A stretch of DNA of 53,361 nt from Clostridia bacterium (lineage in GTDB: Bacteria; Bacillota; Clostridia; Oscillospirales; CAG-272), in contig JAFQDK010000004.1 in the NCBI GenBank assembly GCA_017399305.1, positions 1 through 53,361 of the forward strand. Direction: 5' to 3'. Positions within the stretch are counted from its first letter, which is position 1. Each line of letters starts with the position of its first letter. The position numbers were made by a program, and so were the translations under genes. The notes below the pieces were generated by a model. It ran no database searches and was not told the origin of the DNA. It worked only from the letters and a program-made list of their open reading frames with translations. Shown piece after piece: positions 1 through 53,361 of this stretch.

Positions 1-71
1 GCGGGGGCTTGCTCCCGCCGTTGGTATGTTGTGTTTGTTTTTCGGCGGGAGCAAGCCCCCGCCCTACAATG
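1..71. repeat. GC-rich palindromic intergenic repeat (REP/MITE-like)
   Basis: A perfect 20-bp inverted repeat pairs bases 1-20 with 43-62 around a 22-base loop and is followed by the tail CCCTACAATG. A diverged copy lies at 10812-10892, and the same CATTGTAGGG edge occurs in a related element at 27984-28058. It sits directly in front of the tpiA start and may continue left of the window. It has no coding capacity of its own. As RNA it would form a very stable hairpin, so it could act as a terminator or processing site for upstream transcription. Confidence 0.8.
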
Positions 72-89
72 CTCGGTAACAGTATAAAA

Positions 90-848
90 ATGGCTAGACG
101 TTATGTTATCGCAGGCAACTGGAAAATGAACCAGACTCCTGCACAGACTAAAGAATTTATTACAGCACTTGCACCCATGGTAGCAGGCAAGGATAACTGC
201 GACATCGTGCTTTGCGTTCCGTTTGTAGACATCGCTACTGCGGTTGAGGCTGCAAAGGGCACAAACATCCACATCGGCGCACAGAATGTTCACTTTGAAG
301 AAAAGGGCGCCTTCACTGGTGAAGTAAGCGCAGATATGCTCACCGCTATCGGCACAGAGTATGTTATCATCGGTCACAGCGAGCGCCGTCAGTATTTCGG
401 TGAAACCGACGAGACCGTTAACAAGCGCACCAAGGCTGCACTTGCAAAGGGACTCAAGGTTATCCTCTGCGTTGGCGAAATGCTTGACGCAAGACAGGCC
501 GGCATTACAGACGAAATCGTTGCTATGCAGACAAAGCTTGACCTCGCAGGCATTTCCGCTGACGAGCTTAAGAATGTCATCATCGCATATGAGCCCGTTT
601 GGGCTATCGGCACAGGTCTCACCGCTACTCCCGAGCAGGCTGACGAAACCTGCGGAGTTATCCGTGACACCGTTGCTAAGCTCTACGGCGAAGCAGTTGC
701 AAAAGAAATCATTATCCAGTACGGCGGTTCTATGAATGACAAGAATGCTGCTGACCTTCTCGCAAAAGAGAATATCGACGGCGGTCTTATCGGCGGCGCA
801 TCTCTCAAGACAGATGCTTTCACCGCTATCGTTACTGCTGCACAGTAA
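90..848 (+). CDS. tpiA: Triosephosphate isomerase
   Basis: Interconverts dihydroxyacetone phosphate and glyceraldehyde 3-phosphate in cytoplasmic glycolysis. The 252-residue product has the family's usual length. It shows the substrate-binding AGNWKMN motif (residues 8-14, Lys12), the catalytic histidine in IIGHSERR (His96), the catalytic glutamate in AYEPVWAIGTG (Glu168) and the C-terminal phosphate-binding GGS and IGGASL segments. The reading frame stays open upstream to base 9, but those 27 codons are the palindromic repeat, and homologues start at MARRY, so the ATG at 90 is chosen. No clear Shine-Dalgarno sequence precedes it, which is unusual here. A strong terminator follows the stop. 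It usually lies in a gap-pgk-tpi-gpmI cluster; any such partners would be left of the window. Confidence 0.96.
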   Translation: MARRYVIAGNWKMNQTPAQTKEFITALAPMVAGKDNCDIVLCVPFVDIATAVEAAKGTNIHIGAQNVHFEEKGAFTGEVSADMLTAIGTEYVIIGHSERRQYFGETDETVNKRTKAALAKGLKVILCVGEMLDARQAGITDEIVAMQTKLDLAGISADELKNVIIAYEPVWAIGTGLTATPEQADETCGVIRDTVAKLYGEAVAKEIIIQYGGSMNDKNAADLLAKENIDGGLIGGASLKTDAFTAIVTAAQ

Positions 849-858
849 AGCAACCCGG

Positions 859-899
859 CACCGTATATGCACCGTGCGGTGCATATACGGTGTTTTTAT
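859..899 (+). terminator. Rho-independent terminator after tpiA
   Basis: A perfect 16-bp stem (859-874 with 877-892) is followed by a T-rich run (TTTTTATT). It starts 10 bases after the tpiA stop, so it should separate tpiA from the following dehydrogenase gene. Confidence 0.88.
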
Positions 900-931
900 T
901 ATCGTTAAAACAATAACAAGGAGAACTTAAA

Positions 932-2065
932 ATGGCAGAATATGTTTATCTTCCCATACCGCTTCTTGACGATTTTTGCATGACAGCATTCAAGAAGCTC
1001 GGTTTTAAAAAGTCCGAGTGTCGCATCATCACCGATGTACTTCTCATGAGCGACAAGTTCGGTATCGAATCACACGGCATGCAGCGTCTTGTACGTTACC
1101 ACAAGGGTATCGAAAAGGGCCTTATCGACGTTAACGCAAAGCCTGAGGTCGTTCATGAAAGCAAGACTTCAGCAGTTATTGATGCACACGATTCCATGGG
1201 TCAGGTTGTAGGCCACAAGGCTATGACCATGGCAATTAAGAAGGCTAAAAAGAGCGGCGTTGGTATCGTTTCTGTAAAGAACTCCAACCACTTCGGTATC
1301 GCAGGCTACTATGCAAAGATGGCATGCGATGCAGGTCTTCTCGGTATGGCTTTCACCAACTCCGAAGCTATCATGGTTCCCACCTTCGGTAAGCTTGCAA
1401 TGCTCGGCTCCAACCCCATTGCAATCGCAATGCCTGCAGAGCCCTATGACTTCTTCTTCGATGCTTCCACCACCGTTGTTACTCGCGGTAAGCTTGAAAT
1501 GTACAACAAGGCTGAAAAGCCTCTGCCCGAAGGCTGGGCTCTCAACAAGGACGGTCATGCTTCATCCGATGCGCCCGACGTACTTGCAAACATCGTTGCA
1601 AAGAACGGCGGCGGTATCATGCCTCTCGGCGGCAACACCGAGCAGCTTGGCTCTCACAAGGGTTATGGCTACGGCATGATCTGCGAAATCTTCTGCTCCA
1701 TTCTCTCCATGGGTACTACCTCTAACTACACCATGCAGAACGGCAAGAGCGGTATCTGCCACGGCTTTATCGCTATCGACCCCAAGAACTTTGGCGATCC
1801 CGAAGCTATCAAGGCTCACCTCTCTACATATCTTAACGATCTCCGCAACTCTCCCAAGGCTGAAGGTGCTACACGCATCTACACCCACGGTGAAAAAGAG
1901 GTTGAGAACACCGCGCGCATCATGAAAGAGGGCGCACCTGTTAACATCAACACTCTCCGTGAGATGGTTGAGTTTGCAAACTTCGTTGGCATCAACCCGA
2001 AGAAGTACTTCGGCAAGCATGCTGATGCGGTTAAGACCGATAAAATGTTCGCAGGAAATTATTAA
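932..2065 (+). CDS. Malate/L-lactate dehydrogenase family oxidoreductase (COG2055)
   Basis: NAD(P)-dependent 2-hydroxyacid dehydrogenase of the type-2 malate/lactate/ureidoglycolate/sulfolactate family, unrelated to the classical Rossmann-fold LDH/MDH enzymes. The 377-residue protein carries the family signatures ESHGMQRLVRY near residue 50, NSNHFGIAGYYA near residue 117 and LGSNPIAIAMPA near residue 160. The start is fixed by an AAGGAG sequence 7 bases upstream of the ATG. The exact substrate cannot be read from sequence. Next to tpiA, a role in NADH reoxidation by pyruvate or oxaloacetate reduction is plausible but inferred. No promoter is evident in the 32 bases after the tpiA terminator, so either read-through or a promoter overlapping the terminator drives it. 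It is followed by its own terminator. Confidence 0.9.
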   Translation: MAEYVYLPIPLLDDFCMTAFKKLGFKKSECRIITDVLLMSDKFGIESHGMQRLVRYHKGIEKGLIDVNAKPEVVHESKTSAVIDAHDSMGQVVGHKAMTMAIKKAKKSGVGIVSVKNSNHFGIAGYYAKMACDAGLLGMAFTNSEAIMVPTFGKLAMLGSNPIAIAMPAEPYDFFFDASTTVVTRGKLEMYNKAEKPLPEGWALNKDGHASSDAPDVLANIVAKNGGGIMPLGGNTEQLGSHKGYGYGMICEIFCSILSMGTTSNYTMQNGKSGICHGFIAIDPKNFGDPEAIKAHLSTYLNDLRNSPKAEGATRIYTHGEKEVENTARIMKEGAPVNINTLREMVEFANFVGINPKKYFGKHADAVKTDKMFAGNY

Positions 2066-2080
2066 TATATACAAAACGAA

Positions 2081-2107
2081 AGGCTTGCCATAAGGCAAGC
2101 CTTTTTA
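2081..2107 (+). terminator. Rho-independent terminator after the dehydrogenase gene
   Basis: A 9-bp stem (AGGCTTGCC with GGCAAGCCT) with an ATAA loop is followed by TTTTAATT, 15 bases after the stop codon. Confidence 0.85.
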
Positions 2108-2117
2108 ATTTAAGCAC

Positions 2118-2178
2118 ACCGTTTTGCGGTAGGGGAGCCCCCTCCCATACAGTTTGCGACTGCGTCGCTAAACTCTAA
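2118..2178. repeat. Intergenic palindromic element ending in AAATTAGAGTTTA
   Basis: This short sequence contains a GGGGAGCCCCCTCCC block and a GCGACtgcGTCGC hairpin (read on either strand). On the minus strand its edge is AAATTAGAGTTTA, shared with elements at 12438-12507 and, more distantly, with the AGATAAATTA ends at 10768, 10933 and 53208. The stop codon of the minus-strand gene 2175-3140 (TAG) lies inside this terminal motif. Confidence 0.55.
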
Positions 2179-3140
2179 TTTTCAAACAGTGCTTCGCTGA
2201 GATAGTAAATCTTTTGTGTATTCCACTTAAACACGGTATTGGGAATTATCAAAAAGTAGATATTGCCGTTCTTGCACTGAAGTCCCTCTATCTCCTTTTT
2301 ACCTACATTTGAAACATAAACAAGCTTTTCGTATGCGCCATTATTGGACATTCGTGCGATTTGGGGTGTCTGCCCATCAAGACCACCGGACACATATATA
2401 TCCGAATTGCCAAGCATATCTATCCCCTGAAACGAACCGTTAGGTCTTACAATATTCTTACCTGTCTGAGTAAAATGCTTTACATTGCAGGCTCTCGCCG
2501 CATCAGTATTCATCGCCACGCTCTTGCTATTATCAAGCAGTTTGTTAAGCTTTACTGTATCGTAAATCGAGAAAGTCACCGCGCCGCCGGTGGTCTGTAT
2601 TCTGAAAATGGTATACTTGCTGTTGCCGCCTGCCGCTACTCTGTATGTAGTTCCAAGTGACTTTGTACTCTTTGTGGCATAATTCATATGCGTAAGTCGG
2701 TTGAGGTCGGTATAGTCATATGTCTTGCCGGCTTCATATTTGATGCGCGCAATCTGAAGCGAAAAATGGTTATCCGAGCTCTCGGATTTACAGCCAAGAT
2801 ACAAATAATTAATATCATTATATGTATACATATCAAGCGACTGACCGTGACCTGCACGCTTGATAGTCATATGGTCTTTGTAATATGCCTTCTTGCCGCT
2901 GATGGTGAGTCTTGAAAGATATGTAGTTTCACCAATTCTCTGTGTAACATAAATATACTTGCTGGCGATATAGAAATTCTGCACTGCACGGTTATACGGC
3001 AAACCTTTCAGCTCATATGCCATTGTCGCGGCGGTGCAGATTTCCGTTTTAGGGGTTGCCGCCGCCATAACAGACACAACAGCACCACACACCATAAATA
3101 CAAGCAGCAATACCGCCATAATTCGTTTCAGATTCTTCAT
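2175..3140 (-). CDS. Secreted helveticin-J-like (class III bacteriocin family) protein
   Basis: The 321-residue product has a signal peptide (basic MKNLKR, hydrophobic residues 9-25, cleavage near VMAAA). The mature part resembles helveticin J from recall: a QIARIKY segment followed by a LNRLTHMNYA-type stretch, then NGSFQGIDMLGNSDIYVSGG and a C-terminal EGLQCKNGNIYFL, matching the spacing of the corresponding helveticin segments. Helveticin J is a large heat-labile bacteriocin of Lactobacillus with a propeller-like fold; bactericidal activity here is not shown. The start at 3140 is chosen because GGAGG lies 7 bases upstream; a longer in-frame extension to 3203 has no such site. It lies 69 bp downstream of spoIVA on the same strand and could be read from it. 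The stop codon lies within a repeat-element end. Confidence 0.62.
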   Translation of the reverse strand: MKNLKRIMAVLLLVFMVCGAVVSVMAAATPKTEICTAATMAYELKGLPYNRAVQNFYIASKYIYVTQRIGETTYLSRLTISGKKAYYKDHMTIKRAGHGQSLDMYTYNDINYLYLGCKSESSDNHFSLQIARIKYEAGKTYDYTDLNRLTHMNYATKSTKSLGTTYRVAAGGNSKYTIFRIQTTGGAVTFSIYDTVKLNKLLDNSKSVAMNTDAARACNVKHFTQTGKNIVRPNGSFQGIDMLGNSDIYVSGGLDGQTPQIARMSNNGAYEKLVYVSNVGKKEIEGLQCKNGNIYFLIIPNTVFKWNTQKIYYLSEALFEN

Positions 3141-3209
3141 GTTCGATCCTCCGTTTGCTTTGTCATATATAATGTATAACGGTAGGATCCTATATTTTCG
3201 CATACAAAT

Positions 3210-4691
3210 TTACAAGATTATGCAAATTAAGCCGCCGCTGCCCTCGTTGATGACACGTTCCAGCGTTTCGGAAAGGCGTTTCTGTGCATCCTCGGGGATA
3301 TGAGTAAGCTTTGTGCGGAGTCCCTCATTGACAAGCTCATACAGAGATCTGCCAAACATATTTGTATCCCAAATCTTTTCAGGTGAACTGCCCATGGTGT
3401 CTGTTATCGACTTTACAAGTTCTTCAGACTGTGCCTCGCTACCGACTATCGGATTTACCTCAGCTTCAATATCCGCCTTTATCATGTGAATAGACTTTGC
3501 CGCCGCGCGCAAACGCACACCGTAACCGCCCGCTTGCTTGACTATCTGCGGCTCACGAAGCGTCAGCTCATCTGCTGACGGCATTACGATGCCATAGCCC
3601 TTGCGTTCTACATCAGAAAGTGCCTCTGCCACCTTATCATATCTTGCTTTTGCCTCGGAAAGTTTGAAAAATGCGTCAAACAGCTCGGCGTCGTTGGATA
3701 TCAGCATTCCCGAAAGCTCTGAGAGAACCTCAAAATACTTTTCGCTCGGTACAGAAAGCTTAACTACTGCTTCGCCGTTTGAAAGGTCAACCTCGACATC
3801 CTCAAAATACGCTCCCTGCGAGTCGCCCATGCCCATCTCAAATGCGCGGCGAACTTCACCAACCTTGCAAAGTCTTGATGCCGCCGCCTTTACGCCGCCA
3901 TAAATGCTGTCGCGCAGAGGGTGACCATCCTCAAGCGCACATATCCATGCAGGCAAATCAATATTGATACGGCTTATTGGAAATTCAAGCAGTAAAAGCG
4001 ATAGAATCCCCTCGATATCTTCGCCGGAAAGCTCCAACGCGTTGACAACTGCAACAGATGCGCCATATTTCTCTTCAAGTGCCTGACCGAGCTTTTGAGT
4101 TTCATCGGCATGCGGATGCGCACTGTTAAGCAGAATCACAAACGGTTTTTCGCACTTTTTCATCTCAGCAATAACCTCTGCCTCTGCAACAGCATAGCTT
4201 GCGCGAGGTATCTCACCTATAGATCCGTCTGTTGTGACAACCACACCTACTGTAGAATGTTCACGCATCACCTTATCGGTGCCGAGCCTTGCCGCGGCAG
4301 AAAACTCCATTTTTTCAGTGCTCCATGGGGTATTCACCATTCGCGGTGCGCCGTCCTCATCGCCGCCTATTGCCCCGTCAACAAGATATCCTACACAATC
4401 CACCAATCGGACATTCATTTTTAGTCCACCATCGGTTTTCAGTTTTGCGCCGCTTTCAGGAACGAACTTAGGCTCTGCGGTCATCACGGTCTTGCCACTT
4501 GCGGATTGAGGAAGCTCGTCACGAGCGCGTGCACGCGCCTCTTCGCCGGCAATACTTGGTATGACCATTTTCTCCATGAACTGCTTTATAAATGTAGATT
4601 TGCCCGTACGCACAGGACCGACAACGCCGATGTAGATATCGCCGTTTGTCCTTTTTGCAATGCTATCATAAATGCTGGATGTGCCTATCAT
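3210..4691 (-). CDS. spoIVA: Stage IV sporulation protein A, spore coat morphogenetic ATPase
   Basis: SpoIVA is made in the mother cell, polymerises on the outer forespore membrane using ATP, and forms the basement layer on which the coat assembles; it is also needed for cortex formation. The 493 residues match the roughly 490 of Bacillus SpoIVA. Visible features are the P-loop GPVRTGKST (residues 25-33), a Walker-B-like VRLVDCVGYLVDGA stretch near residue 98, a TTDGSIGEIPR loop, and the characteristic C-terminus GGLICIIL used for polymer and membrane engagement. The ATG at 4691 is supported by GGAGG 7 bases upstream; the 36 in-frame codons further upstream are rejected. A sigma-E-like promoter lies at 4721-4749. 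Its presence marks the organism as a spore former. Confidence 0.96.
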   Translation of the reverse strand: MIGTSSIYDSIAKRTNGDIYIGVVGPVRTGKSTFIKQFMEKMVIPSIAGEEARARARDELPQSASGKTVMTAEPKFVPESGAKLKTDGGLKMNVRLVDCVGYLVDGAIGGDEDGAPRMVNTPWSTEKMEFSAAARLGTDKVMREHSTVGVVVTTDGSIGEIPRASYAVAEAEVIAEMKKCEKPFVILLNSAHPHADETQKLGQALEEKYGASVAVVNALELSGEDIEGILSLLLLEFPISRINIDLPAWICALEDGHPLRDSIYGGVKAAASRLCKVGEVRRAFEMGMGDSQGAYFEDVEVDLSNGEAVVKLSVPSEKYFEVLSELSGMLISNDAELFDAFFKLSEAKARYDKVAEALSDVERKGYGIVMPSADELTLREPQIVKQAGGYGVRLRAAAKSIHMIKADIEAEVNPIVGSEAQSEELVKSITDTMGSSPEKIWDTNMFGRSLYELVNEGLRTKLTHIPEDAQKRLSETLERVINEGSGGLICIIL

Positions 4692-4720
4692 ATACTTTCC
4701 TCCGTCAGTTTCGTTTGTAC

Positions 4721-4749
4721 ATGATATGCAAAAGGCAGACGTTTTATTA
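4721..4749 (-). promoter_or_regulatory. Candidate sigma-E promoter of spoIVA
   Basis: On the minus strand, TAATAAA (4743-4749) is followed by a 14-bp spacer and CATATCAT (4721-4728). This fits the known mother-cell sigma-E pattern kmATATT-N14-15-CATACAhT at most positions. A start about 7 bases downstream would leave a leader of roughly 20 bases before the spoIVA ATG. The -35 half lies inside the hairpin of the duplicated terminator module. It is inferred from consensus and gene identity only. Confidence 0.45.
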
Positions 4750-4757
4750 ACGTCTGC
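4722..4757. repeat. 36-bp direct repeat, copy 1 (terminator/promoter module)
   Basis: Identical over 36 bases to 4911-4946. It contains the GCAGACGTT/AACGTCTGC hairpin and, on the minus strand, most of the spoIVA sigma-E-like promoter. A 153-bp stretch separates the two copies. Confidence 0.9.
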
Positions 4758-4910
4758 TTTGGTCTGTCGAAAAACTTTTAGTTTTTCGACAGGATACAAA
4801 ACCGTTCACTCGCGTCGTGCTCAACCGCACGCGGTTTTTAAGGAGTTTTAAAGCCGGCGCATGTCCGTCTTTAAAACATATTTTTATTCATTTGCATACT
4901 AAACACTTTT
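4758..4910. other. 153-bp insert between the 36-bp repeats, with a palindrome
   Basis: Noncoding. It opens with a perfect 13-bp inverted repeat (CTGTCGAAAAACT, arms 4764-4776 and 4780-4792 around a 3-base loop), followed by a CGCG-rich stretch and two AAAAC/GTTTT-rich patches. I recognise no gene. It looks like a small inserted intergenic element between duplicated copies of an ancestral acpT-spoIVA junction. Confidence 0.6.
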
Positions 4911-4950
4911 TGATATGCAAAAGGCAGACGTTTTATTAACGTCTGCCTTA
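4911..4950 (-). terminator. Terminator of the acpT operon (copy 2 of the 36-bp repeat)
   Basis: On the minus strand the hairpin GGCAGACGTT / AACGTCTGCC (4923-4946) begins within two bases of the acpT stop codon TAA (4948-4950) and is followed by TTTTG. It should end the flippase-to-acpT transcript. Its sequence is the second copy of the 36-bp repeat at 4722-4757. Confidence 0.75.
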
Positions 4951-5406
4951 TTTTTCATATACTGATATCATATATTCGCCGTCACACTCTGTATAAAAAT
5001 CAAGCTTTGTAACGTCGCATTTAAGCGAATCTGAAAGACCGCCCCCGAGTGCCTTGCCATAAGCCTCTTTTTTTGTCCACACCTCATAAAACCGACGTAA
5101 TTTTTCTTCTTCGCTACAAGCTGCGGCAATATACGCCTGCTCATTTTCAGTAAAGAAGCGCCTTGCGACACCGGAAGATATCGGTCGCATGATCTGAATG
5201 TCTGCTCCGATTTCTTTTTTCGACACGGCAAGTATAGCACGGTCACCGCTGTGGCTAAGGCTGAAACAAATATCAAGGTCGGCAAAATACGGCTTGCCCT
5301 TATCGGTGCGAAGCACCTTGGCATCACTCACGCCGCAAAGTTCCTTTGCCGCAAGCGGTATAAGGTCATGCGCCTGTGCCGCACTTGAACGGTATAACTT
5401 TATCAT
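4948..5406 (-). CDS. 4'-phosphopantetheinyl transferase superfamily protein
   Basis: Transfers the phosphopantetheine arm of coenzyme A to a conserved serine of a carrier protein (acyl or peptidyl). The 152-residue protein has the metal-binding motif GADIQIM (residues 68-74, usually GVDIE) and the WTKKEAYGKALGGGL motif near residues 111-125, whose KE-K pattern binds coenzyme A. At about 150 residues it is shorter than Sfp (about 225), and the pseudodimer halves are compact. Whether it is the housekeeping AcpS-type activator or serves a dedicated carrier is not clear; no carrier protein or polyketide/NRPS gene is nearby. Its ATG overlaps the divIC stop by 4 bases, so it is the last gene of that operon, followed at once by a terminator. 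Confidence 0.88.
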   Translation of the reverse strand: MIKLYRSSAAQAHDLIPLAAKELCGVSDAKVLRTDKGKPYFADLDICFSLSHSGDRAILAVSKKEIGADIQIMRPISSGVARRFFTENEQAYIAAACSEEEKLRRFYEVWTKKEAYGKALGGGLSDSLKCDVTKLDFYTECDGEYMISVYEK

Positions 5407-5687
5407 TCCTCAAAATCGCTGTGATAAAATATCTCGCCCGGATAGCCATAGCCAAGCTCTCGGCGCGCAACACGGCGGATATATTCTTTATCAAAAGGAG
5501 CGGCAAGCTCTTCCTCTTTCTTAGCAACCTGCTCACTCAGTTTATTTACTTCCTGCTCCAGAAGATCATTCTTTTTCTTCTGTTCATTATACTGCATCCA
5601 GAACGCGCCAATGACAATAAAACCTATTGCGAGAAAAACCACAAAGGCGATACGCACCGAAGCCGGGATATTCTTTTTGTTCTGCAC
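5403..5687 (-). CDS. divIC: Septum formation initiator DivIC/FtsB family
   Basis: Bitopic membrane protein of the divisome, known in Bacillus to form a complex with FtsL and DivIB at the septum. The 94 residues comprise a short cytoplasmic tail, one transmembrane helix (about 11-31), an extracytoplasmic coiled coil (about 33-62) and a C-terminal RRELGYGYPGE segment typical of the family. The start is GTG, supported by AGGAGG about 9 bases upstream; that ribosome site lies inside the 3' end of yabQ, so divIC can be translated on its own. Its place after yabP-yabQ is the conserved Firmicute arrangement. This is the vegetative gene in an otherwise sporulation-related stretch. Confidence 0.9.
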   Translation of the reverse strand: MQNKKNIPASVRIAFVVFLAIGFIVIGAFWMQYNEQKKKNDLLEQEVNKLSEQVAKKEEELAAPFDKEYIRRVARRELGYGYPGEIFYHSDFEE

Positions 5688-5689
5688 TT

Positions 5690-6238
5690 TTACGTACCTC
5701 CTCCGTTTTTACAGTTTTGCCCTTTTTTCATCCGTTTTTGACGTTTTTTGCGAGCAACGATTTTCTTCCTATTATTTATATATTCATTATACCGCGTAAA
5801 AGCCGCGGTGACAATAGGTAATCTCCAAAATTTATTAAAGATTTTTTTAAGCAGCTTTACAGGCAGCATCAGAATATGTCTGCAAAATGCAACAAGCCGT
5901 GACGATATCGCGATAAACAGCCGTCCTAAAGTATGATAATAAACAAAAAAGCCGAGCAAAGCACCAAAAATTCCATAACTGCGCATTCGCCCATCGCCGG
6001 TAAGAAAAAAGAACACGCACATAACTACCGATGCAATTGCAAAAAACAAAAGGTCGCCTAAAACAACATACAAATAACGGAGCAACGCAAAACGTCTGTG
6101 TTTTTTAAATGGGTTCTCGACAGTAACCCCGACAAGTATTCGCGAAAAGCGAATCACATCGTATATCATGCCGAGAAATGCGCCGCATGGCAAGCTGAGT
6201 ATTGCCATCAGCGCAATTGAACTCATTGACTTTTCCAT
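5690..6238 (-). CDS. yabQ: Spore cortex biosynthesis protein YabQ
   Basis: Mother-cell membrane protein required for spore cortex synthesis in Bacillus; the mechanism is unknown. The 182-residue product has hydrophobic stretches near residues 8-27, 54-80 and 88-110, a further amphipathic region, and a very basic C-terminal tail (RKKIVARKKRQKR). The N-terminal LPCGAFLGMIYDVIRFSR motif is typical of YabQ. Its ATG shares one base with the yabP stop (TAATG), so its translation is very probably coupled to yabP. The identification rests on this motif and on synteny with yabP and divIC. Confidence 0.9.
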   Translation of the reverse strand: MEKSMSSIALMAILSLPCGAFLGMIYDVIRFSRILVGVTVENPFKKHRRFALLRYLYVVLGDLLFFAIASVVMCVFFFLTGDGRMRSYGIFGALLGFFVYYHTLGRLFIAISSRLVAFCRHILMLPVKLLKKIFNKFWRLPIVTAAFTRYNEYINNRKKIVARKKRQKRMKKGQNCKNGGGT

Positions 6239-6489
6239 TATTTAACCGCCTTGCCGAACAAGCGTTTCTTTGACGGCTTTACAGAATAATAAACCCCGTC
6301 TATTCTGCCCTGAAGCAACAAGTTGCCACTGTCAGACGACATATTCAATATCCGCATGCCGCCGCCCTCTATCTCCACCTTGCCGTCAGAGGTCATCACG
6401 CTGATAAAATCCTCGTCAAATTCAAGCACTTCGCTGACATCACTCATATTCAATGTGCTGCGATCCTGTATGTGTATACTGCCACCCAT
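6238..6489 (-). CDS. yabP: Sporulation protein YabP
   Basis: Small protein of the YabP/YqfC family needed for spore formation, expressed in the mother cell under sigma-E in Bacillus. The 83 residues include the family hallmark MSDVSEVLEFDEDFISV and a C-terminal G-rich beta-strand region ending in KKRLFGKAVK. ATG at 6489 is preferred to the GTG at 6495 because the GGAGGT ribosome site ends 6 bases before this ATG but directly abuts the GTG. That ribosome site is fully contained in a 14-bp inverted repeat with an upstream partner (6559-6572), see the separate entry. yabQ follows with a one-base overlap. Confidence 0.93.
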   Translation of the reverse strand: MGGSIHIQDRSTLNMSDVSEVLEFDEDFISVMTSDGKVEIEGGGMRILNMSSDSGNLLLQGRIDGVYYSVKPSKKRLFGKAVK

Positions 6490-6492
6490 GAG

Positions 6493-6572
6493 CACACCTC
6501 CTTTTTATAAAGATATGCAAAATAACGTCCGAATAGAAACGGTTTTGCAAATCGCCACAAAAAGGAGGTGTG
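6493..6572 (-). promoter_or_regulatory. Candidate SD-sequestering RNA stem upstream of yabP
   Basis: In minus-strand RNA the segment from 6572-6559 (CACACCTCCTTTTT) is perfectly complementary over 14 bases to 6506-6493 (AAAAAGGAGGTGTG), which holds the yabP ribosome site. A second, nested complement is TGCAAAA with TTTTGCA. A transcript entering from rqcP would carry both arms and could hide the site. The upstream arm also equals the anti-SD at the 16S rRNA 3' end. No terminator-like U-run follows, so a translational role is more likely than transcription termination. Function is inferred. Confidence 0.5.
6510..6538 (-). promoter_or_regulatory. Candidate sigma-E promoter of yabP-yabQ
   Basis: On the minus strand, TTCTATT (6532-6538), a 14-bp spacer and CATATCTT (6510-6517) resemble the sigma-E consensus and share TTTTGCATATC with the spoIVA candidate. 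A start about 7 bases downstream falls near 6503, after the anti-SD arm at 6559-6572, giving a short leader with an exposed ribosome site. Confidence 0.42.
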
Positions 6573-6590
6573 TAAAAAATACGTTTTATC

Positions 6591-6833
6591 TCACTGAATC
6601 ACTTCGTACATTTCTGCCGCATCGGCTTTCTTTGTACTGTCTTTTACATCGGTGACGCGTACTTTCAGCACGCGTTCGCCAAAGGCGATCTCAATAACGT
6701 CGCCAACCTTGACATCATATGATGCCTTTACCACTCTGCCATTGACGCTGATATGCTCGGCGTCACAAGCATCATTTGCTACAGTGCGGCGCTTTATGAT
6801 ACGCGACACCTTTAAATACTTATCTATACGCAT
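6591..6833 (-). CDS. rqcP: RNA-binding S4 domain protein RqcP (YabO)
   Basis: An 80-residue Hsp15/S4-domain protein. In Bacillus, RqcP binds stalled 50S-peptidyl-tRNA complexes with RqcH and drives C-terminal alanine tailing in ribosome-associated quality control. Visible features are the S4 core [16 protein letters not shown] at the N-terminus, [18 protein letters not shown] (about 28-45), and a short acidic tail. AGGAG lies 6 bases before the ATG. It sits upstream of yabP as in Bacillus. No terminator is seen between it and yabP, so read-through into yabPQ-divIC-acpT is expected. The HU terminator lies just upstream. Confidence 0.9.
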
Positions 6834-6848
6834 GTTTTCTCCTAAATC

Positions 6849-6880
6849 AAAAGTCGGCTCAAAAAGAGCCGACTTTTTTA
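6849..6880. terminator. Terminator between hup and rqcP
   Basis: A perfect 12-bp stem (AAAAGTCGGCTC / GAGCCGACTTTT) with an AAAAA loop, located 13 bases after the hup stop on the minus strand. Minus-strand read-out ends in TTTTGATTT, which is only a moderate U-run. Confidence 0.75.
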
Positions 6881-6892
6881 AACAAAATTAAA

Positions 6893-7165
6893 TTAGTTAA
6901 CCTTGTCCTTGAATGCCTTGCCAGCAGAAAATGCAGGATACTTAGAAGCTGCAATCTTGATGGTTTCTCCAGTCTTGGGGTTTCTGCCCTCACGAGCTGC
7001 ACGGGTCTTGGTCTCGAAAGTACCAAAGCCAACGAGCTGAACCTTCTCGCCGTTTGCAAGTGCGTTCTCGATTGCGCCGATGGTAGCTGCGAGAGCTGCC
7101 TCAGCATCCTTCTTCTTAAGACCAGCTTCCTTAACGATAGCTTCAATAAGTTCTGTCTTGTTCAT
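6893..7165 (-). CDS. hup: HU family DNA-binding protein
   Basis: Histone-like nucleoid protein that binds and bends DNA as a dimer. The 90-residue sequence is canonical: MNKTELIEAIVKEAGLKK at the N-terminus, VQLVGFGTFE (about 42-51), the beta-arm tip GRNPKTGE with the intercalating proline (about 60-67) and a C-terminal PAFSAGKAFKD. It has its own promoter (7228-7256), a roughly 60-base leader with an AAAGGA ribosome site, and a terminator, so it is mainly a single-gene unit placed between mazG and rqcP, a position commonly seen in Clostridia but not in Bacillus. Confidence 0.97.
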   Translation of the reverse strand: MNKTELIEAIVKEAGLKKKDAEAALAATIGAIENALANGEKVQLVGFGTFETKTRAAREGRNPKTGETIKIAASKYPAFSAGKAFKDKVN

Positions 7166-7227
7166 AATCTTTTATCCTTTCAAAAATGAAATCGTTCTTT
7201 CTGGCAACAATTGCCTCTTTCATAGTT

Positions 7228-7256
7228 ATTGTATCACTTGTATTTGTATAATTCAA
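7228..7256 (-). promoter_or_regulatory. Housekeeping promoter of hup
   Basis: Minus-strand TTGAAT (7251-7256), a 17-bp spacer and TACAAT (7228-7233), a near-consensus sigma-A promoter about 60 bases upstream of the hup ATG. Confidence 0.75.
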
Positions 7257-7307
7257 GTATTTTTCGCAAAAAAACGTGTTCTAAAACGGTTTTTTTATGC
7301 ATTTTCA

Positions 7308-8108
7308 CTATTTTTCTTCGGTTTTTGCCTTGTCCCAGTATTCGTCAAGCTCAGAAAGCGAAAGTTCTTCCATACTCTTTCCGTCAGCAATAACTCCCTT
7401 TTCCACTTTTGAAAAACGCGATATAAATTTATTTGTTGCTTTGGTGAGTGCAAGCTCTGCGGATATTCCGTATTTGCGCGCAGTGTTTACCACGGCAAAA
7501 AGCAGATCGCCAAGCTCCTCCTCGCGATGTGCGTCATCCGCTGTGAGAAACTCCTGTGTCTCCTCGGTTATCTTCTTTGCGGCATCTTCTGCCGTTTCAA
7601 AATCAAATCCGACCTTTGCCGCTTTTTTACCTACTTTCTCAGCGCGCATAAGCGCAGGGAGCGGCTTTGGTACGCTTTCAAGCGTGGATGTTACGGTATC
7701 GCGATGCTTTTCCTTTGCCTTTAATTTTTCCCAGTTTACAAGCACTTCATCCGAAGTATCTGCAACAGTATCGGCAAACACATGCGGATGACGGTAGATA
7801 AGCTTTTTGACAACGCCGTCTGTTACATCGTCGATGTCAAATCCGCCTTCTTCTTTATCTATCTGTGCATGAAATACGACCTGCATCATAACATCACCGA
7901 GTTCTTCGCAAAGAAGCTCCTTGCTGCCAAGGTCGATTCCTTCTACCACCTCATATGTTTCGTCAATGAAGTTCTGGCGTATGCTTTCGTGCGTCTGCTC
8001 CATATCCCACGGGCATCCACCCGGAGCACGAAGGATCTCCATCACATCGCACAGGTCATAAAAGTCATAGCGCGTTTTATTGAGTAATGCTTTTTTCTTG
8101 TCTGTCAT
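7308..8108 (-). CDS. mazG: Nucleoside triphosphate pyrophosphohydrolase MazG
   Basis: Hydrolyses NTPs/dNTPs to monophosphates and pyrophosphate, for nucleotide-pool cleaning. The 266 residues hold two MazG repeats: the first with GGCPWDMEQTH (about 31-41), DETYEVVEGI and EELGDVMMQVVFHAQ, the second with EETQEFL and EELGDLLFAVVN (about 195-215), giving the metal-binding EExxE/ExxD pattern. Bacillus YabN fuses this domain to a tetrapyrrole methylase; that domain is absent here. The start is one base after the stop of the flippase gene (TAAAATG), so the two are coupled. A weak hairpin flanked by A/T runs (about 7268-7297) may end the transcript before hup. Confidence 0.94.
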   Translation of the reverse strand: MTDKKKALLNKTRYDFYDLCDVMEILRAPGGCPWDMEQTHESIRQNFIDETYEVVEGIDLGSKELLCEELGDVMMQVVFHAQIDKEEGGFDIDDVTDGVVKKLIYRHPHVFADTVADTSDEVLVNWEKLKAKEKHRDTVTSTLESVPKPLPALMRAEKVGKKAAKVGFDFETAEDAAKKITEETQEFLTADDAHREEELGDLLFAVVNTARKYGISAELALTKATNKFISRFSKVEKGVIADGKSMEELSLSELDEYWDKAKTEEK

Positions 8109-8109
8109 T

Positions 8110-9834
8110 TTATTTCACCAATTTAAGCTTTGTAAGTATGCCGTAGAGCTTTTTACCTGCCGGGATAAACTCAAAATCGTCTTTTTCAAGTGCGCCGAGG
8201 AGCAATATTGCCACTACATATACCACAGCCGCCGCACCGATAGCAAAGATCGTGACTATCTTCAAATTGGATATTACCATTGAAACAAGCTCATACGCGC
8301 CGAATGCCGCACCGCCGCAAAGCGCCGCCGCGACAAGGGGCTTGAGGAATACCTTGCCTACGCTTGGACGGAAATTTGCATACTTTGCACAGAAGTAGAA
8401 GTTGCAGATAACAACGATAATGTAGCAGATATCGGTTGAAATAGGCGCACCGTAAATTCCGACACTCTCATTTCCGATAAGCAAATAGCTTGCAAGAACC
8501 TTTGCAACAGCGCCAATAAGCATTGAGATAAGGGGCAGATAAGGTCTCTTGTTTGCCTGCAATATCGAGTTTGTTATCGAAAGCATACATACAAGGAATG
8601 AGGACACTGCAAGAATTGCAAGAAGAGGTGCCGCAAGCGAAGCAGACGAGGTTTCTGCGTTGATATACGACATGAACATGGGGTCACTGAGAAGCTCGCT
8701 ACCTTCTGCGGTATACTTATCAAGCAGACTTGCACCGCCGTAAATCAGCGAAAGTATCGGCTCGGCAAGCACTGCCATGCCAACAGTGCATGGCATGGAA
8801 AGAATTGCCGCGGTCTTGAGCGACGATGTTATAACATTCTTGGTACGCTGCTCATCCTTCTGCACGATAAGTGCACTTATCATGGGAACCAGCGAATATC
8901 CGATAGGATAAACAAGCACAGGGATAAGGTTAAACATGGGTACCGCAAGCGTTGTATAGTTGCCATATAGTGCCGCTGCGCCTTTTGAGGTAAAGCCTAT
9001 AGACTGAAGCTGACGCGAAATAACCGTAAGGTCAATAAGATTTGCGAGTGACATTACCGAGGAGGAAAGTGTCACAGGGATAGCCATGACAACAAGCTCC
9101 TTGAGCAATGCCTTTGTGCTGTCGGTTGCCATTGTATAGCTGTTTTCAAGCTCGTATTCGGCATTGACCTTGGATGTATTGTAAAGTAGCTTTGTTATCC
9201 AGATAAAGCCCATGCCACAAAGCACGCCAATGGTAAGTCCGAAGATAGTCCATGCCGCAGTAATCTCAAGAGAATCGCCACGCGCAATCGACCAGTTTGC
9301 AAGGAGGATACCTATGAGCAGTTTTCCAAGCGATTCAAGAAGCTGGGAAACTGCGGTAGGCCACATTACCTGATGTCCCTGAAAATATCCGCGGAACGCA
9401 CTGGTAAGGCATACAAAGAAAAGCGTTGGAGCTATTGCCATTATACAATACTTTGACTCGGGAATCTCGGTGACAGTATTGGCAAAGAAGCCTGCGCCAA
9501 AGAACAGCGCCAGAGTGCCGACCGAACCTATGACAAAGAATACGACAAACGCGATTCTCATTATCTTCTTGACCTGATTGAAGTTGCCGGCAGCTCTGCT
9601 GCGCGAAACCATATATGATATTGCAACTGGAAGTCCTGCGGTTGATATCATGAAAAACGTGGTGTAAATTGTATACGCCGCGTTGAAATATCCCATGCCG
9701 TCATCGCCGAGAATATCATGCAGCGGTATTTTAAACAACAGGCCTATAGCCTTTACCAAAATGTTTGAAATGGTGAGAATAAGCACACCGTTTACAAACA
9801 TTTTAGTGCTTGTTTTTTGTGTCGTGTTACTCAA
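8110..9834 (-). CDS. SpoVB/YabM-like polysaccharide or lipid II flippase (MOP superfamily)
   Basis: Multi-pass inner-membrane transporter (574 residues, about 14 predicted helices) of the MATE/oligosaccharide flippase superfamily. Members include SpoVB (cortex precursor), YtgP and YabM. The N-terminal helix region ISNILVKAIGLLFKIPLHDILGDDGMGYFNAAYTIY is the classic SpoVB signature (cited in parts: KIPL, GDDGMGYFNAAY), and GLPVAISYMVS and FRGYFQGHQVMWPTAVSQLLE follow. Position before mazG matches Bacillus yabM-yabN. Substrate, spore cortex lipid II or another undecaprenyl-linked glycan, cannot be decided. It lies 14 bases downstream of the uridine-kinase-like gene and is probably cotranscribed with it. 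Confidence 0.88.
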   Translation of the reverse strand: MSNTTQKTSTKMFVNGVLILTISNILVKAIGLLFKIPLHDILGDDGMGYFNAAYTIYTTFFMISTAGLPVAISYMVSRSRAAGNFNQVKKIMRIAFVVFFVIGSVGTLALFFGAGFFANTVTEIPESKYCIMAIAPTLFFVCLTSAFRGYFQGHQVMWPTAVSQLLESLGKLLIGILLANWSIARGDSLEITAAWTIFGLTIGVLCGMGFIWITKLLYNTSKVNAEYELENSYTMATDSTKALLKELVVMAIPVTLSSSVMSLANLIDLTVISRQLQSIGFTSKGAAALYGNYTTLAVPMFNLIPVLVYPIGYSLVPMISALIVQKDEQRTKNVITSSLKTAAILSMPCTVGMAVLAEPILSLIYGGASLLDKYTAEGSELLSDPMFMSYINAETSSASLAAPLLAILAVSSFLVCMLSITNSILQANKRPYLPLISMLIGAVAKVLASYLLIGNESVGIYGAPISTDICYIIVVICNFYFCAKYANFRPSVGKVFLKPLVAAALCGGAAFGAYELVSMVISNLKIVTIFAIGAAAVVYVVAILLLGALEKDDFEFIPAGKKLYGILTKLKLVK

Positions 9835-9848
9835 AACTTTTTTCTCCT

Positions 9849-10751
9849 TTAGCCTATGAATTCGCGAAAAACAGAGCCGGCAGGAATAAATTTTTTATCA
9901 ATTGTCGGGATATTTTCAAGTTTTTTTATCAACTTTTCTGCCTGCGGTTTATATTTGCTGTTATCGGATACGCCGCAAAGCAGAGGAAGTACAAGTGGTT
10001 TTATCACGCTGACCTCGTATGCAAAAGACGAGTCAATGCGACTGTGGCAACCGCCGATGTTGGGGTAGATATGCTCATCCTCATTTTTGCATACGCTCTC
10101 CCATATTGACAGTGTGAACTCTGCATCGGCACCGCGTGTGCGAGCATCGCGCACAAGGCGGCGCATGAGGCGAAGCTCACGCGGCAAAAATTCTGTATCG
10201 CCACACTGCACACTATCCTCAACCGAGATAAACAGCGAGGTGAACGCATGCGTGCTGAGATACTTTGTAAGTTCGGGATAAACTGCCTGTATTCCCTCAA
10301 ACAGAAATACATCGCCATCGGTAATATTTATCTCCTCATAACCGATGCGGCGGCCTTCTTTAAAATCAAACTTTGGCAATATAGCTTTACCGCCGTCATC
10401 AATATCCGCAATAACTTTGCCGAAAAGCTCAAGGTCGATTGTAGACGGCGAATCATAATCAAGCGGTTCGCCGCGCGACTTTGCACGTTCAACAAGCACA
10501 TTGCGGTCAAAATAAAAATCATCTATAGAGATGCTGTGCAATTCTTTACCAAGCTTTTTAAAATCATCGTCAAGTATCCGCGCCGTTGTTGTCTTTCCGG
10601 AGCAAGTCGGACCGCAAAGCGTAATGATTCTGCCGCCCGCCATGGATAATTCGCACGCGGCTTTCACATCCGAAAGATACTCGCTTTCACATGCATCTAC
10701 ATAATTCTTTATTTCCTCATCTGAGGAAAAATGAAGTTTTGCCTGTTTCAA
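9849..10751 (-). CDS. Uridine kinase / phosphoribulokinase-like P-loop kinase
   Basis: Cytoplasmic kinase of the uridine kinase-like family, 300 residues. The P-loop is GPTCSGKTT (residues 47-55); SIDDFYFDR (about 75-83) matches the substrate-binding aspartate motif of uridine kinases, and DVFLFEGIQAVYPEL is the Walker-B-like strand. The N-terminal 40 residues and a longer C-terminus differ from the roughly 210-residue housekeeping Udk, so substrate is uncertain. The start codon is TTG: AAGGAG lies 6 bases upstream of it at 10757-10762, and no ATG fits. The promoter side of the gene is taken up by a repeat element (10768-10933), so its transcription may come from hemZ upstream. Confidence 0.8.
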   Translation of the reverse strand: MKQAKLHFSSDEEIKNYVDACESEYLSDVKAACELSMAGGRIITLCGPTCSGKTTTARILDDDFKKLGKELHSISIDDFYFDRNVLVERAKSRGEPLDYDSPSTIDLELFGKVIADIDDGGKAILPKFDFKEGRRIGYEEINITDGDVFLFEGIQAVYPELTKYLSTHAFTSLFISVEDSVQCGDTEFLPRELRLMRRLVRDARTRGADAEFTLSIWESVCKNEDEHIYPNIGGCHSRIDSSFAYEVSVIKPLVLPLLCGVSDNSKYKPQAEKLIKKLENIPTIDKKFIPAGSVFREFIG

Positions 10752-10767
10752 TGTTTACTCCTTCTGC

Positions 10768-10933
10768 AAGATAAATTAATGTTTACGCGTTGAAAATTGG
10801 AAACCAAAAACCGTAGGGCGGGGGCTTGCTCCCGCCGCCTGTACAACATCTACTGGAGGCTTACGGCGGGAGATAAACCCCCGCCCTACAATGTTTGTGC
10901 GTCGCCATTACTCACATAAACCATAATTTATCT
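10768..10933. repeat. MITE-like intergenic element with AGATAAATTA inverted ends
   Basis: The left end (AGATAAATTAATGTTTACG, from 10769) and the right end read inward (AGATAAATTATGGTTTATG, from 10933) match at 17 of the first 21 bases. Inside lies a GC-rich palindrome (10812-10888) homologous to bases 1-62 of the window. The element fills the entire hemZ-kinase gap. Its right edge overlaps the hemZ stop codon (TAG, 10932-10934). No transposase is encoded. Confidence 0.65.
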
Positions 10934-12428
10934 ACTTATCAAAAAACTCAAAGACTCTGGCTATGTATGACGGTGTATCTTCATCGCCCTTTAGGATTTT
11001 TTCCAAGTCTCTTACATATTCGTATGGATATTTGGGAGCAAATATGCGTTTCATACGGCGTTCGCCGTTTTCATCAAATTCAACAAGCTTTGTCACGGCA
11101 CCTGCTCCTGCACCGAAGATGGAATGAAGCTCCTCCATCATGTAGATATTATACATGCACTCACTGCCCATCTTGGCATAACCCACATTTTCAAGATTGC
11201 CGACAGCATTCTTCTGGCGATACATATAATATGGCTTATATCCCGCATTTGCAAGCATGAGCTGTGAATACTGTATGCACTTTGCCGCAGACGGAACATC
11301 CGGTACAAACGGCTCTCCGTCAGGCTTAGAGAGTGCCGCCGCACGCTTGAAACAGAATGTATGAACGGTTATATTCGACGGGTCAAGCGCGACTATACGC
11401 TCAAGCGAGCTTGAAAACTTTTTAAAATCATCGCCGGGAAGTCCGACAATGAGATCGGTATTGATATCACGGATGCCGGCATTCTTTGCGATTTCATATG
11501 CCTTGAAAAAATCATCAGAGGTATGCTTTCTTCCAATGTTTTCAAGCACGTTGTCGGCAAGCGTCTGCGGATTCACACTGACGCGCGTTACGCCGAATTC
11601 TTTGGCGATACGCATTTTCTCAGGAGTGATAGTGTCAGGTCTGCCTGCCTCAAGCGTAAACTCATCAAGAGTGGTAACATCAATACACGCGGCAACGGTA
11701 GAAAGCAGTTTTCTGAGTTGGCGCGCGCCAAGCGTTGTCGGCGTTCCGCCGCCTATGTATACGGTGACTACGCGCTTACCAAGTGCCTTTATGGTGGCAA
11801 ACACATTTTTTATATCCTTGACAAGCAAAGTCAAATAATCGTCAAGCATAGAAAGCATCTTCTGCGATGCCGAAACAAACGAACAGTATGCACACCTTGT
11901 AGGGCAAAACGGTATCGAGATATACACACTGCAACCGTTTTTATCCATATTTTTGGTGAGTTTAAGTTCGGTCTGCGCGACCTGTGTTGCAAGGAATGCT
12001 TTTTTAGGATTTAAAAAATACTCCGTTGCAAGCAGCTTACGCGTTTTCATAACGCCATAGCCATCCTCAAGATACTGTGCTGCAACCTTTGTCGGGCGAA
12101 CACCTGTGAGAAGTCCCCACGGTGAAATATATCCGAAAAATTCCTTTGCCGCGATTGTCATTGCATGACCGGATGCCATTTTACGCACGCGCTCCTTGGG
12201 GAATATCTCGGAAAAAGGAATAAAGCACTCTGCCTCACATTTTTTATCTCCAAGGCGTATGGAAGCGCGCGAAAAAATGCCGTCCTCTTTATCAACAACG
12301 ACAAAATTCACAACCGGTACACCATCGCCCTCTACCTCATCCTCGGCAAACTTTGCGCCGGGGAAGTATATAAGGCACAGCGTCTGCGCATAGTACCTGT
12401 TTAAATTTCCCTCTATGTTTAAAATCAT
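10932..12428 (-). CDS. hemZ: Coproporphyrinogen dehydrogenase HemZ-like radical SAM protein
   Basis: Radical S-adenosylmethionine enzyme of the HemN/HemZ family, 498 residues. The iron-sulfur site CPTRCAYCSF gives Cys175, Cys179 and Cys182 (CxxxCxxC), followed by VYIGGGTPTTL and the EAGRPDTIT and VSVNPQT motifs of the TIM barrel. The 165-residue N-terminal extension is typical of the clostridial HemZ subfamily. HemZ was named for oxygen-independent coproporphyrinogen III oxidation, but many HemN-like proteins are haem chaperones or of unknown role, and no other haem gene is present, so function is tentative. The relA-dtd-hemZ order is conserved in Clostridia. The stop codon lies at the edge of a repeat element. 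Confidence 0.85.
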   Translation of the reverse strand: MILNIEGNLNRYYAQTLCLIYFPGAKFAEDEVEGDGVPVVNFVVVDKEDGIFSRASIRLGDKKCEAECFIPFSEIFPKERVRKMASGHAMTIAAKEFFGYISPWGLLTGVRPTKVAAQYLEDGYGVMKTRKLLATEYFLNPKKAFLATQVAQTELKLTKNMDKNGCSVYISIPFCPTRCAYCSFVSASQKMLSMLDDYLTLLVKDIKNVFATIKALGKRVVTVYIGGGTPTTLGARQLRKLLSTVAACIDVTTLDEFTLEAGRPDTITPEKMRIAKEFGVTRVSVNPQTLADNVLENIGRKHTSDDFFKAYEIAKNAGIRDINTDLIVGLPGDDFKKFSSSLERIVALDPSNITVHTFCFKRAAALSKPDGEPFVPDVPSAAKCIQYSQLMLANAGYKPYYMYRQKNAVGNLENVGYAKMGSECMYNIYMMEELHSIFGAGAGAVTKLVEFDENGERRMKRIFAPKYPYEYVRDLEKILKGDEDTPSYIARVFEFFDK

Positions 12429-12437
12429 GATTATTGT

Positions 12438-12507
12438 GTAAAATCAGAGTTTATTTCACTAAAGGTCCCCTTTAGACAAGGGAGGCTTATAAACTCTAAT
12501 TTATCTT
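12438..12507. repeat. Short intergenic element with AAATTAGAGTTTAT inverted ends
   Basis: Left end AAATCAGAGTTTAT and right end, read inward from 12507, AGATAAATTAGAGTTTAT face each other. Between them lies a hairpin-rich core (AAAGGTCCCCTTT, then CAAGGGAGGC). It occupies most of the 80 bp between dtd and hemZ and starts two bases after the dtd stop codon on the minus strand. The element is related by its ends to those at 10768-10933, 2118-2178 and 53208 onward. Confidence 0.55.
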
Positions 12508-12508
12508 C

Positions 12509-12961
12509 CTACTTATTCCAGATTTTTGAATCCATCAGGATTGTTACAGGGCCGTCGGCGTGAAGCTCTATCTGCATATCCGCGCCGAAAACCCCGTTTT
12601 GTACGGGAACGCCCTCTTTTTCAACACATTTTGAAAAACACTCATAAAGCGGCTCTGCCACGCTCGGATGTGCCGCAGGAGTAAATGACGGGCGGTTGCC
12701 GTGCGAAACATCAGCACCAAGTGTAAAGTTTGATACAACAAGCACACTGCCCGAAACATCCTTTACAGAAAGGTTCATTTTATCGTTTTCATCGGTGAAA
12801 ATGCGAAGCTTTGAAATCTTGGCGGCGAGAATCTCTGCATCCTTTTCGCTATCGCCGTCAACGACTCCCAAAAGCACAAAAAGCCCTTTTTCACACTTGC
12901 CTGCCTGCACGCCGTCAGCAATAACAGACGCAGACGCGGCTCTTTGAATTACAGCTATCAT
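12509..12961 (-). CDS. dtd: D-aminoacyl-tRNA deacylase
   Basis: Removes D-amino acids (and glycine) mischarged on tRNA; acts as a dimer in the cytoplasm. The 150-residue length is standard. Motifs: MIAVIQRA at the N-terminus, SNFTLGADVSHGNRPSFTPAA (about 77-97; usually SQFTL...GRRPSF) and the active-site Gly-cisPro motif DGPVTI near residue 136. The ATG overlaps the relA stop by 4 bases, so translation is coupled to relA. A short repeat element follows directly after the stop. Confidence 0.95.
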   Translation of the reverse strand: MIAVIQRAASASVIADGVQAGKCEKGLFVLLGVVDGDSEKDAEILAAKISKLRIFTDENDKMNLSVKDVSGSVLVVSNFTLGADVSHGNRPSFTPAAHPSVAEPLYECFSKCVEKEGVPVQNGVFGADMQIELHADGPVTILMDSKIWNK

Positions 12962-15168
12962 TTTCCAAATCCTCTTGTAACCGAAACAACGCTCGGAACT
13001 CTCTTAAGTCTTGACACAATGGAGTTATAATGCGCGGTGTTTTTACAACCGACTGTAAGGTTGATGAGCATATTGTCATCGCCCTTCTTCTGCGTGTTTA
13101 TCTGAAGCAGAGATACCTTCATATCTGCAAGCGCGGTTGTGATCTCTGCAAGCAGAGTAATTGAGTTTTCACAATAGAGGATAACAAGTGCCTCATAAAT
13201 ATCCGAGGTGCTCTCCTCTACTGCGCTGTACTCCCAGTGCGCGCTGATAAAGCGGTCTCGCGATTCCTCGTTCTCCTGACCGCGAAGCACGTTTGGACAG
13301 TCTATCTTGTGAATGGACACGCCATATCCACGCGTGATAAATCCTATTATCTGATCGCCGGGGAGCGGATTGCAGCAATGCGCAAACTTAGTAACACAGC
13401 CGTCCTCACCGTCAACGACAACGCCACCCGATGCCTTGACCTTGCGCGTTGAGGCAAGCTTGACATCCTCGGCGGCAAGCGGCTCTGCCTTAACGGGCGT
13501 AAGCACGATACGGTCAAATTCATCGCGAAGCTTTGTGGCAATTTTTGAAAGCGGTATACCGCCATAACCCAGCATATTATAAAGATCATCCGCATTGCTC
13601 ATGCCGACACGCGCCGCAACATTTGATGCAATCTCGTTTCTCTGATCTGCGGTAAATGGGCGTCCGATACGGCGAAGCTCACGGTCTATATCCGCCTTGC
13701 CAAGCGCAATATTCTCATCACGCTTTTCCTTTTTGAACCACTGTCGTATCTTTGCACGTGCATCGCCTGTTTTAACGATACCAAGCCAGTCACGCGAAGG
13801 TCCTTTTGACGATGAAGATGTAAGAATCTCGATGATATCGCCTGTTTCAGGTGCACGGTCAATGGGAACTATGGTTCCGTTTATCTTGGCGCCGACCATC
13901 TTGTTGCCGACCGCCGAGTGAATTGCATATGCAAAGTCGATACAGGTTGAGCCCTGGGCAAGCACGATAACGTCGCCTTTAGGGGTAAAAACGTATGTTT
14001 CATGACGGAAGATGTCGATTTTGAACGCATCCATAAACTCGTCAGGGTCACGGGTATTATCCTCGATATCAAGCAAACGCGATACCCACTGAAGCTTTTC
14101 ATCAATGCTTTCAGCCGCGCTCTCGCCCGACTTATACTTCCAGTGTGCCGCAACACCGAACTCTGCGATATGGTGCATCTCATGGGTACGTATCTGCACC
14201 TCAAACGGAATACCCGACGAGCTCATTACACTTGTGTGCAACGAGCGGTAAAGGTTGGGCTTAGGTGTGGAAATATAGTCCTTGAAGCGTCCGGGAATAG
14301 AGTGGAACATCTCATGGATAAGTCCGAGCGCGGTATAACACTCAAGCTCGGTATCAACGATGATTCGAAGTGCATAGAAGTCGTATATGTCATCAAACTT
14401 CTTCTGCTGATTATACATCTTGTTATAAAGTGAATAAATGGACTTTACTCGTCCTTTAAGCTCAAACTTAATTCCGTTTTCGGTGAGCTTTTGTGCTATA
14501 GCGTCCTTAGCTTCCTTGAGAAGCGCGCGCGAAAAGCCGAAGCGCTCGTCAACGCGGTTCTTTACCTCTGCATATCCTATCGGGTCGAGGTAAGAAAGGC
14601 TGAGCTCCTCAAGCTCATGCTTGATAAGACTGATACCAAGACGGTGCGCAAGCGGCGCGTAGATATACATAGTTTCAAGCGCAATGGCACGCTGGCGGTC
14701 CGCCTTTTTCGCTGAGAGGGTACGCATATTGTGAAGTCGGTCACAAAGCTTTATAAAGATAACGCGGATATCCTTTGACATTGCAAGAAGCATCTTGCGG
14801 ATGTTCTCAATATTCTGCTCCTGCTTATCCTCGACATCAATAAGTACAAGCTTGGTAAGACCGTCAACCAGCATGGCAACATCCGCGCCGAAACGCTCTT
14901 TTATAATGTCAAGATTGGTCTTATCGGCACAGTCCTCCACTGTGTCATGCAAAAGCGCAGCACAGATAGAGTCGGTATCAAGTCCGAGAGATATTACATT
15001 TTCGGCAACGGCAATGGGGTGGGAAATATACGGTTCGCCGCTCTGTCGCTTTTGCCCTGCGTGAAGCTCGTCAGCATAGTTGAAAGCCTCTGTTATCTTC
15101 TCGCGATTATAATTTTTACCGCTCATATCAAGCGCGGTACAAAGTTGATTATACAGTTCTATTTCCAT
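12958..15168 (-). CDS. relA: Bifunctional (p)ppGpp synthetase/hydrolase RelA/SpoT family
   Basis: Makes and degrades the stringent-response alarmone. The 736-residue protein has the full long-RSH layout: HD hydrolase domain (SHPIAVAENV near 46, LLHDTVED near 72, LAHRLG near 155), synthetase domain with GRVKSIYSLYNKM (about 235-247) and YDFYALRIIVDT, and the RSLHTSVM and EIQIRT-type EVQIRTHEMH segments; then TGS (VFTPKGDVIVLAQGST, from about 393), a conserved-cysteine/zinc-finger region with HCCNPLPGD, and a C-terminal ACT domain (about 660-736). Intact hydrolase motifs argue for a bifunctional Rel. The ATG has no clear ribosome site. recJ lies 45 bp upstream on the same strand. Confidence 0.97.
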   Translation of the reverse strand: MEIELYNQLCTALDMSGKNYNREKITEAFNYADELHAGQKRQSGEPYISHPIAVAENVISLGLDTDSICAALLHDTVEDCADKTNLDIIKERFGADVAMLVDGLTKLVLIDVEDKQEQNIENIRKMLLAMSKDIRVIFIKLCDRLHNMRTLSAKKADRQRAIALETMYIYAPLAHRLGISLIKHELEELSLSYLDPIGYAEVKNRVDERFGFSRALLKEAKDAIAQKLTENGIKFELKGRVKSIYSLYNKMYNQQKKFDDIYDFYALRIIVDTELECYTALGLIHEMFHSIPGRFKDYISTPKPNLYRSLHTSVMSSSGIPFEVQIRTHEMHHIAEFGVAAHWKYKSGESAAESIDEKLQWVSRLLDIEDNTRDPDEFMDAFKIDIFRHETYVFTPKGDVIVLAQGSTCIDFAYAIHSAVGNKMVGAKINGTIVPIDRAPETGDIIEILTSSSSKGPSRDWLGIVKTGDARAKIRQWFKKEKRDENIALGKADIDRELRRIGRPFTADQRNEIASNVAARVGMSNADDLYNMLGYGGIPLSKIATKLRDEFDRIVLTPVKAEPLAAEDVKLASTRKVKASGGVVVDGEDGCVTKFAHCCNPLPGDQIIGFITRGYGVSIHKIDCPNVLRGQENEESRDRFISAHWEYSAVEESTSDIYEALVILYCENSITLLAEITTALADMKVSLLQINTQKKGDDNMLINLTVGCKNTAHYNSIVSRLKRVPSVVSVTRGFGK

Positions 15169-15213
15169 AAGTTAAATAAACGGTTTCAACCCTTTGATAA
15201 TTTAGTTTGGTCT

Positions 15214-17355
15214 TCACGCCCTGCGTTGCTGTGCGCGAAGACGGCGAAGCAATGCCGACTTTTCAAGGTCAGTATGCTTGCTCTGATAGTGGATCTTGAA
15301 TGAATACTTCTCGTCGCCGATCTCCTCAACGCCGACAATATTCATCTCGAGCAGCACATTGATTATAAAGCGGAGCTTTATGTAGCCTATGTTCTGCAGA
15401 GGTTCTTCGCGAAGCAGCATTTCACGCACAGTGAAAACATCCTCGCCAAAACGTGCACGACGGCGGATAAAATTATATACCGTGCCGAAATCATCGCGGT
15501 TGGGAATAACATCCTCACCGGCTGAAATTGCGCCGCCCTGCCATATCTCATCATAGCGCGCGCGAAGCATTTCATACTTCTTTGCCTCGCTGTCGCAAAT
15601 GCGGATATCGCGCACAATGAGCTGTGCTGTGCGCTGACCGCCAAACTCGTTAATATCCATTGTTGCAAACACATCTACTGTGTCGCCAGTGTAAACCTCA
15701 GCATCCTTGGGAGAACGTGAGAAATACATTGCGGTGAGCGCCGGCATTCCACTTCTGGCAAGCAGAATCTTTGTATGCTTACCAAAGCTGATAGACTGCA
15801 CATCCGTAACGATCATATTGCGCAGAATAAATGATGGAACGGGATTTGAAACACCGTAAGGCTCAAGAATACGAAGCTCATCGGCGTTTTCGATATTCAC
15901 CTCATCACAGCCAATCTCAAAATCGGCATCGAGAGTAGGCACAAGATCCTCATGTGAGAAATTATCTCTTGCATACGCATTTATCTTTTCACGGAAAGCA
16001 TCTATGTTCTCGCGGCGAACGCTGAGTCCTGCGGCAAGCTCATGGCCGCCGTATTTTTCAAGCAAATCGCCGCAATGCACAAGTGCGTCAACAAGGTTCA
16101 GTCCCTTTACACTGCGTCCGCTGCCCTTGCCGATATCGACATTACCATCGCTCTGTGCGCCGTCGAACGAGATCAGAATTGACGGGAGCCCGTATTTCTC
16201 GGTGATGCGCGATGCAACTATACCGATAACACCGTGATGCCAGCTATCGGCTTCAAGCACGATAACGGGATTGTTTTCAAAATCATGGCTGGCTTCGATT
16301 TTTGCATACGCTTCAAGCGCGATGCGGTTCTCCTCGCTCTGGCGTTCACGGTTTATATCGCAAAGACGCGCCGCAAGCTCATCTGCCTTGTCGCGCGACG
16401 ATGTAAGAAACAACTCTACCGCAAGGCTTGCCGAGCTGATACGTCCTGCCGCATTGATTCTTGGGGCGAGGGTATATCCGATAAAGCCCGATGTAACCTT
16501 GGGCGCACGTGTACTTCTTGAACCGTCAGGCTTTCTTGCAACAGCCTCGCAAAGTGCAGTGAGACCCATGCGCTCGCCTTTTTCTATCTTGTGAAGACCA
16601 TATGCAACAATAAGGCGGTTCTCGTCTTTTATCGGCATAACGTCTGCAATGGTGCCTATTGCAACAAGGTCTGCATATTCCTCGCAGACGTGGCGGACAG
16701 CCTCCTGCTCGGATATGTTCATATAATTTGCCTCAAATGCGCAAAGCAGTTTGAACACAACGCCGACGCCTGCAAGCTCCTTGAAAGGATAGTCGCAGTC
16801 GGGGCGGCGCGGATTGACAACAGCAGCCGCATTCGGCAGGTCGCCATGACATTCGTGATGGTCGGTGACAACGATATCAATGCCGCGTGAAAGCGCATGG
16901 TCAACCTCTGCGTTGGCGGTGATGCCGGTATCAACAGTCACAATGAGGTTTGCCCCCTCGTCAATGAGGTGGTCGAGTGAGCCTTCGCTCATTCCGTATC
17001 CCTCTCCCATACGGTTGGGGATGTAATAACCGACATCCGCACCTTTTGCCGCAAGGTAAAGATACAGAATGGTAACCGATGTAACTCCGTCCACGTCATA
17101 GTCACCGTAAATTACAATGCGCTCTTTTTTATCAAGCGCCTCTTTTATACGTGCCACTGCTTTGTCCATGTCACGAAGTCGCATGGGCGAGTGCAATAGC
17201 TCCTCCTCCATATGGAGGAATCTCTCTGCCGCTTCCTTGGTGGTATAGCCGCGATTGCTGAGCAATCCTGCGGCAAGCGTACCTATGCCAAGGGCGAGTG
17301 CCAGCTCCTCGGTGGCGGAATTTCGCTCACCGAGAACATTCCATTTCTTTTGCAT
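15214..17355 (-). CDS. recJ: Single-stranded-DNA-specific exonuclease RecJ
   Basis: 5'-3' ssDNA exonuclease of the DHH superfamily used in recombination and repair. The 713 residues include the DHH motifs YGDYDVDGVTS (about 83-93), VTVDTGI (about 137), VTDHHECHGDLP (about 161-172) and the DHHA1 motif GGHELAAGLS (near 420), followed by an OB-fold region. An extra C-terminal stretch of about 130 residues (from about 580) is common in Firmicute RecJ. GGAG lies 10 bases before the ATG. It sits between the flavoprotein gene and relA, an arrangement frequent in Clostridia. Confidence 0.95.
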   Translation of the reverse strand: MQKKWNVLGERNSATEELALALGIGTLAAGLLSNRGYTTKEAAERFLHMEEELLHSPMRLRDMDKAVARIKEALDKKERIVIYGDYDVDGVTSVTILYLYLAAKGADVGYYIPNRMGEGYGMSEGSLDHLIDEGANLIVTVDTGITANAEVDHALSRGIDIVVTDHHECHGDLPNAAAVVNPRRPDCDYPFKELAGVGVVFKLLCAFEANYMNISEQEAVRHVCEEYADLVAIGTIADVMPIKDENRLIVAYGLHKIEKGERMGLTALCEAVARKPDGSRSTRAPKVTSGFIGYTLAPRINAAGRISSASLAVELFLTSSRDKADELAARLCDINRERQSEENRIALEAYAKIEASHDFENNPVIVLEADSWHHGVIGIVASRITEKYGLPSILISFDGAQSDGNVDIGKGSGRSVKGLNLVDALVHCGDLLEKYGGHELAAGLSVRRENIDAFREKINAYARDNFSHEDLVPTLDADFEIGCDEVNIENADELRILEPYGVSNPVPSFILRNMIVTDVQSISFGKHTKILLARSGMPALTAMYFSRSPKDAEVYTGDTVDVFATMDINEFGGQRTAQLIVRDIRICDSEAKKYEMLRARYDEIWQGGAISAGEDVIPNRDDFGTVYNFIRRRARFGEDVFTVREMLLREEPLQNIGYIKLRFIINVLLEMNIVGVEEIGDEKYSFKIHYQSKHTDLEKSALLRRLRAQQRRA

Positions 17356-17430
17356 TTTGATATATCTCCAATTTTTAATAATAAACGTAAGTTAGCGGTA
17401 CTGATGCAACCGCTGACGCAAAATGAATTC

Positions 17431-17462
17431 GGGCGGGAAAGCTTTTGAAGCTTTCCCCGTTC
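17431..17462 (-). terminator. Hairpin between the flavoprotein gene and recJ
   Basis: A perfect 10-bp stem GGGAAAGCTT / AAGCTTTCCC with a 3-base loop, starting 2 bases after the stop codon of the 17464-19050 gene. Minus-strand sequence after the stem is GCCCG, with no U-run, so it may be a transcript-stability element or weak attenuator instead of a strong terminator. No other signal is seen in this 108-bp gap. Confidence 0.4.
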
Positions 17463-17463
17463 C

Positions 17464-19050
17464 CTAATCCAAAGGTCTGTATCTTGAAATGATTTTTTCG
17501 GCGATTTTAATGCCGTCCACTGCGGCTGATGTAATGCCGCCTGCATATCCTGCTCCCTCGCCGCCGGGGTAAATATCGCTCTCGCCTATCATGGTAAAAT
17601 TGTCCTCCCTGAGTATGCGGAGCGGTGCGCTGGTGCGCGTTTCAAGACCCGAAAGCATTGCGCTTGGTGAGTCAAATCCTCTGATTTTTCTGCCAAAATC
17701 CATAAGCCCTGCCGAAAGTGTTTCTGTAAGATGCTCCGGCAAAAGCTCGGTAAGGTCGGCCTCTCTGACTTTGCCGCCCATATATGTCGGCTCTACTTTA
17801 CCGTATTCCTCGGATGTACCGAGAAATTTTCCGACACTCATCACAGGCGCGCTGTAATCTCCGCCGCCTGCAGTAAATGCCGCGCGCTCCAACTTTCGCT
17901 GGAACTCTATTGCATCGCGCGGAGTAGCTCCGTAATCGTTTTTAAAGACGGAAACACATACCGCACTGTTTGAATTGCGCCCGTTTCGCGCATAGCGGCT
18001 CATGCCGTTGACGCAAAGTCCGCCGCGCTCTGATGCGCCCGAAACAACCTCGCCGCCGGGGCACATACAAAATGTATACACGCCACGCACCTTGGTATTG
18101 TATGAAAGGTTGTACTCGCCGTACGGCAAAGCCTTATGCCCTGCAAAACTGCCGTACAATGCGCGGTCTATATCCTCCTTGAGGTGCTCTATACGGAATC
18201 CGACCGAGAAATCCTTCGCCTCAATATCAGTACCGCGACCGATAAGCATTTCATAAGTATCACGCGCGCTGTGACCGATTGCAAGCACTGTTGATGATGC
18301 GGCAATGTCGCCTGCGGTGGTATGCAAGGTGCGGATACCGCCACGCACAGCGCCAAAACCGAGAAAAGATGTGTTATACATTATCTCACCGCCAAGCGAC
18401 ACAATGCGCTTTGCGGCATTTGCCACAACATCGCGGAGGATATCCGTACCGATGTGAGGCTTTGCCATGGTTAAAATGGCTTTCGGTGCGCCCATTTCAC
18501 AAAGCTTGGAAAGCACAAAGGCGCACCGATTGTCTGTTATTCTTGTCACAAGCTTGCCGTCAGAAAAAGTTCCTGCACCGCCTGCGCCAAACTGGATGTT
18601 GCAGTTTTCGTCAAGCACGCCGTTACTGTAGAACTTATCTACCGCGCGAACACGGCTTTCAACATCGCCGCCGCGCTCGATAAGCAACGGACGGTATCCG
18701 TTCTCTGCCAGAAGCAACGCTGCAAACAACCCGCAAGGTCCCATACCGATGACAACGGGGCGCGCCGCCATCTTTTCGCTGCCGCGCACGATCTCAAGCG
18801 TGTCGGATGCCGCCTTTTGCAACGCAAGTTTTTGCTCAACCTCGCGTTTGAGCGTGCCTTCAGCAGAAAAACGAACCGCATATACAAGCTTTATTTCTCT
18901 TTTGTCGCGGGCATCTACACTTCGGCGATATAGCGAAAGCCGCTTGGCACGCACACCTGCACGCCTTAGCTTTTTAGCCGCTGTCGCCACAGCCTCATCG
19001 GCAGAGGAGTCAAGCGGAAGCGAAATGCCGCTGATTATATATTCCGTCAT
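17464..19050 (-). CDS. FAD-dependent dehydrogenase, uncharacterised COG2509 family
   Basis: A 528-residue flavoprotein. An N-terminal region of about 95 residues precedes the Rossmann dinucleotide-binding motif VVIGMGPCGLFAA (about 98-110) and the ERGGDVESRVRAVD segment; NIQFGAGGAGTFSDGKL (about 152-168) is diagnostic of COG2509, as are MCPGGEVVSGASE and the C-terminal YPGGEGAGYAGGI FAD-binding motif. Members are widespread in Firmicutes with no assigned reaction. The start overlaps the cdaR stop by 4 bases (ATGA). The coupling with cdaR is conserved in related Clostridia as far as I recall. It is probably transcribed from the cdaA promoter. Confidence 0.88.
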   Translation of the reverse strand: MTEYIISGISLPLDSSADEAVATAAKKLRRAGVRAKRLSLYRRSVDARDKREIKLVYAVRFSAEGTLKREVEQKLALQKAASDTLEIVRGSEKMAARPVVIGMGPCGLFAALLLAENGYRPLLIERGGDVESRVRAVDKFYSNGVLDENCNIQFGAGGAGTFSDGKLVTRITDNRCAFVLSKLCEMGAPKAILTMAKPHIGTDILRDVVANAAKRIVSLGGEIMYNTSFLGFGAVRGGIRTLHTTAGDIAASSTVLAIGHSARDTYEMLIGRGTDIEAKDFSVGFRIEHLKEDIDRALYGSFAGHKALPYGEYNLSYNTKVRGVYTFCMCPGGEVVSGASERGGLCVNGMSRYARNGRNSNSAVCVSVFKNDYGATPRDAIEFQRKLERAAFTAGGGDYSAPVMSVGKFLGTSEEYGKVEPTYMGGKVREADLTELLPEHLTETLSAGLMDFGRKIRGFDSPSAMLSGLETRTSAPLRILREDNFTMIGESDIYPGGEGAGYAGGITSAAVDGIKIAEKIISRYRPLD

Positions 19051-20285
19051 TCTTCGATTATCTCAACAGTGGCAAAATACTCACCGAGGACATACACCGA
19101 ATTGCCGTATTTCGACGGTACACCCACCGTAAGCGGTACCATGCCGTTCTGAATATCGGCAAGATTGCCCTCAAGCACAAACTCTTCGGGAGCAATATCA
19201 AGCGAATATCCGATCGTCGAGCGAAGTGCAACATCAATACTTTCGCTCACAAGAGTGTATTCTACATCATTGGGGTTTGCCAGAACTATGTTTGAAATGC
19301 CGATAACCTTTTTGACAGTGTTTCTGTGGCGCACAGTCACCTTAACGGTTTCAATGTTATTGACATTTTCAAGTCCGCTTGGGAGCGTAACATCAAGAGT
19401 GACTGTGTCAGAATTCACAAGTGACGTTTCATCAATGATGGCAACCTCGATAGACTCCATGCCCTCAAGCGATTTACCACCGACAACCTTGGTTCTGAGC
19501 AGAATTGTACTTGGCGATACGCTGATAAACGCATTTGTATCTGTGAAATAGCCGTTGAGCGAAGCAATCTTTATCGGTATCTCACGCTCGTCGTAGATCG
19601 GGATATCCACATCAACCTCGCTTGGGGTGAGATCGAGATACGGGCTGTCAATAACCGTGCCGGACTTTGTACATGCAACAAGCTCTACTGCGCTTGCAGT
19701 AATGCTTGATGTCACCTCTTCATCGAAAGCGGGGCGTGCCTCAACGTGCGAAACAGAATCAATTACAGACGCAGGGCCCTTGATAGTTACTTTAGACACC
19801 GTAGGCACAGGCTCACCGCGGACAAGTGTTGTAGTATAGCGCGGCTTTACAAGCACATCTACTTCTTTTTCTGTAACCTGCTGTACCTGAACAGTGACAC
19901 GCTTTGGATAATAGCTTTTTACCGTAACACCCTCGGGCACCTCAGGATTTATGGCGAGGGCATATTCCCCCGGCTCTGTTATTGAACTGACATCAACTAT
20001 CGCCGCCACATCACTCATTGTATAAGAAGATATGTCACCTCTGCGGCCTGTAATGACAATTTCAACAGGAGTAGTAGCATCGCCATAAATGGTCAGCCCG
20101 CGCTCGGTGAGCACAGCGGTATTGGTGATACTTGCCATTACGCCGTCAAAGCTCTTTTCAAAATCAGGCGTGTCGTTGTAAATCACATAAAGCCAGATGA
20201 CGATAGCGAGCAGAACGCAGATTATGCGCGGGACAAGGTCTGTAGCGCTGAGTCTGCCTTTAACGGTTTCTTTATTCTTTGCCAC
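19047..20285 (-). CDS. cdaR: YbbR-domain protein CdaR, regulator of diadenylate cyclase
   Basis: Membrane-anchored extracytoplasmic protein that in Bacillus and Listeria binds CdaA and tunes c-di-AMP synthesis. The 412-residue product has one N-terminal transmembrane helix (ICVLLAIVIWLYVIY, about 22-36) and four YbbR-type beta repeats, seen as recurring GDxTTPVEIVITG, YPKRVTVQV and SPSTILLRT stretches. A GTG start at 20285 is preferred: it overlaps the cdaA stop by 14 bases and has a purine-rich GGGGGA upstream, while the ATG at 20363 lies deep in cdaA with no ribosome site. Confidence 0.88.
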   Translation of the reverse strand: MAKNKETVKGRLSATDLVPRIICVLLAIVIWLYVIYNDTPDFEKSFDGVMASITNTAVLTERGLTIYGDATTPVEIVITGRRGDISSYTMSDVAAIVDVSSITEPGEYALAINPEVPEGVTVKSYYPKRVTVQVQQVTEKEVDVLVKPRYTTTLVRGEPVPTVSKVTIKGPASVIDSVSHVEARPAFDEEVTSSITASAVELVACTKSGTVIDSPYLDLTPSEVDVDIPIYDEREIPIKIASLNGYFTDTNAFISVSPSTILLRTKVVGGKSLEGMESIEVAIIDETSLVNSDTVTLDVTLPSGLENVNNIETVKVTVRHRNTVKKVIGISNIVLANPNDVEYTLVSESIDVALRSTIGYSLDIAPEEFVLEGNLADIQNGMVPLTVGVPSKYGNSVYVLGEYFATVEIIEE

Positions 20286-21147
20286 TTTCCGCGTCCCCCT
20301 CTGCCTTATTTTTGTTTTTTCTGAGCTTTCGTTTTGAAGCTTGAATATCGCCGAGCAGTTCATCTGTCAGCGCCTTGCGAAGCGTTGAATAATTCTGTCC
20401 GCCGATAAGCTCCCCGCCAATCGCAAGAGATATCTCTCCTGTTTCCTCGGATACGATTACTACAATAGCGTCGCTGACCTCACTGACACCGACGCCCGCG
20501 CGATGACGCGTTCCTTTATCCTTACTGATACGAGAATTCTGCGTCAGGGGAAGAAAGCATCCGGCAGCAGCGATACGATAATCAGCCACGATAACGGCAC
20601 CGTCATGCAAAGATGCCTTGTTGAAGAAAATGTTTTTGATAAGGCTCTGTGAAACGACAGCATCTATCTGAACGCCTGTTTTCATAATATCACCAAGAGG
20701 TGTAGAGCGCTCAATAACTATAAGCGCACCCGTGCGGTCACGCGACATATCGCCCGCCGCAATGCAGATATTTTCGATAACCGAAGTTCTCTCGGCTATC
20801 TCCTTGGACTCAGTCATATTTTTTATCGAGCGAAACGGGTCACCGCCCACTTTTTCAAGTGCGGCGCGAAGTTCGGGCTGAAAGAGAATGATGAGTGCAA
20901 GCAGACCGACCTGAAATATATTTTGCAAAAGAAAACTGATGGCGCGCATACCAAGCACAGTGGTGCCGGCATAAAACACAACCAGTATCGCAAGGCCGAC
21001 AGCAAGCTTTGACGCGCGGCGCTCACGCACGAAGCGATAGACATAAAACAGCGCGACAGAAAGAATGGCGATGTCGACAATATCGACAACAGACATAGCT
21101 GCAAACTGCGTGCCTATCCTTGTGAAAAAGTCTTTTAAAAAGTCCAT
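20272..21147 (-). CDS. cdaA: Diadenylate cyclase CdaA
   Basis: Makes c-di-AMP from two ATP at the membrane; the messenger controls potassium and osmolyte transport and cell-wall homeostasis. Three N-terminal transmembrane helices (about 20-85 of the product) precede the DAC domain with LHDGAVIV and GTRHRAGVG catalytic motifs (DGA and RHR both intact). The C-terminus is a charged lysine-rich tail. The start is uncertain: ATG at 21147 has no close ribosome site; a GGGAGG at 21169-21174 is 1 base from an in-frame GTG (21168) and about 10 bases from an in-frame TTG (21159). The protein from ATG is 291 residues. Promoter at 21224-21252. Confidence 0.94.
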   Translation of the reverse strand: MDFLKDFFTRIGTQFAAMSVVDIVDIAILSVALFYVYRFVRERRASKLAVGLAILVVFYAGTTVLGMRAISFLLQNIFQVGLLALIILFQPELRAALEKVGGDPFRSIKNMTESKEIAERTSVIENICIAAGDMSRDRTGALIVIERSTPLGDIMKTGVQIDAVVSQSLIKNIFFNKASLHDGAVIVADYRIAAAGCFLPLTQNSRISKDKGTRHRAGVGVSEVSDAIVVIVSEETGEISLAIGGELIGGQNYSTLRKALTDELLGDIQASKRKLRKNKNKAEGDAESGKE

Positions 21148-21223
21148 TATCGTCTGCAAGGGATGCACCTCCCAAAAAAGTTCCTCACGCGCGCGAGGCG
21201 CGCGATATCTTTAGATAATTATT

Positions 21224-21252
21224 AGTATAACATATTATACACGCATGCACAA
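21224..21252 (-). promoter_or_regulatory. Promoter of the cdaA cluster
   Basis: Minus-strand TTGTGC (21247-21252), 17-bp spacer, TATACT (21224-21229) with an upstream TG (extended -10). The leader contains a CGCGCG/CGCGCG hairpin at about 21187-21204. It is divergent from the promoter at 21318-21349. Confidence 0.6.
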
Positions 21253-21340
21253 GATAATTTGCGCTTTTTTCACAAAATTCACACATACAAAAATTTAACA
21301 GAAAAATTTTCAAAAAATTGTAGCACAACAGTGAAATTCA

Positions 21341-21349
21341 TGATATACT
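21341..21349 (+). promoter_or_regulatory. Extended -10 promoter of the hydrolase-murF-ddl unit
   Basis: TGaTATACT, an extended -10 element, 35 bases before the GTG start. The best -35 candidate (TTGTAG, 21318-21323) is 20 bases away, too far for a standard pair. Confidence 0.5.
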
Positions 21350-21383
21350 GTAATTTGAATATCTATGCGAAGGAGACCTGACC

Positions 21384-22154
21384 GTGACAAAAAACATCGG
21401 CGGACGGACAATTGCATATTCAATACACGGTAGCGGTGAGGAGCTTTTTGTTATCTTTCACGGCTGGGGCTGCAACAAAGAAATGTTCAAGTCCATTGCC
21501 GAGCATCTTGCAAAGAAATACACAGTGGTCGTACCCGACCTGTGCGGATTTGGCGAAAGCCCCGAACCGCCGCACGCATTTTCAGTCAATGACTATGCAG
21601 AATTATTTATAAAATTTATAGATTCTTTCGGTTTTAAAAAAGTCTCTCTCATGGGTCACTCTTACGGCGGAAGAATGATAATAAAAATCTTTTCAAAAGG
21701 CGGTCTGCCGTTTGAAGTCAGCAAGGTATGCCTTGTTGATGCGGCGGGCATAAGGCCAAAAAAAAGTCTTGGGCAAAAGCTGTCGCTCCTTTGCTATAAA
21801 GGAGGCAGACGCGTTTTATCGCTTCCCCCTTTCAAAAAACTTTTCCCGAATGCTATTGAAAACTGGAGAAAAAAACGCGGCTCTGCAGACTTCAACAACG
21901 CAAGCGAAATAATGAAAAAAACTCTTGTTCTCGCAGTAAACGAAGATTTAACAGATTGTTTAAAAAATATAACTGCGCCCACACTGCTTTTCTGGGGTGA
22001 CAAGGATGATGCGACTCCGCTCTCCGATGCGAAAATAATGGAAAAGAAGATTCCAGATGCAGGGCTTGTGGTTCTGCAAGGCGGCTCACACTTCTCTTTC
22101 CTTGAAAACACACCATTCTTTCTGCGCGTAGCAGATTCATTCTTTGAGATCTGA
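21384..22154 (+). CDS. Alpha/beta hydrolase
   Basis: A 256-residue alpha/beta-hydrolase-fold protein. The oxyanion-hole motif is FHGWGCN (about 29-35), the nucleophile lies in GHSYGG (Ser93), the acid is in FWGDKDDATP (near 207), and the histidine is in GGSHFSFLE (His236), so the triad is complete. No signal peptide is seen. The start is GTG with AAGGAG 8 bases upstream. The substrate is unknown. It is 8 bp before the MurF-like gene, which suggests an envelope-precursor-related esterase, amidase or acyltransferase role; this is inferred from position only. Confidence 0.85.
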   Translation: MTKNIGGRTIAYSIHGSGEELFVIFHGWGCNKEMFKSIAEHLAKKYTVVVPDLCGFGESPEPPHAFSVNDYAELFIKFIDSFGFKKVSLMGHSYGGRMIIKIFSKGGLPFEVSKVCLVDAAGIRPKKSLGQKLSLLCYKGGRRVLSLPPFKKLFPNAIENWRKKRGSADFNNASEIMKKTLVLAVNEDLTDCLKNITAPTLLFWGDKDDATPLSDAKIMEKKIPDAGLVVLQGGSHFSFLENTPFFLRVADSFFEI

Positions 22155-22162
22155 GGTATACT

Positions 22163-23722
22163 ATGGTAATTTCTGCTCACATTTTAGCGCTTGTGTCGCT
22201 TGTGTTTTTCATCGTGCTCTGCGCGCGGTACTACACTCATATGTTTCAGCTCAACTCCTATACCGAAAAGGTACAGCTTAGCTGGATAGGTCAGAACTTT
22301 ATCCGCTATGTTCCTGCAATCATTGTAGGTGTTGCCGCATTTGTCTGCGGATTCTTTGAGGCGCGCGAGTATGTTTATGCATATCTCATCCTTGCGCTTG
22401 CCGCAATTCTGATGGCGCTGTGCTATCTCCCCAAGAAAGCAAAGAAACCCATCGTTTACACCGCCCGTGTAAAACGCCTGCTTGCCACTTTCGGCTTGCT
22501 TATAATTATCGTAGGCGCACTTGCGGTGCTTATGGGCGAAAGCGGAGAATTTCTGCTTCTCGGTGCGGCAGCGGCTCTCTCCCCACTTGCAATCATTCTC
22601 GCTAACATAATCAACGCGCCTATGGAAAAGGCGGTTCGCAACCACTATATCAAGGATGCTAAAAAGCTTCTCAAATCGCACAAGCGTCTTAAAATAATAG
22701 GCATCACAGGCTCGTTTGGCAAAACCAGCGTAAAGTATTATCTCACCGCACTTCTCGGTGCAAAATATAACGTGCTGATGACTCCCGAAAGCTACAACAC
22801 TCCAATGGGTGTTGTAAAGACTATCCGCGGCTCGCTCCGTGCGACGCACGACATCTTTGTATGCGAAATGGGCGCAAAATATGTCGGCGATATCAAGGAG
22901 CTTTGCGACATTGTAGAGCCACATCACGGCATGGTAACCTCTATTGGCGAACAGCATCTTGAAAGCTTTGGCTCGGTGCAGAATATTATCAATACAAAAT
23001 ACGAAATGGCAGACGGCATCCCTGCCGAGGGCAAGCTGTTTATCAATATTTCAAGCGAAACGGTTTACAAGAACCGTCCAAGCAGAAACGCAATCACCTA
23101 CGGTCTCACCCCTGAGGCTGACTACTTTGCAGATAACATCGCGGTTTCGGGTTCGGGTACAACATTTACCCTGCATCACGGTGACGAAAGCGAGGAATAT
23201 CGCACACGCCTTATCGGCGAAGCCAATGTTGTAAACATCGTCGGCGCGATTGCGGCGGCACATGATGCATACGGCATTTCGCTCTCCGAGCTGAGAAGCC
23301 CTGTCGCATCGCTCAAGAGCGTACCTCACCGCATGGAGCTTCTTGACCGCGGCGGCATGATAATCATTGACGATGCATTTAACTCAAACCCCGCAGGTGC
23401 GGCTGCCGCACTTCGCACTGTTGCCCTATTTGATGCAGTCAAAATCATCGTCACGCCCGGCATGATAGAGCTTGGCGAAAAATCCGATGAGCTTAACGCC
23501 GGACTCGGCGCAAACGCAGCCGCTGTATGCGACTATATCGTTGCAGTTGGCGAAAAGCAGGCAAAGCCCATTGTAAAAGGTGCAAAGGACGCAGGCTTTG
23601 ACGAGAGCAGAATACACGTTGCCAAGACATTCACAGCGGCAATGGAATTTGTAAACTCAATAAACGCCGGCGGCAAAAAGAAGGTCGTTCTTCTTGAAAA
23701 CGACCTCCCCGACAATTTCTGA
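22163..23722 (+). CDS. Membrane-anchored MurF-like Mur ligase
   Basis: ATP-dependent ligase of the MurF family; MurF adds D-Ala-D-Ala to UDP-MurNAc-tripeptide. The central domain has the P-loop GITGSFGKTSVK (Lys187), TPESYNTPMGVV, VCEMGAKYVGDI, the NTKYE lysine normally carbamylated, SIGEQHLESFGS, and DDAFNSNPAG in the C-terminal domain. The usual N-terminal UDP-binding domain is missing; residues 1-150 instead form about five transmembrane helices (near 4-20, 49-66, 70-90, 107-125, 128-148). Length is 519 against about 450 for ordinary MurF. ddl follows, supporting use of D-Ala-D-Ala. It could be the cell's MurF or a specialised ligase acting on a lipid-linked substrate. Confidence 0.85.
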   Translation: MVISAHILALVSLVFFIVLCARYYTHMFQLNSYTEKVQLSWIGQNFIRYVPAIIVGVAAFVCGFFEAREYVYAYLILALAAILMALCYLPKKAKKPIVYTARVKRLLATFGLLIIIVGALAVLMGESGEFLLLGAAAALSPLAIILANIINAPMEKAVRNHYIKDAKKLLKSHKRLKIIGITGSFGKTSVKYYLTALLGAKYNVLMTPESYNTPMGVVKTIRGSLRATHDIFVCEMGAKYVGDIKELCDIVEPHHGMVTSIGEQHLESFGSVQNIINTKYEMADGIPAEGKLFINISSETVYKNRPSRNAITYGLTPEADYFADNIAVSGSGTTFTLHHGDESEEYRTRLIGEANVVNIVGAIAAAHDAYGISLSELRSPVASLKSVPHRMELLDRGGMIIIDDAFNSNPAGAAAALRTVALFDAVKIIVTPGMIELGEKSDELNAGLGANAAAVCDYIVAVGEKQAKPIVKGAKDAGFDESRIHVAKTFTAAMEFVNSINAGGKKKVVLLENDLPDNF

Positions 23723-23759
23723 TTGCTCACTTCAAAATCCACTTGAGAGGTAAATATAT

Positions 23760-24941
23760 ATGAAGATCCAACTCGGCGTAATGTTCGGCGGAAACTCGAC
23801 CGAACATGAAATCTCAATTATATCCGCAGTGCAGGCAATGCTTTCGCTTGACCGTGAGAAGTATGACGTTATTCCGCTTTATATCACAAAGGACAGCCAT
23901 TTCTTTACCGGTGAAGCCCTTTTTGAAATCAAAAACTACCGCGATATTCCCAAACTCATTGCAAAATGCACCGAGGTAACCCTTGTACGCGAGGGCGATG
24001 TTGCAGGAATTTACAAATTCCCGCCCAAGGCATTCGGCAAGAACCGTCTTGGCCACATTGACATTGCATTCCCCATCGTTCACGGTACAAACACCGAGGA
24101 CGGCGTACTTGCAGGATACATAGAGATGCTCGGCCTGCCCTATGTGGGATGTGACGTTGCATCAAGCGCACTCGGCATGGATAAATTTGCAATGAAGGCT
24201 ATCTTCCGCGAATACGGCATCCCCGTGCTTGACTCAAAGCTTTACACCACAACAGACTATCTTGATATTGACGCACTTATGGCAAAGATTGAGGATGCAT
24301 TCAGCTATCCTGTTATCGTTAAACCCGTCAACCTCGGTTCATCAATCGGCATTTCCGTTGCAGCTGACCGCGATGCACTCAAAAAGTCGCTTGACACCGC
24401 CTTCTCATTTGCAGAGGTTGTACTTGTTGAACGCGCGATAACAAACCTCCGCGAAATCAACTGCTCTGTTCTCGGCGACCGTTTCGGTGCAGAGGCATCC
24501 GAGTGTGAGGAGCCTATCACCGAAGACGAAATGCTCTCATTTGAGGACAAATACATTGCAGGCGCAAAGGACGGCGGCGCAAAGGGTATGGCAAGCGTAA
24601 AGCGCAAGATTCCTGCACCCATTTCCGACGAAATGCGCACCGAGATCCGCGAAATGGCGGTCAAGGCATTTAGAGCGCTTGGCTGTTCGGGCGTATCGCG
24701 TATCGACTTTATGATTGACTGCGACGAAAACAAGCTCTACCTCAACGAGATCAACACCATCCCCGGTTCGCTTTCATTCTATCTGTGGGAGCCTCTCGGC
24801 GTAAAATACACCGAACTGCTTGACCGCATGATCGACCTCGCAATGAAGCGTCAGCGCGCGAGAAACAATCTTACATTCTCGTTTGAAAGCAACGTGCTTT
24901 CCGGAATTTCACTCGGCGGCGCAAAGGGCACAAAGAGATAA
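23760..24941 (+). CDS. ddl: D-alanine-D-alanine ligase
   Basis: ATP-grasp enzyme joining two D-alanines for the peptidoglycan stem. At 393 residues it is in the longer Ddl class. Motifs: GVMFGGNSTEHEISIISA at the N-terminus, HGTNTEDGVLAGYIEMLGLPYVG (about 105-127, cited as HGTNTEDG; HGxxGEDG is commoner), PVIVKPVNLGSSIGIS (about 186-201), EINCSVLGD and the metal-binding LNEINTIPGSLSFYLWE (about 328-344). A 15-residue C-terminal tail exceeds Escherichia Ddl. Substitution with D-Ser or D-Lac specificity cannot be excluded from sequence alone. It follows the MurF-like gene by 37 bp; no new promoter was found, so both are probably one transcript, ending at the terminator at 24944. Confidence 0.95.
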   Translation: MKIQLGVMFGGNSTEHEISIISAVQAMLSLDREKYDVIPLYITKDSHFFTGEALFEIKNYRDIPKLIAKCTEVTLVREGDVAGIYKFPPKAFGKNRLGHIDIAFPIVHGTNTEDGVLAGYIEMLGLPYVGCDVASSALGMDKFAMKAIFREYGIPVLDSKLYTTTDYLDIDALMAKIEDAFSYPVIVKPVNLGSSIGISVAADRDALKKSLDTAFSFAEVVLVERAITNLREINCSVLGDRFGAEASECEEPITEDEMLSFEDKYIAGAKDGGAKGMASVKRKIPAPISDEMRTEIREMAVKAFRALGCSGVSRIDFMIDCDENKLYLNEINTIPGSLSFYLWEPLGVKYTELLDRMIDLAMKRQRARNNLTFSFESNVLSGISLGGAKGTKR

Positions 24942-24943
24942 TA

Positions 24944-24976
24944 AAAAACACCAAGGCAAAACGCCTTGGTGTTTTT
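24944..24976. terminator. Bidirectional terminator between ddl and 24981-25937
   Basis: A perfect 14-bp stem (AAAAACACCAAGGC / GCCTTGGTGTTTTT) with an AAAAC loop separates two convergent genes and presents a T-run on both strands. Confidence 0.9.
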
Positions 24977-24980
24977 AACT

Positions 24981-25937
24981 TTAAATCAAAAGAAACGCGA
25001 GAACTACCGAAAGCAAAAGCCATATGCCTGCGGCAACCGTAACAGAATACCAGTACTTCGGCTTGCCAAGCTTTTTGCTGTTCGCCATAACAGCGCCAAA
25101 AATCATCACCGCCAAGGGAAGCACTATGCCAAAAAAGATGCACACTGCGCGGAATCTGCCGGCAGAGAACCCGTCATCTTCTTCAGGCTCCTCAATGTAA
25201 ACTGCATCTTCGCTCTCCCACATATACTCTGTGTCACGATAATCAAGAGAGGATATACTCTTCTCTATTTCATAGGTTAGTGCCGCGTCAACCTTAACAA
25301 GGTCTACGCTGCCACTTCTGTATGAAAAGAATCCGTCCGAATCAAAATGCTCATTGCCGAGGGTACGGAAATCAAGCGAATAATAACCGTCAGGCAGTTC
25401 ATATATCGCGCCGATATCATAAGCAAAACAGCACTTTTCATCATGCGCCGAAATCTCATAGCACGGATATGCAACCAGTTTTGTAACATCTGTATTCAGT
25501 GTTTCGGTCCCTGCAAATACCGCATTAACAAAATCACTGTCCATGTTGGTTTCGCGGTTTTGCGTATCAATCATGCGGTAGCTAACTTTTTCGCCACTGA
25601 AAAAGTCTTCGAGAACGCCGTCACAGCCTTCTTTGACAAATATAATCAGCCCGTCATCATCGGATATCCAGACAAATTCATTATCTTTTGCATAGCTGGA
25701 AACATCAGCGAAAAAGCCACCGGGGTGATTTACGTAATCCAAAAACTCATATACATTATCCGCCCACTCATAAAAGCTATGTGAGGTATAATAGCGATTA
25801 TAGACAGTGTCATCGGCCATAAGTGTACGACCATCATCCGACAACTCCCAGTCTATATAATCAGAGGCGAAAACACTAAGCGCAAGTATACAGATCAGCA
25901 ATAAAATGCAACTTATTCTTTTAAAATCAAGTTTCAT
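24981..25937 (-). CDS. Unknown exported membrane protein, last gene of the ABC operon
   Basis: I do not recognise a family. The 318-residue product has an N-terminal signal or anchor (CILLLICILALSVFAS, about 10-26), an acidic, aromatic-rich extracytoplasmic region of about 220 residues, and two C-terminal transmembrane helices (about 256-276 and 292-314) with a short basic loop. Two cysteines adjoin in EKCCFAYD. ATG at 25937 is chosen because GGAGG lies 7 bases upstream; the GTG at 25943 is too close to it. It lies 12 bp after the ABC permease, in the GntR-controlled unit, so it may be a partner or sensor of the transporter. Confidence 0.8.
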   Translation of the reverse strand: MKLDFKRISCILLLICILALSVFASDYIDWELSDDGRTLMADDTVYNRYYTSHSFYEWADNVYEFLDYVNHPGGFFADVSSYAKDNEFVWISDDDGLIIFVKEGCDGVLEDFFSGEKVSYRMIDTQNRETNMDSDFVNAVFAGTETLNTDVTKLVAYPCYEISAHDEKCCFAYDIGAIYELPDGYYSLDFRTLGNEHFDSDGFFSYRSGSVDLVKVDAALTYEIEKSISSLDYRDTEYMWESEDAVYIEEPEEDDGFSAGRFRAVCIFFGIVLPLAVMIFGAVMANSKKLGKPKYWYSVTVAAGIWLLLSVVLAFLLI

Positions 25938-25949
25938 ATTCACCCCTCC

Positions 25950-26810
25950 TTACGCGAGATTGAGCTTGCGCTCAATGCAGGTGCGCGTTGCAGAATATGC
26001 CGCAAACGCAAGCGCCGCCATCATACAGCAAGGTATCGCCGTGACGATCACCTCGGCAAAGAATACCGTGGCGTCGGACGCCCCCTCAAGATAAACGTCC
26101 AAACCATCGGGAATGATTGTCACAAACAAGGTCTGCAGATAATTTTTCACAATGCTCACAGCAATGCTGATAGCATAATACAAGCCTATTGCAAGCATTA
26201 TTTTATGCTTTTTCGCTATTGTGCTGCCAAGTGCAATGCAGAAATAACCGAGAGAAATAGAATATATAAGCGAAAATGTCTGTGTAGCAAGCCATAAAAC
26301 AGCAAAAATTATAAGACCGAGTCCGCTCTCCTTCCATGCTACGACAATTGCATTTCCTATTTTCTCAAACACAATCGGATTTATAAACGGTCCGCCGATT
26401 TCAGCAGGCGGTGAAAAGATTGCAAAAATCAATACGCATAAAAAAGAAAGCAGGTACGAAGCCACTGTCCAGAAAAAAGCATTGACCATTTTTGAAAGCA
26501 ATAGATCTCTGCGGCTGACCGGCAGGGTAAATGTGAGATATCCCTCATCCGTGAAAAAATGCTTATAGTACCGCACATAAATGAATATCTGCGTTACGAT
26601 AAATGCCGCGATGATAGTAATTGCCACAACAGCCAAAAAGTTTATTGCCATAAACTTTATAGCAAACGAAACATCGCTGTTTAAAAAATTGGATATGAGA
26701 TAGCGCAGTACAAACGAGCCCATAAACGATGCACCGATAGCGGTTAGCGCAAGTATCCACCAGAATCGCGCGATGTATCTCATGTCATATTTGAACAGTT
26801 TACGGAACAT
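25950..26810 (-). CDS. ABC transporter permease subunit
   Basis: A 286-residue membrane protein with about six transmembrane helices (near 14-34, 53-75, 100-128, 150-172, 183-205, 235-260) and a cytoplasmic N-terminus (MFRKLFKYDMRY), resembling ABC-2-type permeases. The loop FTDEGYLTFTLPVSRRDLLLSK (key part LPVSRRDLLLSK) is a typical coupling-helix sequence in such exporters. AGGAGG lies 9 bases before the ATG at 26810, which overlaps the ATPase gene by 11 bases. The substrate is unknown. The GntR/YtrA-family regulator suggests a Ytr-like exporter, often induced by cell-wall-active peptides. Confidence 0.87.
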   Translation of the reverse strand: MFRKLFKYDMRYIARFWWILALTAIGASFMGSFVLRYLISNFLNSDVSFAIKFMAINFLAVVAITIIAAFIVTQIFIYVRYYKHFFTDEGYLTFTLPVSRRDLLLSKMVNAFFWTVASYLLSFLCVLIFAIFSPPAEIGGPFINPIVFEKIGNAIVVAWKESGLGLIIFAVLWLATQTFSLIYSISLGYFCIALGSTIAKKHKIMLAIGLYYAISIAVSIVKNYLQTLFVTIIPDGLDVYLEGASDATVFFAEVIVTAIPCCMMAALAFAAYSATRTCIERKLNLA

Positions 26811-27513
26811 ATTTGAACACCTCCTTGAACAGCTCGTCAAGCGACTTGCCGTGTTCGGCGCGAACCTCGTCAGCCGAGCCTGAAAGCATCACTATGCCGC
26901 CGAATCCAAGAAACGCAAACTCGTCAAGCGTAGGCTCAATATCGCGGATAAGGTGAGTGGCGATAACCACGCAAGCATCGGGATTGTAGTTTTGAATAAT
27001 GGTTTGCAATATATAGTCGCGTGCCGCCGGGTCAACGCCCGCTATCGGCTCATCAAGCAAATACAGCTTTGCGCGGCGCGCCATGACAAGCACAAGCTGA
27101 ACCTTTTCTTTAGTGCCCTTTGAAAGTGCCTTCAGCTTTGAATGCGTATCTATTCTGAGGTCGGAGAGCATCTTTCGCGCAAGAACCTCATCAAAATCGG
27201 TATAGAACTCCTTGAAATAATTGATAAGCTCATCAACGCGCATCCAGGAGTTAAAATATGTACGCTCGGGAAGATACGAGATATACGCATTGGTTTTCTC
27301 ACTGCGTGGCTCACCGCATACAGTAATTTCACCTGCATCGGGAACAAGTATGCCGCATATCAACTTCATAAGTGTTGATTTGCCGCAACCGTTGGGGCCG
27401 AGAAGCCCGACTACCTTTCCGGCCGGGAGCTCAAAATCAAGCTTGTCTAAAACAGGAGTGCCGGCCTTGTAACTTTTGCAAAGTCCTTTGCAGCTAAGCA
27501 CAGGTGTACTCAT
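26800..27513 (-). CDS. ABC transporter ATP-binding protein
   Basis: Nucleotide-binding subunit, 237 residues, of the YtrB/CcmA-like group. Walker A is GPNGCGKST (about 39-47), the signature is LSKGTKEKVQL (near 133, a known variant of LSGGQ in this group), Walker B is LYLLDEPIAGVDP (near 154) and the H-loop is IATHLI (near 187). Its ATG overlaps the regulator stop by 4 bases and its 3' end overlaps the permease by 11, so the three genes are translationally coupled. The transporter would energise export or release at the inner membrane. Confidence 0.95.
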   Translation of the reverse strand: MSTPVLSCKGLCKSYKAGTPVLDKLDFELPAGKVVGLLGPNGCGKSTLMKLICGILVPDAGEITVCGEPRSEKTNAYISYLPERTYFNSWMRVDELINYFKEFYTDFDEVLARKMLSDLRIDTHSKLKALSKGTKEKVQLVLVMARRAKLYLLDEPIAGVDPAARDYILQTIIQNYNPDACVVIATHLIRDIEPTLDEFAFLGFGGIVMLSGSADEVRAEHGKSLDELFKEVFKYVP

Positions 27514-27872
27514 ACGTCACTGTCCTCCTTTATATATTTTATAAGTTCATCGCGCGAAATACCGAGGGCGCTCGCCTCACCGACAATGCGATGCACTGCA
27601 TCACGGCGCATTTTTTCTTTCGCCGCAGATATCAACTTCACATCGGAAGTAACAAATCTCCCCACCGTGGTATGCGCGCATAGCAAGCCCTCATCCTCAA
27701 GGCAGGCAAGCGCCTTTTGCACGGTATTGGGATTTACTGCGGCATTTTCAGCGAGCTGCCGCACTGTCGGTATCTGCGAATCGGGCGGATATTTGCCGCA
27801 AACGATATCACAGCGCAATCGGTTTGCTATCTGCACAAAAATCGCTTCGCGGCTGTTGAAGTCCCATGACAT
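27510..27872 (-). CDS. GntR-family transcriptional regulator, YtrA subfamily
   Basis: A 120-residue regulator with an N-terminal winged helix (IFVQIANRLRCDIVCGKYPP, then SQIPTVRQLAENAAVNPNTVQKALACLEDEGLL; key part PTVRQLAENAAVNPNTVQKA, about 34-53) and a short C-terminal dimerisation helix region, the layout of YtrA repressors. It heads the operon with the ABC genes and very likely represses it through the palindrome at 27888-27919, which overlaps its -10 box. AAGGAG lies 8 bases before the ATG. The ligand, if any, is unknown. Confidence 0.93.
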   Translation of the reverse strand: MSWDFNSREAIFVQIANRLRCDIVCGKYPPDSQIPTVRQLAENAAVNPNTVQKALACLEDEGLLCAHTTVGRFVTSDVKLISAAKEKMRRDAVHRIVGEASALGISRDELIKYIKEDSDV

Positions 27873-27887
27873 TACCGTCGCTCCTTT

Positions 27888-27919
27888 CTTGTATCATTGT
27901 ACTAATACAATGATACAAG
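27888..27919. promoter_or_regulatory. Operator palindrome for the GntR regulator
   Basis: A perfect 14-bp inverted repeat (CTTGTATCATTGTA / TACAATGATACAAG) with a 4-base centre, directly before the ribosome site of the gntR gene and overlapping its -10 hexamer. The position is what an autorepressing YtrA-type regulator would use. Confidence 0.75.
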
Positions 27920-27938
27920 ATTCGAATGCATTTGTCAA
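27910..27938 (-). promoter_or_regulatory. Promoter of the gntR-ABC operon
   Basis: Minus-strand TTGACA (27933-27938), exactly 17 bp, then TATCAT (27910-27915). The -10 box lies inside the operator palindrome. Confidence 0.8.
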
Positions 27939-27983
27939 GCGTTGGGGATAAATAGGGTTAGGTACGCAATAAAGCAGAATTTA

Positions 27984-28058
27984 CATTGTAGGGGCCGACG
28001 TCCTCGACGGCCCGCATTAGCAAAAGCAAAACGGGGCGTCCGGAGGTCGTCCCTTACG
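27984..28058. repeat. Intergenic GC-rich palindromic repeat
   Basis: Edges CATTGTAGGG and its degenerate inverse CCCTTACGG enclose GGCCGACGTCC and GGAGGTCGTCC arms. It shares its edge with the elements at 1-71 and 10812-10892 but has a different core. It lies between the divergent gntR and rluA-type genes, downstream of neither, so it is unlikely to be a terminator. Confidence 0.6.
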
Positions 28059-28128
28059 GTATATCAATAGCAACAATGCTTATATTAAACTATTATTTAT
28101 ATTTTCTATAGCAAATCTATTAAACTTG

Positions 28129-28137
28129 TGTTATAAT
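28129..28137 (+). promoter_or_regulatory. Extended -10 promoter for the 28170-35957 gene run
   Basis: TGtTATAAT, a full-consensus extended -10, 32 bases before the ATG at 28170. No good -35 is seen, as allowed for extended -10 promoters. Confidence 0.5.
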
Positions 28138-28169
28138 ATACTATGTATAATTATATTTAGAGAGTAACT

Positions 28170-29063
28170 ATGGAATTTTTGGTCGATGATGAATATGCGG
28201 GAAAGCTGCTGAGAGATTTTCTTTTCAAGCGGCTTATGTTGTCGCGCGCAATTGTCGCCGACCTGAAAAACAATGGCGGCATTACTGTAAATGGCGCTCT
28301 CGCAACTGCGAGATATGTGCTTGAAGGCGGCGACAAGGTTTCGCTTAAAATTGAGGACACATACGCAGACTGCGACAAAGCACTATATCCGACCGACCTA
28401 CCGCTTGACATCATATTTGAAGATGAACATATCATGGCAATAAACAAACCGCCATATATGCCGACGCATCTCTCACACGGTCACCGTACCGATACGCTAG
28501 CCAATGCACTGAAAGCTGAATTTGACAGACGCGGTCTACCCTTTGTGATGCGCGCGGTAAACCGACTTGACACAGATACAAGCGGCATTGTTATCATTGC
28601 CAAAAACAGATACTCTGCCGACCGCTTTGCAAAAACGAATCTGTGCTATGAAAAGCTCTACACCGCGATAGTCTACGGAGAAATTGCAGAGTGCGGCGAA
28701 ATCAAAGGCTACATCCGCAGACTCGGAGAAAGCATAATAACGCGCGCTGTCTACGAAAACGGAAAAACCAGCGAATTTTCGCACACCCGATACGAAAGGC
28801 TCGCCTCATTTGGCGGCATATCAGTGGTACGGTGCGAGCCTGTCACCGGCAGAACGCATCAACTGCGTGTACATCTTTCGTCAATAGGTCACCCGATAGT
28901 CGGTGACGATCTGTACGGCGGCGGATTTGAAATGAAACGCCAGGCACTGCACGCAGGTACCCTTCGCTTTGTCCACCCTTTCACGGGGCAAGCGCATGAA
29001 CTCACAGCACCTCTGCCAAATGATATGGCAGATTTCCTTGAGGAAAAACAAAATGAAAGTTAA
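28170..29063 (+). CDS. RluA-family pseudouridine synthase
   Basis: Converts uridine to pseudouridine in rRNA or tRNA. The 297-residue protein has an N-terminal S4-like RNA-binding region (residues 1-65, GKLLRDFLFKRLMLSR and ITVNGALA), the NKPPYMPTHLSHGH motif, and the catalytic AVNRLDTDTSGIVIIAKN with its aspartate (Asp132 or so), then VTGRTHQLRVHLSSIGHPIVGDDLYGG (key parts GRTHQLR and GDDLYG). The target site cannot be named. The ribosome site is weak (GAGAG). The 3' end overlaps the next gene by 11 bases. Confidence 0.92.
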   Translation: MEFLVDDEYAGKLLRDFLFKRLMLSRAIVADLKNNGGITVNGALATARYVLEGGDKVSLKIEDTYADCDKALYPTDLPLDIIFEDEHIMAINKPPYMPTHLSHGHRTDTLANALKAEFDRRGLPFVMRAVNRLDTDTSGIVIIAKNRYSADRFAKTNLCYEKLYTAIVYGEIAECGEIKGYIRRLGESIITRAVYENGKTSEFSHTRYERLASFGGISVVRCEPVTGRTHQLRVHLSSIGHPIVGDDLYGGGFEMKRQALHAGTLRFVHPFTGQAHELTAPLPNDMADFLEEKQNES

Positions 29064-30159
29064 AACCTTTATCAAAAACAACACAACATCTTTTGCGCGT
29101 GTTTCGTTTATCGTACTTGCGGTGTGCACGCTTATAAAAGTCGTTGCGGTATTTTTTGAGCCGTTTGCCGACTTTTTCAATCGCCATGTCGCATCCGTCA
29201 CACGCGCCATGCTGTCATATCTGACGGCCTTCATCCCTTTTTCGCTTGCAGAAACGCTGGTAATCTCAGCAATTCCATTTGCGATAATCTATATCATTTG
29301 TTTCACCAAGCGGATGAGTGAAAGTGACGACTATGCTAAACAGGTATTCAATCTGCTCGGCTTAATAGCCTGCTTGCTTTCGCTGTTTCTCATCAACTTC
29401 AGCATCGCATATGACGTAACACCGCTTGAAAAAAAGCTCGACCTTGACTCGACCGCCATAACCGCAGACAATCTCTATGATGCAAGCGAATATGTAATGA
29501 CTCAACTTGAATGGCTGGATGTGGAAATCGTGCGAGACGAAAACGGTGCCGCCGTGATGCCATACAGCTTCAGCGAGCTGACCAGAAAGATAAATATTGC
29601 ATACGACAATCTTTACGGCGAGTACAGATTCCTGTCGCCGCTTTACGCCGGCGCAAAGCAGATAGCTCTTTCGATACCAATGACATACACGCATATCGCA
29701 GGAGTATACACCTTCTTCACCGGAGAAGCAAACATAAACACCAACTATCCGCCATACGTGGTGGCATTCACCACGGCGCACGAAATGGCGCACCAGCGCG
29801 GTATCGCGCCCGAAGATGAGGCAAACTTTGTCGCATTTCTGGCATGCACTACGTCTGACGATCCTTTTCTACGCTATTGCGGATACGCACAGATACTTGA
29901 GTATATCGGCAATTCACTGTACGCAACCGACAGCTCCCGATTTGAAGACCTACTATACTTCTATCCTGAGGGGGTTCTCGCAGAATATGTCGCATACTCT
30001 AATATGTTCAAGGAGTATTCCCACAGCAAGGCGGCTGATGTTTCAAGCGCGGTCAACGACGTGTATCTGAAATCACAAGGACAAACCGATGGCACAAACA
30101 GCTATGACCTTGTTACCGAGCTTGCAACAGCATATATTTTAAAAAACATCGAACAGTAA
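29053..30159 (+). CDS. DUF3810 membrane zinc-metalloprotease-like protein
   Basis: A 368-residue protein with three N-terminal transmembrane helices (about 15-34, 50-76, 90-110) and a large domain with TTAHEMAHQRG (His243, Glu244, His247), an HExxH zinc-protease signature, followed by EDEANFVAF, whose glutamate could be the third ligand. This matches DUF3810 as I recall it. Peptidase activity is not demonstrated for the family. The start ATG at 29053 has GAGG 9 bases upstream and overlaps the pseudouridine synthase gene; a longer frame from 28969 is rejected. It lies 15 bp before the exported protein gene, in the run leading to walR. Confidence 0.85.
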   Translation: MKVKTFIKNNTTSFARVSFIVLAVCTLIKVVAVFFEPFADFFNRHVASVTRAMLSYLTAFIPFSLAETLVISAIPFAIIYIICFTKRMSESDDYAKQVFNLLGLIACLLSLFLINFSIAYDVTPLEKKLDLDSTAITADNLYDASEYVMTQLEWLDVEIVRDENGAAVMPYSFSELTRKINIAYDNLYGEYRFLSPLYAGAKQIALSIPMTYTHIAGVYTFFTGEANINTNYPPYVVAFTTAHEMAHQRGIAPEDEANFVAFLACTTSDDPFLRYCGYAQILEYIGNSLYATDSSRFEDLLYFYPEGVLAEYVAYSNMFKEYSHSKAADVSSAVNDVYLKSQGQTDGTNSYDLVTELATAYILKNIEQ

Positions 30160-30174
30160 AAAGGAGGGATATAT

Positions 30175-31248
30175 ATGAGAAGCAAGCTTTTATGCATACT
30201 TTTGGCTATTGCGTTTATATGCACTCTCATATGCATCCCGGTAGCAGCACAAACACGCATTTCCCTGTTTATCGGCGACGATGAATGGAACAACGATTCG
30301 CTGATGCCGTTTATAGAATCTGAAGGAAAAAAGCTTGTACCCGCGGAGGTTTTCGGTGAGTTTGACGGTATAAAAGTCAGCAGTTCCGACTCGCTCGGCT
30401 CGCTCCTTATAGAACGCGGAGAAGAATACATCTCTTACAATTTAAACTTTGGCACATACATTGACAACGACGGCATTGTAAAAAAAGCCGACATATACAG
30501 CTATGGCGGCGCACTCTATCTTGAGCCTCAAGCCGTTTGTGAAAGATTTGACCTTAAATTTGAAACCGCATTTGCACAGGACGGATATCTTGCAGCTCGC
30601 ATCACTGACGGCAGTGAGGAGCTTTCGTTTGAAACTCTTTTGTCATATCATGCAAACAGCGGCGAAGTTGAGATACCGTATCTCTACAACCCCACCGGTA
30701 AAACTGTAGCAGGACTTTTCATGTACCCATACATGCTCTTGCCCTCTCCGCAGAACGTCGAGGACATTCTGCCCCTGCTTGGACGCCACAATGTGACATT
30801 TGCATTGCTCCCCAAAAACATAAAGACATATGCCGCAAGCATTGCGAAAATATACGCATCGGGGCACACCATTGCTTACTACATGAACTGGGCAGGCGAA
30901 TCCAACCCTGAGGCATTCCGCGCTGAGATGGAAGCGGCAAATGAATTTCTCTTTGCCTACATCGGCAAAACCTCACGCGTGTATATATCGCCCGAAACCT
31001 ATAGGTACATTCCGAAAATAGAAGGCTACTTTGCAAAATCCTGCCAGACAAACTTAGTTGCAGACGACCTGACCGATGACCGTGCGGTCAACATGGCACT
31101 TATAGACTCGCCCGCAGCCTTGAAATTTAACTTCTCGCTGGCAAGCGACTATCATACAAGGATAAACTATCGCGCATTTTTCAGAAAATTCGACAGCTTC
31201 ACAGAACTCAGGTCGATGACGGCAAACGAAGCCACCTCGACAGATTAG
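30175..31248 (+). CDS. Exported protein: copper-amine-oxidase-N-like domain plus degenerate deacetylase-like domain
   Basis: A 357-residue secreted protein with a signal peptide (LLCILLAIAFICTLICIPVAA, cleavage near AAQT). Residues about 28-130 resemble the copper-amine-oxidase N-terminal-like beta domain common in Clostridia (a stretch with KKLVPAEVFGEF and GALYLEPQAVCERF). Residues about 180-340 resemble a NodB polysaccharide-deacetylase barrel (ILPLLGRHNVTFALLPKN, IASGHTIAYYMNW-like pattern), but the catalytic Asp-Asp and His-x3-His motifs are not visible, so it is probably inactive or binding only. GGAGG precedes the ATG by 7 bases. Lying just before walR, it may serve in cell-wall sensing or remodelling. 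Confidence 0.65.
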   Translation: MRSKLLCILLAIAFICTLICIPVAAQTRISLFIGDDEWNNDSLMPFIESEGKKLVPAEVFGEFDGIKVSSSDSLGSLLIERGEEYISYNLNFGTYIDNDGIVKKADIYSYGGALYLEPQAVCERFDLKFETAFAQDGYLAARITDGSEELSFETLLSYHANSGEVEIPYLYNPTGKTVAGLFMYPYMLLPSPQNVEDILPLLGRHNVTFALLPKNIKTYAASIAKIYASGHTIAYYMNWAGESNPEAFRAEMEAANEFLFAYIGKTSRVYISPETYRYIPKIEGYFAKSCQTNLVADDLTDDRAVNMALIDSPAALKFNFSLASDYHTRINYRAFFRKFDSFTELRSMTANEATSTD

Positions 31249-31262
31249 GATGGAAATAGACA

Positions 31263-31964
31263 ATGGAAAACAATAAAACACGTGTACTTGTTGTTGAAGA
31301 CGAAAAGAACATCGCACTGCTTTTGTCATTTAATCTGACCAAGGCCGGATTTGAGCCCGAATGTGCTTATGACGGAGAAGACGGACTCAGAAAAGCGCTG
31401 ACAAAGCCTTTTGACATTGTACTGCTTGATATAATGCTTCCCAAACTCGACGGATTCAAGGTTCTTGAGGGCATACGTACACGCAGTGACATTCCCGTTA
31501 TCATGGTAACCGCACGTGATGATGAAAAAGACAAGGTTGCAGGACTCGAAAACGGCGCAGACGACTATATAACAAAGCCATTCTCAATGAATGAAGTCAT
31601 TGCGCGCATCCGCGCTAATGTGCGCCGTAGCCGCGATGAGCTTATCACCAAGGTAAACGGAGAGGGCGTTATCACCGTGCGCGGTCTTTCAGTTGACCGC
31701 ACAAGATATATCGCACGCCGTGGTGACACCGAGCTTGAACTTTCAAAAAAGGAATACGACCTGTTGCTCTTTCTCATGGAGAACGTAGGTCAGCCTTTTT
31801 CACGTGAAGAATTGCTGGGCAAGGTATGGGGATATGACGGCTTTCTCGGTGATGTAAATACCGTTGATGTAACCGTTTCCCGCCTGCGCAAGAAGCTTGA
31901 AAAAGACCCCTCAAATCCCGAATACCTCATCACCAAACGCGGTGTCGGCTATTATATTCAGTAA
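31263..31964 (+). CDS. walR: Response regulator WalR/PhoB family
   Basis: OmpR/PhoB-type regulator, 233 residues. The receiver has the acidic pair VEDEKN (about 11-16), phospho-acceptor Asp56 in VLLDIMLP, and Lys near 106 in ITKPFSM; the C-terminal winged helix has the recognition helix region GDVNTVDVTVSRLRKKLEKDP. Together with a WalK-like kinase and WalH/WalI-like genes it matches the essential WalRK system, which controls autolysins and cell-wall growth in Firmicutes. The ribosome site is weak (AGGATGG). It is 14 bp downstream of the exported protein and 11 bp before walK. Confidence 0.9.
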   Translation: MENNKTRVLVVEDEKNIALLLSFNLTKAGFEPECAYDGEDGLRKALTKPFDIVLLDIMLPKLDGFKVLEGIRTRSDIPVIMVTARDDEKDKVAGLENGADDYITKPFSMNEVIARIRANVRRSRDELITKVNGEGVITVRGLSVDRTRYIARRGDTELELSKKEYDLLLFLMENVGQPFSREELLGKVWGYDGFLGDVNTVDVTVSRLRKKLEKDPSNPEYLITKRGVGYYIQ

Positions 31965-31975
31965 AGGTACGCACT

Positions 31976-33730
31976 ATGTATAGAGGTTTATATTTTAAAA
32001 TAATACTTATACTTGTCGTCTTTATCCTGATAGTTATGAGCGTTGTCGGTGCGGTTCTTGTAAGCAACATTTTCAACTTTTACAACAACGAGTTTCTCGA
32101 CTGCATGGTTGACAATTTATCCGACGATGCACAGCTCAGGCTGTATCTTGAGGATGCCCTTGCAGACGGCGAAGATTCTACTGACACACAGAAAAACATA
32201 CTCGACTCATACAGCTCAAGGCTGGGTATTGACGACTACCGCAGTTACTATATCCTCGATGCCGATGGCAACTTCATCGCAGGCAGTGACGCCAAAGGCG
32301 AAACTCTGGCTCTCACACCGAACCTCATTTCTGCGATTAGCGGTTCTCTCGGCAATCAGAAAAGCAACGGGCTTGACTTTGCAGACTATGCTCTGCCGCT
32401 TGAAAACGGCGAAAACTCATGCATCATTTACATACGCGACACACAGGAGGAACTTCGCGAGGTAACATGGATGCTGTTTTCGATAATTCTGCAAGCGCTC
32501 TTTATCGGTCTGCTTATCGCATTTGTGCTTTCGTTCTTCCTTGCACGTGCGATATCAATGCCGCTGTCAAAGCTCACCGTCGGCGTGCAGAGAATCGCGG
32601 AGGGTAATTTTAAAGAAAAGATCCGCGTGCAATCCAACGATGAAATAGGTCTTTTGACCGAAAACTTCAACTACATGAGCCGCATGATATCCGAAAACCT
32701 TGACGAAATCAACGGCGAACGCGAAAAGCTGGAAACAGTGCTTTCCTGCCTTAAAGACGCGGTTATCTCCTTTGGCGATGACGGAAAGCCACTGCAGATA
32801 AACGATGCCGCGAAGAAGCTCTTTGCAAAAGAGAATCTCAGCGACCTGTCACTTGACTATATGTTCAGCTTGCTGAACTATGATAAAAACAATTTTGACG
32901 TTGACGCATCCGACGTCCCTGCCGTAACATACAATGACCGTATTTACGAGCTTTACTTCGGCAACATCCGCTACCGCGATGTCGAAAAGATGCGCGAGGG
33001 CATTATTCTGGTTATCCACGATGTAACTCAAAGCTATTCTCTCGACCGCAGCAGACGCGAGTTTGTGGCAAATGTTTCACACGAGCTCCGCACTCCGCTG
33101 ACAACTATCCGCATGGTCATAGAATCGCTTGCAGGTGATGAAAGCATCTCTTCAAACGAGCTTAACAAAAGCTTTCTTTCCATGGCAGATGCCGAAAGCG
33201 CGCGCATGGAAGTGCTTATCAAAAATCTGCTGACACTTTCACAGCTTGACAGCAAGACCGTTCAACTCAATATGCGCCCGATGAATATTACCGAATCACT
33301 TGAATCAATAGCAACCACCCTTGCGTACACAGCAGAAAAGAAAGATCAAACCCTCACCTTCACCGGCACTCACGAGCCGCTTATGGTTTACGGCGACAAG
33401 ATCCGCGTTGAGCAAATAATAATCAACATCGCGACAAACGCGGTAAAATACACAGGCGAAGGCGGCAAGATCGAGCTTGGTCTGCGAGATGCCGGAAGCA
33501 ATGTTGAAATCACCGTCAAGGATACCGGCGTGGGAATTCCAAAAGATGACCTGCCAAGACTTTTCGAGCGATTCTACCGCGTAGAAAAGGCGCGCAGCAG
33601 TGACAAGGGCGGCACCGGTCTCGGTCTTGCGATAGCAAAAGAATTTGCCATGGCTCACGGCGGCGATATCACCGTTGAAAGCGAAGTTGGCGTAGGTACA
33701 ACATTCACTATCACATTGCCTAAAGCATAA
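31976..33730 (+). CDS. walK: Sensor histidine kinase WalK-like
   Basis: Membrane kinase of 584 residues: transmembrane helix 1 (about 9-30), an extracellular sensor region (about 31-165), helix 2 (about 166-188), HAMP (about 190-240), a PAS-like domain (about 250-350), HisKA with phospho-accepting His369 in NVSHELRTPL, and HATPase with N box (IINIATNAVKY), G1 DTGVGIP, F box and G2 GGTGLGLAIAKEF. The sensor-HAMP-PAS-kinase order is that of WalK. It is paired with walR 11 bp upstream and followed by walH. Confidence 0.92.
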   Translation: MYRGLYFKIILILVVFILIVMSVVGAVLVSNIFNFYNNEFLDCMVDNLSDDAQLRLYLEDALADGEDSTDTQKNILDSYSSRLGIDDYRSYYILDADGNFIAGSDAKGETLALTPNLISAISGSLGNQKSNGLDFADYALPLENGENSCIIYIRDTQEELREVTWMLFSIILQALFIGLLIAFVLSFFLARAISMPLSKLTVGVQRIAEGNFKEKIRVQSNDEIGLLTENFNYMSRMISENLDEINGEREKLETVLSCLKDAVISFGDDGKPLQINDAAKKLFAKENLSDLSLDYMFSLLNYDKNNFDVDASDVPAVTYNDRIYELYFGNIRYRDVEKMREGIILVIHDVTQSYSLDRSRREFVANVSHELRTPLTTIRMVIESLAGDESISSNELNKSFLSMADAESARMEVLIKNLLTLSQLDSKTVQLNMRPMNITESLESIATTLAYTAEKKDQTLTFTGTHEPLMVYGDKIRVEQIIINIATNAVKYTGEGGKIELGLRDAGSNVEITVKDTGVGIPKDDLPRLFERFYRVEKARSSDKGGTGLGLAIAKEFAMAHGGDITVESEVGVGTTFTITLPKA

Positions 33731-33750
33731 TTTTAACGAAAGGAGCAAAC

Positions 33751-35103
33751 ATGGACAAGATAAAGGCTAAACCCATAGAAAAAATAAAGAACATCCTCAT
33801 TGTACTGCTTACGCTGTCCATGCTTGTTCTTGCGGTTATCTATATCGGCGGCTCACAACTCATGTCAAACCGCGCCGCAATAAACACAGCAGATATGCCA
33901 AGCGGCGCTGTAAAAGCCGGATCTGCGGACACTTCCGCCGACCCGATTCATGAAAAAAAGCTGCTTGCGGTTTCATATGTGGGTATCCGCTATAGCGAAA
34001 AGGTCGGCGGCGCATACGGAAGCGAAAGTGCATCCGATGCACTTGTCGCCTTTGCAAAAGAACAGATACACGCTATGCTTTCATCTGACTCTCGGCTGAC
34101 TCCTTCAACCAGAGAAGATTTTATCGAGGCGACAACAGGCGACTTCATCTACATCAGCCTTGCTTCTCCTCTGCCATATCAGGCGATATACGCGCTTTGC
34201 GGCGAATATGTCGGCGCGGCAAGCAGCTCACATGCGGCAAACGCTGACAAAATGCTGATAACATTTGACGTGTACGGTAATTCAAAGCTGCGTCTCTCTG
34301 ACGGAACGAAATTCTACACCGCAACAAAATCAGCAAATCTGTCGCTCACCGAAATAGCGACACTTGCCGGCGACTCTCGTCTGATGCCGTTCTCCATAAC
34401 CGAAAACGGCATAGCAATAAGCAGTGCATCGCCCAAAATGCAACGCCTTTCAATCAAAGAAAACACGCCGCTTGATACAAAGCAACAAGGCGAACTGCTA
34501 TTCACACTAGGATACAATCCCGAATCAATACCGATGGCGGCAATTGAAGAAGCAAGCATCAGTGCGGTTTCGCCGCTAGGCTCACTGACCGTAACGGCTG
34601 ACGGCATAAATTATACTGCCGCACTTGACAGTGGTATTCCCATGTCCGACTTTATGCCTGCTGCAAAAAATGCGGTTGATATCGGTATGTACGATGTTCT
34701 TATAGCGTCCGTATCTTTGGCAGAATCACTGCGAAGCATTGCCCCCGATACACTGGGCGGCGCTCTTTCCCTCTGCCTAAGCGGCATATACCACGACAGC
34801 GGCGTTTACACCGTTGAGCTTGGTCTTGCCGACGGCGGCATCGTTATAAGCGGCGAAGCTTATCCGTATTTTGCCAAGATCACCGCGAAAAGCGGAAGAT
34901 TTGAGAGCATTGATATACGTTTTCTCACGGTGCATAAAAACAACTACACAGGTTCTGCATTCCCCTCAAAATGGAACTTTGACTACGCCGCAAGCAACGC
35001 TGATATAAAATCATTCAAGCTTTGCTACGCTCCTAATACTATCCCTGCAGACGATGTCAGTGCCGAATGGCATTACACTGTGATCGGAGGCGGCGAAGAA
35101 TGA
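33751..35103 (+). CDS. WalH/YycH-like membrane-anchored regulatory protein
   Basis: A 450-residue protein with a short cytoplasmic N-terminus, one transmembrane helix (about 15-35) and a large extracytoplasmic part. Sequence similarity to YycH is not obvious by eye; identification rests on its position after walK, the bitopic topology and the adjacent walI-like gene. In Bacillus, WalH and WalI form a membrane complex with WalK and damp its activity. It overlaps the next gene by 4 bases. AAAGGAG lies 7 bases upstream of the ATG. Confidence 0.62.
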   Translation: MDKIKAKPIEKIKNILIVLLTLSMLVLAVIYIGGSQLMSNRAAINTADMPSGAVKAGSADTSADPIHEKKLLAVSYVGIRYSEKVGGAYGSESASDALVAFAKEQIHAMLSSDSRLTPSTREDFIEATTGDFIYISLASPLPYQAIYALCGEYVGAASSSHAANADKMLITFDVYGNSKLRLSDGTKFYTATKSANLSLTEIATLAGDSRLMPFSITENGIAISSASPKMQRLSIKENTPLDTKQQGELLFTLGYNPESIPMAAIEEASISAVSPLGSLTVTADGINYTAALDSGIPMSDFMPAAKNAVDIGMYDVLIASVSLAESLRSIAPDTLGGALSLCLSGIYHDSGVYTVELGLADGGIVISGEAYPYFAKITAKSGRFESIDIRFLTVHKNNYTGSAFPSKWNFDYAASNADIKSFKLCYAPNTIPADDVSAEWHYTVIGGGEE

Positions 35104-35957
35104 ACTGGAAACACACAAAAACACTTTTGCTGATACTGCTTGCCGCAGTAAACATATTTCTTGCATTTCTTGCAACAAACTTCTACAGCGAAAACAACTT
35201 CACCAATGACAATACTGCCGCTTCCGCGGCAAAAATTCTCGAAAAAAACGGAATTGTAGTTGACAAAGCAATGCTGAGTGCGCGCAATGATTCTGCCGAT
35301 GTACTGCTTTGTAACTATGACCGCGAACAATATCTCTGCGCGGTTGCCGCATTGCTGTTTGGAAAAGAAGCTGACGGCATATACCGCTTGCCAAACGGCA
35401 TACGTGCCGAAACGTATGAGGGCGCGTCTGCCACTATCGGCTATGACCTGTCGCTGGATTACACTTCAACAGAGCTTGCCGGCAAGGGCGAGGTGCTGAG
35501 GGGAATCACGCATTCTCCGGAAGCCGGCGAGGTTAAGGCAGAGAAAAGAATGCTTGAGACGCTTCTGGCACTGCCAAGCGGCTCTCTTGAAAACGCAGAA
35601 TGTATCAAAGCCGGAGTATACACGTTCATCACCGTCGATCAGGTGGAAAATGGACTGCCCCTGTTCGGTATGCACTGCGTATTCGGAATAAAAGAAGAGA
35701 AGATAGTCTACGCAAACGGAAAGCACCTTTTCTGCGTACCCGAAGAAAAATACAGCGCACCTATACTAAACCGTATAAATATACTGTTTAGTGAAAAGGA
35801 ACGCGGCGTCACAGGGACAGTGAAAGATATCACTTTCTGCTACACGCTTTACGAGGATGCAAAAACGGATAAAATGATGCTTGTTCCGTCATATACTGTC
35901 ACGTATAGTAACAAAAATGTGACAGCAATCAACGCGCTCAACAAAGAATTATACTAA
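35100..35957 (+). CDS. WalI/YycI-like two-component regulatory protein
   Basis: A 285-residue bitopic protein. The N-terminus MNWKHTKTLLLILLAAVNIF closely follows the YycI pattern (MDWKRTKTIFIIVFLILDIF-type): short basic start, then a transmembrane helix (about 8-25), and an extracytoplasmic domain with YycI-like repeats. The ATG at 35100 overlaps the WalH-like stop (ATGA); a longer frame from 35067 is rejected. It ends the seven-gene run, and the walJ nuclease gene usual in Bacillus is absent; murA follows with its own promoter. Confidence 0.75.
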   Translation: MNWKHTKTLLLILLAAVNIFLAFLATNFYSENNFTNDNTAASAAKILEKNGIVVDKAMLSARNDSADVLLCNYDREQYLCAVAALLFGKEADGIYRLPNGIRAETYEGASATIGYDLSLDYTSTELAGKGEVLRGITHSPEAGEVKAEKRMLETLLALPSGSLENAECIKAGVYTFITVDQVENGLPLFGMHCVFGIKEEKIVYANGKHLFCVPEEKYSAPILNRINILFSEKERGVTGTVKDITFCYTLYEDAKTDKMMLVPSYTVTYSNKNVTAINALNKELY

Positions 35958-35972
35958 AATTTGTTTTTCCCC

Positions 35973-36001
35973 TTTTCAATCGTGTAATTTTATGTTATAT
36001 T
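35973..36001 (+). promoter_or_regulatory. Promoter of murA
   Basis: TTTTCA (35973-35978), 17-bp spacer, TATATT (35996-36001), in a 129-bp gap between walI and murA. The -35 is weak. No terminator is visible after walI. Confidence 0.45.
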
Positions 36002-36086
36002 ATATAAGTAACAGTCTAATTCTGTTTCATTTTTGTGTTTGCCAAGCTGCAAACAAGCTTCCCCGTGAAGAAAGGAAAACAGCTTT

Positions 36087-37343
36087 ATGGATAAAATCGT
36101 AATCAACGGCGGTACTCCCCTTGAAGGTACTGTAGAGATCAGCGGTGCAAAAAATGCTGCTCTGCCGATACTTATGGGTACTATACTCACAGGCGACCGC
36201 TGCGTTATAGAGAACGTACCCGAAATCCTTGATGTTGACCTCACTCTTGAGATCCTCGAAAAAATGGGTGCAATGGTTCGCCGCGACCACACTACTGTAG
36301 AAATCGACACAACAGATATCCAGCCCGGCAAATCCCCCTATGAGCTGGTTAGCAGAATGCGCGGTTCTACATACCTCATCGGCGCGGAGCTTGGCAGATT
36401 TAAAGAGGCGAAAGTCGGCATGACCGGCGGTTGCAATTTCGGTATCCGCCCGATTGACCAGCACGTCAAAGGCTTTGAAGCCCTCGGCGCAAAGGTTGAC
36501 ACCAGAGGCGGCTTTGTCGAAGCCAGAGCTGACGAGCTTGTAGGTGCAGAGGTTTATTTTGACGTTGTATCTGTAGGCGCTACTGTAAATGTTATCCTCG
36601 CAAGCGTATTTGCAAAAGGCACGACAGTACTTGAAAATGCTGCGCGCGAGCCTCACATCGTTGACCTTGCAAACTTCCTCAATGCATGCGGCGCAAACAT
36701 CACCGGTGCAGGTACCGAAGTTATCAAGATCAAGGGCGTTGAAAAGCTTCACGGCTCAAGCTATGCAATCATACCCGATATGATAGAGGCAGGCACATTT
36801 ATGTTTGCCGCAGCCGCAACAGGCGGCAATGTCAAGGTGAATAACGTTATTCCCAAGCACCTTGATTCTATCTCAGCAAAGCTCACCGAAATGGGCGTAT
36901 ATGTAGAAGAACTTGACGACGCCATCATCGTTAAGCGCGATGGCGAAATGAAAAACATAAATGTAAAAACCCGTCCGTACCCCGGATTCCCCACTGATAT
37001 GCAACCGCAGATGACAGCATTGCTCTGCTTTGCAAACGGGGACAGCAAGGTGACCGAGCGTGTCTGGAACAACCGTTTCCGCTATGTTGAAGAGCTTCGC
37101 AAGACGGGCGCAAACATCGACATTGCCGGTGAAACAGCAATCATCCACGGTGGCGCTGAGCTTGTCGGCGCACCGATGAAGTCAGTTGACCTGCGTGCAG
37201 GTGCGGCAATGGTAATTATGGGGCTTGCCATAAACGGCAGAACCGAGATAACCGATATCCACACAATTGAGCGCGGATATGACAATATAGTTAAAAAGCT
37301 TCGTGCGCTTGGCGCAGATATCCGTAAAGTTCAGATAAGATAA
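36087..37343 (+). CDS. murA: UDP-N-acetylglucosamine 1-carboxyvinyltransferase
   Basis: First committed step of peptidoglycan synthesis: adds enolpyruvate from PEP to UDP-GlcNAc. The 418-residue protein has the Lys-Asn pair in SGAKNAALPIL (about 19-29) and the active-site cysteine in TGGCNFGIRPIDQH (about 113-126), the residue targeted by fosfomycin, so intrinsic resistance by Cys-to-Asp change is not predicted. The loop differs from the common PGGCAIG form (M-T and N-F replacements), as in a MurA2-like paralogue. C-terminal ERGYDNIVKKLRALGADI is normal. Terminator at 37344. Confidence 0.95.
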   Translation: MDKIVINGGTPLEGTVEISGAKNAALPILMGTILTGDRCVIENVPEILDVDLTLEILEKMGAMVRRDHTTVEIDTTDIQPGKSPYELVSRMRGSTYLIGAELGRFKEAKVGMTGGCNFGIRPIDQHVKGFEALGAKVDTRGGFVEARADELVGAEVYFDVVSVGATVNVILASVFAKGTTVLENAAREPHIVDLANFLNACGANITGAGTEVIKIKGVEKLHGSSYAIIPDMIEAGTFMFAAAATGGNVKVNNVIPKHLDSISAKLTEMGVYVEELDDAIIVKRDGEMKNINVKTRPYPGFPTDMQPQMTALLCFANGDSKVTERVWNNRFRYVEELRKTGANIDIAGETAIIHGGAELVGAPMKSVDLRAGAAMVIMGLAINGRTEITDIHTIERGYDNIVKKLRALGADIRKVQIR

Positions 37344-37371
37344 AAAAAGGACTGCTTTCGCAGTCCTTTTT
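37344..37371. terminator. Bidirectional terminator between murA and 37376-38314
   Basis: A 12-bp stem AAAAAGGACTGC / GCAGTCCTTTTT with a TTTC loop, starting at the murA stop. A reverse-complement form with a GAAA loop is at 38394-38421, so the intervening gene is flanked by mirror-image hairpins. Confidence 0.9.
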
Positions 37372-37375
37372 ATTT

Positions 37376-38314
37376 TTAGTCAAGCTTTCTGTATGTAGCA
37401 GACTTGCCGTTTGCCTTAAAGATGTCAGCAACAGTGCCCCATGCGCCAAGTGCCGCAAAAACAATACCCATAACGATATTGCCAACAATAGCGGAGTTGA
37501 ACTCTGAGTCTTGCATAAAAAATCCAAAGGCTTCAATGCTTTCACCGATGGTGAGGTATGCACCCTCATCCTTGAACACAGATTGCACAACAAGCACGCT
37601 TGAAGTAAGTTCGGCAAGGATAACACAAACAATTACAACTACCGTCACAATAACAGCCTTTGCCTTGCACTGCTTGCCACGCAAAATGTCATAGCCCTTG
37701 CCGGCAAGAAATCCGATAAGCAGACCGATTGCAGAAAAGAACCAGCCGAGATATGACGCAATTGCCCACGGGATAGCACCGAGAATACCGCCGCAGATTG
37801 CACCAACCGCACCGATTAAAACGCCGTTTGACTTTTCATTTGCCGCCTCTTTCTGCTCTGCTATTGTATTGTTCAATGTATCTGCACACGCACTGTGCAT
37901 GGGAATTACGATTCCGTCAGGAGTAAGTACGGGGACTGTTGCCCCCTCCATTCCGCAATGCATACATATGCCGGAACCGGGGATTGTCTGCGCACCGAGG
38001 AATGCCACAAGAGTTTCTGCAAGGGCGGTATATACCTTCATTGTGCCGATAGTATCCTGTACTTTTACAAGAACAAAATTTTCCTCAACTGCACTGGCAA
38101 TTATGCGATATTCCTTTTTCACATCAGCTCTGCTGAGATACTCAATGATTACAGCGCGTTGAGTGGCATCGGCTTTAATGGCATACGCCAGCGCTTTCCA
38201 GCCGCTACCCTCCAGCATGGTGAGCATATAGCCGTGATAATTGCCGTATGCAACGCCCTCCTTAACAGAAAGACCGTTCTCAGCAGCAAATTTTTTAATT
38301 CCACTTCCTACCAT
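37376..38314 (-). CDS. Unknown zinc-knuckle, multi-pass membrane protein
   Basis: No family recognised. The 312-residue product has a cytoplasmic N-terminal domain (about 1-105), a treble-clef/zinc-knuckle-like CMHCG (about 117-121) with a later HSAC (about 140-143) that could bind one zinc, and four transmembrane helices (about 163-180, 184-203, 220-240, 275-297). AAGGAG lies 7 bases before the ATG. It has its own promoter and terminators on both sides, so it is a single-gene unit. It could be a membrane sensor or stress protein; this is only a guess. Confidence 0.8.
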   Translation of the reverse strand: MVGSGIKKFAAENGLSVKEGVAYGNYHGYMLTMLEGSGWKALAYAIKADATQRAVIIEYLSRADVKKEYRIIASAVEENFVLVKVQDTIGTMKVYTALAETLVAFLGAQTIPGSGICMHCGMEGATVPVLTPDGIVIPMHSACADTLNNTIAEQKEAANEKSNGVLIGAVGAICGGILGAIPWAIASYLGWFFSAIGLLIGFLAGKGYDILRGKQCKAKAVIVTVVVIVCVILAELTSSVLVVQSVFKDEGAYLTIGESIEAFGFFMQDSEFNSAIVGNIVMGIVFAALGAWGTVADIFKANGKSATYRKLD

Positions 38315-38354
38315 ATTTGTTCTCCTTTGTATATTTCTGCAAATCTACAGTTCT

Positions 38355-38383
38355 ATTATATATCGAAAAACGTCGATACGCAA
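38355..38383 (-). promoter_or_regulatory. Promoter of 37376-38314 with a palindromic spacer
   Basis: Minus-strand TTGCGT (38378-38383), 17-bp spacer, TATAAT (38355-38360). Within and overlapping the spacer TATCGA and TCGATA face each other, a possible operator. Confidence 0.7.
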
Positions 38384-38393
38384 GTATAAACAC

Positions 38394-38421
38394 AAAAAGG
38401 ACTGCGAAAGCAGTCCTTTTT
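38394..38421. terminator. Terminator of the ackA-DUF2877 pair
   Basis: Stem AAAAAGGACTGC / GCAGTCCTTTTT with a GAAA loop, 4 bases after the DUF2877 stop on the minus strand. It is also oriented to act on the plus strand. Confidence 0.85.
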
Positions 38422-38425
38422 ATGT

Positions 38426-39223
38426 TTATTTTTTTATCATCATTCTTGCGGCGGTAAGTGCACCTATCATTGTGTCGGTTCCGCTTGACGCGCCCATTGC
38501 AAGCACAAAATCCACGTCCTCTTTGAAGTCGCCCTCTCCGAATATCGCACGTACTGCACGATCGTATACGGTAAAATAACGTCTGCCGAGCACAGCAGAT
38601 ATGTATGCGGCGCTTATAAGAGTGGTTCGGTCAAGATTGTCAAAGACAGCCTCGCGAAGCGACACCGCCGGTATGCTGAGAGCATTGAGCACTGCAAAGA
38701 ATCCACACAAAAAGTCATCGCCGGACGGGGTGAGTCCGCGCCCGAGTCCGATAAGCTTTACAGCAGCATTGATATCGCCCTTTTGAAGTCCCTCTATCGC
38801 GTCTGAGCAACCAACGCGATTTTTCTTTATAAAATCAAGGATGCCCTGTTCAGAGCCTTTCTCTTTTACATATTCATATATCGCCGAAACTCTTTCCTCG
38901 GATGCATCACCCAAAGGCTCATATCCGCGAGGTACATCACACGAAAGCGAAATGTCATAGCATTTGTCGCCCAAGGTCAGCTGGTTTTCGGAGAGAACCA
39001 CAATGTCATCAACGCTTGCAGACACCTCTACCGAAAATGCAGCAAAATCCGGAACAGCTACGCCAAAGGGGACAACCCCCCATTTTGCATCATGAAAAAG
39101 CAAGGTCTCATTTTTGATCTTGCAGTAAATCCCCTGGGAAAATGCACCGCAAACAGTGCCGCTTTCGCCCTTTTCGGCAATACGGCGGGCAATTTTGCCC
39201 GCCGATAGATTCAATATGCTCAT
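38426..39223 (-). CDS. DUF2877 protein (AllH-like)
   Basis: A 265-residue cytoplasmic protein with the DUF2877 signature LGRGLTPSGDDFLCGFFA (about 177-194). DUF2877 is known as the AllH subunit of oxamic transcarbamylase (AllFGH) in the purine/allantoin pathway, where carbamoyl phosphate is made. Here AllF and AllG homologues are not adjacent. Its start overlaps the acetate-kinase-family gene stop by 4 bases (ATGA), implying coupled translation and a joint role, perhaps around an acyl or carbamoyl phosphate. Function inferred, not shown. Confidence 0.8.
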   Translation of the reverse strand: MSILNLSAGKIARRIAEKGESGTVCGAFSQGIYCKIKNETLLFHDAKWGVVPFGVAVPDFAAFSVEVSASVDDIVVLSENQLTLGDKCYDISLSCDVPRGYEPLGDASEERVSAIYEYVKEKGSEQGILDFIKKNRVGCSDAIEGLQKGDINAAVKLIGLGRGLTPSGDDFLCGFFAVLNALSIPAVSLREAVFDNLDRTTLISAAYISAVLGRRYFTVYDRAVRAIFGEGDFKEDVDFVLAMGASSGTDTMIGALTAARMMIKK

Positions 39224-40416
39224 TTGTTAAGGCTGTACTCGTAGGTCTTGGTAGCAACCATCTGCTCTTCATCGGTTGCAACAACAAAGATCTTAACTGC
39301 GCTGTCAGCCGCGGAGATCTCACACTCACCCTTGACAGAGTTATTCTTATCAGCATCAAGCTTTACGCCAAAACAAGCAAGCTTTTCGCAAACCATGCGA
39401 CGAACAGTCTTGGAGTTTTCGCCGATACCGCCGGCAAATGTAATATAATCAAGACCGCCCATCTCTGCATAGAATGAGCCGATGTATTTAACAATAGATG
39501 CAACAAGCATATCAATTGCAAGCTTTGCACGCTCGTTGCCGTTGTTTGCAGCTTCTTCAATAAAGCGAAGGTCGCTGTCAACGCCTGAAATACCGAGAAG
39601 ACCGCCGTTCTTTGCAAAGCCGGTGGTGATCTCATCCATAGTAAGTCCCTCATTCATCAGGAAGGGTACTACATATGCATCAATGTCGCCTACACGTGCC
39701 GCGTGGGGCAGACCTGTCTGAGGAGTGAAGCCGAATGAGCAGTCAACACTCTTGCCGTCTTTGATAGCGCAAAGAGAAGAAGATCCGCCAAGGTGGCAGG
39801 AAACCGCCTTGAATTCGCTCTTTCCTGTGAGTTCGGGCAGATGACGCGCGGTATATTCATGGGAGTGACCGTGGAATCCAAAACGCTGAATTCCGTATTT
39901 TTCATACCACTCATAAGGTACCGCATAAAGGCGGCGCTCCATTGGAATCGTCATATGGAATGCTGTCTCAAAAGAGCCAACCAGAAGCGCATCAGGGAGC
40001 ATGGACTTGAACTCTCCAATAGCGTCGAGATAGGGGCGATTGTGTGCAGGAGCGATAAAGAGATAGTCGTTCATTGCGCCGAGAACCTCATCATCAAGCT
40101 CAAATACGCCGTGATGTCCCTTTGCAAGTACGGTCTTAAAACCAACTGCACTGATCTCCTTGATATCACTAAGGATATTCTGCTTTTTATCAAGTAGGTC
40201 AGCAAGGAAAAGCGCAATGCCGTCAGCATACTTCGGTACGGCAAGATGATCTTTCTCAATCTTTTCGCCTGTTGCGACATTTGTGAACGAATAGATAGCC
40301 TCGGTCTCACTGCCGACTCTTTCAACCTTTGCGGTAGCATAAACCTTTTTCTCAGGCATCTCATAAAGCTTGAACTTAAGCGAGGTAGAACCTACATTGC
40401 AAACTAAAATTTTCAT
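39220..40416 (-). CDS. Acetate/propionate kinase family protein, divergent
   Basis: Acyl-phosphate + ADP to acyl acid + ATP in this family. The 398-residue length fits acetate kinase. The fold's motifs are present: NVGSTSLKFKL (residues 7-17, usual NAGSSSLKFQ), RFGFHGHSHEY, HLGGSSSLCAIKDGKS, and GGIGENSKTVRRM. But the usual GFTPLEGL-MGTRSGDIDP segment is GFTPQTGLPHAARVGDIDA; the arginine and the aspartates remain. No pta gene is adjacent. It may use acetyl phosphate or another acyl (carbamoyl) phosphate. ATG at 40416 has AGGAG upstream; frames starting earlier are rejected. An extended -10 TGgTATAAT lies at 40451-40459. Confidence 0.85.
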   Translation of the reverse strand: MKILVCNVGSTSLKFKLYEMPEKKVYATAKVERVGSETEAIYSFTNVATGEKIEKDHLAVPKYADGIALFLADLLDKKQNILSDIKEISAVGFKTVLAKGHHGVFELDDEVLGAMNDYLFIAPAHNRPYLDAIGEFKSMLPDALLVGSFETAFHMTIPMERRLYAVPYEWYEKYGIQRFGFHGHSHEYTARHLPELTGKSEFKAVSCHLGGSSSLCAIKDGKSVDCSFGFTPQTGLPHAARVGDIDAYVVPFLMNEGLTMDEITTGFAKNGGLLGISGVDSDLRFIEEAANNGNERAKLAIDMLVASIVKYIGSFYAEMGGLDYITFAGGIGENSKTVRRMVCEKLACFGVKLDADKNNSVKGECEISAADSAVKIFVVATDEEQMVATKTYEYSLNK

Positions 40417-40450
40417 GATTCTCTCCTGTAAGAAATTTTTTAACATATTC

Positions 40451-40459
40451 ATTATACCA
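40451..40459 (-). promoter_or_regulatory. Extended -10 promoter of the ackA-like gene
   Basis: Minus-strand TGGTATAAT, with TATAAT at 40451-40456, about 35 bases upstream of the ATG at 40416. No clear -35. Confidence 0.5.
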
Positions 40460-40571
40460 TAAAGATACAAGTTTTTATACTAAATTTTAAAATCAGACCG
40501 TATAAAAATTAGGAAGACTAAAACACGCTCTTGCATTTTTCACCCAAAATATTGCAAAAAGCATCTTGCAC

Positions 40572-40599
40572 TTGACATGACGCAAAAAAATGTTAAAAT
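40572..40599 (+). promoter_or_regulatory. Promoter of the lipoprotein gene 40636
   Basis: TTGACA (40572-40577), 16-bp spacer, TAAAAT (40594-40599) with TG just upstream; a strong sigma-A site. Confidence 0.72.
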
Positions 40600-40635
40600 A
40601 GTAATGTGGTAAATTATTCTTATAAGGAGAAAAAT

Positions 40636-42126
40636 ATGAAACTTTCAAAGATTCTTTCCCTTGTTGTTTCTGCAGCTGCAATATTCACATTAGCTTCATG
40701 TGATAAGACTCCTGCCGAAACGACCGCATCTCCCGATGTAACAAATACAGAGGTTGTCGAGGATATCGGCATCCCCACCACTGCTGACTTTGGCGGCGGC
40801 GAATTCTTTATTCTCACTGCAGGTAGCGTTGCATACGAAGATTTTACAGTAGAAGAAGAGTCCTCTCTTCCTCTTGACAACGCCCGTTATAAGCTCCTGT
40901 CAAAGGTTGAAGAAGACTACAACGTGGATATCATTCAGGATGTTATGGTCGGCTATTCCAGCGCATCCAGCGGTACCCCCGGTAAAGGCTATACCACTAT
41001 CACCCAGAACGTAAACTCCGGCGAATGCCAGTATGACCTAGCGCTTGTTGCAGGTTATGACGTTTCTCAGCTTGCAAGCACAAGCTATCTTTATGACCTT
41101 AACTCTGTAAAGGGCGAAAACGGTGGTATCGACCTCACCAAGTCATGGTGGGACCAAAACGCAGTTGACAGCCTCTCTATCAGAGATGTTACATTCTTCA
41201 CCACCGGTGAAATCACCACTTCCGACAACGATGCCGCTTTCGTTATCATCTTCAACAAGAAGCTCGCTGAGGACTATCAGATCGAAGATCCCTATGAGCT
41301 TGTTAAAAGTGGCAAATGGACTATCGACAAACTCTCCGAAATCTCTAAGCTTGTATCCGAAGACCTCAATCAGGACGGTATAATGGGGCTTGATGACCGT
41401 TTTGGTCTTCTCATTTGGGACGACTCTGTTGTTGGTATTGTTAATGCTGCCGGCGAACGCTGCTGCGTCATCAATGACAAGGGCGAGCTTGAGCTCACAT
41501 TCTACAACGAAACCACTGTTGCAGCTCTTGAAGACTATTTCGCAATTGCATACGATAACGAGCATGCAATCAGATATCAGCGTGTAGTTACCTCTACCGA
41601 GCAGGAAAGAGCTTTCTGGCAGGCTGACCACGGTCTGTTCTGGACAACATGGATGGGTCAGATTCCCGCTCTCCGTGAGATGGAAAGCGACTTTGGTATC
41701 CTTCCTTACCCCAAGCTCACTGTAGCTCAGGAGGAGTATTATTCAACCATCGCTCCCTACAACTCTCAGTACATCTGCGTACCGCTTATCCAGAACGATG
41801 TTGAGCGCACCGGTATCATTACCGAGGCACTTGCATACTACGGTCAGAAGACGATCACTCCCGTTTACTATGACATCAACCTTACCGGTCAGTCGCTCCG
41901 TGATGAGGAATCCGAGGAAATGCTCGACATCATCTTCGGCAACCTTGTATACGATATCGGCTACTGCTATCAGATCGGTACATACAACAAGCAGCTCATC
42001 ATCATGCTTCGTGCATCCAACGAGAATATCACCTCTGTGTACGACACCTACAAGATGTCTGCTGAACGTCAGCTTGCTATTATCAACGCTTCTTATGAAA
42101 GAGCCGTTGCTGAATGGGTAAAGTAA
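40636..42126 (+). CDS. Orphan lipoprotein extracellular solute-binding protein
   Basis: A 496-residue lipoprotein: signal peptide with lipobox LASC (Cys at about residue 23), a threonine-rich linker, then a large binding domain. Sequence features such as LTAGSV, NARYKLLSKVEEDYNVDI and WTIDKLSEISKLVSEDLNQDG (key part GKWTIDKL) fit the family-1 sugar-binding-protein fold used by carbohydrate ABC importers. No permease or ATPase is adjacent, and the gene has its own promoter and terminator, so it either pairs with a distant importer or is a free binding protein. AAGGAG lies 6 bases before the ATG. The codon use here is C-ending and rich, hinting at high expression. Confidence 0.85.
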   Translation: MKLSKILSLVVSAAAIFTLASCDKTPAETTASPDVTNTEVVEDIGIPTTADFGGGEFFILTAGSVAYEDFTVEEESSLPLDNARYKLLSKVEEDYNVDIIQDVMVGYSSASSGTPGKGYTTITQNVNSGECQYDLALVAGYDVSQLASTSYLYDLNSVKGENGGIDLTKSWWDQNAVDSLSIRDVTFFTTGEITTSDNDAAFVIIFNKKLAEDYQIEDPYELVKSGKWTIDKLSEISKLVSEDLNQDGIMGLDDRFGLLIWDDSVVGIVNAAGERCCVINDKGELELTFYNETTVAALEDYFAIAYDNEHAIRYQRVVTSTEQERAFWQADHGLFWTTWMGQIPALREMESDFGILPYPKLTVAQEEYYSTIAPYNSQYICVPLIQNDVERTGIITEALAYYGQKTITPVYYDINLTGQSLRDEESEEMLDIIFGNLVYDIGYCYQIGTYNKQLIIMLRASNENITSVYDTYKMSAERQLAIINASYERAVAEWVK

Positions 42127-42134
42127 AATAAACA

Positions 42135-42164
42135 AAAAAATGCACCCGAAAGGGTGCATTTTTT
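42135..42164. terminator. Bidirectional terminator between the lipoprotein gene and thiI
   Basis: Stem AAAAAATGCACCC / GGGTGCATTTTTT with a GAAA loop between convergent genes. Confidence 0.9.
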
Positions 42165-43359
42165 ATTTATCATATTCTTCAAATCCGTCGGGGGTTACTT
42201 TGACAGTATACATTGTTTCAAACGCCTCATCACAAAGTGCGTCAAAGTCAATCTTTGCCGCCTCTGCCGCAACATACTCGGCATTCGGACGAGTCTTGGG
42301 GTGACGTGGAGTAAACACAGTGCAACAATCCTCATATGGCAATATGGATGTTTCAAAAGTGCCTATTCTACGCGAAATCTGCACTATCTCTTCCTTGTCA
42401 AGGCCGATACAGGGACGGAACACAGGGATGTTTACCATGGCATCGGTAACGCCGATAGCCTCAAGAGTCTGGCTTGCTACCTGACCAAGGCTTTCACCGG
42501 TAATAAGTGCTTCGCAATGGCACTTTTTCGCCATACGCTCGGCAAGAACATACATAAAACGGCGAAGAAGAAGCGTGAAATAGTCCTCGTCGCACTTGTT
42601 CTTTATCTCCTCCTGAATATGAGTGAGCGAGATAATATGCACGTACATATAATCGGTATATTCGGTAACCTCCTGTGCCAGAGTCAACACCTTTTCTTTA
42701 GCGCGCTCCGACGTATAGGGGAAGCTCTCAAAGTGAAGCGCGTCAACAGTCATACCTCTCTTTGCCATCATATATCCTGCGACAGGGCTGTCAATGCCAC
42801 CCGAAAGCAGAAGCAAGCCGCGTCCGCTTGAGCCGATTGGCATGCCGCCTGCGCCATGAAGCTGATCAAAGTGAATGTATGCGCCTGCCTCGCGTATCTC
42901 AACGCGGACAACTCTCTCAGGGTTCTGTACATTAACTCTTATACCGCGTACACTCTCAAGAATGTATGCGCCAACCTCGGCGCATATCTCGGGAGATTTC
43001 AGCGGGAAAGTTTTATCCGCGCGCTTTGCCTCAACTTTAAAGGTCTTGACGCCTGCCATACGGCGAGGAAGATACTCATGAACACACTCGCGTATCTTCT
43101 CCATGCTCTTTTCGCACACCGCCGCAACCGCAACGCGGTTAAAGCCAAACATTTTTGTCATGCTGTCAAGCATACCGTCCATGTCGCATAGCTCGTCTTT
43201 CGGCTCAATATAAACCGTGCTCTGACGGTTGCTGACCGCAAACTCGCCAAAGCGCGCCGCGCGCTGTCTTATTCTACGTACAAGCATTGCTTCAAAATGC
43301 GCCTTATTTGCACCTTTAAGCACAAGCTCGCCATATTTACAAAGTATAACTTCTTTCAT
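42163..43359 (-). CDS. thiI: tRNA uracil 4-sulfurtransferase ThiI
   Basis: Makes 4-thiouridine at position 8 of tRNA and can supply sulfur for thiamine thiazole. The 398-residue protein has an N-terminal ferredoxin-like/THUMP region (about 20-165) and a PP-loop ATPase with LLLSGGIDSPVAGYMMAKRG (about 181-200; SGGIDS). The C-terminal rhodanese domain of the Escherichia protein is missing, as usual in Firmicutes, which use a separate cysteine desulfurase. ATG at 43359 is taken because it begins MKEVILCKYGELVLKG; the upstream in-frame codons are the palindromic repeat. No ribosome site is visible. Confidence 0.92.
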   Translation of the reverse strand: MKEVILCKYGELVLKGANKAHFEAMLVRRIRQRAARFGEFAVSNRQSTVYIEPKDELCDMDGMLDSMTKMFGFNRVAVAAVCEKSMEKIRECVHEYLPRRMAGVKTFKVEAKRADKTFPLKSPEICAEVGAYILESVRGIRVNVQNPERVVRVEIREAGAYIHFDQLHGAGGMPIGSSGRGLLLLSGGIDSPVAGYMMAKRGMTVDALHFESFPYTSERAKEKVLTLAQEVTEYTDYMYVHIISLTHIQEEIKNKCDEDYFTLLLRRFMYVLAERMAKKCHCEALITGESLGQVASQTLEAIGVTDAMVNIPVFRPCIGLDKEEIVQISRRIGTFETSILPYEDCCTVFTPRHPKTRPNAEYVAAEAAKIDFDALCDEAFETMYTVKVTPDGFEEYDK

Positions 43360-43369
43360 GATGTTTATT

Positions 43370-43505
43370 GCGGGAAAACTTTTTTGTAAAAAAGGTTTCC
43401 CGCGCCCTTTCAAAAAACTTTAAACAAAAGTAACTATATGTCCTAATCCTATTTTTCAAAAGTTTTTAGGAGGTGCAGGAACACTTTTTTCAAAAAGGGT
43501 TCTTG
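43370..43505. repeat. Composite palindromic repeat between thiI and proA
   Basis: Two hairpins, GCGGGAAA...TTTCCCGC (43370-43403, one mismatch) and GGAACaCTTTTTtcAAAAAGgGTTC (about 43478-43502), with AAAAACTTT / AAAGTTTTT between them, make an imperfect inverted repeat with arms of about 50 bases. The left hairpin ends 11 bases before the thiI start, and the right one abuts the proA stop. It probably ends proBA transcription. Confidence 0.65.
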
Positions 43506-43507
43506 CA

Positions 43508-44761
43508 TCAGCCCCGCACTGCACCTTCAGATTCGACAATATATTTCACGGTGGTGAGTGCGCGAAGTCCCATAGGTCCGCGTGCGTGGAGCTTTTGAGT
43601 GGAAATTCCTATTTCCGCGCCATAGCCAAATTCACCGCCATCAGTAAATCTTGTGGATGTATTCACATACACGGCCGCCGCATCAACACGTGCGGCAAAT
43701 TTCTGCGCCACGGTCGCATTTTTGGTGATAACCGCCTCGGAATGTTTGGTTCCGTGGGCATTGATATGCGCTATCGCTTCGTCTGCATTCTCAACAACCT
43801 TTACAGAAATTATAAGGTCATTATACTCTGCAAAGTGATCTTCCTCTGTTGCATGTACTGCATTTTTAAAACAATAGAAGCAGTTATCATCAGCGCGTAT
43901 CTCAACGCCGTTAGCTCTCATATCCTCTTCAAAAAGCGGCAAGAACTTCTCGGCGATAGCGCGGTCACAAAGCAGACTTTCAGCCGCGTTGCATACCGAT
44001 GGACGCTGAACCTTGGCATTGATAATAACCTTGCGCGCCATGTCAAAATCCGCTGTTTTTTCAACATAGACATGGCAGTTGCCGGCACCTGTTTCGATAA
44101 CAGGAACCTTTGCGTTTTCAACAACATTTTTGATAAGCCCTTTGCCGCCGCGAGGGATAAGCACATCGACATATCCACGCTCGGTCATAAGCACATTTGC
44201 GCCCTCGCGCTCGGTGCGTTCAACAAGCACAACGCCGTCACGCGGCAAGCCGCACTCACAAAGCGAATCGCAGATAAGGTCGCGTATAGCCATGCTTGAG
44301 TGAAGCGCCTCTTTACCGCCGCGAAGCAATGCAACATTGCCGGTCTTGATGCAGAGCGCTGCCGCGTCAAGCGTGACATTAGGACGCGCCTCAAAAATAA
44401 TGGCAACTACGCCAAGAGGAACGCGGCGCTCGTGTATCTCGATTCCGCTATCCCGTGCCCATGCCTTTTCACCGCCAATGGGGTCCTTGAGCTTTATCAG
44501 AAGCTCAAGCGAAGCCGCCATGCTTTCAATGCGGCGAAGATTAAGCGAAAGGCGATCAAGCATCTGCTGCGGTACACCATTTTCCTCGGCCTTAGCGAGG
44601 TCAATTCTATTTGCGTCAATTATTTTATCAGTATTTGCGCGCAACTTTGCCGCAAGGCGCGAAAGCACCTCGTTTCGCTTTTCAAACGAAGCGCAGCTCA
44701 TTTCCATCGCCGCTGCCGCCGCACGCTTTTCAAGGTCTAATATATAATCACGAATTTCCAT
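43508..44761 (-). CDS. proA: Gamma-glutamyl phosphate reductase
   Basis: Second step of proline biosynthesis: NADPH-dependent reduction of glutamyl-5-phosphate to the semialdehyde. The 417-residue length is normal. The catalytic cysteine lies in VQRPSVCNAAESLL (near 255), and the ALLRGGKEA and NTSTRFTDGGEFGYGAEIGIST segments are characteristic (key part FGYGAEIGIST). AAGGA precedes the ATG. proB lies 11 bp upstream and the two share a promoter. Repeat element follows the stop. Confidence 0.96.
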   Translation of the reverse strand: MEIRDYILDLEKRAAAAAMEMSCASFEKRNEVLSRLAAKLRANTDKIIDANRIDLAKAEENGVPQQMLDRLSLNLRRIESMAASLELLIKLKDPIGGEKAWARDSGIEIHERRVPLGVVAIIFEARPNVTLDAAALCIKTGNVALLRGGKEALHSSMAIRDLICDSLCECGLPRDGVVLVERTEREGANVLMTERGYVDVLIPRGGKGLIKNVVENAKVPVIETGAGNCHVYVEKTADFDMARKVIINAKVQRPSVCNAAESLLCDRAIAEKFLPLFEEDMRANGVEIRADDNCFYCFKNAVHATEEDHFAEYNDLIISVKVVENADEAIAHINAHGTKHSEAVITKNATVAQKFAARVDAAAVYVNTSTRFTDGGEFGYGAEIGISTQKLHARGPMGLRALTTVKYIVESEGAVRG

Positions 44762-44772
44762 AGTTTATCCTT

Positions 44773-45555
44773 TTATTTCACTGCGAAATATGTACCCCTG
44801 GCGGTACCGTCGATAACCTCGTACAAAATCTCCGGATCGGTGCCACGCACTATCATCATCGGAATCTTTGCATCAGCAAGCATCTGTGCAGCGATAAGCT
44901 TTGCCTGCATACCGCCTGTACCGCGTTCGGTACCTGCGCCGCCGGCGTTTTCAACCATCTCATCAGTAACGCCCTCGACGCGCTCGATAAGCTTTGCATC
45001 GGGATTTTTACGCGGGTCGCTGTCATAATAACCGTCAATATCGGTGAGATTGATAACGATATCCGCCTTGACAAGCACGCCTACACATGCAGAAAGGCGA
45101 TCGTTTCCGCCAAAGTCAATCTCATAGCAGGAAACAGAGTCATTTTCATTGATGATCGGCACACATCCCATAGAAAGCAGGGTTTCAAGCGTATCCTCTG
45201 CCGCCACACGCCGCGAGGGACTGTCGATAACATCCTTGGTGAGAAGAAGCTGAGCAATAGGATGACCGAACAACGAAAAGAACTTGCCATAAAGCTTCAT
45301 TATCTCGTTCTGACCGATAGCGGCAAGCGCCTGCTTTTCCTTAGTGCAGGTAGGGCGGTGAAAGCCTATCTTTGCAACACCTGCGCTGACAGCACCGCTT
45401 GAAACAAGGATAACCTCACTGCCTGCATTCTTAATGTCGGAAAGCACTCTTGCAAGTGTTTCAATGCGGCGAAGATTGAGCTTTCCCGTTTCATGGGTAA
45501 GCGTAGATGTACCGATTTTAACAACTATTCTGTTGTATTTTGCACCGATGCTCAT
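44773..45555 (-). CDS. proB: Glutamate 5-kinase, without PUA domain
   Basis: First step of proline biosynthesis. The 260-residue protein holds only the amino-acid kinase domain: VVKIGTSTLT (about 11-20), SSGAVSAGVAKIG (about 53-65), INENDSVSCYEIDFGGNDRLSA and RGTGGMQAKLIAA. The C-terminal PUA domain of the 367-residue Escherichia enzyme is absent, as in many Firmicutes, so feedback inhibition may differ. GGAG precedes the ATG by 9 bases. Its promoter at 45627-45655 faces the zapA promoter. Confidence 0.95.
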   Translation of the reverse strand: MSIGAKYNRIVVKIGTSTLTHETGKLNLRRIETLARVLSDIKNAGSEVILVSSGAVSAGVAKIGFHRPTCTKEKQALAAIGQNEIMKLYGKFFSLFGHPIAQLLLTKDVIDSPSRRVAAEDTLETLLSMGCVPIINENDSVSCYEIDFGGNDRLSACVGVLVKADIVINLTDIDGYYDSDPRKNPDAKLIERVEGVTDEMVENAGGAGTERGTGGMQAKLIAAQMLADAKIPMMIVRGTDPEILYEVIDGTARGTYFAVK

Positions 45556-45615
45556 TTCTTTTAACTCCAGACTAATTTTTTTGCAAAATCTATTTAAAAA
45601 CTATTAAATATATAG

Positions 45616-45621
45616 TATAAT
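45616..45621 (+). promoter_or_regulatory. -10 element of the zapA-to-mrdA cluster
   Basis: TATAAT at 45616-45621 with a weak TTTAAA 17 bp upstream (45593-45598). The very AT-rich zapA-proB gap holds overlapping divergent promoters. Confidence 0.4.
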
Positions 45622-45626
45622 AAATT

Positions 45627-45655
45627 ATTATATAGTATTATTTAAAGAAAAGCAA
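45627..45655 (-). promoter_or_regulatory. Promoter of proBA
   Basis: Minus-strand TTGCTT (45650-45655), 17-bp spacer, TATAAT (45627-45632). Confidence 0.65.
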
Positions 45656-45675
45656 GTACCGTAAAGGATTTTACA

Positions 45676-46002
45676 ATGAAACAGAAATTCACAATAACCC
45701 TTTTAGATATACCTGTCAGCATCGTCAGCGATGAAAACGAAGAAACAGTCAAGGCTCTCGCCGCAAAGCTCAATGACAGAGTGACAAGCATACTTTGGAA
45801 ATCACGACAGATATCCAAAACAGAAGCCGCGCTGTTCACTGCGCTTGAATACCTCTCCGAGGTAGAGGGAGCAAAAACACGTGCCGACAAAGCAGAAGCA
45901 CAGCTTGAACTTTATTCAAGCAACATTGTGCGTCTGCGCGAAGAAAATGAGCGCCTTTCCAAAAAGGTTGACGAGCTTGAAGCAAAGCTCAAAAGAAAAT
46001 GA
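45676..46002 (+). CDS. zapA: Cell division protein ZapA
   Basis: Small cytoplasmic protein that bundles FtsZ filaments at mid-cell. The 108 residues have the N-terminal ZapA beta-sheet region (ITLLDIPVSIVSDENEETV, key part VSIVSDENEE) and a long C-terminal coiled coil (about 60-108, rich in E, K, L). AAAGGA precedes the ATG by 8 bases. The stop overlaps the U32 peptidase gene by 4 bases. The zapA-U32-maf-mreBCD order recurs in Clostridia. Confidence 0.9.
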   Translation: MKQKFTITLLDIPVSIVSDENEETVKALAAKLNDRVTSILWKSRQISKTEAALFTALEYLSEVEGAKTRADKAEAQLELYSSNIVRLREENERLSKKVDELEAKLKRK

Positions 46003-47999
46003 CGAAACTACCCGAATTGCTTGCCCCTGCAGGTAGCTTTAAAGCGCTTGAAGCGGCTATAGATGCCGGAGCCGATGCGGTATATTTCGGCGGTGAGGCT
46101 TTCGGCGCGCGCGCCTTTGCCAAGAACTTTACACGTGACGAAATAGCCGAAGCCGCAAGGCTGTGCCGCGCATACAGTGTAAAAAGCTATATTACACTCA
46201 ACACACTTATCTTTGACCGCGAGATGCGCGATGTGCTTGAATATACCGCGTTTCTCGAAAATGCCGGCATTGATGCGCTTATCATCGCCGACATGGGCGC
46301 GGCTGACATGATTCGCAAATGCATCCCTACCATGCGGCTTCACGCAAGCACGCAGTTTTCAGGACACAATGCCGATGCCGCAAGAATGCTTGCTTCACAT
46401 GGATTTGAGAGAATGGTTGCGGCACGCGAACTAAGTTGTGAGGATTTAAACATCCTCTGCAAAGAGTCGCCCATAGAGATTGAAACATTTATACATGGCG
46501 CGCTTTGCGTCTGCCACAGCGGACAGTGCCTGCTCAGCAGTATGATAGGCGGTCGCAGCGGCAATCGCGGTATGTGCGCTCAGCCCTGCCGTCTGCCCGA
46601 CAAGAGCGGCAAATATCCGCTCAGTTTAAAAGACCTTTCCATGGCAAACCGCATCCCCCAACTGCTCGCAACAGGTGCGGCATCACTGAAAATTGAGGGC
46701 AGAATGAAATCTCCCGAATACGTACACGGCGTTGCAAAGATATACCGCCGTCTGCTTGACGAAAGAAGAAATGCTACATCAGACGAAGCACAGGAACTTG
46801 CCGAGATATTCAGCCGTGACGGATTTACCACGGGATATTTTGACAAAAAGATAAACTCATCAATGCTTGGCACACGCAGTGAGGATGCGAGAAAGAAGAG
46901 CCGCGAGCTTGAACCGTTTGAGGGAATAAAGCGCAAAGTTGCTATAACCATATCGGCAAAGCTGAAGCGCGGTGAGCCTTTTGAAATTACAATATGCGGC
47001 GAAAAAGGCAGTGTGACAGAAAAAGGCGGCATACCCGAAGATGCAATCAACGCTCCGCTTTCACGCGAAGCGCTTGAAAAGAATCTGACCAAGCTCGGCG
47101 CGACCGCATACTATTGCAAAAAGTGCGATATCGACATAGATGACGGACTTATACTGCGCGTAAGCGAGATAAATGCTCTGCGCCGCGAGGCTGTTGAAAA
47201 GTATTCCTGTCTTGACGAGCGTGAGCATGACGGACCAACCGCTGTTTTTTACAAACCGCACAACAAAGAAAAAGCAGACGTGAAAGCCAGAACCGCACTT
47301 GTAATGCGCGCAAACAAGCTACCTGCGGCTGACGAGTTTTACAACTACTTTGACGTTGTATTTCTGCCGCTTGCAGAATTTCTCAAATCAAACGACGACC
47401 GCGTAAAAGGCATTTTACTGCCTGCGGTTATCACCGAAAGCGAAAAGGAAAGTGTTGCGCGCGACATTGGAGCGGCAAAAGCCAAGGGCGCTTTGCATGC
47501 ACTTGTGGGCAACTACGGTCATCTGCCGCTTGCAGACGGTCTTGTGATTCACGGCGACTTCAGACTGAACATCACAAACTCGGAATCCGCAAACTTCGCA
47601 TTTGAACACGGCTTTGAAAATCTTATCCTCTCCCCCGAACTCACGCAGGCGCAAGCGCGTGACATTGGCGGTAAAGTTCGCAACATCGTTTATGGCAGAC
47701 TGCCAATAATGTTGCTTGAAAAATGCTTTGCAAAAGAGGTTTCCGGATGCAATGCCTGCAACAGTGACCGTGCACAGCTGATTGACAGAATGGGTAAGCG
47801 ATTCCCCATTTTGCGTGAAGAACCTCATCGCAACATTCTCTTTAACAGCGTGCCGACTTACGCGGCTGACAGACAGCCGAAGGGCGGTCAGCACTTTATA
47901 TTCACCACAGAAAACGAGCGTGAAATGCTCGATGTTATAGACGCTTTTGAAAAGCGTTTACCTCCCAAATACGACATACGGAGAATCAAAGAAAAATGA
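45999..47999 (+). CDS. Peptidase U32 family protein
   Basis: A 666-residue member of the U32 (collagenase-like) family, which includes PrtC and the RNA-hydroxylation proteins RlhA and TrhP. The N-terminal barrel begins LPELLAPAGSFKALEAAIDAGADAVYFGG (key part APAGSFKALEAA), and the U32 signature ETFIHGALCVCHSGQCLLS (about 166-184) is complete, followed by NRGMCAQPCRLP. A long C-terminal extension (about 400-666) holds a second barrel-like part with two CxxC-like clusters (GCNACNSD). tRNA or rRNA modification is more likely than proteolysis. ATG overlaps zapA. Confidence 0.9.
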   Translation: MTKLPELLAPAGSFKALEAAIDAGADAVYFGGEAFGARAFAKNFTRDEIAEAARLCRAYSVKSYITLNTLIFDREMRDVLEYTAFLENAGIDALIIADMGAADMIRKCIPTMRLHASTQFSGHNADAARMLASHGFERMVAARELSCEDLNILCKESPIEIETFIHGALCVCHSGQCLLSSMIGGRSGNRGMCAQPCRLPDKSGKYPLSLKDLSMANRIPQLLATGAASLKIEGRMKSPEYVHGVAKIYRRLLDERRNATSDEAQELAEIFSRDGFTTGYFDKKINSSMLGTRSEDARKKSRELEPFEGIKRKVAITISAKLKRGEPFEITICGEKGSVTEKGGIPEDAINAPLSREALEKNLTKLGATAYYCKKCDIDIDDGLILRVSEINALRREAVEKYSCLDEREHDGPTAVFYKPHNKEKADVKARTALVMRANKLPAADEFYNYFDVVFLPLAEFLKSNDDRVKGILLPAVITESEKESVARDIGAAKAKGALHALVGNYGHLPLADGLVIHGDFRLNITNSESANFAFEHGFENLILSPELTQAQARDIGGKVRNIVYGRLPIMLLEKCFAKEVSGCNACNSDRAQLIDRMGKRFPILREEPHRNILFNSVPTYAADRQPKGGQHFIFTTENEREMLDVIDAFEKRLPPKYDIRRIKEK

Positions 48000-48598
48000 T
48001 AAAACTCTATCTGGCATCGGCATCGCCAAGACGCAAAGAGATACTGGAGCTGATGAAGCTTGGCTTCTCTGTAGATGTCGCGCCTGCAAATGAGGATATA
48101 CCGAAAGATCTTTCGCCTGAAAGTGCGGGGGAAATTTTATCGGCGCGCAAGGCGCTTGCGCTTAAAGAAAAACTCATCGCCGACGGGCGCTTTGACAGCG
48201 ACACTGTTATAATCGCGGCAGACACGCTTGTCTACCTTGACAATGCGCGCCTTGGCAAGCCAACTGATGCCGCAGATGCAAAACGGATGCTTTGTATGCT
48301 TTCAGGCAAGGAGCACAGCGTTTGCACAGGGACATGCATTCTCACGGCAAAAAACTCCGTTTCCACAGCAGAAGTATCCAACGTATATATGCGCGCATTC
48401 AGCGAGAGCGAAGCCGAAGCATATGTAAACACAGGCGAGCCGCTCGACAAAGCCGGCGCCTATGGCATACAGGGTATCGGAAGCGTGCTTATTGACCGCA
48501 TTGACGGTGACTTTTTCTCGGTGATGGGGCTATCGCCCAAAACCGTTTGCCGACTGCTTGGCACACTCGGCATATCTTATTTTGAACTCTTGAAATGA
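47996..48598 (+). CDS. maf: Maf-family nucleoside triphosphate pyrophosphatase
   Basis: Hydrolyses noncanonical or pyrimidine NTPs (dTTP/UTP in YhdE-type) and is linked to septum inhibition in Bacillus. The 200-residue protein has ASASPRRKEIL (about 7-17), the EILSARKALAL region, ADTLV (about 75) and GDFFSVMGLSP (about 174-184). ATG overlaps the U32 gene stop by 4 bases; mreB follows 10 bp later, as in Bacillus maf-radC-mreBCD, but radC is missing. Confidence 0.94.
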   Translation: MIKLYLASASPRRKEILELMKLGFSVDVAPANEDIPKDLSPESAGEILSARKALALKEKLIADGRFDSDTVIIAADTLVYLDNARLGKPTDAADAKRMLCMLSGKEHSVCTGTCILTAKNSVSTAEVSNVYMRAFSESEAEAYVNTGEPLDKAGAYGIQGIGSVLIDRIDGDFFSVMGLSPKTVCRLLGTLGISYFELLK

Positions 48599-48608
48599 GG
48601 AACGTTTT

Positions 48609-49673
48609 ATGAAATTTGACCTTTCCAAAATCGATCTATCAAAAATCGACCTTTCAAAGGTACAGGTCTCAAAGAATCTCGGAATCGACCTTGGAACATC
48701 CAATACGCTGATGTACGGCGTCAACCGCGGTATCGTTTTGCAGGAGCCATCGGTAGCGGCTGTCAACAGCCGTACCATGTCGGTGCTTGAAGTTGGCGAC
48801 GCGGCTAACCTCATGGTGGGCAAAACCGCAGGCGAACAGCTTGCTTTTCGCCCCATCAAAGACGGAGTTATTGCCGACTTTGACGTGACCGTAACCATGC
48901 TTCGCAGATTTATGAAAAAGGTTGTCGGCAACTTTGTGCTGAACCGCCCAAAGGTCGCTATGTGCGTACCCCACGGTGTAACCGGAGTTGACCGCCGCGC
49001 ATTTGAAGATGCGGCAATCGAGGCTGGCGCAAGAGGTGTAACACTTATTGAAAAACCAATTGCCGCCGCACTCGGTGTCGGCGTTAAGATCGGCGCGCCA
49101 CGCGGAAGCTTTATCATAGACATTGGCGGCGGTACCACCGAGGTGGCAACCGTAAGTCTTGGCGCTATTGTAACATCAAGCTCGCTGAGAATCGCAGGCA
49201 ACCGCCTTGACGAGGCGATAATGATGTACATAAAGCGCCGCTACAACGTTTCGATAAGCCCTAAGACAGCAGAAATACTCAAGATGCGTATCGGCTCTGT
49301 TCATCCGCAAACGGATGCAGGCGCAATGGAAGTGCGCGGCAAAAACCTTGCAAGCGGTTTGCCTGCAATGCTTAAAGTAAGCTCAGGCGAAGTACGCGAG
49401 GCAATGAGTGACCAGATAGAACAAATACTCGAATGTATCCGCCAGGTGCTTGAGAGAACTCCCCCCGAACTCTGCTCCGATATTTACGACAGAGGTATTA
49501 TACTTACAGGCGGATGTGCAAACCTCCGCGGTCTCAGCATATTGCTCACCCAGATCACAGGAATCCGCATCACGGTTGCAGATCGCCCGATGCAAAGCTG
49601 TGCAATAGGTCTTGGCAAGTTTGTTGAGCACCCAGAAAGATATCCTTATCTTACCCAGTATAAAGCAAGATAA
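48609..49673 (+). CDS. mreB: Rod shape-determining protein MreB
   Basis: Bacterial actin that organises lateral wall synthesis. The 354-residue protein contains the phosphate-1 motif GIDLGTSNT (about 25-33), the IIDIGGGTTEVA phosphate-2 motif (about 166-177) and the adenosine motif ILTGGCANLRGL. It differs from ordinary MreB in a 20-residue N-terminal extension with DLSKI-DLSKI-DLSKV repeats; ribosome site GAGGAA lies 6 bases before the ATG, so this extension is genuine. It may form an amphipathic membrane-binding helix. Alternatively it is an Mbl/MreBH-type paralogue. Followed by mreC 39 bp on. Confidence 0.95.
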   Translation: MKFDLSKIDLSKIDLSKVQVSKNLGIDLGTSNTLMYGVNRGIVLQEPSVAAVNSRTMSVLEVGDAANLMVGKTAGEQLAFRPIKDGVIADFDVTVTMLRRFMKKVVGNFVLNRPKVAMCVPHGVTGVDRRAFEDAAIEAGARGVTLIEKPIAAALGVGVKIGAPRGSFIIDIGGGTTEVATVSLGAIVTSSSLRIAGNRLDEAIMMYIKRRYNVSISPKTAEILKMRIGSVHPQTDAGAMEVRGKNLASGLPAMLKVSSGEVREAMSDQIEQILECIRQVLERTPPELCSDIYDRGIILTGGCANLRGLSILLTQITGIRITVADRPMQSCAIGLGKFVEHPERYPYLTQYKAR

Positions 49674-49712
49674 ACTCCCGTTACAACTTTACTATCGAAA
49701 GGAGGCTATGTT

Positions 49713-50558
49713 ATGAACGGCTTTTTCAAAAGCAAATCATTTGCGGTGCTTTTGACACTGCTTATTGTATTCTCAGGCGTTCCTACCATACTCACAGCTA
49801 TGGGACAGGGTAGCCTTGTTAAAGACGCGGTAATGGGCATAGTCTCACCGTTTATGCGCTTGGCCAGCACCATCGGTGACTCTTTTCACGGATTTGCAGA
49901 ATATTTCACCGAGTTTGACCGTCTGCGTGAGGAAAACAAAATACTCTCCGAGCGTGTAAAAGAACTTGAGGATCAGGTATACAACGCACAGCTCATCGAA
50001 GAAGAAAACGAGTGGATGCGCTCATATCTCGGTGCAAAACGTGCACACACTGACTATATCTTCTACGATGCCAACCTCATCGCAAGTGAAACAGGCGGAT
50101 ATATCTCGTCATTTACGCTTGACCGCGGCTCAAGCTCAGGTATCAAGGTCGGTATGCCGGTGCTGACAAATGAAGGCATCATAGGCAGAGTAACTGAAGT
50201 AGGCCTCACCTTCTGCCGTGTTTCTACAATAATCAATTACGACTCTTCAATCGGCGCTTATGTTGAACGCAGTGGTGCTGTCGGACTTGTCAGCGGTGAC
50301 TTTGATCGTCGCCGAGACGGACTCTGCGTTCTTGAATACCTTGCATTTGATGCAGATATCGAAGCAGGCGACAGGATTTATTCAAGCGGTCTTGGCAGCG
50401 TTTATCCGCGTGACCTCTACATCGGCGAGGTGGTTGAAGTAACAGGCGATGCCTACAACCACACCAAAATAGCCGTAGTGCGCCCTGCCGCCAACCTTAA
50501 AGATATAACAAAAGTAATGATTCTGACAAACTATACAGTGACAACAGGAGAAGAATGA
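49713..50558 (+). CDS. mreC: Rod shape-determining protein MreC
   Basis: Bitopic scaffold of the elongasome, linking MreB to PBP2. The 281-residue protein has a transmembrane helix (about 10-28), a coiled coil (about 66-100, LREENKILSERVKELEDQV) and two beta-barrel domains (GGYISSFTLDRGSSSGIKVGMPV and GAVGLVSG; key part LDRGSSSGIKVGMPV). AAAGGAGG precedes the ATG. Overlaps mreD by 4 bases. Confidence 0.94.
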   Translation: MNGFFKSKSFAVLLTLLIVFSGVPTILTAMGQGSLVKDAVMGIVSPFMRLASTIGDSFHGFAEYFTEFDRLREENKILSERVKELEDQVYNAQLIEEENEWMRSYLGAKRAHTDYIFYDANLIASETGGYISSFTLDRGSSSGIKVGMPVLTNEGIIGRVTEVGLTFCRVSTIINYDSSIGAYVERSGAVGLVSGDFDRRRDGLCVLEYLAFDADIEAGDRIYSSGLGSVYPRDLYIGEVVEVTGDAYNHTKIAVVRPAANLKDITKVMILTNYTVTTGEE

Positions 50559-51076
50559 TGCGCCTTGTCATCAGAGGAAAACCTATCATAAAATCAGCAG
50601 CGTACGGCATTCTATGCCTTGGACTGCTGCTGTTTTCATGTTCGTTTTTCCCTGCGCTGCGTATCACTGACAGCATACCGCATCTTCTGTGTGCCGCAGT
50701 TTCACTGCTCGCATACTTTGAGGATATCAAATTTGCAAGCTTTTTTGCGGCTATCTTTGGAATAACAGAATCCATAATGCTTGGCACAAATACGCTGACT
50801 GTTCCGCTGTTTTACACGGTTTATGCATTTGTTTGCGTATGGCTTTTTGAAAGTTTCTTTGTCAAAAACTATCTGGCATGGCTTTGCTATATGCTTGGTG
50901 GACTTGTGGTTTATTCTGTGCTTTCGCTGTTCGGCCCTGTGGCGAACTGGAATATAACCGCGGCAGACATTCTGCTTGACACCACCGTACCGACATTTAT
51001 CCTCTCGGCGGTTTTATCGCTGCCACTTTATCCTATCTTCAAATTCATAAAGAAAAAAACTGATAAAGACAGATAA
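50555..51076 (+). CDS. mreD: Rod shape-determining protein MreD
   Basis: Integral membrane protein, 173 residues, about five transmembrane helices, part of the MreBCD-PBP2 elongasome. MreD sequences diverge strongly; identification rests on hydropathy, size and position between mreC and the PBP2 gene. Its ATG overlaps the mreC stop (a second ATG follows one codon later). 22 bp separate it from the PBP2 gene. Confidence 0.85.
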   Translation: MMRLVIRGKPIIKSAAYGILCLGLLLFSCSFFPALRITDSIPHLLCAAVSLLAYFEDIKFASFFAAIFGITESIMLGTNTLTVPLFYTVYAFVCVWLFESFFVKNYLAWLCYMLGGLVVYSVLSLFGPVANWNITAADILLDTTVPTFILSAVLSLPLYPIFKFIKKKTDKDR

Positions 51077-51098
51077 ATATTCTTGAAAGGAGACGCAG

Positions 51099-53204
51099 AT
51101 GAAAAGATTTCATACATCACTAAGAATGATATCTCTTTGCGCGTGCTTTATACTTATCTGCGTTTTCTACCTTGTCGCACTTGTAAACCTGCAGATAACA
51201 GGTCAGGATTACTACACGATAATTCAGGAAGAAGCGACTACACGATACGTTTCACTGCCTGCCAAGCGCGGCGAAATATATGACCGCAACGGCAAGGCTC
51301 TTGTCATCAACACATTAAGATACAACATCAGTCTTGAATACGGCGCTATGCCCAAGGCAAAAGCTGATTTCAACGCCGTTATTCTAAACACCCTCTCCGC
51401 CATACGCGCAGGCGGCGGCACAAGCTGTATCACGACCCCCACCTTTCCGTTTGACGGAAGCTATCCAAACTACACACGCAACGAGAATTTTTTTGAAAGT
51501 GCATCAAACCGCACTAAGTTCGCAGCGTTGCAACGCCGCCTTGAATTGCTTGACGGTACAACTGACGAAAACATGCTGAAGTATCTGCGTGAGCGCTACG
51601 GTCTTATCACGTATGACTGGGAGACCGACTCATACATCGAAAACTATTCAGCCGAAGATGCGCAGACCCTGCTTGCAATCCGCTTTGACATGGAGTATAT
51701 GCAGTTCAGCCGCGTTGAGCCGTACACTTTGGCAACGGCAGTCACAATGCCTACTCTGACTTATGTTAAAGAGCTTTCTATCGGTCAGGTAATGATAACC
51801 GAAGAGGAAGAGCGAACATATATCTACGATGGCTATGCATCACACATTCTCGGATGCATCGGCAAAATCCCCGCCGAGGAGCTTGACTATTATCTTGACC
51901 TTGGCTACAGTGGAGATGCATATGTCGGCATCACGGGTATCGAAAAGGTATTTGAGGAGCATCTTCGCGGTGCAAACGGCACCCTTGCCATTGTAGAAGA
52001 TGCCTACGGCAATATCATTTCCGAAACCATAGTCAAAGAGCCGATCTCAGGCAAAGACGTATATCTCACCATAGACATCGACCTGCAGATGTCGGCAGAA
52101 AACGCACTCCGCGACAACATTGAGATAATACATGAGCGCGCGGCGGCAAGCGGCGGCAAGCATGACGGCGAAGACGCAAGCAGTGGTGCCGCTGTTGCCG
52201 TTGACCCCAATTCCGGCGAGGTTCTTGCACTTGCATCATATCCTTCGTTTAATCTGTCAGACTATCTTGAAAACTACGCCACTTACGCAAACAATCCGGT
52301 GCGCCCGCTTTACAACCGCGCAACTCTCGGCACTTTTGCCCCCGGTTCAACCTTCAAGCCCGGAGTTGCCGCCGCGGCACTTGAGGAGGGCGTGATTTCT
52401 GTATACACCACTATCGTTGACAAGGGAGCATACGACTTTGGCGACTATCATCCGCGATGCTGGATATATCTGCAAAAAGGTCAGACACACGGCGCACAGG
52501 ACGTTGTGCAAGCCATTCAGAACTCATGTAACTACTTCTTCTATGAAACAGGCAAACGCCTCGGCATAGAAAAAATGAATGAATACAGTCGCAAATTCGG
52601 CCTTGGCGAAAAGACAGGCATTGAACTGTCAGAATCTGCCGGAATCCTGGCAGGTCCCGACTACAGCGCAAGCATGGGCAACATCTGGAACCCCGGCAAC
52701 ACACTGCAGGCGGCCATCGGTCAGTCGGATAATATGTTCTCACCCATACAGCTTGCTGTTTACACAAGTGCGCTGATAAATGGCGGAACTCGTTATCGCG
52801 CGCATCTATTAAGCGAAGTGCGCGAATTTCCGAACGGCGAAGTTGTAAAAAGAAATGAGCCTGAAATAATCGCAAAAGTCAATTTCCAGGACGGCATTCT
52901 TTCCACAATAAAAAGTGCTATGAAAGACGTTGTTGAAAGCGGTTCTGCCGCACGTATCTTCAAAGGATATGACATTGCGGTAGGCGGTAAAACCGGTACC
53001 GCACAGGTCGGAACCGACCGAAGCGACAATGCGTTATTCATTGGCTTTGCGCCGTATCAGAACCCCGAAATTGCAGTGACCGTAGTCATTGAGCAAGGTG
53101 CAAACGGCACCGATGCGGCATACACAGCAAAGGCGATGTATGACTCCTATCTTAAGGGCGTACATTACGAAACAAAATACAAAGATTTGGAAATTTTACC
53201 GTAA
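51099..53204 (+). CDS. mrdA: Penicillin-binding protein 2 (peptidoglycan transpeptidase)
   Basis: Class B PBP that cross-links peptidoglycan during elongation with RodA. The 701-residue protein has a transmembrane anchor (about 10-30), the PBP dimerisation region with KRGEIYDRNG (about 56-65), and the transpeptidase domain with catalytic STFK (Ser417), SCN (476-478) and KTGT (631-634), all intact. SGAAVAVDPNSGEVLALAS (about 363-381) precedes the active site. AAGGAG lies 7 bases upstream of the ATG. A repeat element begins 4 bases after the stop. Confidence 0.95.
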   Translation: MKRFHTSLRMISLCACFILICVFYLVALVNLQITGQDYYTIIQEEATTRYVSLPAKRGEIYDRNGKALVINTLRYNISLEYGAMPKAKADFNAVILNTLSAIRAGGGTSCITTPTFPFDGSYPNYTRNENFFESASNRTKFAALQRRLELLDGTTDENMLKYLRERYGLITYDWETDSYIENYSAEDAQTLLAIRFDMEYMQFSRVEPYTLATAVTMPTLTYVKELSIGQVMITEEEERTYIYDGYASHILGCIGKIPAEELDYYLDLGYSGDAYVGITGIEKVFEEHLRGANGTLAIVEDAYGNIISETIVKEPISGKDVYLTIDIDLQMSAENALRDNIEIIHERAAASGGKHDGEDASSGAAVAVDPNSGEVLALASYPSFNLSDYLENYATYANNPVRPLYNRATLGTFAPGSTFKPGVAAAALEEGVISVYTTIVDKGAYDFGDYHPRCWIYLQKGQTHGAQDVVQAIQNSCNYFFYETGKRLGIEKMNEYSRKFGLGEKTGIELSESAGILAGPDYSASMGNIWNPGNTLQAAIGQSDNMFSPIQLAVYTSALINGGTRYRAHLLSEVREFPNGEVVKRNEPEIIAKVNFQDGILSTIKSAMKDVVESGSAARIFKGYDIAVGGKTGTAQVGTDRSDNALFIGFAPYQNPEIAVTVVIEQGANGTDAAYTAKAMYDSYLKGVHYETKYKDLEILP

Positions 53205-53207
53205 GGA

Positions 53208-53361
53208 AAGATAAATTAATGTTTATGTGATTAACGCCGCGATGCGGCTACACCTCATCAGTCAGCTACGCTGACAGCTTCCCCTCAAGGGGAAGCCTAA
53301 AAATCTGTAAAAAAGACGGGTTCCCCGGCTTTTTTACTCCTTAAAGGGGCGGTCGCGGTGA
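53208..53361. repeat. AGATAAATTA-ended intergenic element, cut off by the window end
   Basis: Starts AGATAAATTAATGTTTATG four bases after the mrdA stop and contains hairpins GCCGCgatGCGGC, GTCAGCtacGCTGAC and CTTCCCCtcaaGGGGAAG, then an imperfect AAAAAAG...CTTTTTT stem (about 53308-53336) that could terminate mrdA transcription. Its left end matches that of the element at 10768-10933. No gene is seen in it. Confidence 0.65.

Follow-up and report, generated by a model that had tools for sequence, protein, structure and literature searches.

A putative translational insulator around the sigma-E-like promoter of yabP in Clostridia

How can a sporulation gene sit inside a growth operon without mistimed production of its protein? 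The question is raised by yabP in the window, by which we mean the whole 53,361-nucleotide stretch of contig JAFQDK010000004.1 (Clostridia bacterium) that was analyzed. Its minus strand carries, in this order, mazG, hup, rqcP, yabP, yabQ, divIC, a phosphopantetheinyl transferase gene and spoIVA, with Pfam support for MazG, HU, S4 (rqcP), YabP, YabQ, DivIC, phosphopantetheinyl transferase and SpoIVA, and rqcP is co-directional with yabP (Table 1). Judging from sequence, the interval 6572-6493 is likely to be a translational insulator with a sigma-E promoter at its core, one that would silence yabP in vegetative read-through RNA and be bypassed by sigma-E. In RNA entering from rqcP, an arm complementary to the Shine-Dalgarno (SD) sequence would fold over the yabP ribosome site, so that in growing cells yabP would stay untranslated, as would the overlapping yabQ, and the masked RNA could still continue to the downstream genes. 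During sporulation, sigma-E RNA polymerase would start between the arms, at about 6504, and the resulting transcript, devoid of the anti-SD arm, would allow yabP and yabQ to be translated. Read-through transcription, the translation block, the actual 5' end and sigma-E dependence in this organism are the parts of the mechanism that we infer.

Table 1. Coordinates of the features discussed, in window positions
Feature	Position	Strand	Remark
rqcP (S4 domain)	6591-6833	minus	stop at 6591; presumed source of vegetative read-through
5' (anti-SD) arm, CACACCTCCTTTTT	6572-6559	minus	14 bases; extended to 6555 in the fold
Nested inner helices	6512-6553	minus	in the main-stem loop, over the promoter; from the fold
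Weak sigma-E-like -35, TTCTATT	6538-6532	minus	read from sequence at the survey spacing
Sigma-E-like -10, GCATATCTT	6517-6510	minus	motif; C at 6517; box CATATCTT, preceded by G 6518
Predicted sigma-E transcription start, about 6504	6502-6506	minus	predicted as C of CATA + 13
3' arm, AAAAAGGAGGTGTG	6506-6493	minus	includes yabP SD GGAGG, 6501-6497; extended to 6510 in the fold
yabP (Pfam YabP)	6238-6489	minus	ATG 6489-6487
yabQ	5690-6238	minus	start overlaps yabP stop (TAATG)
Sigma-A-like promoter, TTGTCA-17-TATAAT	5814-5786	minus	11/12 matches; in yabQ, upstream of divIC
divIC	5403-5687	minus	own strong SD; GGAGGAGGT precedes the GTG start

The original prediction held that 14 bases upstream are perfectly complementary to the yabP ribosome site, and this is borne out: the two arms match exactly and form the longest perfect inverted repeat within 6480-6600. 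With arms of at least 14 bp starting no more than 110 nt apart, the window as a whole holds six perfect inverted repeats, two of them being overlapping calls at the window's first bases; perfect repeats of this length other than the one at yabP lie at 859, 24944 and 27887. Folding of minus-strand RNA from 6600 to 6440, one of the checks proposed for the hairpin, recovered the stem at -49.2 kcal/mol (z -4.2); the 200 dinucleotide shuffles gave -32.8 +/- 3.9 kcal/mol, and not one was as low. The main stem comprises 14 Watson-Crick pairs, one U-A pair and three G-U pairs, 18 in all, and the nested second helix that had been predicted appears as inner helices in its loop. Freeing the SD in read-through RNA is computed to cost 23.7 kcal/mol, the second highest value among the 132 yabP loci of the order that served as our main comparison set. 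Rfam gave no match at gathering score anywhere in the window, and hence nothing that would assign this leader to a riboswitch or another curated RNA family. A repeated mobile element is unlikely because a DNA search with the hairpin in its own genome, which is about 64% complete, found one copy, namely itself.

Between the arms lies the sigma-E-like promoter (6510-6538) that had also been predicted, present as a motif with a weak -35. The sigma-E start is placed by rule 13 nt downstream of the C in a CATA -10. By this rule, the predicted start falls just within the 3' arm, with the 5' arm lying over 50 nt upstream of it, so the predicted sigma-E transcript begins at the ribosome site without the other arm. 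A sigma-E-like promoter was called at yabP in 127 of the 132 loci, using a score of at least 14 and a -10 no closer than 10 nt to the SD that follows it, with five loci left out. In many loci, L097, L072 and L024 among them, the rqcP stop codon TAA overlaps the -35-like ATA of the yabP promoter.

Masking was quantified as the energy needed to free the yabP SD in read-through RNA compared with predicted sigma-E RNA. The medians were 9.5 and 3.0 kcal/mol, respectively, and the difference exceeded 3 kcal/mol in 102 of the 128 loci in which both could be computed. Because longer RNA tends to fold more, 5' parts were swapped between loci to give chimeras. Eleven of the 132 loci were left out of this comparison because the -10 or the SD was weak or the spacing wrong. 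In the 121 usable loci, median opening costs were 9.5 kcal/mol for native leaders, 5.4 for chimeras and 5.0 for dinucleotide shuffles, with a mean excess of 4.3 kcal/mol over chimeras (p 4e-17) and a p-value of 8e-19 over shuffles. Weak loci, with a gain below 3 kcal/mol, make up 24 of the 121, and 11 of these have a terminator-like hairpin. Thinning to less than 50% YabP identity left the excess at 4.6 (p 6e-12; 67 positive among 74 usable of 82 loci, eight being left out). A second set, outside the first, was found via rqcP: 80 rqcP loci yielded 42 with a YabP match, which became 37 after removal of four duplicates of the first set and one locus without a usable start. With three of the 37 left out, all 34 usable loci were positive, at a mean excess of 5.6 (p 6e-11). 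An effect expected across the whole phylum did not hold on average, as evidenced by a mean excess of 1.16 (p 0.13) in 27 usable of 43 yabP loci (16 left out on the same criteria), one of which, L134, also appears in the set of the order as L029. Loci L181, L178 and L164 are individually strong in that set, and rqcP is not adjacent to yabP in many of its loci.

These swaps bear on one objection, namely that the hairpin is a by-product without a regulatory role, C-rich promoter spacers having happened to pair with GGAGG sites. Any GGAGG site is able to pair with a C-rich stretch, and shuffled and chimeric leaders still take about 5 kcal/mol to open, but native leaders exceed both types of control, and the excess over chimeras persists when redundancy is removed. 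With a fixed cut, and with weak-SD starts left out, the same-operon starts gave -0.05 at rqcP (50/127 usable), -0.06 at yabQ (36/131), -0.45 at divIC (68/110) and -0.16 at hup (52/108), i.e. no swap excess at any of the four, compared with +4.27 at yabP (125/132) under the same cut. Among other sigma-E genes, no excess over chimeras was detected in small samples of spoIIIAA (+0.29, 16/29 usable), spoIVA (+1.05, 10/22) or, within the window's family, the YabP family paralogue yqfC (+0.08, 12/20). Starts could not be called for eight of 30 spoIVA loci and one of 30 spoIIIAA loci, some called spoIVA starts being doubtful, and a weak -10, weak SD or wrong spacing removed 12 of 22 spoIVA and 13 of 29 spoIIIAA loci; eight of 20 yqfC loci were left out too. 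On this evidence, we regard chance pairing as improbable.

Pairing is not exclusive to yabP and sigG, since it is strong (17.0 kcal/mol) in L227, a locus of the spoIVA control. The expectation that the paralogue yqfC would share the pairing failed in the window's family; elsewhere it is strong in five of 15 usable loci, nine of 24 being left out for a weak -10, weak SD or wrong spacing, and for the set as a whole the comparison with chimeras gives p 0.30 and that with shuffles p 0.001. At those five loci (L184, L187, L192, L193 and L194), the anti-SD pairing spans the promoter and the SD costs 13-23 kcal/mol to open. The sigG gene was taken as positive control because the device has been described for it in B. 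subtilis. Sigma-G-like genes of the same family, which score below the NCBIfam cut-off and are named by best match, gave +3.8 with the fixed cut (p 0.004) in 22 of 27 usable loci, and half of these 22 (11) lie above at least 95% of their own chimeras; a start was called in 27 of 30 loci, and five of the 27 were left out. In the sigG-like loci L355, L362, L367, L370 and L371, the anti-SD arms overlap or flank a CAATACT -10-like box.

Related genomes retain the pairing in altered letters. The yabP gene was found in five of six genomes of the genus and 198 of 246 of the family, and in the 132 loci of the order it is accompanied by rqcP in 127, yabQ in 131 and divIC in 110, contig ends having cut some. 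Arm sequences vary: ctcccGCATA occurs with TATGCGGGAG in L024, cctccGCATA with TATGCGGAGG in L097, and ccctttcgCATA with tgcgaaAGGG in L128, and the window's congeners differ as well, L003 for instance pairing GCATACC with GGTATGC. Despite this turnover, 117 of the 156 usable loci have an SD that in the fold is mostly paired with RNA lying 5' of the predicted start; it is mostly free in read-through RNA in 17 and mostly paired elsewhere in 13. In those 117 loci the SD partner has its center 4.5 nt upstream of the C in the -10 (quartiles -8 to -3), within the promoter spacer adjoining the -10. The core of the original prediction, an anti-SD stem with a sigma-E promoter that would bypass it, is accordingly well supported by this comparison. 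Its proposed check for compensatory changes came out only in part. In 17 aligned leaders, 12 cells had changed on both sides of a pair, a count reached by none of 500 shuffles; of the five measures applied, two were not outstanding, namely pairs with a double change (three, matched by 137 of 500 shuffles) and further pair types (reached by 350 of 500), and some rows of the alignment are off register. The 17 leaders were chosen by eye from 22; the swap test is independent of that choice.

The same divergence speaks to the possibility that the repeat is a DNA dyad bound by a regulator. The dyad does overlap the sigma-E promoter, and an excerpt of PMC517825 lists yabPQ as repressed by SpoIIID in B. 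subtilis. A protein site should keep its letters, but the arms differ among species, also inside the window's genus, with complementarity to the SD kept, so that the operator reading of the window's hairpin was rejected and a regulator such as SpoIIID as the explanation appears very improbable. Pairing kept with different letters in many related gut bacteria suggests a working on/off insulator.

A leader might also damp yabP in all of its transcripts, or serve as an RNase III site that separates rqcP and yabP RNA, in neither case acting as a promoter-selective switch. The 18-pair stem of the window would suit either role. RNase III needs stems longer than those of many yabP leaders, which tells against cleavage. 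Likewise, in the 117 loci mentioned above the SD has its partner 5' of the predicted sigma-E start, and in predicted sigma-E RNA the SD opens at the low median already given. General damping has a precedent in B. subtilis sigG, where a smaller hairpin at the ribosome-binding site is present in the promoter's own transcript (excerpt of PMC5942855). Taken together, damping or cleavage is a poor prospect, about as improbable as chance pairing, and the promoter-selective insulator remains the preferred reading. Its computed support consists of the arms, the fold, the promoter motif, the synteny and, in divergent sequences of related bacteria, conserved pairing with a predicted start that would exclude the anti-SD arm.

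The reading that the hairpin instead terminates or attenuates rqcP RNA draws on 13 of the 132 loci, in which a terminator-like hairpin lies between the rqcP end and the yabP SD (in L124, about 150 nt upstream). In the window, however, the 3' arm is followed by CTCATG without the T-run that an intrinsic terminator would have, and the terminator scan lists none at the site; the terminator reading was therefore rejected for this hairpin, and we hold it to be highly improbable. Where terminator-like hairpins do occur, they seem to stand in for masking, the SD-masking gain having a median of 1.1 kcal/mol versus 6.1 in the other loci (p 3e-7). In L048, L107, L295, L297 and L340, drawn from both sets, the sigma-E -10 lies within the terminator-like hairpin, so that a sigma-E transcript would start past the hairpin's 5' arm. 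Terminator-like hairpins of another kind, downstream of the predicted sigma-E -10, were seen in L044, L060, L077 and L082, with CCTCC in the 5' arm in three; these are possible attenuators, although they would halt sigma-E RNA too.

The choice between the two arrangements may depend on what lies downstream. We found divIC in five of the 13 loci with a terminator-like hairpin and in 105 of the 116 remaining ones that had room (p 4e-5), and in a wider count 11 terminator-like loci had divIC and 10 lacked it, versus 127 and 14 of the others (p 1e-4). Seven of those 10 apparently share one terminator at the rqcP stop, so that few independent events stand behind the tendency. An expectation that terminators would occur only where divIC is absent failed, given the 11 terminator-like loci with room that keep divIC, and it is a tendency only; four of the 11 are weak or distant hairpins (L003, L006, L022 and L108), and a block ahead of divIC may be tolerated. 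Across all loci, the median pairing excess is 3.99 with divIC (n=101) versus 0.93 without (n=17; p 0.0075); among loci without terminators no dependence on divIC was seen, at 4.21 (n=96) versus 3.56 (n=9; p 0.375). Use of masking where RNA must continue to divIC fits the terminator and divIC counts, which come from few independent events.

For the window itself, the original prediction had divIC made from read-through transcripts by virtue of its own strong SD. The SD is there, but dependence on read-through is weakened by the near-consensus sigma-A-like promoter in yabQ, because of which divIC need not rely on read-through here. A sigma-A-like site with at least 10 of 12 matches was also seen in the congeners L003, L004 and L006, and sites with 10 of 12 matches precede divIC in about 15% of 110 loci versus 4-5% of controls. 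On these motif matches, divIC probably has its own promoter in the window's genus. Upstream, the hup/rqcP gap holds an inverted repeat, GTCGGCTC/GAGCCGAC, at about 6880-6850, with T-runs on both sides. The terminator scan of the window has no entry for this repeat; it is a possible two-way terminator, and the hairpin and short T-run 3' of hup may lower the transcription that enters rqcP from hup.

Further along the same strand, the region upstream of spoIVA (4950-4690, minus strand) contains two near-identical hairpins, GCAGACGTT..AACGTCTGC, about 190 nt apart. Each copy consists of a hairpin, a short T-run and GCATATC. The terminator-like hairpin of spoIVA has a T-run abutting the sigma-E-like -10, and in the second copy the loop of the hairpin carries a -35-like AATA at the usual spacing. 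A terminator and a sigma-E promoter thus seem, from these motifs, to be merged upstream of spoIVA. Both the domain and an SD suggest a spoIVA start at about 4690, and the listed TTG at 4799 therefore probably lies too far upstream. We give roughly even chances to a broader proposal, in which spore-forming Clostridia have a general class of promoter-embedded insulators, with a hairpin in the -35/-10 region that masks the ribosome-binding site or terminates in read-through RNA only. Such insulators would let sporulation genes sit in housekeeping operons; one design would be common to yabP, sigG, the spoIVA terminator-promoter and, in some lineages, yqfC, and masking would be preferred where an essential gene, for example divIC, lies downstream.

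Devices of this logic have been seen outside sporulation. In the hairpins at ribosome-binding sites of phage T4 early/late transcripts and in the anti-read-through leaders of IS10 and IS200 transposase genes, long RNAs hide the ribosome site, and RNAs from the proper promoter lack one hairpin arm. Those are phage and transposon genes, unlike the sporulation gene considered here. Closer is sigG (spoIIIG) of B. subtilis, for which an excerpt of PMC5942855, citing earlier work, describes a large hairpin in read-through RNA from the upstream operon that is proposed to block translation and that is unable to form in RNA from sigG's own sporulation promoter. The yabP leader has the same logic and the same geometry as that description: its ribosome site pairs with the upstream arm in computed folds of read-through RNA, and an internal sporulation promoter, predicted by motif, starts 3' of that arm. 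The kind of device has therefore been described already, and yabP would, by analogy, be a further case. It differs in joining yabP with sigma-E rather than sigG with sigma-F/G, in having rqcP rather than a sporulation operon upstream, and in that the anti-SD arm is often the promoter spacer or the -10 and reappears across Clostridia although its sequence has turned over.

As for yabP itself, an excerpt of PMC1925097 places B. subtilis yabPQ under sigma-E inside a yabMNOPQ-divIC-yabR operon, and PMC517825, likewise in excerpt, names yabPQ, yqfCD and spoIVA as sigma-E-controlled. The locus studied here resembles that operon, compared by its description, in predicted sigma-E control of yabPQ and in having divIC downstream; the excerpts of PMC1925097 and PMC517825 make no mention of a hairpin. 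An excerpt of the C. difficile start-site paper PMC7438776 does not name yqfC, spoIVA or divIC. Among the literature covered, which takes in few of the subscription journals, no paper was recognizable by its title or the opening of its abstract as concerning a yabP leader hairpin.

If the proposed insulator is real, it would explain how sporulation genes can lie inside growth operons without mistimed protein production. A device of one B. subtilis gene would become a recurring, sequence-independent design, recognizable by SD pairing across a sporulation promoter. A change in one arm, or a compensatory pair of changes, would be expected to switch yabP translation in growing cells, and the presence of read-through RNA from these genes in gut Clostridia during growth would be no sign that their proteins are being produced.
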